Shown: piece after piece, positions 1 to 22,232 of the stretch | How positions within the stretch are numbered: position 1 is the first letter of the stretch | How the letters are laid out: the number at the start of each line of letters is the position of its first letter | Virus record (IMG/VR): IMGVR_UViG_3300015262_000035 | Location: 1 to 22,232 of that record | Source: a virus | Strand: one strand, 5' to 3' | DNA length: 22,232 nt | Program-made: the position numbers and the translations under genes | The notes under the pieces: generated by a model | Seen by the model: the letters and a program-made list of their open reading frames with translations, nothing else | What the model was told of the DNA's origin: nothing | Databases searched by the model: none

Positions 1-945
1 AGAGGCACCGATCGCCGCCGCCAAGAAACGACCCTCGGCGTACGAGCCTGAACACCCGGGAGCTCCGAGACTAATGTTCCCCGCACTTGGGGTGGCCAAT
101 CCGGCGCCTGCACCACCACCACCTTGAACTCTGAAAATAACCGAAGTCATCCCAGGGGTGGGCGTATAGGTGCCACTTGCCAAGAAGACCTGCGGCAGCC
201 CCATAAGACGCCCGGTCGCCTGACCAAGCTGCATGGCGTGGCCGGCAGCAGTAGCAGCGCCAACGCTCAGGCTAGTGTTGAATATTGGCGCAAGGCCGTG
301 GAGCGTAGAGTTAATGAGCGGGGCTGATGCCAGCGCGGCAATACTGCCCGCTGTGATGGTGGTTTGGCCGAATGCCACCGTCACCACATACAGGCCGACG
401 TAACCCGCGTCAGGAGCCGGGGTTACCTGGCTGCCGGTGGTCGCCGAGGCGCCGGCTTTGACGGCAACGACCGCCGCGCCCTTGCGAACGGTGTTCTGGG
501 TCAGGCCGTTGTTGCCCATACCGCTGTATGGAAGCGCCGGGTTTGCGGAGTTGTAATAAGGCAGCAGGACCGGCGTAGCGTCGGCATCCTGATAAGTGAC
601 CTGAACAAGATAGTTGATGGACTGGCCAGTCGTGCCGGGCGCGGGGCAACTGAGCGTGACACCGTCGAGGAGGATCCCCTGCTTGAGAATCGTGTGCGTG
701 GTGTCCGCCGGAAGGGTCGAAAACGCCAGAGCGTCAATGGTGGTCAGGCTGTAGATCTCACCGGGCGCACAGAGCACCTGAAGCGATGCCGGACCGGTCG
801 GCGTGACGGCAAATCCGCTGGCCATGGTGCTCGTACCCAACAGCGCAGACGCCAGCTTGGCAGCGCCAATCATGGAATCCTTGGTCATCTGCAGCAGGGT
901 GGTTTCTGGCAGGAGCTGGCCAGGGTAAATGATCTGTCTGTCCAT
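1..945 (-). CDS. Tail fibre protein, 3' end outside window
   Basis: The frame is open from the ATG at 945 to the window edge (315 codons), so the C-terminus is missing. The start MDRQIIYPGQLLPETTLL and the motif LPYYNSANPALPYSGMG match, from memory, the N-terminal region of Pseudomonas myovirus and prophage tail fibres, which attaches the fibre to the baseplate. The visible end is glycine-rich (VIFRVQGGGGAGAG, near residues 266-280) followed by GAPGCSGSYAEG, the type of receptor-binding tip seen in many phage fibres with a poly-Gly C-terminal domain. A GGGGA ribosome site lies 4 bases before the start. It is the last visible gene of the tail operon and is separated from the preceding gene by a terminator hairpin, so it may be expressed at a different level. 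It should bind the host surface and determine host range. A fibre assembly chaperone would be expected beyond position 1 but cannot be seen. Confidence 0.88.
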   Translation of the reverse strand, partial: MDRQIIYPGQLLPETTLLQMTKDSMIGAAKLASALLGTSTMASGFAVTPTGPASLQVLCAPGEIYSLTTIDALAFSTLPADTTHTILKQGILLDGVTLSCPAPGTTGQSINYLVQVTYQDADATPVLLPYYNSANPALPYSGMGNNGLTQNTVRKGAAVVAVKAGASATTGSQVTPAPDAGYVGLYVVTVAFGQTTITAGSIAALASAPLINSTLHGLAPIFNTSLSVGAATAAGHAMQLGQATGRLMGLPQVFLASGTYTPTPGMTSVIFRVQGGGGAGAGLATPSAGNISLGAPGCSGSYAEGRFLAAAIGAS

Positions 946-954
946 GGAATCCCC

Positions 955-980
955 AATAAAAAGCCCGCTCAAGGCGGGCT
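955..980 (-). terminator. Rho-independent terminator before tail fibre
   Basis: A 7-bp perfect stem (962-968 with 974-980, AGCCCGC/GCGGGCT) with a 5-base loop is followed on the minus strand by a U-rich tract (962-955). It lies about 20 bases after the stop of the gpI-like gene and just before the fibre ribosome site. It may end or reduce read-through into the fibre gene. Confidence 0.75.
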
Positions 981-1000
981 ATAGAGTTGAATGAGTGGAG

Positions 1001-1657
1001 TTAGTTGGTGATCCGATACCAGACCGTCGAACCGTACATCTTTGTCTGCTCGATCGCGGCGACGATATCGGCGTCCGATACGGGCGGAGCCAGCTGGGAA
1101 GACGGAACGACCCAACTGGTAAGTGAGAGGCCAAACCAGTTGGTATGAATGCCCGGCAAGTTTCCAGGACCAGAGCCAATCGGCCGGTAAGCGGTGACAA
1201 ATGCCTGATATGGGCAGCTGGTCGAGCCGACGGGGCCTGCAACGCCCAGATAGAGAGTTGCCCCAAGGCATCCGCAATCATCCGGCTTGGCGGGCTCGAT
1301 AATCAGTGGGTGCCGGCCAGTCAGGTCGAACAGCACCTGATCAAGTCCGTGGCGCGTGGCGCGCTCCCTGAAAATGTTGATCAGGATCCGGTTCCGATAA
1401 CTGGTGTCCAGCTGTCCGGAGAGCCTGATCAGGTTGTTGCCGAAGAAATCAAGGCCGATCAGATCAAGCCACCCATCAGAGGCCGTCTTGATTCGCGTTT
1501 GATCTTTTGCGTAAAGGTAGAGGGTGAAACCCCAGGAAAGCGCCTGAGCGTAACCCCACAAAAGCGCATCTCTGACCGGGTTGCTATCACCAAACCAGCC
1601 AATAGGCAGCAGGTTTTTCAGCCGGCCGAACATGTCCGCCTGGTCGCCAGTACTCAT
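1001..1657 (-). CDS. gpI-like baseplate / tail protein
   Basis: This 218-residue protein lies between baseplate J and the tail fibre, the usual place of P2 gpI-type proteins that join fibres to the baseplate wedge. The sequence is compatible: an N-terminal segment rich in aromatic residues (about 10-80), a central RERATRHGLDQVLFDLTG stretch typical of this protein type, and an end of the form AAIEQTKMYGSTVWYRI. The ATG at 1657 directly abuts the TAA of the J gene (TAAATG), which suggests translational coupling. A second ATG eight codons in (MFGRLKNLL) has a closer AGGCGG-like site and could be the true start. No signal peptide or clear membrane segment is seen. The family assignment rests mainly on position; the exact domain name is not certain. 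Confidence 0.7.
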   Translation of the reverse strand: MSTGDQADMFGRLKNLLPIGWFGDSNPVRDALLWGYAQALSWGFTLYLYAKDQTRIKTASDGWLDLIGLDFFGNNLIRLSGQLDTSYRNRILINIFRERATRHGLDQVLFDLTGRHPLIIEPAKPDDCGCLGATLYLGVAGPVGSTSCPYQAFVTAYRPIGSGPGNLPGIHTNWFGLSLTSWVVPSSQLAPPVSDADIVAAIEQTKMYGSTVWYRITN

Positions 1658-2785
1658 TTAAGCCACCACCACTGTGCCTGGTCGGATGACCTGTTTATTG
1701 GTTGCGCCGATATCGGCCGTGCCGCCATTGAGCAGCACGCCGGAGACGTTCGTGATGGCCGGACTCACCCCGTAGGCAATCGCCGCGAGCTGCGTAAACG
1801 GCAATATCTGACCCAGGCTCAGTTTTGAGATATAGGCCTGGATGGCCGCGGTGACATTGGCAACCACCACGCTGTGCGTGACGCTGGCGTCAGTGGTGAT
1901 AGTCATGCTGACGTTGGCCGCGACCAATACCGGGGCAAACACCCCGTACCGGGTGGTAAACCCACGAACCGACTCGATGGCGGCGGCGGCCGACACCAAA
2001 AACGCCCCGGAAGGCGCCCCGCTGCCGTCATCCACTACGGCATAGAAGTACCCATACAGTGTGTTTCCGCTGTAGTCCTGATTCTCTGTGAGGGTAAAAG
2101 ACACGCCAGGCTGCATCGAGGACAGCGCATATGCGATAGCGGCTTTGGTCGCTTTTGACAACGACTGAACCCACAACACAAACCTGGCGCGAAACGCCGA
2201 ATCGCCTTCTGGGTCAACGCCATTGGTGAAAACTGCAGCGTTTGTAACCGTATCCATCCCGCTGATGCTGCCAACGATAACCGTGACCGTGCCAATCAAG
2301 GCATTCCCCGCCGCGCCTGCCGTGCTGGCTATGACCGGCACTGTTACCGATGCGGTGCCGGCCGGGACCAGATAGCCGCCCAGTGTTGCGTTATAGAGCG
2401 CATTGGTGGTGTCGATCGTCACCGCATACTGCTGCGAGCCGTCAGTCGAGCCGACCAGAGCGCCAATAGGCACAAGCGCCGAGTTGGTCGGCGTAAAACG
2501 TGAATAAGTCACGCTTCCGGTGGCGAAACTTGCAGAAAGACGGAAAAATCCAAAGTCAGCCATCCAGCTGTCAAGGTCGGCGCCGGAGGATGTAGAGGCT
2601 CGAGTCGTGGCCAGCAGCGTGACAATCAGCTGTTGAAGCCATTGCAGGATGCTGGCGTTACTTTCAGTGATGGCCCGCAGAAGCGAGCCAATGGTGAAGT
2701 CAACGAGACCGGCCGCGCGCCCTTGAATGGCGGTTACCTGGTCCCGCACCAGCGTGGTGAAGTCCTTGATATTGAGCGATGCCAT
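1658..2785 (-). CDS. Baseplate J-like protein
   Basis: The 375-residue product is a baseplate wedge protein of the P2 gpJ / Mu gp47 family. The N-terminus (MASLNIKDFTTLVRDQVTAI) and the early segment TIGSLLRAITESNASILQWL, followed by a block ending DLDSWMADFG, are the family's N-terminal signature. The middle is small-residue-rich beta structure (about residues 85-190). A VDPEGDSAFRARF motif near 190-205 is the conserved core of baseplate J proteins. The length is normal for the family. The start overlaps nothing but sits one base from the TGA of the gp25-like gene (TGATATG). It acts with the gp25-like and gpI-like proteins in the wedge that triggers sheath contraction. Confidence 0.92.
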   Translation of the reverse strand: MASLNIKDFTTLVRDQVTAIQGRAAGLVDFTIGSLLRAITESNASILQWLQQLIVTLLATTRASTSSGADLDSWMADFGFFRLSASFATGSVTYSRFTPTNSALVPIGALVGSTDGSQQYAVTIDTTNALYNATLGGYLVPAGTASVTVPVIASTAGAAGNALIGTVTVIVGSISGMDTVTNAAVFTNGVDPEGDSAFRARFVLWVQSLSKATKAAIAYALSSMQPGVSFTLTENQDYSGNTLYGYFYAVVDDGSGAPSGAFLVSAAAAIESVRGFTTRYGVFAPVLVAANVSMTITTDASVTHSVVVANVTAAIQAYISKLSLGQILPFTQLAAIAYGVSPAITNVSGVLLNGGTADIGATNKQVIRPGTVVVA

Positions 2786-2786
2786 A

Positions 2787-3152
2787 TCAGCGATTTACCT
2801 CGAACGAGAGCGTCACCGGCTCGCCTAGCGACGAATCGGTGTAGCCGATATTGACGGAGAGTGTGTTGTTCGACGGGGTGACGGAGATCACTGGCGCTGG
2901 CTTCTTCGATACGCAGTCCTCGAGCAGGATTTGCCCGCGAATCAGCGCGATGATCTCGGGGACGTTTGTCAGCGCCCCCACAAACCGGCCCAGGCCTGCG
3001 CCGTAGGTTGGGTGGAACAGGTAATCGCCAGGGTTGGTGATCAGGCGGCGCAAGATGCGTTGTTTGCCGCGCTCCATGCCCTCCACCGGCGAAAGGCTCC
3101 CGGTCGGAGACAACGAAAGGTCGTCGCCGACGTAATGGTTGAGGTCTTTCAT
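2787..3152 (-). CDS. gp25/gpW-like baseplate wedge protein
   Basis: A 121-residue protein of the T4 gp25 / P2 gpW lysozyme-like wedge family, which links the baseplate to the sheath. Family-like features are the ERGKQRILRRLITNPGDYLFHPTYGAGL segment (about residues 27-54), with an Arg-rich helix then a conserved Gly-Asp and aromatic pattern, and the later IRGQILLEDCV helix. Its ATG overlaps the stop of the spike gene (ATGA). The order spike, gp25, J, I is the standard order in contractile tails. Despite the name, family members in phage tails are structural and not shown to be enzymes. Confidence 0.88.
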   Translation of the reverse strand: MKDLNHYVGDDLSLSPTGSLSPVEGMERGKQRILRRLITNPGDYLFHPTYGAGLGRFVGALTNVPEIIALIRGQILLEDCVSKKPAPVISVTPSNNTLSVNIGYTDSSLGEPVTLSFEVNR

Positions 3153-3736
3153 GGCACCGGCACTCCAGAAGTACCGCCACCAGTGGTGACGCCGCTTGTG
3201 CGGTGGGTTTTCAGGCTGATCGTGTCGGCCTTGACGTCACCGCCCGTTACCACAATGCCGGTTGTATCCGTCACGGTCAGGGTGTGATCCATCGTGACTG
3301 GCCCGCCGGAGAAGTTGTGCTGCGGGGCGTTGTAGTTGATGGCCACGCCAGAATGCAGGGAGACCGTGCCGTCATTGTTGAACTTGAGGGTCGATCCGCT
3401 CGAGTGCACGATCCAGGTCTCGCCGCTCGGCACCGGTGGCGGTGTATTTGTGTCGTTGAAGTAGCGACCTGTGATGCTGCCGAGGTTGGGGTCGCCGTTG
3501 TCGAAAGAAACCTCGACCTCATCACCGATCTGCGGGCCGACCACAACGCCCCAGCCATTCCCGACGCCCAAGGCATCCAGCTGAATCCATCCAGTTTCAA
3601 GGCCTTCGGGCTGGATCGTCACCTTGACGCTGTAACTGCCCTTGTCGTAGCTGGAAATCACCCCCTTGCGCGGGTATGTGTCGCCGCTGCGCTGGAACTG
3701 GCGCTGCTCGTTCAGCAGCTGGCTCATTGCGCTCAT
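3149..3736 (-). CDS. gpV-like baseplate spike / puncturing protein
   Basis: The 195-residue protein is a baseplate assembly V-type spike. Residues about 20-95 form the OB-fold-like domain (RKGVISSYDKGSYSVKVTIQ ... VVVGPQIGDEVEVSFDNGDP ... ITGRYF). Residues 100-195 are polar beta-rich repeats (SSGSTLKFNNDGTVSLHSG, ITVTDTTGIVVTGGDV-like strands) expected to form the trimeric beta-helix needle. The tip reads LKTHRTSGVTTGGG, where the iron-binding His-x-His of P2 gpV-type spikes would be; only one His is present. The ATG is four bases inside the end of the gpD-like gene (ATGA overlap); an in-frame ATG three codons later is an alternative. The spike is the first part to pierce the outer membrane. 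Confidence 0.88.
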   Translation of the reverse strand: MSAMSQLLNEQRQFQRSGDTYPRKGVISSYDKGSYSVKVTIQPEGLETGWIQLDALGVGNGWGVVVGPQIGDEVEVSFDNGDPNLGSITGRYFNDTNTPPPVPSGETWIVHSSGSTLKFNNDGTVSLHSGVAINYNAPQHNFSGGPVTMDHTLTVTDTTGIVVTGGDVKADTISLKTHRTSGVTTGGGTSGVPVP

Positions 3737-4839
3737 GGCAGCACCATTGAATTGGGGTTATGGTTTTTGGCCGTTACGCTCATCGTGTAACCACCCTCAA
3801 AGCTGAGGGAACGGCGAACCGAGTCGGCGTAATACAGCTGGTCAAAATCAGAATTCGTGCCTTCGACACGGATGATCGTGTTGGGCATGAGAATGTTGTC
3901 GCCAGGCAGCGAGCAGCCAATCCGCATTTCGTGATCGGTGATCTGCTTGTGCAATTTCTGCGCAAGCTGTTGAGCGGCCTGCCGATCCAGTCCGCTGCGC
4001 ACTACGCTGTAGACCTGTCGCTTCGGAGTGGCGTTGCCGGGTGCGATGCCCTTGGCGCTGCTGTTGGGGTACGTCTCGGTGTAAGCCTTTCCGCCTTTCC
4101 AGGAGCGAACCGAAACGGTCACACCCTTGGCCAGGGTCAAATCACGTTCAACGTCCAGGCCTTCCGTGGTGTTGCACATCGGGTAGGCGAGCGCGCCGGG
4201 TTGAACCCAGCGGATCAGGTATTGATCCGTCGTCGCGGGGTCAAGCGCGGGCTCGTAATGCAACTCGTTGCCCACCACGTAGGTTTGAAACCCGTCCATG
4301 CCGGCGAAGTAGGAAATCAGATCCCACTCGGAGCGCTCATCATTGATATGGGTGTGGTCAAACTTGGTGATGGCGCCCACGCTGGTGGTGGTCGGCGTTA
4401 CAACCGGCGTCAGACCGTGCCGCGCGGCCAGCATGTTCGCCACCTGACTGGTGGTGTAGTTTGAAAACTTCTCGCTGGTTTTTGTATCGATCAACTTACT
4501 GGTGTAATCCCGACCGTCGACGGTCACCTCGAAGCGCGACATGCTCACGATAGGCTTATCTACTCCGCCGATGATCAGGGTTTTCCAGTTCACCGAGGCT
4601 TGATCGATCAGCCCCACTGAAATGGTCACCTCGATCGCCGTTTGCTGGCTCCACCAGCGCACCGTGTTCATCGGCTCTGGCATCCCGGTCAGCGGGAAGG
4701 TCGCCGAAAAGGTGTCCGCCGAATAGAACGAGTTGCTGTCGACGTAGAAAGAGGAAAACGGCACCTCAGTGCCATTGAGCAGCACGCGCCCTATGACCTG
4801 TCGCGCGCCGGGCGTGACGTCGGCTTCGTTCAGGTCCAT
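3733..4839 (-). CDS. gpD-like baseplate hub protein (late control D type)
   Basis: The 368-residue product lies directly upstream of the spike, where P2 gpD / Mu gp44-type hub proteins lie. Such proteins form the ring between tail tube and spike. Sequence support: a beta-rich N-terminal domain (about residues 15-120, with IIGGVDKPIVSMSRFEVTVD near 88-107), the DYTSKLIDTKTSEKF segment, the helical ANMLAARHGLTP typical of the hub second domain, and the ERSEWDLISYFAGMDGF segment (about 168-184), which is characteristic of late control D proteins. A further beta domain follows to the C-terminus (LPGDNILMPNTIIRVEGT). Start and stop overlap both neighbours (TAATG with the LysM gene, ATGA with the spike), so the three are translationally coupled. 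Confidence 0.85.
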   Translation of the reverse strand: MDLNEADVTPGARQVIGRVLLNGTEVPFSSFYVDSNSFYSADTFSATFPLTGMPEPMNTVRWWSQQTAIEVTISVGLIDQASVNWKTLIIGGVDKPIVSMSRFEVTVDGRDYTSKLIDTKTSEKFSNYTTSQVANMLAARHGLTPVVTPTTTSVGAITKFDHTHINDERSEWDLISYFAGMDGFQTYVVGNELHYEPALDPATTDQYLIRWVQPGALAYPMCNTTEGLDVERDLTLAKGVTVSVRSWKGGKAYTETYPNSSAKGIAPGNATPKRQVYSVVRSGLDRQAAQQLAQKLHKQITDHEMRIGCSLPGDNILMPNTIIRVEGTNSDFDQLYYADSVRRSLSFEGGYTMSVTAKNHNPNSMVLP

Positions 4840-5825
4840 TACTCACCTATTGGGATTTTGATCGTCTGGATGCCGTCGAGCTGAGGATCGGCGATGTTAT
4901 TGACCTGGCCGATGACCGGCCATTGCGATTGATCGCCATAAGCATCGGCGGCGATCTTCTGCAGGCTTGAGTTGCTGGTCGTGACGCTTGACGTGCCATT
5001 GGCCAGCGGGCCTGAGAGCACGTTTTTTTGCAGGCGACCCAGAACGCTTTGCATCTGATACAGCGGCGCCAGCTGGGTCAGCGCCGCGCCTTGGCGAAGC
5101 ACATTGTTTGCCGCGGTAGAGACCGGGTTACCCGGGATCAGGCCGCCCAGCGTGGTGATGTCGTTGATCGACGCCCCGACCTGGGAGATGGTCGACTGCA
5201 CGATAGCCTGAGCGGCCACCAGCGGGCGAATCACCGTCTGCACCGTGTCGATGGTTGCATTGGCGAAGCCCTGGACCTGCGAAACAGCATCCTTCACCGC
5301 GGCAATGCTGCTGGTCACGGCGTCGGAGTTGATGATACTGGAAAGCCCAAGGGCCTCGCCGACGTCACTGTTCACCAGTGCATCCAGCGTGCCGGACAGC
5401 GCATTTTCGGTGATCGGCGCATCAAGCCGGTCGATGATCGTCAGCTCAATGCTGTAGCGGCGCCGGTATTCAAACTCGAAGACCGGAACAAAGTTGGAAA
5501 TCAGCACGCTGAAGTAGTAGGAGCCGATATTCAGCGACAGCGGCTTGCCTTCGTTGCGCAGTGTCTCCAGTTCGGTGACGCGCTCCTGCGCTGTCGCCCC
5601 AATGATCCATCCTGACCACGAAATATTGTCGTAGTCGACCCCCATTACATCAATGACGCGACGACCACCCACCAGCTTGTGAATCACCAGCTGCTGTTTG
5701 CCGGCGCCTGGGGTGGTGTACTCGGGGACCTCAAGTCCAGAGAACTCAAAGTCACCTAGGATCACCCGAGTGGCAAAGGGATCCCCGTCCGGAGCGAAGT
5801 TGTCCAGAAAGCTTGTAAAGCTCAT
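4839..5825 (-). CDS. LysM-containing baseplate / tail tip protein
   Basis: The 328-residue product sits between tape measure and hub, the place of gpX/gp53-like LysM proteins that join tube and baseplate. The C-terminus, from about residue 283 (SLQKIAADAYGDQSQWPVIG ... IADPQLDGIQTIKIP), is a LysM-like module; in phage baseplates these act as assembly domains and do not necessarily bind peptidoglycan. The N-terminal 130 residues are beta-rich (VILGDFEFSGLEVPEY, VDYDNISWSGWI, and EFEYRRRYSIELTI), resembling DNA-circularisation-N or gpU-type tail folds. The middle (about 150-270) is Ala/Ser/Val-rich helix. A GAGG ribosome site lies 9 bases upstream of the ATG. The exact family of the N-terminal domain is not recognised. 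Confidence 0.75.
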   Translation of the reverse strand: MSFTSFLDNFAPDGDPFATRVILGDFEFSGLEVPEYTTPGAGKQQLVIHKLVGGRRVIDVMGVDYDNISWSGWIIGATAQERVTELETLRNEGKPLSLNIGSYYFSVLISNFVPVFEFEYRRRYSIELTIIDRLDAPITENALSGTLDALVNSDVGEALGLSSIINSDAVTSSIAAVKDAVSQVQGFANATIDTVQTVIRPLVAAQAIVQSTISQVGASINDITTLGGLIPGNPVSTAANNVLRQGAALTQLAPLYQMQSVLGRLQKNVLSGPLANGTSSVTTSNSSLQKIAADAYGDQSQWPVIGQVNNIADPQLDGIQTIKIPIGE

Positions 5826-5828
5826 TGT

Positions 5829-7931
5829 TTAGTTCCTCGGGACGACTTGGCTTGAAGTGCCTGGCCTCAACATGCTGCGAGATGGGTCGAAGCCTTGCGT
5901 GCCGGTGTTTGGCCGGCCAGCTTCGCGCGCCTGGTGCAGGGTTACCGACTCGCCAACCTTGCGACCGTCGAGCAGGATGCTGCTGTGCACCTGAATTGGC
6001 ATGTTCTGCTTGGTAGGGATTGGCACAACCAGCTTTCCACCACCGTCACTGCCGCGGAAGCTGTCAGCGAACGTTGTTTTGGAGATCTGCAAGGAGGCAG
6101 GCAGGATTGCGTTGGCGCCGGCAATCAACGTGTTGAAGATTGTCTGCCAACCCGTGAGAAAGAGCAGCGCGAACGACTTGAACGCCCCGCCAATGTCACC
6201 GTTAAACAGCTTGGTGAAGCCCGACTTGAGGTCGCCCCACATCAGCTTCAGCGCCTTACTCACCTCATCCCAGTTGTTCCACAGCAAGAGTGCCGCCACG
6301 GAGAGACCGATGATTACGAGCCCAACCGGGCCCAGCATCAGCGCAAGTGGCGAAATCATGAAGTACAGCGCTTGCCCAATCAGCCGGATCGGCGACAGGA
6401 ATGCCATCAGGAAGCCGCGGACAAAGCCGGACGACATGATGAAACCAGCCATGGCCTTGGCAAAATCCAGGCCGAAGACCAGCAAGGTGGTGCCGAATCG
6501 CGCAATGGCCGGGATCAGCGGGGCCAACGCCGTGCTGGTGACGAACATCATGGCCTGGCCGAGCAGCCAGAAACCGCGTCCGGCCGCGATGATCATGTTC
6601 AGCAGGCCGCCCGCAATGAGGAAAGCCGACAGTCCCATTAGGGCGTATGTCAGTGCCTTGACCTTTTCAGGATTGTCCTTCATCCATGCGGTCATCTTGA
6701 TGATGGCGCCACTGATTGCCTCAACCGCCTTGATGGCCAACGGCAAAATCACTTCGCCCAGTGCCAGCAGCAAATCATTCCACTTCTTCGCCAGCTCGAT
6801 TTCCTTGCCGGCCAACGTGGTCTTGGCGTTCTTTGTCAGCTCGTCGATGCCGGCGGCGCCGGCGTTGAGCTTCATGTTCTTCTGAATGTTGGCTTGCTGA
6901 AGGTACATCGTCGAATAGAGCTGCGAAGCGGTTCGGTTGGTGAAAATTGCACCGATTTCGTTGAGGATCGCCTGTTTGTCGGTGATGCCTTTGGCAGCAA
7001 AGGCCGGCAGCATCACGCTCTGCATCCACTTGAATGGGTCAGCCACCATCAGGTCGCTGCCAGCAACAGCGCCGGGCTTGATCTGCTTGATGTTGCCGAT
7101 CTTGTCGTAATCGACCTTCTTCGCGTCCAGCATGCCGATGCGCATCAGCTCATTGGCGGCCCGCTGCGTAGTGCGACCCTGGACCAGGTTCTGATAGGCC
7201 GACATCAGGCCTGTACCGACTCGTGAGCCACCCATTTCCTGAATCAGCGGCTCCATGCCGTAATAGAAGTTCTCATCCTTGATGCCTTTGGCCGCAACGC
7301 CACCGGTTTTGATGAAGTTCAGAAACTCGTTGGCCCCGACCCGGCCGCCGGTCGCGGTCTGGACTTGCTGGACCATGTTGGCCTGCTTGGTGAAGGCCTC
7401 TTGGCTGGCCAGGCCGCCACGCATCTCGATGACTTTGAGCATGTCCATGAAGGCCCGGTCTTTCATGGCCCCGCCTTCATCGCCATAAAGGGCGGCGTTG
7501 GCGAATTTCATCTTGGACAGCAGCGGAACTACCATTTTGGCTTCGTGGAAGTCACCGAACACGGTCTGAGCATCGCGCAGCAGGCCGAGGTTTTCGCGAA
7601 TACTGGTGCCGTAGGTGTCCATGCCTTTGGCGAAGGTCACGGCGTCGGCCGTCACCTTGTCGCCCAGGCCAAGGGAGCGAAAGCGCTCTACCTCGTTCTG
7701 GAACTTCTTGGCCTCGTCGAGCGGAGCCTTGAACATCATTGCCAGGCCCAGGCCGCCGGCCACCATCGCGCCGCCGATAGCCGCTTGCTTGCCGATCGAG
7801 GACAGCTTGGCGTTGAGTTTGTCGACGTCCTGGCCAGTGCTCGCCAAGCTTTTGCTGATGAGTGCCATGCCGGCGCTGACGTGGTTGATCAGCGACAGCT
7901 TGACAGCGACGGAATATGCTTCGGCTGTCAT
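5829..7931 (-). CDS. Tail tape measure protein
   Basis: The longest gene in the window (700 residues) lies between the chaperone block and the baseplate genes, as tape measures do. The first 60 residues are helical with heptad-like patterning (LASTGQDVDKLNAKLSSIGK), followed by a Gly/Ala-rich hydrophobic patch GGAMVAGGLGLAMM. Residues about 395-555 contain several long hydrophobic helices (e.g. VKALTYALMGLSAFLIAGG and LGPVGLVIIGLSVAALLLW), which in tape measures can insert into the host membrane at DNA ejection. At about 1.5 angstrom per residue (family rule), the tail would be near 100 nm. The C-terminal 90 residues are polar and Pro/Gly-rich. The ATG at 7931 is preceded by AAAGGGA 8 bases upstream, and the start codon lies in a palindrome (TGTCATaATGACA) that overlaps a candidate plus-strand promoter. 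Confidence 0.93.
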   Translation of the reverse strand: MTAEAYSVAVKLSLINHVSAGMALISKSLASTGQDVDKLNAKLSSIGKQAAIGGAMVAGGLGLAMMFKAPLDEAKKFQNEVERFRSLGLGDKVTADAVTFAKGMDTYGTSIRENLGLLRDAQTVFGDFHEAKMVVPLLSKMKFANAALYGDEGGAMKDRAFMDMLKVIEMRGGLASQEAFTKQANMVQQVQTATGGRVGANEFLNFIKTGGVAAKGIKDENFYYGMEPLIQEMGGSRVGTGLMSAYQNLVQGRTTQRAANELMRIGMLDAKKVDYDKIGNIKQIKPGAVAGSDLMVADPFKWMQSVMLPAFAAKGITDKQAILNEIGAIFTNRTASQLYSTMYLQQANIQKNMKLNAGAAGIDELTKNAKTTLAGKEIELAKKWNDLLLALGEVILPLAIKAVEAISGAIIKMTAWMKDNPEKVKALTYALMGLSAFLIAGGLLNMIIAAGRGFWLLGQAMMFVTSTALAPLIPAIARFGTTLLVFGLDFAKAMAGFIMSSGFVRGFLMAFLSPIRLIGQALYFMISPLALMLGPVGLVIIGLSVAALLLWNNWDEVSKALKLMWGDLKSGFTKLFNGDIGGAFKSFALLFLTGWQTIFNTLIAGANAILPASLQISKTTFADSFRGSDGGGKLVVPIPTKQNMPIQVHSSILLDGRKVGESVTLHQAREAGRPNTGTQGFDPSRSMLRPGTSSQVVPRN

Positions 7932-7934
7932 AAT
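7926..7934 (+). promoter_or_regulatory. Candidate extended -10 promoter for the plus-strand pair
   Basis: TGTCATAAT fits the extended -10 form (TGnTATAAT) with one mismatch. It would start transcription near 7940-7942, about 22 bases before the ATG at 7963. No -35 element at normal spacing was found; a TTGACA at 7900-7905 is 23 bases away, too far for the usual 16-18. The element overlaps the tape-measure start codon on the other strand, inside the perfect palindrome at 7926-7938, so a bound protein or polymerase there could affect both genes. Visual call only. Confidence 0.35.
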
Positions 7935-7962
7935 GACATTCCCTTTTGTGGTGGTGGATCAC

Positions 7963-8196
7963 ATGGCAGGTAATCAGCGCACGTATCAGTGGGTGAATGG
8001 CCGCATTCAGGATGTTGGCTCGCTGCGGGCCATTGATCCGCCCGAAGCCAGGCCGCGACCTGCATTCAAGAAAAAGCCAGTCATGGGAATCCAGACAGGC
8101 CTGTTCGTATTCACCTGCAGCAGCTTGATTCTGGTTTTTGCCGTTCCGGCTCTGCTCTTTGTGCTGTTCGTTATCTATTCAGTCGTCTTCGGGTGA
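7963..8196 (+). CDS. Small membrane protein, moron candidate
   Basis: This 77-residue product is on the strand opposite to all structural genes. Residues 1-42 are polar and basic/proline-rich (PPEARPRPAFKKKP near 27-40). Residues about 47-76 are one long hydrophobic stretch (LFVFTCSSLILVFAVPALLF onward), long enough for one membrane span or a short hairpin; the basic flank predicts a cytoplasmic N-terminus. The ATG at 7963 was chosen because the open frame further upstream is only antisense to the tape measure; GTG codons at about 7948-7956 are alternatives. The ribosome site is weak (GGTGGTGG). It ends 4 bases before the next plus-strand gene, so the two look like an operon. Position next to the tape measure recalls HK97 gp15, a membrane moron that blocks superinfection. 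No sequence family is recognised, so function is unknown. Confidence 0.65.
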   Translation: MAGNQRTYQWVNGRIQDVGSLRAIDPPEARPRPAFKKKPVMGIQTGLFVFTCSSLILVFAVPALLFVLFVIYSVVFG

Positions 8197-8200
8197 GCAC

Positions 8201-8509
8201 ATGAGAAAAACATTGATCGTCATGGCATTGGCCGCGCTCTCAACCTCGGCGATGGCTGCCGAACTCACGCTGAACGGCGAGTACGGCTGTGAAGACCAGA
8301 CCACGCAGCGTTCGCGTCAGGTGCTGATGCAGAACATCGTGTCGGACAACCCGCATTACGTGGCGCAACGCGCAGAGATGCGCGAATCGCTGGTTAACCT
8401 TTCGACCTACATGTGCAAGCCGCTGACTGGGCAATTCAAGGTGCTGCAGCGTGATGGCGCCTACGCCCTGGTGCAGGCCAAGCCAGTTCCGCTATGGGTC
8501 ACGGAGTAG
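8201..8509 (+). CDS. Exported small protein of unknown function, moron candidate
   Basis: The 102-residue product begins with a clear Sec signal peptide: MRKT, a hydrophobic core (LIVMALAALSTSAMA), and an AMA cleavage site with predicted cut near residue 19. The mature part (about 83 residues) has two cysteines, C30 and C72, which could form a disulfide in the periplasm, and no membrane span. The ATG at 8201 was preferred over upstream starts because it fits the signal peptide and has a GGTGAG site 4 bases before it. It is probably cotranscribed with the membrane-protein gene ending at 8196. Its last 11 bases overlap the end of the convergent minus-strand gene (stop at 8499), so the cassette seems packed tightly against the late operon. 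No terminator hairpin was found after it. A periplasmic partner to the membrane protein, for exclusion or conversion, is an inference. Confidence 0.72.
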   Translation: MRKTLIVMALAALSTSAMAAELTLNGEYGCEDQTTQRSRQVLMQNIVSDNPHYVAQRAEMRESLVNLSTYMCKPLTGQFKVLQRDGAYALVQAKPVPLWVTE

Positions 8510-8990
8510 AGTCGTAACCCAGCGAGGGGTGGATTGCTGAGCCGCCAACCAAACCTGAGACGGTAGCCATTCCCAGTATTCGCCGGATGTATTCCTTGTT
8601 GCGAAAAACCGCCGGCCCCATCACTGGGCGTGCCGGCATCTTTGGCGTGCCGAATTCGTGATAGACCATCTTCTCATCGGTTGAGCCAATGACCGTTTCC
8701 AGAGCGTGCGTGGTGTGCGTGATGCTTTGCTGCATCTCGCCACTGGCCAGCAAGGGCGCATCGGCCGGATATCCCATCCTGGTCTTGTGCGCCTCGGTGG
8801 AGTCGGCAAGGTCCGCCCAAGCCGGGAATGGGCCAATACCTGCCTGGTAATGGCCTATCTCGTCCTTTGCGGTCTGCTCAACCTTCACCGCGCACTTCTC
8901 AAGGCCCTCATGCAGGCTGACCAGTAACGCCACCTCTTGCGTGGCCATGTGCAGCGCCAGCGCGCCAAGGCTCTTGAATTCCACGGTCAT
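8499..8990 (-). CDS. gp10/gpG-like minor tail or tail-completion protein
   Basis: A 163-residue protein whose ATG overlaps the stop of the chaperone frameshift extension (ATGA). The early helical part contains two long helices (about residues 5-50), and the segment YHEFGTPKMPARPVMGPAVF (about 112-131) is the hallmark of HK97-gp10 / Mu virion-morphogenesis proteins, where HxxGT and MPARPF sit next to a helix. These proteins usually work in tail completion or the head-tail neck. Here the gene lies between chaperone and tape measure, not among the connectors, which is unusual, so a minor tail role is possible. No signal or membrane segment. Its 3' end overlaps the convergent plus-strand gene by 11 bases. 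Confidence 0.65.
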   Translation of the reverse strand: MTVEFKSLGALALHMATQEVALLVSLHEGLEKCAVKVEQTAKDEIGHYQAGIGPFPAWADLADSTEAHKTRMGYPADAPLLASGEMQQSITHTTHALETVIGSTDEKMVYHEFGTPKMPARPVMGPAVFRNKEYIRRILGMATVSGLVGGSAIHPSLGYDSTP

Positions 8991-9576
8991 TTCCTCTCGT
9001 CAAACTGCAGGCTCGACCAATTCCAGTCGCCGGCGCCTTCGAATTCGGAAAACATGATCGAAAACGCCATACGCTCGTAATCGGCCAGCAGCTCGCAGTC
9101 AAACACCCGATCAAAAGGAACCCCGTTCTTCACCAGCCAGCATCGGCTGCGAAAATCGGGGTCCTCTGTCAGTTTTTTGCGGCGGCCTGCTCAGAGCTGA
9201 GCTCTGCCTTGGTGCTTTCAGCGTCGGCCTTGGCTTTGGCGGCCTCATATTCGGCCAGCATGTGCTGCTCAATCGCGGCGTAGCCATCATCACCCAGCTC
9301 GGCCAGCATCGCGTCGATCTGTTTTTGGGTCTGCGGCAAGCCAAAGCCCACGTCGTCGATGAAGACAACGGCGGCGGCCGGAAAGGCAAACATGCCCATG
9401 TACATGGTGTTGGCGGCCACATCGGCGCCGACAGCCATGATCACGCGCGACTTCTGAAGCGGGTCCAGGGTGCGCAACTGAATGGTGCGACCGCGACTGT
9501 CCTGAATCGACACGAATTTCGGTTTCTGGTCGACGTGAACAGGCGCAGCGGGTTCGGTAATTTTAACGGTAGCCAT
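8987..9576 (-). CDS. Tail assembly chaperone, -1 frameshift fusion (G-T type)
   Basis: The long form joins the 135-residue upstream product to 61 residues read in the -1 frame (196 in total). It uses the slippery heptamer at 9172-9178, just before the TGA of the upstream frame. The extension starts LTEDPDFRSRCWLVKNGV and ends with a TGA at 8987-8989 that overlaps the ATG of the next gene. The motif DWNWSSLQF near its end is of the kind found in the T part of phage chaperones. In lambda and P2-like phages the short and long forms bind the tape measure during tail assembly and are absent from the virion. The position between tube and tape measure is exactly where these genes lie. The extension has no good start codon of its own, which supports expression only by frameshift. 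Confidence 0.8.
9117..9178 (-). other. Programmed -1 ribosomal frameshift signal
   Basis: On the minus strand the codons read GCA AAA AAC TGA, giving the classic heptamer A-AAA-AAC (9178-9172), which fits X-XXY-YYZ. Seven bases downstream GGACCCC (9164-9158) can pair with GGGGTTCC (9124-9117) with one bulged base, and this encloses a perfect 5-bp hairpin CAGCC/GGCTG (9149-9134). Spacing and fold fit a stimulatory structure. The -1 frame stays open for 61 codons to the next gene. Confidence 0.8.
9169..9576 (-). CDS. Tail assembly chaperone, short form (G type)
   Basis: The 135-residue short form ends at the TGA right after the slippery heptamer. The N-terminal two-thirds is a compact mixed domain (RGRTIQLRTLDPLQKSRVIM at about 29-48; a hydrophobic Ala/Gly segment around 50-75). 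The final 30 residues are charged Ala/Glu/Lys helix (AEYEAAKAKADAES). A GAGG site lies about 8 bases before the ATG at 9576. Located between tail tube and tape measure, it is expected to coat the tape measure and recruit tube subunits. Most product should be this form, with a minority of frameshifted product. Confidence 0.83.
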   Translation of the reverse strand: MATVKITEPAAPVHVDQKPKFVSIQDSRGRTIQLRTLDPLQKSRVIMAVGADVAANTMYMGMFAFPAAAVVFIDDVGFGLPQTQKQIDAMLAELGDDGYAAIEQHMLAEYEAAKAKADAESTKAELSSEQAAAKN

Positions 9577-9609
9577 GGGTAAAGCCTCTGGTCAGTGAGT
9601 CGTCAAGGA

Positions 9610-9661
9610 GCATGGCGTGCGGGGTGACGAGTCCCGCGCCCTGCGTGCCGGGCTGCCATGC
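9610..9661 (-). other. Structured RNA element between tube and chaperone genes
   Basis: An outer perfect 7-bp inverted repeat (GCATGGC at 9610-9616, GCCATGC at 9655-9661) encloses an inner GC-rich stem (GCGGG at 9619-9623 with CCCGC at 9633-9637). It fills most of the 93-base gap between the tube stop (9670) and the chaperone start (9576). There is no U tract, so it is not a standard terminator. It may protect the tube mRNA 3' end or lower expression of the chaperone relative to the tube. Confidence 0.5.
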
Positions 9662-9669
9662 AAACAAGG

Positions 9670-10095
9670 TCAAACCTTGAGGCGGCGGCGAGCAGTGAAC
9701 GACATCGACTGATGAATAGTCTTGTCGCCTTCCTTCTTGCCGGCATCCTCAAGCTTCAGGATTACGTGGGTGTAGCGCCAGGTTGTGACGCCGCCGCCGA
9801 CTTCCTGAATGGTTTCGGTGATGGTCGCCGGGTTTTGGTTGACGCCGTTGTAGTAGTCGCTTTCAAACTGCGCCCACCAGTCATCGAGGGTCGAATCGAC
9901 GCGCTCAGCTTCAAAGGTGCCGGTCCAGCCTTTCGGGATCATCAGTTCGTCGGTCAAACCGTTGAGCGGGGTGATTTCCTGGTTGGTCACCTTCGGCTTG
10001 GAGTCGAAGTTCATCAGCTTGCTGAGCCGAATCGGCCCGGTCGGGGTGTTGATGTCGATCGAGACGTCCTTCCCCGTGTTGTATCCACCTTGCAT
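9670..10095 (-). CDS. Tail tube protein
   Basis: The product (141 residues, starting MQGGYNTGKDVSIDINT) has the size and layout of myovirus tail tube proteins and follows the sheath gene, the standard pairing. Beta-rich features include GPIRLSKLMNFDSKPK (about 20-35) and IPKGWTGTFEAERVDSTLDD (about 53-72), whose pattern of a Gly-Trp-rich strand then a helix with DDW is typical of tube proteins of this type. The longest open frame begins four codons earlier with TTG, but GGAG (10102-10105) sits 6 bases before the ATG at 10095 and would lie inside the longer form, so the ATG is the better start. The tube forms the inner channel through which DNA passes. A terminator hairpin precedes it and a structured gap follows. 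Confidence 0.88.
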   Translation of the reverse strand: MQGGYNTGKDVSIDINTPTGPIRLSKLMNFDSKPKVTNQEITPLNGLTDELMIPKGWTGTFEAERVDSTLDDWWAQFESDYYNGVNQNPATITETIQEVGGGVTTWRYTHVILKLEDAGKKEGDKTIHQSMSFTARRRLKV

Positions 10096-10105
10096 GGCGT
10101 TCTCC

Positions 10106-10132
10106 AAATAAAAAACCCGGCTCTAGGCCGGG
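10106..10132 (-). terminator. Rho-independent terminator after sheath gene
   Basis: A perfect 6-bp GC stem (CCCGGC 10116-10121 with GCCGGG 10127-10132) with a 5-base loop is followed on the minus strand by UUUUUUAUUU (10115-10106). It lies 20 bases past the sheath stop and just ahead of the tube ribosome site. Since the tube is needed in quantity, termination is probably partial, or the hairpin serves as a protective mRNA 3' end. Confidence 0.8.
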
Positions 10133-10151
10133 CTGGGAAGTGATTCAGCGC

Positions 10152-11708
10152 TTAGGTGCGCGGCGTGGCGGACGCAACGATCGTGACGGACTGGCCCGCC
10201 TCGAGATTGACGAGGAAGTAGCGGATCACGGACAGGTACTTGACCTGCACGTCAGCCTGCATGTAGCCCAGGGCCACCCGTGAATCTGGGTTGTTGGTCG
10301 CGTCGATCTGCACCGAGAAAGCCGGGCCGCCGTTAACGTCGCCGATCATCCCCTGGATGCGCAGCGTGTCGAGGAAGCTTTCCAGGGTCGATTTGGTGGT
10401 GCGCCGAACATCCGGGGTCTGCAACTGACCGATTACGCCTCCGAACGAGGCGGCAATCGTCAGGCCGATGAAGTTCGTCATCCGCGTGTAGTTGTCACCG
10501 TTCACCGCCGAGTTGCTGGAGCTGTTCAGGCCAGAACGATGGCCGAAGTAGCTGCCGCCTGGGCAAGGGTTGGTGATGACGTCCAGGCGCGCGCCGTTGA
10601 TCGCGCCAATCTCGGCGATGCTGTACGGCTGCTGCGACAGGTTGCGCTGGGTCGATACCGAGTTGGTGATCGGCTTGTTCAGCGGGTTTTGATGGGGTGA
10701 CAGTGCGGCAATCTTTGCCGCAGCGAAAGTTGCCGGGGCAATCATGCGCTGCTGGCCGTTCACCTGGTCCTGCCAGTACACCCAGTCGCCTACCATGACC
10801 TTCAGCGCGTAGCTGTCACAGCCGGCGTTGGTCAGCGCGGTGGCGACGGTGACGTACGATGCGCCTGCCGCGCCCTGGGTGACCATGTAGCAGCCTTCGG
10901 ACAGGCCGTAGGTGACCATGGTTGGCCATTGCGTGCCGTCGGTGAGATCAACCAGGTTGGCGACCTGTGCACCGCTACCGCGCAGGGCGTACATGCCTTT
11001 GCGAGTCGAGCCGGTCACGCCATCAACGCCGATCAGCACTGCATCGGTGATGGTGGTGTTGCCAGAGGTGCCAGTGGTGAACGCGATGGTCTGGGTAACA
11101 GCCACAGGAGCCAGAGCGGTGGCGCCGACAGTGGCGATTACCAGCTGCGACGGGCCGCGGATACCGGATTGCCCGTTGTTGACCGCGCTGACGATGTTCT
11201 GCCACAGCGCCAAGCCAGAGCCGGGGATGTTGTCGAATACTTCCGGCGCCACGCCTGGCAGCGAGACGGTGAGTTTCCAGCTCGATGCAGCCGAACCGGT
11301 TGCCAGCGTAGCGCTGAGCGAGTTGCCGAGGGTGCCGGTATAGAACGCGGTCAGGGTTGCGCCTGTTGCTGCGGCGGTATCCTTGAGCGTACCGGTTGCC
11401 GCAGTGTCCGTGCCGTCCGTGACCCGCACGGCGCGGATGTTGGAAGCGCCGCCCTGGATCGATACGGCGATCGCGGTGCACAGGTCGTACTTGCGCACGG
11501 TCTGTGTGCCGAACTTCTGCGAAGCGTCCCCAGGCGAGCCAACCAGGGTCGCGCTGTTGACCGGACCCCAGTCAGCCACGCCAACGATGCCGAGAATGTC
11601 AGTCGCCACCCCGTTGATATAGCGGGTCTTTGGTGGAACGATCTGGATGTAGAGATCTGGCGCCTGAAGTGCCGCCGTGTTCAAGCCGCCTGCCGGATAG
11701 ATGGGCAT
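10152..11708 (-). CDS. Tail sheath protein
   Basis: The 518-residue product is the contractile sheath. It has the sheath length, the N-terminal start MPIYPAGGLNTAALQAPDLY, and a C-terminal domain with family-like stretches: KPITNSVSTQRNLSQ (about 345), GARLDVITNPCPGGSYFGHR (about 371-391) and an end of the form SRVALGYMQADVQVKYLSVI then FLVNLEAGQSVTI. The middle (about 100-230) is Thr/Ala-rich beta structure and probably an outer insertion domain. The ATG at 11708 is preceded by a near-perfect AGGAGG 5 bases away, the strongest ribosome site in this part of the window, which fits a protein needed in hundreds of copies. Hairpin terminators flank the gene on both sides. This gene defines the phage as a myovirus type. 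Confidence 0.92.
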   Translation of the reverse strand: MPIYPAGGLNTAALQAPDLYIQIVPPKTRYINGVATDILGIVGVADWGPVNSATLVGSPGDASQKFGTQTVRKYDLCTAIAVSIQGGASNIRAVRVTDGTDTAATGTLKDTAAATGATLTAFYTGTLGNSLSATLATGSAASSWKLTVSLPGVAPEVFDNIPGSGLALWQNIVSAVNNGQSGIRGPSQLVIATVGATALAPVAVTQTIAFTTGTSGNTTITDAVLIGVDGVTGSTRKGMYALRGSGAQVANLVDLTDGTQWPTMVTYGLSEGCYMVTQGAAGASYVTVATALTNAGCDSYALKVMVGDWVYWQDQVNGQQRMIAPATFAAAKIAALSPHQNPLNKPITNSVSTQRNLSQQPYSIAEIGAINGARLDVITNPCPGGSYFGHRSGLNSSSNSAVNGDNYTRMTNFIGLTIAASFGGVIGQLQTPDVRRTTKSTLESFLDTLRIQGMIGDVNGGPAFSVQIDATNNPDSRVALGYMQADVQVKYLSVIRYFLVNLEAGQSVTIVASATPRT

Positions 11709-11723
11709 GGCTTCCTCCTAATG

Positions 11724-11748
11724 AAAAAACCGCCTCAGTGGGCGGTTT
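11724..11748 (-). terminator. Rho-independent terminator before sheath gene
   Basis: An 8-bp stem (AAACCGCC 11727-11734 with GGCGGTTT 11741-11748) and 6-base loop are followed on the minus strand by a U run (11729-11724). It comes 22 bases after the stop of the small gene at 11770 and immediately before the strong sheath ribosome site, separating connector genes from the sheath. Confidence 0.78.
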
Positions 11749-11769
11749 CTTGTGTGTGGGTTGCGCCTG

Positions 11770-11964
11770 TTAGGCGTTGGCGACTTTCAGGACGTTGCCC
11801 GCGCACTCGCCGGCCAGTACGGCGGCGACCTCATCGGGGTCACTTAGCACTTGGCCGACTTGGTAGTCAGCAAAGGCGAACTTGACGGTCAGCTTGAAGG
11901 GCGATGCTGCTTTAGCCTTTGAGGCCGGGGCAGCCACGGGAGTATCTGGGGTATCGGAGTCCAT
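11770..11964 (-). CDS. Small protein of unknown function before sheath
   Basis: The 64-residue product starts with an acidic, Pro/Ala-rich tail (MDSDTPDTPVAAPASKAKA) followed by a small folded part (FKLTVKFAFADYQVGQVLSD, then DEVAAVLAGECAGNVLKV). A longer frame starting at TTG (11976) exists, but GAGG lies 6 bases before the ATG at 11964 and overlaps the stop of the previous gene, so the ATG is preferred. Small genes of this form commonly lie just upstream of phage sheath genes; their function is unknown to me. A terminator follows. Confidence 0.7.
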   Translation of the reverse strand: MDSDTPDTPVAAPASKAKAASPFKLTVKFAFADYQVGQVLSDPDEVAAVLAGECAGNVLKVANA

Positions 11965-11972
11965 GACGGGCC

Positions 11973-12794
11973 TCAAGGGTTTCGAGTGATTACAGGGGAG
12001 CCAGCGGGCGAGGTCGAGAGGTTGCTTACTGGAGCGACAATCTCAGCTGCCTGCATGGTTTGCGTAGTGGCGTAGTCGATCAGGTAGAACAGGTCGAGCC
12101 GGTAAAGCCCGGCCTTCTGGAGCTGGTCGGTCATCAGCGAGCCGGCCGAACGGATGATCCCGTAGGAGCCGTCCGTGAAGTTGATGCTGTTGCCGTCGGA
12201 CAGCGCCGAATCAATCGGGCTGGCGACGGCATCGCGTGCCGCCGGAGTCGGAGCCCAGACGATGATCTGCACCGACTGTTCTTGGCGCTTTGTTTCTTTG
12301 TAGGCCACGCCAAAACCGCCGACTCGCGCAAAGACGTTGTGAGCGCCTGTCAGCGTGATAACCGGCCCAGTGCTGGAAGCGCCAGGGATCATCGAGGCCA
12401 GCGCCGTGGCGGCACTCGTCAGCGTGTCGGTGAGCTGCATCGCATAGACGTAGCTGACACCGTTCAGGTTGATCATCAGGTTTTGGAGGCTGATGGTCCC
12501 GGACAGCGTGACGACCGAGCCGACCACCGTCATGACGACGGTATGGGTTGGTGTGGTCAGTTGCGTCCAGCCTCTGCCGAGGTAGCGCGTGGTCTTGCGA
12601 TCCTTGCCCGCCGGATAGACGCTGATGTGCGCAGAGCCTGCCGCAAGGTCAGTTTCCAGCACGTTTGGAATAGGCCAGCCCGGATAGACACGGATCGGAA
12701 TCCCTGCCGCGCTGGGCTGCCCGGTTCCCTGTGGGTAGGCGATGGCCGCAACCTGCGCCGCGACCTGTTTCAGTACATCGGTCAGACTCGCCAT
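11973..12794 (-). CDS. Putative tail terminator / neck protein
   Basis: A 273-residue protein in the head-tail connector block between capsid and sheath. It begins MASLTDVLKQVAAQVAAIAYP, then has beta-rich stretches, and includes a segment YKETKRQEQSVQIIVWAPTP (about 166-185), followed by DAVASPIDSALSDG and a C-terminal strand GLYRLDLFYLIDYATT. That order (strand, helix, strand ending in an aromatic D/Y-rich sheet) resembles tail-terminator proteins, which are usually near 150 residues, so this one carries a large insertion (about 75-160). The start is one base from the previous stop (TGATATG). Assignment is by position and general pattern; other neck roles are possible. Confidence 0.5.
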   Translation of the reverse strand: MASLTDVLKQVAAQVAAIAYPQGTGQPSAAGIPIRVYPGWPIPNVLETDLAAGSAHISVYPAGKDRKTTRYLGRGWTQLTTPTHTVVMTVVGSVVTLSGTISLQNLMINLNGVSYVYAMQLTDTLTSAATALASMIPGASSTGPVITLTGAHNVFARVGGFGVAYKETKRQEQSVQIIVWAPTPAARDAVASPIDSALSDGNSINFTDGSYGIIRSAGSLMTDQLQKAGLYRLDLFYLIDYATTQTMQAAEIVAPVSNLSTSPAGSPVITRNP

Positions 12795-12795
12795 A

Positions 12796-13434
12796 TCACA
12801 CCTGTGCCTGCATTGCGGTGATGCGCCACCCCATGTCCGTCAACTCAGCGCTCGAGATCACGTATTTTCGCCCGAGCTCATCGCGGATGATGTCGCTGGT
12901 GCGCAGGACGATCCCGGGCCAAGCCGGCATCAGGATTGCCCACCAAGGCGTTTTCACATCCCCTGGCAACTTGGCATCGTTCGTCTCGCCTTTCGTGCCC
13001 TGCAGGACACTGGCGGGCCAGCCCTGCATCAGCGTGACCTCGTTGGCTGGCGTATCGCTTGCCCAGCCACCCAGGCCAACACCCGCATCCATCCCGACGC
13101 GCAGCACCGAGACAACGCGGTTCGTCTGCACGCAATAGATTGGCAGCGTGTCCTGCATCGCGGCGACGAAGAACGCGCCCTGATGACCGACGAGAAAGTC
13201 GCCCGGCTCGAAGGTTCTGCCGTCGAAGAGACCCAGCCAAGTGGCCTGACCGTATTTGTTCGGCGCGGAGTAGCTGAAATTCGTGGTAAACGAAGCCGGC
13301 AGCGTCTGCAAAGCGGTTGACGTCAGCGGGTTACTGGCGCTGGTAGCGCGAAATTGCTGGTAGTTGAAACCGATTCGCTTGGCTGCCTTGCCGTAGCCGA
13401 TGTATATCTTGTCGCGAAGCTTCAGGCCATCCAT
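12796..13434 (-). CDS. Head-tail connector region protein, unrecognised
   Basis: The product is 212 residues when started at the ATG at 13434 (MDGLKLRDKIYIGYGKAAKR). The longest open frame starts 23 codons earlier, but those residues overlap the upstream gene, and AAGGGG lies 5 bases before the chosen ATG, so the shorter form is preferred. The sequence has an aromatic N-terminal part, a central beta region (TWLGLFDGRTFEPGDFLVGH at about 67-86, resembling a small barrel strand pair) and an end ISSAELTDMGWRITAMQA. No signal, membrane segment or known motif is seen. Its place among connectors suggests a neck, adaptor or minor head protein, but the family is not recognised. Confidence 0.6.
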   Translation of the reverse strand: MDGLKLRDKIYIGYGKAAKRIGFNYQQFRATSASNPLTSTALQTLPASFTTNFSYSAPNKYGQATWLGLFDGRTFEPGDFLVGHQGAFFVAAMQDTLPIYCVQTNRVVSVLRVGMDAGVGLGGWASDTPANEVTLMQGWPASVLQGTKGETNDAKLPGDVKTPWWAILMPAWPGIVLRTSDIIRDELGRKYVISSAELTDMGWRITAMQAQV

Positions 13435-13435
13435 G

Positions 13436-13828
13436 TCAACCCCTTGCGAGGCTGATACTGCCATCGCCAAGTGATGGGCCGGGAGGCACGCCGAGGAAGC
13501 CACACAACTCGCGGCGCCAGATCCGGTAAAGGTTCATGCGGTCGCGAACTTCGTTTTTATTGTGCACCCAGACGGCGGCCTGATCCGTGTCGAGGTTGTC
13601 GGTGGAGGACAGAACATCAGTCTCCAGGCCGGCAAGTTTGGTCAGGAACGAGGCCAAGGTAACCTCTTCCTCCGGGCGCAGACTGCCAAGCCGGTGATTC
13701 AGCGTCTGCCAGATCAACGGCGCAACCCAGCCCCAGGCAGTGTCACGACGGTCATCAAGCGTAACGTCACCCTGCATCGGGTAGCCGGCATAGCGGCGGG
13801 CGTCCGACTTTTGCTGGTCAGTAAGCAT
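13436..13828 (-). CDS. Putative head-tail adaptor protein
   Basis: A 130-residue mostly helical protein next to the capsid genes, of the usual size and position for adaptors that sit under the portal. Features: a short N-terminal helix (LTDQQKSDARRYAGYP), two long helices (APLIWQTLNHRLGSL; EEEVTLASFLTKLAGLETDVL) and a basic helix (NKNEVRDRMNLYRIWRREL, about 90-109). This four-helix layout fits gp6/gp16-like adaptors. GGGGC lies 4 bases before the ATG. The stop overlaps the ribosome site of the next gene. Assignment is by size, fold pattern and location, without a specific motif. Confidence 0.5.
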   Translation of the reverse strand: MLTDQQKSDARRYAGYPMQGDVTLDDRRDTAWGWVAPLIWQTLNHRLGSLRPEEEVTLASFLTKLAGLETDVLSSTDNLDTDQAAVWVHNKNEVRDRMNLYRIWRRELCGFLGVPPGPSLGDGSISLARG

Positions 13829-13868
13829 GTTCGCCCCTGCTATCGTTGGTTAGCGCCCACTCGGCGTA

Positions 13869-14006
13869 TTACGAATTCTTGTCTTTCGACGGTTTCTTTT
13901 CTACGTACAGCGTGTGCAAAGCCTCATCGAAGCTTGCCGCGTCGATGAGCACGTATTCACCCTGATCTTCGCTCCAAGGCTGAACCTTTACGGTTTCTTC
14001 GTTCAT
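13869..14006 (-). CDS. Small acidic protein, 45 residues
   Basis: A short gene between capsid and adaptor, below the size of most ORF scans. It starts MNEETVKVQPWSEDQGEYVL and ends VEKKPSKDKNS. A GGAG site 6 bases before the ATG at 14006, and its filling of the gap to the next gene (13828), support it. The charged N-terminal half and basic C-terminal tail suggest a soluble accessory protein. No family is recognised. A stable hairpin (14029-14050) lies just before it, after the capsid gene. Confidence 0.65.
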   Translation of the reverse strand: MNEETVKVQPWSEDQGEYVLIDAASFDEALHTLYVEKKPSKDKNS

Positions 14007-14028
14007 GTTCTTCTCCAGAAAGTGATGA

Positions 14029-14050
14029 GCCCGAGGCCGAAGCCCCGGGC
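14029..14050 (-). other. Stable UUCG hairpin after capsid gene
   Basis: On the minus strand GCCCGGGGC and GCCUCGGGC pair fully over 9 bp (one G-U) around a UUCG tetraloop, an exceptionally stable loop. It lies 7 bases past the capsid stop. There is no solid U tract, so it is more likely an mRNA-protecting 3' hairpin or a weak terminator than a strong terminator. Confidence 0.6.
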
Positions 14051-14057
14051 GCAGTCT

Positions 14058-15212
14058 TTACGCCAACAGCAGCGCGGTGTGTTCCGGCTTGACCATTGCG
14101 ACACCCCAGGCCAGTGCGATTTCGTACTGGATCTGGCGATACTGCTTGTACAGCGAGATCTCGAACGAGAGGCCGCTGACAGGGTCGGTGATGATCATGC
14201 GGTCGGAAGCACTGTCGCCGCCTTCTGGCAATGCTGGCGCGCGGGTGGCGACAGCCAGTGCCGAGCGGGCGAAAGCCATGTTGCGGGTGGTTGCTGCGAT
14301 GATGGTGATCGCAGTGGCTGCAGCAGGGATTGCTTTGCGCAGGCCAGGAGCCGCCAAAGTGATGGTGCCGCCGTTGGAGGTGTCGCTATCACCGGAGGCA
14401 ACCACGTACTTGTTGGTGTCGCCGGCGAAGGTGATCACGTCACCAGCCAGAACGGTGCCGGTGCCAGCCGAAGCCAGGGTAATCAGCGTGACGCCAACTG
14501 CGTAGCCAGCGGTGTTGGTGGTTGCAGCAGCACCGGTGCCGGAGATGACGGTCTTGACCTGAGCGGACTCGCGAATCGCGAAACCGTGCACGTCGAGCAG
14601 AACGCCGCGGCGCAGCAGATTGGTATCAGCCGCTTCGTTCGCCTTGGTCAACTGACCCAAGGTGCGCATGCTGGCGCCAGCAGTGGTGTCGAGCACCATT
14701 TGCAGGTCGCTCATCGGCGCGCCGTTATCCGCCAAGATTTTGCGCATCTGCGCAGCTTCGGCCAGGTTGGTGGCGAACGGGACGGTACCAGGGGTGCCGT
14801 AGGCGCGGGACGACTTCAGGCACAGGTTGGCGATGTCGGACTCGACTTCGTTCACCAGGGCACGCATGCCTTGAGCGAGCTGGTCGCGCAGGATGACGTT
14901 GTACGAAGCGCCGTTGTTATCCAAGCCGCGTTTCTCTTCACCGTTCCAACGCACCGGCACACGGCGGGCTTTGGTGATGGTCATCGACACTGAGCCGATA
15001 GTTTGGTCGCCGTCGTTTGGCGGAGTCACAGCTGGGGTGATGTCGGATGCAGTTGCAGCCGGCGCCACAGGCGAGGTGACGGTTTGACCCACAGCGGCGC
15101 GGTCGTAGGTCATGTCGGACGACACGGCAGGGATAAACCCGACCAGTTCGCGCGACACGACGTCCAGTGCGTTGTAGATCGTGGTGGTAAGGCCGGTGAG
15201 AGTGTTGCTCAT
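14058..15212 (-). CDS. Major capsid protein, P22 coat type
   Basis: The 384-residue product matches P22 gene-5-type coat proteins in pattern. It has the N-terminal helix (MSNTLTGLTTTIYNALDVVSRELVGFIPAVSSD), an early P-domain-like region (TITKARRVPVRWNGEEKRG, about 77-97), and a central inserted beta-rich domain (about 220-315, GTGTVLAGDVITFAGDTNKYVVA) corresponding to the insertion (I) domain of the P22 coat. It ends with helical/strand regions (DRMIITDPVSGLSFEISLYKQYRQIQYEIAL). The size is in the range expected for this HK97-fold group. AGGAG sits 6 bases before the ATG. The scaffold-like gene is directly upstream, as in P22-type heads, where scaffold directs assembly without coat cleavage. 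Confidence 0.88.
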   Translation of the reverse strand: MSNTLTGLTTTIYNALDVVSRELVGFIPAVSSDMTYDRAAVGQTVTSPVAPAATASDITPAVTPPNDGDQTIGSVSMTITKARRVPVRWNGEEKRGLDNNGASYNVILRDQLAQGMRALVNEVESDIANLCLKSSRAYGTPGTVPFATNLAEAAQMRKILADNGAPMSDLQMVLDTTAGASMRTLGQLTKANEAADTNLLRRGVLLDVHGFAIRESAQVKTVISGTGAAATTNTAGYAVGVTLITLASAGTGTVLAGDVITFAGDTNKYVVASGDSDTSNGGTITLAAPGLRKAIPAAATAITIIAATTRNMAFARSALAVATRAPALPEGGDSASDRMIITDPVSGLSFEISLYKQYRQIQYEIALAWGVAMVKPEHTALLLA

Positions 15213-15228
15213 GGATTGCTCCTAGGGA

Positions 15229-15987
15229 TCAGTCGGTAACATCGCCGCCCGCAGAGACGTGTGCATGCTTGCCTTGAGGGTCAAGTGCATCGAATTGGGA
15301 GCGCGAGATGGATTTTTTGCCGTTGCCGCCATTCCCACCGTTGTTCGGAGCGCCAGAGCCGTTGGCTCCAGAACCCTTCAAGATGTGATCGCGGTGCGGG
15401 TATTGCTCAACAAGGGTTTCGATTGCTTCGTCGAAGTCAGCGATTTCGCCAGGGCGAGTGCGGCTGTAGACTTTCTGGCCGTGCTGGTCGTAAGCGATGG
15501 TCTTGCCGTCCTCGACTTTGAAGGCGGCGCCGAATTTGGACTGAACCAGGTCTGCTGGGATTGCCAGCTTCTCGGCGATGTACTTGGAACGGCTGAATGC
15601 ACCGCCGATCTTTTCTTCGTAGAGCTGCTTTTCGAAGGTCTGGGCCTTGGTGGACCACTCATCAACCTGACCCTGGAAGGCCTTGCTGATTTCGTTGCGC
15701 ACCACGTCGATCTCACCGGCATCCACCAGCTTTTTCTGATCGAGTTTCGACACGACCTCTAGGGCTTTCCGGGCGGCGGCGCCGTCCGTGATCCCTTCGA
15801 AGGATTTCAAGGCGGTTTCAGCAGCCTCTTTGCCTTCGCGGTGGGACTTGGCCTCGGCATTCAGTCGAGTGATCGTATTCACGGTGCCAGGAGCGTCGAA
15901 AGCGACCTCTTTGCCATCGTCGTACACGTACACAGGCTTGCCGTCTTGCAGCACAACGTGGCCTTGGTCATCCAATTTCAGTTTCAT
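15229..15987 (-). CDS. Scaffold-like head protein
   Basis: The product is 252 residues from the ATG at 15987 (MKLKLDDQGHVVLQDGKPVY), with GGAG 8 bases upstream. A longer frame begins six codons earlier and includes that ribosome site, so it is less likely. Residues about 45-135 are charged, coiled-coil-like helix (LNAEAKSHREGKEAAETALK onward), followed by a helix/sheet segment (SKYIAEKLAIPADLVQSKFG) and a Gly/Asn-rich linker (GSGANGSGAPNNGGNGG, about 210-226) leading to a short C-terminal tail. Coiled coil, high charge and position immediately before the capsid are typical of scaffolding proteins. The C-terminal tail would be the coat-contact site by analogy with P22. Function by analogy; no enzyme motif is seen. 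Confidence 0.75.
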   Translation of the reverse strand: MKLKLDDQGHVVLQDGKPVYVYDDGKEVAFDAPGTVNTITRLNAEAKSHREGKEAAETALKSFEGITDGAAARKALEVVSKLDQKKLVDAGEIDVVRNEISKAFQGQVDEWSTKAQTFEKQLYEEKIGGAFSRSKYIAEKLAIPADLVQSKFGAAFKVEDGKTIAYDQHGQKVYSRTRPGEIADFDEAIETLVEQYPHRDHILKGSGANGSGAPNNGGNGGNGKKSISRSQFDALDPQGKHAHVSAGGDVTD

Positions 15988-16065
15988 TGATGCATCTCCG
16001 GGCATCCGCCCATTTGTTGAGCCATCCGGCCCGGCGCGGCGCTATCCATCCGGAATCGCGCCCAT

Positions 16066-16090
16066 AAAAAAGCCCCGTCATTGACGAGGC
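16066..16090 (-). terminator. Rho-independent terminator before scaffold gene
   Basis: On the minus strand GCCUCGUC and GACGGGGC pair over 8 bp (one U-G) around a 3-base loop, followed by UUUUUU (16071-16066). It follows the lectin-like gene by 35 bases. It separates the packaging/portal block from the scaffold-capsid block. Confidence 0.78.
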
Positions 16091-16124
16091 CTTGGGTGAT
16101 TCATGTTGCGGTGATTGTTGAGAC

Positions 16125-16940
16125 TTACATCGTCATCCCGGACTTGGCGGCGAGCAGCTTCTCTATCGAGGTGATGGTTGCAGCGTCAGTGGTAGCGCCG
16201 CGCACAATCAGCCCCGAGAGATATCCCCGAAACGGGAGAGTTGTCCCGCCGCGGCGTCCTATGTACAGCGGCCAATTGCCGAAAGACCCAGTACCGAGAC
16301 CGGACGCGTCACTTGCGACTGTTGCGCCGTTGATGCGCAGCCTGGTTGACCCGGCGGCAATGTCGCCGTCAGCAGAAAGAATCCCGGTGAATGGGGCGGC
16401 ATAACTGAGCGGCGAGGTCCGGTCCTTTCTGACCGTGCCCCTGAAGCCTGCGCTGAACGAGGCCGAAGCGGAGCCGCTTGGCGCCGTGACAATGAGCGAT
16501 CCATCACTGCTGCCTATGTTTGCGCTCAGCTCTGCAACGACTCCGAGCGTGGAATCTGTCAATTTCATGACGCCTGCGAACACGCCCATCTTGTCCGATG
16601 CGGCGAAGTTGATGGCAGACGTCACAAAGAAGTCATCAACCCCATCAAATTCCAGATACCAAAGACCACCTGAACTCCTGATGATCGGGCGAGAACTAGA
16701 AACCGTCTGGCTCGCGTGGTTCCCGCGGCCAGACTTATCACGCATCAGGCCGACCTGCTGATTGCCAGCGGTGACCGGAATAGTCCCTGCCGCATCCTGG
16801 AACAGCGTCGACAAGTCGCTTGGGTCGTACCAAGCGCCCTGCTCTCCCGCCTTGAATAACGAGGCCGGTGAAAATGCACTGGATACCCGCGCAACCGAGA
16901 GCGTCTTAAACGAGCGGAATGCCTTGAATTGACTGTTCAC
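16125..16940 (-). CDS. Lectin-fold (LamG/ConA-like) head-region protein
   Basis: The frame is open for 342 codons from 17153, but the first 71 overlap the small gene at 16937-17185 and look like a shadow (Arg/Gly/His-rich). The GTG at 16940 overlaps the previous stop (GTGA) and gives 271 residues; ATG codons further in are possible. After a short helix, residues from about 35 read GAWYDPSDLSTLFQDAAG, then GLMRDKSGRGNHASQ and WYLEFDGVDDFF. This is the signature of the concanavalin/LamG-like domain found in phage structural proteins that bind sugars. The domain ends IGRRGGTTLPFRGYLSGLIV then a short helix. It lies between portal and scaffold, so the product may decorate the head. It could alternatively be a horizontally acquired receptor-binding piece. 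Confidence 0.72.
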   Translation of the reverse strand: MNSQFKAFRSFKTLSVARVSSAFSPASLFKAGEQGAWYDPSDLSTLFQDAAGTIPVTAGNQQVGLMRDKSGRGNHASQTVSSSRPIIRSSGGLWYLEFDGVDDFFVTSAINFAASDKMGVFAGVMKLTDSTLGVVAELSANIGSSDGSLIVTAPSGSASASFSAGFRGTVRKDRTSPLSYAAPFTGILSADGDIAAGSTRLRINGATVASDASGLGTGSFGNWPLYIGRRGGTTLPFRGYLSGLIVRGATTDAATITSIEKLLAAKSGMTM

Positions 16941-17185
16941 TTCGTGACGACCAAGAGCGCTGGAGCGTTTGATGCCCGCGCCCAGACATAGCCGTTTCCG
17001 ATGACCGATCGAGTGATGGAATCGCCCGAATGCAGCACGTGACCGAGCACCGTTGGAGGAACTGCTGTGTCCGTGCAGGCAAACTCGACATCGGTAGCCC
17101 CGCGCCACGAGACCAGCACGGAACTGTCGGCCAAGGCGGCGATCTGGACCCATTCAAGTGTGACATTTACGTTCTGAGTGGCCAT
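16937..17185 (-). CDS. Small beta-rich protein, likely head accessory
   Basis: An 82-residue protein starting MATQNVNVTLEWVQIAALAD and ending SNAPALLVVTK. The alternating hydrophobic pattern predicts a small beta sandwich, as in many short phage structural proteins that precede fibre-like genes. The ATG at 17185 has AAGGCG about 6 bases upstream. Its stop overlaps the GTG of the lectin-fold gene, so the two are coupled and may form one head-surface structure (base plus lectin). No family name is certain. Confidence 0.7.
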   Translation of the reverse strand: MATQNVNVTLEWVQIAALADSSVLVSWRGATDVEFACTDTAVPPTVLGHVLHSGDSITRSVIGNGYVWARASNAPALLVVTK

Positions 17186-17225
17186 TTCGTTCGCCTTTGC
17201 TTGTCCGCGCGGTTGCGTGACGGGG

Positions 17226-18614
17226 TTATTGGGCTGGTGTCTTCACATCCTGTTTTTTCGGTTGAGCAGCAACCTTCGCCTTTTCCTTTTCCCAGTCGAT
17301 CTCGTCGCTAAGCAGGCCGCGGCGCTGCACTTCCTCGAAAAGGCTTTGATCGGACAGGATCCCTGCCTTGTTCAGATTCAGCAGGAAAGGCATCGTCGTT
17401 TCAGGGCTGAAGTCAATATCGAAGTTGCCCTTGACCTTGACGTGCCCCCCATCGTCGAGCTTCATCCAAAGCGCGAAGAAGTGGAGCACCTGGTCAAGTG
17501 CGTCTTCGAGCTGCCCTGCCATGGTTTGGAGGGGACTCATCTCCTGCGCAGCCTCTTCCTCAGACTGGGAAGCGGTCTTAACGGTCTGTTTTTCCTTCTG
17601 GAGCAGCTTGGCGCCAGCGAGGCGCATGTCCTCAACCAGATCAATTAGCGACTGACGCCCGGCTTCGATCGCCTTACCGGTGTGTTCAACCCACTTCATG
17701 TCACAGTCTTTTGGCAGCCTTGTAGCGGAACCGGCGCCGATAGTGATCGAATCACCCTCATCGAGGCCGATTACGGCCAGCATCGGCACCCTGGCAACGT
17801 GCAGGATGTTGTCCTGATCGCTCTGGGACTGCCAATGCTTGATGTTCATGTTCGCCAGTTCGAGGAGCGGCGGTGTTGCGGTCAGGAAGCCGGTGCGCTT
17901 GGTGTAGAAGGTCGTCAGCGGAATCACTGCGAGGCTTGTCAGGCCCTCGCCATTCCTCTGCCAGATCTTCAGGCCCTTGCCGTCATCGACTTCGATGTAG
18001 GTAGCCCAGCCGCCAGGCACCAACACGCGGATCTGATCGACCGACTTAGTGCCGAACGCGCCGTCGTCGACCTCGACGCACTCCATGTAGCGGAACTGGG
18101 TCAGGACCTGTTCGCCGCCCCTATTTTCAGACCGCCAGCCGAGCACCTGGCCCGGCTTGATGACCACTGTGTAAGGCCGTACCCCTGCCGACTTCTCGTC
18201 AGCCTTGGTCTTCAACCCGCCAGCTTGTGGATGGTCAACCAAAACATGGAACAGACCGTGCGACAGGCCGCCGCTGAAGAATGACTGAGCCCACACCTGC
18301 AGGTTGTTGCCCTGAAGGTCGAAGTCCTCGGCCATTTCCTTGATCTGATCGGGAACATCCTCGGTGAGCGTAATCGGATCAGCGAATACGCGCCCGGTCA
18401 TGTTCTGCACTGTCTCGCTCAGCGCTGGTAGCAGCGTCGATGTTTTCAGTCGTGCCTGATAGGCGTCAGGTTCTTCCTTCGGCCACTTCGGCAGGAACTG
18501 GATGTTCGCTGCGCGCATCGCCCGGGTTCCACCCATAAGTGCGTCGACGATGGCCCAGTCTTCGCGCATGGCGTCCACTGCGGGCAGTGTCTTGCTAGGA
18601 TCATCACTGCTCAT
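17226..18614 (-). CDS. Portal protein (DUF4055 type)
   Basis: The 462-residue product directly follows the terminase genes, as portals do. It starts with a helical acidic segment (MREDWAIVDALMGGTRAMRA, about 16-35) followed by FLPKWPKEEPDAYQARLKTSTLLPALSETV. The pattern FLPKxPxExxxxYxxRL with a long helix then VQNMTGRVFADPI is the DUF4055 signature, a portal family. The middle includes VIKPGQVLGWRSENR and NMNIKHWQSQSDQDNILHVARVP (about 253-275), also characteristic. The C-terminal part is helical and charged, ending in a Lys-rich tail. Size fits. It forms the ring at the capsid vertex through which DNA enters and to which the neck attaches. The ATG follows the terminase stop by only 3 bases. 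Confidence 0.85.
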   Translation of the reverse strand: MSSDDPSKTLPAVDAMREDWAIVDALMGGTRAMRAANIQFLPKWPKEEPDAYQARLKTSTLLPALSETVQNMTGRVFADPITLTEDVPDQIKEMAEDFDLQGNNLQVWAQSFFSGGLSHGLFHVLVDHPQAGGLKTKADEKSAGVRPYTVVIKPGQVLGWRSENRGGEQVLTQFRYMECVEVDDGAFGTKSVDQIRVLVPGGWATYIEVDDGKGLKIWQRNGEGLTSLAVIPLTTFYTKRTGFLTATPPLLELANMNIKHWQSQSDQDNILHVARVPMLAVIGLDEGDSITIGAGSATRLPKDCDMKWVEHTGKAIEAGRQSLIDLVEDMRLAGAKLLQKEKQTVKTASQSEEEAAQEMSPLQTMAGQLEDALDQVLHFFALWMKLDDGGHVKVKGNFDIDFSPETTMPFLLNLNKAGILSDQSLFEEVQRRGLLSDEIDWEKEKAKVAAQPKKQDVKTPAQ

Positions 18615-18617
18615 AGG

Positions 18618-20102
18618 TCAGATTCTCAAAGGTGCGGTAGAGGCGGTGCGTACACGCTTGGTCTTGGCGACAGCGAAGTATCTGAAGGCGTCGGAGCCGT
18701 GAGAGGTCGCGTCGTGGAATGGCTTGTCTTTCCAGCAGCCGCGGTTCTCGTCCCACTCCTTGCGGTAGTTTTCGAGATGACCGATGCCTTCTTCGCACTT
18801 GGACTCATCGAACACGCAAAGCGGAAGGATCTCCCGCGCCGCCTCGATGCCAGTATCAATGCCAGTCCTTGGAACGACCTGGAACCGAATGGAGTACTTG
18901 TCTCCGTCGATCACATAGCCCTCTTTGGCGATGTCCTTGCGGCTTTTGGCATCACTGCCGAACTCGCGGTTCTCGATGTCGTGCGGCCCCCAGTGCTCGG
19001 AATAGGTGTAACCCTTATCCTTGAGCACTTTCATGTAGTGCCGCAGGCCTTCGCCGGAGTTCTCGTAGTAGTCGATGACGTGGTATTCGGTGCCGATCTG
19101 ACGCACGAACCAGATGGCCGTGGAGTCGCCGACGCCGATATCCCAGAAGGTCATCACCGGTTGGTGACTGTTGTCCGGGATCACTCCAATGCGCTTGTTG
19201 GCATAGAGCTTGGCGAACTGCTTGGCGTAGTAGGCGCCTTCGACCGACTGCTGGAAGGCTTCGGCCGGCACTGACGGGTATTCCCGCTTCATGTCGTCGC
19301 CGAGGGATTTCTCCTTGGCTGCGTACCAGGCTCTCTGGCCGTCGTTCGTGACGATCCCATGCTTGGCTGCCAACTCATCGAAGTAGTCGGTCAGGCGCTG
19401 CGGGATGACCACTCCAGCCGGGTCAAGGCGGTAGTCTTTGTTCTTCCACCAGCTGAAGAAGAAGAACTTCCAGTCCAACAGGCCCAGGGCCACGCCGGAT
19501 AGTTGTTGCTTCTCGGCGCTCTGTGAGTAGTCGAAGAAGTAGCCAGCCCGACCCTCTGCCGTCGATTCAATCGTGACAAAGCAGTCAGTGGCCACAGCCT
19601 CAAAGGCACCAGTGACGATCTCGCGGGCCTTATGCGGGAACTTGGCGCAGATCTTCCCGAACTCGGACACATGCAGGTAACGCAGTGTACCGCCCCGGAA
19701 GGACGTGGAAACGTAGATCGAACCGCCTTTGCTGAACACCAACTCGCCCGATGCATCGTTGCGCGCCGGGTTGGCTGCGCGGATCTCGGCGGGCAGGTTG
19801 TCGTAGGCGTACTTCACCTTCTCCCGGAACAGGCGCTTGGCGTCGTTCAGGGTGTGAGCGATCAGCGCGCACTTGGCCGACTCGAACAGCGCCGCGTCCA
19901 GTTGGATGATGCAGCACTCAGTGGTGAATCCGAGCTGCCGAGCTTTCAGGATGATGTTGCGCGTGTGCATCCCATCGAAGTACTCGATCTGCTCGTCCGT
20001 CATCCGGAAGCGGACTTTCTTGCCCGCCTTGTCCGTGATGAAGTAGAGATTGTTCAGCCTCCAACGCTTGTCCCGGAGCAGCTTCATGTGCTCGGGCTTC
20101 AT
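18618..20102 (-). CDS. Terminase large subunit (packaging ATPase-nuclease)
   Basis: The 494-residue product has the two-domain layout of TerL. ATPase: a Walker A-like ARQLGFTT (about residues 54-61), a Walker B-type RYLHVSEFG (141-149, Ser-Glu in place of the common Asp-Glu), and the coupling motif ESTAEG (179-184). Nuclease: an acidic strand FWDIGVGDSTAIWF (about 317-331), PHDIENREFG (about 370) and a late HDATSHGSDAFRYF (near 465-478), whose Asp residues should hold the metal ions. The small subunit is directly upstream and the portal downstream. It cuts concatemeric DNA and drives it into the head. The start ATG sits 1 base from the TGA of the small subunit. Confidence 0.93.
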   Translation of the reverse strand: MKPEHMKLLRDKRWRLNNLYFITDKAGKKVRFRMTDEQIEYFDGMHTRNIILKARQLGFTTECCIIQLDAALFESAKCALIAHTLNDAKRLFREKVKYAYDNLPAEIRAANPARNDASGELVFSKGGSIYVSTSFRGGTLRYLHVSEFGKICAKFPHKAREIVTGAFEAVATDCFVTIESTAEGRAGYFFDYSQSAEKQQLSGVALGLLDWKFFFFSWWKNKDYRLDPAGVVIPQRLTDYFDELAAKHGIVTNDGQRAWYAAKEKSLGDDMKREYPSVPAEAFQQSVEGAYYAKQFAKLYANKRIGVIPDNSHQPVMTFWDIGVGDSTAIWFVRQIGTEYHVIDYYENSGEGLRHYMKVLKDKGYTYSEHWGPHDIENREFGSDAKSRKDIAKEGYVIDGDKYSIRFQVVPRTGIDTGIEAAREILPLCVFDESKCEEGIGHLENYRKEWDENRGCWKDKPFHDATSHGSDAFRYFAVAKTKRVRTASTAPLRI

Positions 20103-20103
20103 G

Positions 20104-20721
20104 TCAGGCTTCCTTCGATAGATCGTCCATCAGTTTGGAGAGTTCGTCGGCATCATCGGCGCCTGCTTTGGCATCGAGGTCATATGCTTGCCGCTCGAGG
20201 AGGACCAGAGTCTTCAGCGTCTCGGCCAACTCCTTCATGGTCTTGGTGCGGGACGGCAGCGAAGCCATCTTGCTGGCCAGGGCGAGCACATCGCTCATGT
20301 CCGGGCCGTCTTCGCTATCGGCTTCCTTGAGCTGGGCGATCAGTTCCTTCATCGTCCCTTGCTCGTCGGTCAACCCTTCAAGCTCATCCAGCAGCTTGTT
20401 GGCCAGGCGACGCGACCGACCAATGTCAGTCCGATGGGCCATCCTGATGTCAGCAATGACCTCGGCATTGGCCTCTACGATTCCACGCTCGGTTGCCAGC
20501 GCTTCCGTGGAAACCTTGCTGGAAACCTCACGTTTGGAAACCAGCGAATCGGCCTTGGCCTTGATCTTCGCCTTGAGGTCGCGCTCCCATCCTTCAGCCT
20601 TTGCCCGCTTGTTGATTGCGGTATGCGAGACACCACTTGCCGAGGCTATCTCGCGGACGGAGAGCAGGCCGGCCCGGAAGAGCTGTTCTATGCGCTCCCA
20701 GTCGGGTTGCTTTGCCGCCAT
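20104..20721 (-). CDS. Terminase small subunit, HTH DNA-binding
   Basis: A 205-residue protein directly before the large terminase. The first 50 residues hold a helix-turn-helix: DWERIEQLFRAGLLSVREIA then SGVSHTAINKRAKAEGWERD, of the kind that begins many TerS proteins and recognises the packaging site. Residues about 90-190 are long charged helices (SRRLANKLLDELEGLTDEQG, TKTMKELAETLKTLVLLERQ), fitting the TerS oligomerisation core. An AAGGAA site 6 bases before the ATG at 20721 supports the start. It should form a ring that selects phage DNA for the large subunit. The C-terminal acidic tail (ELSKLMDDLSKEA) may contact TerL. Confidence 0.88.
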   Translation of the reverse strand: MAAKQPDWERIEQLFRAGLLSVREIASASGVSHTAINKRAKAEGWERDLKAKIKAKADSLVSKREVSSKVSTEALATERGIVEANAEVIADIRMAHRTDIGRSRRLANKLLDELEGLTDEQGTMKELIAQLKEADSEDGPDMSDVLALASKMASLPSRTKTMKELAETLKTLVLLERQAYDLDAKAGADDADELSKLMDDLSKEA

Positions 20722-20733
20722 GTTGAATTCCTT

Positions 20734-21165
20734 CTACTGCTCTACCTTCACGGTGAGCGTTCTGATCTTGCCGCCAGTGCCACAGTCGCGCTTCATGGCC
20801 ATCTCGATGGCTTGATATGCGGTGGCACCCATGTCGAACGCTGTCAGGGCGTGGTCAGCACCGCTGCCAATGGCATACGGCCGATCGAGCACCACAGGGC
20901 TCTTCCAAACCTTTCCCTCGTCGTAGCCGATCAGGGTGATGTTGCCGTCATGCAGAACCAGGGCATTCGCATCGCACTCGCCAACAACCTCTTCGCCGAA
21001 CCATGCTCCCACCAGCTCATTGATATCGCCAGTAGAGCCAGTACCGAAGAAGCACACACCTTCACGCTCGCGCATCTTGTCGAAGTCGTCGTAAACGATG
21101 GTGCTGCCGCGTGAGACTCGACCGTCATAGGCGATGATGCCGTCCTTGTAGGCGATGGTCGTCAT
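20734..21165 (-). CDS. HslV/proteasome-like Ntn hydrolase
   Basis: The 143-residue protein looks like a short HslV/proteasome beta subunit. It begins MTTIAYKDGIIAYDGRVSRG, so removal of Met leaves a Thr nucleophile. Numbering from that Thr, Asp13 and Lys29 have the same 16-residue spacing as the catalytic Asp17 and Lys33 of HslV. A later YAIGSGADHALTAF (about 95-108) matches the GSG turn that supplies the catalytic Ser in the family, followed by the helix FDMGATAYQAIEMAM. HslV is about 175 residues; this protein lacks part of the C-terminus. The gene precedes the small terminase by 12 bases and has an AAGGTG site. Enzyme activity and substrate are unknown; cleavage of a phage or host protein during assembly is a guess. 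Similar genes occur in other phages. Confidence 0.78.
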   Translation of the reverse strand: MTTIAYKDGIIAYDGRVSRGSTIVYDDFDKMREREGVCFFGTGSTGDINELVGAWFGEEVVGECDANALVLHDGNITLIGYDEGKVWKSPVVLDRPYAIGSGADHALTAFDMGATAYQAIEMAMKRDCGTGGKIRTLTVKVEQ

Positions 21166-21185
21166 TAGGTTTCACCTTTTGGCAC

Positions 21186-21356
21186 TTACTGTTGAGTGTC
21201 GAGCAGCTTAATCGTGACCCCGCGCTCTACCCACCAAGAGACCTTTTCAGGGTCTGGCTCAAGGCCTGTGAGTTCGGATATGAAGCCGACACCACGCAAG
21301 TAGGCGCGCAACCACCAGGCCAGCTTGATGCTTACCGTGATGCTGCAGGTCTTCAT
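21186..21356 (-). CDS. Small protein, paralogue of the next upstream gene
   Basis: A 56-residue gene that starts with the ATG at 21356 overlapping the previous stop (ATGA). It begins MKTCSITVSIKLAWWLRAYL. The sequence shares an aligned pattern with the preceding 59-residue product: W-W-x-R-x-Y, a downstream Val and Phe, then G-L-E-x-D-x-E-K. That similarity, plus coupling and the tandem order, suggests duplication. One amphipathic, aromatic-rich helix (about 10-30) may lie on a membrane; there is no clear signal peptide. Function unknown. It lies next to the holin-like pair. Confidence 0.72.
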   Translation of the reverse strand: MKTCSITVSIKLAWWLRAYLRGVGFISELTGLEPDPEKVSWWVERGVTIKLLDTQQ

Positions 21357-21532
21357 TGTTCGGCCTCATCGCAGGGTTCGATCTCACGCCACCGGGTCGC
21401 CTTCCGCCCTTGGGCCTCAAGCTTCTCGGTGTCGACTTCCAGGCCTGCCATGTAGGCGAAGGCGTTCACGGCTACCACGTACAGGCGGAACCACCATGGG
21501 TGATAGGCGGTAAGGAATACTTTCCGGGCCAT
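21353..21532 (-). CDS. Small protein, tandem paralogue of its neighbour
   Basis: The reading frame is open from 21640, but the upstream part overlaps the holin-like gene and has no ATG after that stop. The ATG at 21532 (MARKVFLTAYHPWWFRLYVV) gives 59 residues, with a weak GGTGA site 4 bases before it. It contains a hydrophobic aromatic stretch (HPWWFRLYVVAVNAFAYMAG, about 11-30) followed by a charged tail (LEVDTEKLEAQGRKATRWRE). Compared with the 56-residue next product it shares WWxRxY, V, F and GLExDxEK. It overlaps the next ATG by four bases. Possibly membrane associated; family unknown. Confidence 0.68.
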   Translation of the reverse strand: MARKVFLTAYHPWWFRLYVVAVNAFAYMAGLEVDTEKLEAQGRKATRWREIEPCDEAEQ

Positions 21533-21587
21533 ATCGTCACCATGAATGTAGAGAGTGGCGCCCGCACGAAGCCAGGCACCCTTTGGT

Positions 21588-21815
21588 TTAAACGGTTGGT
21601 TTGTCGGCGACCGGAGCGATGTTCGACTGCGGGATCGCACGCACTACAGCGATGGCAGCAGCGAGCAAGCCATTCACCGCAGCGAACAGGCCCGGGCTCA
21701 CCAGTGCCTGAAGCGATGGCCAGAAGTAAGCTATGGTGTTGAGCAGCGCCAGAAGGCCAGCCAGTTGAACGCTGTACATCTTCCAGAGCTGCTGCCATTG
21801 GGGAATCAGGTTCAT
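21588..21815 (-). CDS. Holin candidate
   Basis: The product is 75 residues from the ATG at 21815 (MNLIPQWQQLWKMYSVQLAG), whose start overlaps the previous stop (ATGA). An alternative frame adds 11 residues that sit inside the upstream gene. After a short amphipathic start there are two hydrophobic helices: about 14-35 (VQLAGLLALLNTIAYFW) and 40-61 (SPGLFAAVNGLLAAAIAVVRA). That gives the two-span class II holin layout, with a polar C-terminal tail. Class II holins of about this length lie beside packaging genes in many Pseudomonas and related phages. Holins open the inner membrane at lysis, but no endolysin gene is in the window to confirm it. Confidence 0.6.
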   Translation of the reverse strand: MNLIPQWQQLWKMYSVQLAGLLALLNTIAYFWPSLQALVSPGLFAAVNGLLAAAIAVVRAIPQSNIAPVADKPTV

Positions 21816-22141
21816 GTCTTGTCCGCCTCTTTGGTGTTGTTCAGGCATTGCTCACAGTGCAAGTATCGGCAGAGCCAGCCCTTGACCAGCGGCCAGTGGT
21901 TGGCGACGAACCAATGTCGAATCCCAGCCAATGCCAATGCTCCGTGGAAGGTGACGCCGGCAGTAGTCGGGGAGACAAACACCGTCTCGGCCCGGGTCAC
22001 GATCGCAAACCCGGCCAGCATGATCGTCGCGTAGATGACCTTGCCGACAATCCCGTCATGGACACGCGAGCTCAACATGCACCACATCGCCCATAGGCTG
22101 ATGATGCCGACGAACACGGTGCTCAACGTTTGAATGCTCAT
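21812..22141 (-). CDS. Membrane protein, antiholin or holin-partner candidate
   Basis: The 109-residue product has three hydrophobic regions: about 7-25 (STVFVGIISLWAMWCML), 33-52 (GKVIYATIMLAGFAIVT) and a weaker one near 65-85 (TFHGALALAGIRHWFVA). Its C-terminus has a Cys-His-Cys-x-x-Cys cluster (CRYLHCEQC, about 91-99) that could bind a metal. The closely similar class of Pseudomonas phage proteins, remembered from other genomes, has the same start form and position before terminase genes. GGGAG lies 6-7 bases before the ATG. It overlaps the holin candidate, so the two may work together in lysis timing. The function is not established. Confidence 0.55.
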   Translation of the reverse strand: MSIQTLSTVFVGIISLWAMWCMLSSRVHDGIVGKVIYATIMLAGFAIVTRAETVFVSPTTAGVTFHGALALAGIRHWFVANHWPLVKGWLCRYLHCEQCLNNTKEADKT

Positions 22142-22144
22142 GGA

Positions 22145-22232
22145 TTAACTCCCTCCGAACTTCGAGCGAACAAGCGCCCAAAGGTCAGCGGCTTTAATGG
22201 CGCGGTTGACGGCAGTCATCAGCGATCCACCG
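22145..22232 (-). CDS. 3' end of an unidentified gene
   Basis: The minus-strand frame is open from the window edge to TAA at 22145-22147. The visible 28 residues (GGSLMTAVNRAIKAADLWAL then VRSKFGGS) look like a helical C-terminus. It ends 3 bases before the start of the membrane gene and includes its ribosome site, so it is probably the previous gene of the same operon. An internal ATG could also start a tiny 24-residue product. Nothing more can be said. Confidence 0.45.
   Translation of the reverse strand, partial: GGSLMTAVNRAIKAADLWALVRSKFGGS

What the first reader, a model, noticed from the sequence alone, without database searches (positions are those of the whole stretch)
7926..8509. 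Plus-strand two-gene cassette inserted in the minus-strand tail operon (candidate moron)
A membrane protein of 77 residues and a signal-peptide protein of 102 residues lie 4 bases apart on the strand opposite to every other gene, exactly between the chaperone/minor-protein block and the tape measure. HK97 gp15, a membrane moron that blocks superinfection, also sits next to its tape measure. Their own candidate promoter, weak fit to the operon and membrane/periplasm targeting make a prophage-expressed, host-protecting or host-modifying pair plausible. Neither protein matches a family I know.
Basis: partly seen in the sequence, partly recalled or inferred. Interest (0 to 1): 0.68.

Follow-up and report, generated by a model that had tools for sequence, protein, structure and literature searches.

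The report
Swappable gene slot inside prophage tail operon
A Pseudomonas prophage carries, backwards inside its tail genes, one constant small membrane-protein gene followed by a port where different viruses plug in different exported proteins, probably to alter or protect the host cell envelope.

Summary
Two plus-strand genes, A (77 aa, C-terminal membrane segment; 7963-8196) and B (102 aa, signal peptide; 8201-8509), lie 4 bases apart on the strand opposite to all other genes, between the neck/tail-completion gene and the tape measure gene (TMP). Both are real genes (dN/dS mostly 0.1-0.2).

They are not a fixed pair. A is constant: always antisense, starting 31-32 bases from the TMP start in close relatives. 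What follows A is exchangeable: B, C (155 aa secreted), D (zinc-ribbon membrane protein), E (lipoprotein), or nothing. In phages with 82-95% identical flanks, similarity stops at the A stop codon and resumes at the neck gene's 3' end. Six prophages found through the sheath in 399 Pseudomonas genomes all have A, with four cargo types. Two chromosomal remnants lost nearly all of the phage but keep intact slot genes. B and C share no sequence similarity, yet both are predicted as exported SH3-like domains.

This supports a moron slot acting on the envelope. Superinfection exclusion is the leading function, not shown. A separate promoter is not supported. No PHROG, Pfam, NCBIfam or PADLOC family covers A or B.

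The parts
7963..8196 (+). Gene A: 77-aa protein, polar basic N-terminal half and one hydrophobic C-terminal segment (about residues 40-77); constant anchor gene of the slot
   Evidence: ORF and translation; hydropathy and dN/dS; conserved in 43 of the loci scanned
8201..8509 (+). Gene B: 102-aa protein with signal peptide, mature domain predicted SH3-like with helical insert and two conserved cysteines (C30, C72); exchangeable cargo
8201..8257 (+). Signal peptide of B (residues 1-19, probable cleavage after AMA)
   Evidence: sequence inspection; low model confidence there and high after it
8191..8196 (+). GGGTGA at the A stop codon, 4 bases before the B start: probable ribosome-binding site for the cargo
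   Evidence: comparison across loci; inference
7932..7962 (.). 31-base divergent spacer between the TMP start and the A start; length 31-32 in close relatives
7926..7934 (+). TGTCATAAT, extended -10-like match; not supported as a promoter
5829..7931 (-). Tape measure protein gene, right-hand border of the slot on its own strand
   Evidence: phrog_28, 2e-39
8499..8990 (-). Neck/tail-completion gene, other border of the slot; 3' end overlaps B by 11 bases
   Evidence: phrog_26, 2e-11

Best explanation
The locus is a moron slot of a temperate Pseudomonas myovirus lineage. A constant gene (A) for a small inner-membrane protein is read antisense to the tail operon, and the position just after its stop codon is a docking port where relatives carry different genes for exported or membrane proteins (here B). 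Shown: the architecture, purifying selection on A and B, cargo exchange at the A stop codon, a temperate context, and slot genes kept in two chromosomal remnants. Inferred: A and cargo are co-transcribed and translationally linked (the A stop GGGTGA serves as ribosome-binding site), they are expressed in the lysogen, and they act at the cell envelope. The likeliest function (about 0.4 on its own) is superinfection exclusion at the DNA-entry step: A in the inner membrane and the cargo in the periplasm or on a membrane interfere with the tape measure, lysozyme or conduit of incoming tailed phages.
For: A constant, cargo variable. Exchange borders exactly at the A stop codon and the neck 3' end between phages with 82-95% identical flanks. 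Six of six prophages found through the sheath have A, with cargos B x3, C, D, E. dN/dS about 0.15-0.19. Integrases and host contigs. Two chromosomal remnants keep intact B, or intact A and E. B and C modelled as exported SH3-like domains. Cargo D is an opposite-strand moron in another phage family. Known exclusion proteins of this size and place act on TMP-dependent entry (PMC10883804).
Against: No expression data and no promoter signal. No sequence relation of A to HK97 gp15 and no match to a named exclusion or defence family. A C-type gene stands in late orientation without A in L041, L046, L047, L049, so at least some cargos may be late genes. L032/L033 have lost A and B is decayed.
Confidence: 0.6

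Rival explanations
1. Moron slot with a host-fitness function other than phage exclusion: the cargos are periplasmic, lipoprotein or membrane proteins that alter envelope stress, peptidoglycan binding or competition, and A is a membrane partner or merely the upstream gene that supplies transcription and a ribosome-binding site.
For: Cargos share export, not sequence; the SH3-like fold resembles domains of cell-wall enzymes such as 3h41; slot genes persist in chromosomal remnants after loss of the phage.
Against: A alone in L101 and L124 and A constant beside the TMP suggest a role tied to the phage; no known fitness gene among the cargos.
Confidence: 0.3
2. Lytic-cycle genes: A and the cargo act late, for example in lysis timing, tail assembly at the membrane or exclusion during lytic growth, and the strand is incidental.
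For: C-type genes on the late strand in L041, L046, L047, L049; A is nearly constant in close relatives.
Against: Opposite strand in all A loci; exchangeable content and decay (L011, L032) do not suit an essential late gene; holin-like genes lie elsewhere.
Confidence: 0.12
3. Antisense regulation: the plus-strand transcript matters mainly as RNA that dampens tape measure and downstream tail genes in the lysogen, and the proteins are secondary.
For: A always starts 31-32 bases from the TMP start on the other strand.
Against: Both frames are under purifying selection, synonymous sites vary freely in B, and the transcript runs away from the TMP coding region unless it starts inside it.
Confidence: 0.05
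4. Spurious ORFs on the strand opposite to the real genes.
For: Only generic: long antisense frames are common in this G+C-rich DNA (one search lists many).
Against: A and B lie between, not over, the minus-strand genes; dN/dS well below 1; B gives a confident fold.
Confidence: 0.01

Closest known systems
HK97 gp15 moron (superinfection exclusion)
   Same: Small membrane protein gene beside the tape measure gene of a temperate phage (62 aa, NC_002167 8203-8391).
   Different: Same strand as the tail genes and followed by an annotated terminator; hydrophobic segment at the N-terminus, no detectable homology; no exchangeable partner gene reported.
T4 Imm and Sp exclusion pair
   Same: Works-like parallel only: a small membrane protein that blocks DNA entry and a protein that acts on the tail lysozyme step (PMC11436027); membrane plus exported protein as here.
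   Different: T4 is virulent; no PHROG match of A or B to any annotated family; sizes and positions of Imm and Sp were not compared here.
TP-J34 Ltp lipoprotein (target: tape measure)
   Same: Exported, membrane-tethered exclusion protein of a temperate phage; cargo E is a lipoprotein (PMC10883804).
   Different: Gram-positive host; no sequence or structure match to B, C or E was found in the PDB searches.
Opposite-strand morons at the tail genes of P2-like Pseudomonas phages
   Same: Opposite-strand accessory genes beside tail genes; a cargo D homologue sits there in a Citexvirus record.
   Different: No constant gene A in front of the cargo was seen there; different phage group.

Membership tests
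Phage moron (independent accessory gene in a late operon) | Orientation or placement independent of the flanking operon, present in some relatives and absent or replaced in others | tested here: met
   A and cargo opposite to TMP in all A loci; cargo replaced between near-identical flanks; no A in several distant relatives
Phage moron (independent accessory gene in a late operon) | Own promoter and terminator | tested here: inconclusive
   None found by consensus scan; weak -10-like match without conservation signal
Phage moron (independent accessory gene in a late operon) | Expression from the repressed prophage | not testable with these tools
   No transcript data; remnants keeping slot genes are indirect
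HK97 gp15 family | Sequence homology to gp15 | tested here: not met
   BLASTP E 0.19 over 18 residues; hhalign probability 0.5%
[quoted passage not shown]
   Needs phage challenge
Superinfection exclusion protein (any family) | Membrane or envelope location | tested here: met
   A has a strongly hydrophobic C-terminal segment; B a signal peptide; predicted only
Known anti-phage defence systems (PADLOC) | Match to a defence protein model | tested here: not met
   No match for A or B; a 0.02 hit of C to a methylase model is noise
Bacterial SH3-like domain fold (B and C) | Small beta barrel superposing on solved bacterial SH3 domains | tested here: inconclusive
   Z 4.0-5.1 to 3h41, 2krs and (for B) 2kt8, below the level the tool calls safe; repeated SH3-type hits and shared viral neighbours S5VZL2 and F5A3D7

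The most novel reading that the evidence does not exclude
A is a constant membrane adaptor and the cargos are interchangeable exported effectors of one modular exclusion system, each matched to the tape measure allele or entry machinery of particular competing phages. Lead: all 18 B loci whose tape measure could be read carry the same TMP allele (88-100% over aa 100-250), and none of 12 loci with a divergent TMP has an intact B, although linkage alone could cause this.
Probability: 0.2. Interest if true: 0.8.

Novelty: new variant of a known kind. Interest (0 to 1): 0.57.

Why it matters
It turns two orphan genes into a defined, recurrent exchange slot with a constant anchor gene and at least four exported or membrane cargo families of unknown function. 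Because the slot is easy to find (between neck and tape measure, opposite strand), it is a ready source of candidate exclusion or envelope-modifying proteins in Pseudomonas prophages. The sharp exchange border at a stop codon that may double as ribosome-binding site suggests how phages could swap accessory genes without disturbing the tail operon.

Tried and rejected
Family libraries for A and B: nothing meaningful in PHROGs, Pfam, NCBIfam or PADLOC. GenBank phages: no tblastn hit to A, B or C. PDB sequences: nothing. Promoter hypothesis: tested by consensus scan, alignment of 30 junctions, synonymous diversity (0.28-0.33 in TMP codons 1-30, mostly 0.37-0.50 further in, but 0.23 at codons 101-110) and a comparison with leaders of other tail genes; not supported. 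Homology of A with HK97 gp15: not found. Homology of A with A' of distant relatives: hhalign 71% over the hydrophobic part only, so not claimed. Sequence homology of B with C: only the signal peptides align. Structured RNA in the window: none in Rfam. Foldseek against PDB gave no significant hit for B. Literature searches found no description of this slot. T4 Imm/Sp and P22 SieA sequences were not compared directly.

Full report
WHAT IS THERE. The window is a 22.2 kb virus record holding the late operon of a contractile-tailed phage on the minus strand. In the order of transcription: terminase, portal (DUF4055), capsid, sheath, tube, a chaperone-like gene, a neck/tail-completion gene, tape measure (TMP), then hub, spike, gp25-like and baseplate J genes (several names by position only). 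Between neck and TMP lie A (7963-8196) and B (8201-8509) on the plus strand, 4 bases apart. A starts 31 bases from the TMP start, and the 3' end of B overlaps the 3' end of the neck gene by 11 bases.

REAL GENES. B was found in 14 viral contigs and two named hosts, Pseudomonas lini CC269 and Pseudomonas sp. 14P_8.1_Bac3. A accompanies it at the same place in all of them. Pairwise dN/dS is 0.03-0.24 for B, typically about 0.15, and median 0.18 and 0.19 for two length classes of A. Frames are broken in two cases: B in L011, from an isolate record, and A in L014, possibly a sequencing error.

NOT A PAIR BUT A PORT. Anchoring on the flanking genes changes the picture. In the neck-anchored set, which is not selected for A or B, 21 loci have a neck at least 65% identical plus a TMP. 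Eighteen of them carry A, always opposite to the TMP. The exceptions are L032/L033 (apparently the same virus twice, with a decayed B and no A) and L038 (another small membrane protein, A'). After A come B, C (155 aa secreted), D (zinc-ribbon membrane protein) or another exported-type ORF; other searches add E (a lipoprotein) and A with nothing after it (L101, L124). Some loci also hold Arc- and Rha-type regulators (L036, L037, L065, L094, L095) or a DUF3761 protein (L037). In pairs with 82-95% identical DNA across TMP and A, such as L111 (B) with L083 (C) or L069 (B) with L074 (C), similarity ends at the A stop codon and resumes at the neck 3' end. That is exchange of the cargo alone.

TRANSLATIONAL COUPLING (inference). 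The last codon and stop of A read GGGTGA or CGGTGA, or close variants, and lie a few bases before nearly all B and C start codons, while both cargo-less loci have GGCTGA. GGTGA fits the anti-Shine-Dalgarno sequence. The A stop therefore probably serves as ribosome-binding site for whatever is plugged in. Some other cargos bring their own site (L126, L109).

UNBIASED HOST SAMPLE. A sheath search of 399 Pseudomonas genomes gave six prophages. All six carry A; cargos are B (G001, G002, G183), C (G140), D (G251) and E (G356). Two further genomes hold remnants. G120 (L093) keeps an intact B with only a short tail of the neck gene; G097 (L096) keeps chaperone, neck, intact E and A, and the first 80 codons of TMP. 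No sheath-only remnant was seen. This suggests the host keeps slot genes, but the remnants were found through B or neck and there are only two.

STRUCTURE. The B model is confident for the mature part (about 95 pLDDT), the C model moderately so (mean 82). In both, one or two first strands are followed by a helical insert and then by the remaining strands, with conserved cysteines just before and just after the insert. Despite no sequence similarity beyond the signal peptide, both find the same viral proteins (S5VZL2 of Pseudomonas phage PaBG, F5A3D7) and the same top PDB entry, 3h41, plus bacterial SH3 domains. The Z-scores (4-5) are weak, so the SH3-like assignment is likely but not proven. 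Binding of peptidoglycan or of a periplasmic protein is a guess from the fold.

TEMPERATE CONTEXT. Sixteen of 18 relatives' records encode a tyrosine integrase, and prophages lie inside large host contigs.

TAPE MEASURE ALLELES. TMP residues of about 50-350 are replaced as a block in several loci (mostly 18-50% identity beyond residue 100), while the first 50 residues and residues 550-600 stay conserved. All 18 B loci with a readable TMP have allele I (88-100% over aa 100-250), and none of 12 divergent-TMP loci has an intact B; C and D occur with both. Some loci are near-duplicates and B is linked to TMP, so this is a lead, not a test. It matters because tail tube and tape measure changes overcome exclusion by HK97 gp15 and TMP changes overcome TP-J34 Ltp (PMC10883804), and membrane-bound SNIPE acts through TMPs (PMC13190303).

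PROMOTER. Transcription could start inside the TMP gene.

MECHANISM. My best reading is a moron slot expressed in the lysogen whose products act at the envelope, most likely on entry of other phages (about 0.4), otherwise on host fitness (about 0.3). Same-strand C genes without A in L041, L046, L047 and L049 warn that some cargos may act in the lytic cycle.

VERDICT. Observation confirmed; moron interpretation partly supported and extended; function open.

Noticed in passing
window 5829-7931 and loci L021, L023, L035, L101, L109, L113, L116: The tape measure gene exchanges its residues of about 50-350 as a block while its first 50 and residues 550-600 stay conserved; at least two divergent alleles beside the window's.
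   Followed up: partly
L135:1231-1746 (KM389404.1): A homologue of cargo D follows a DNA adenine methylase-like gene and converges on P2-like tail genes in a Citexvirus fragment, so D travels between phage families.
   Followed up: partly
L041, L046, L047, L049 between neck and TMP: C-type secreted genes stand on the same strand as the late genes, without A; in L047/L049 the helical insert is missing.
   Followed up: no
L038, L040, L043, L044, L051-L056 at the TMP start: Distant relatives carry another small membrane protein (A', motif EWLADRxxWVQYP) antisense at the same spot; homology with A not shown.
   Followed up: partly
L036:6504-8730, L037:6924-9309, L065:3243-4887, L094:7394-9002, L095:9633-11157: Arc-like and Rha-type regulator genes sit in the same slot of some relatives, which is unusual inside a tail operon.
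   Followed up: no
window 21588-21848 and 21812-22141, minus strand: Two small hydrophobic ORFs before the terminase genes (the first matches DUF7940) look like a holin pair, so lysis genes are probably not in the A-B slot.
   Followed up: no
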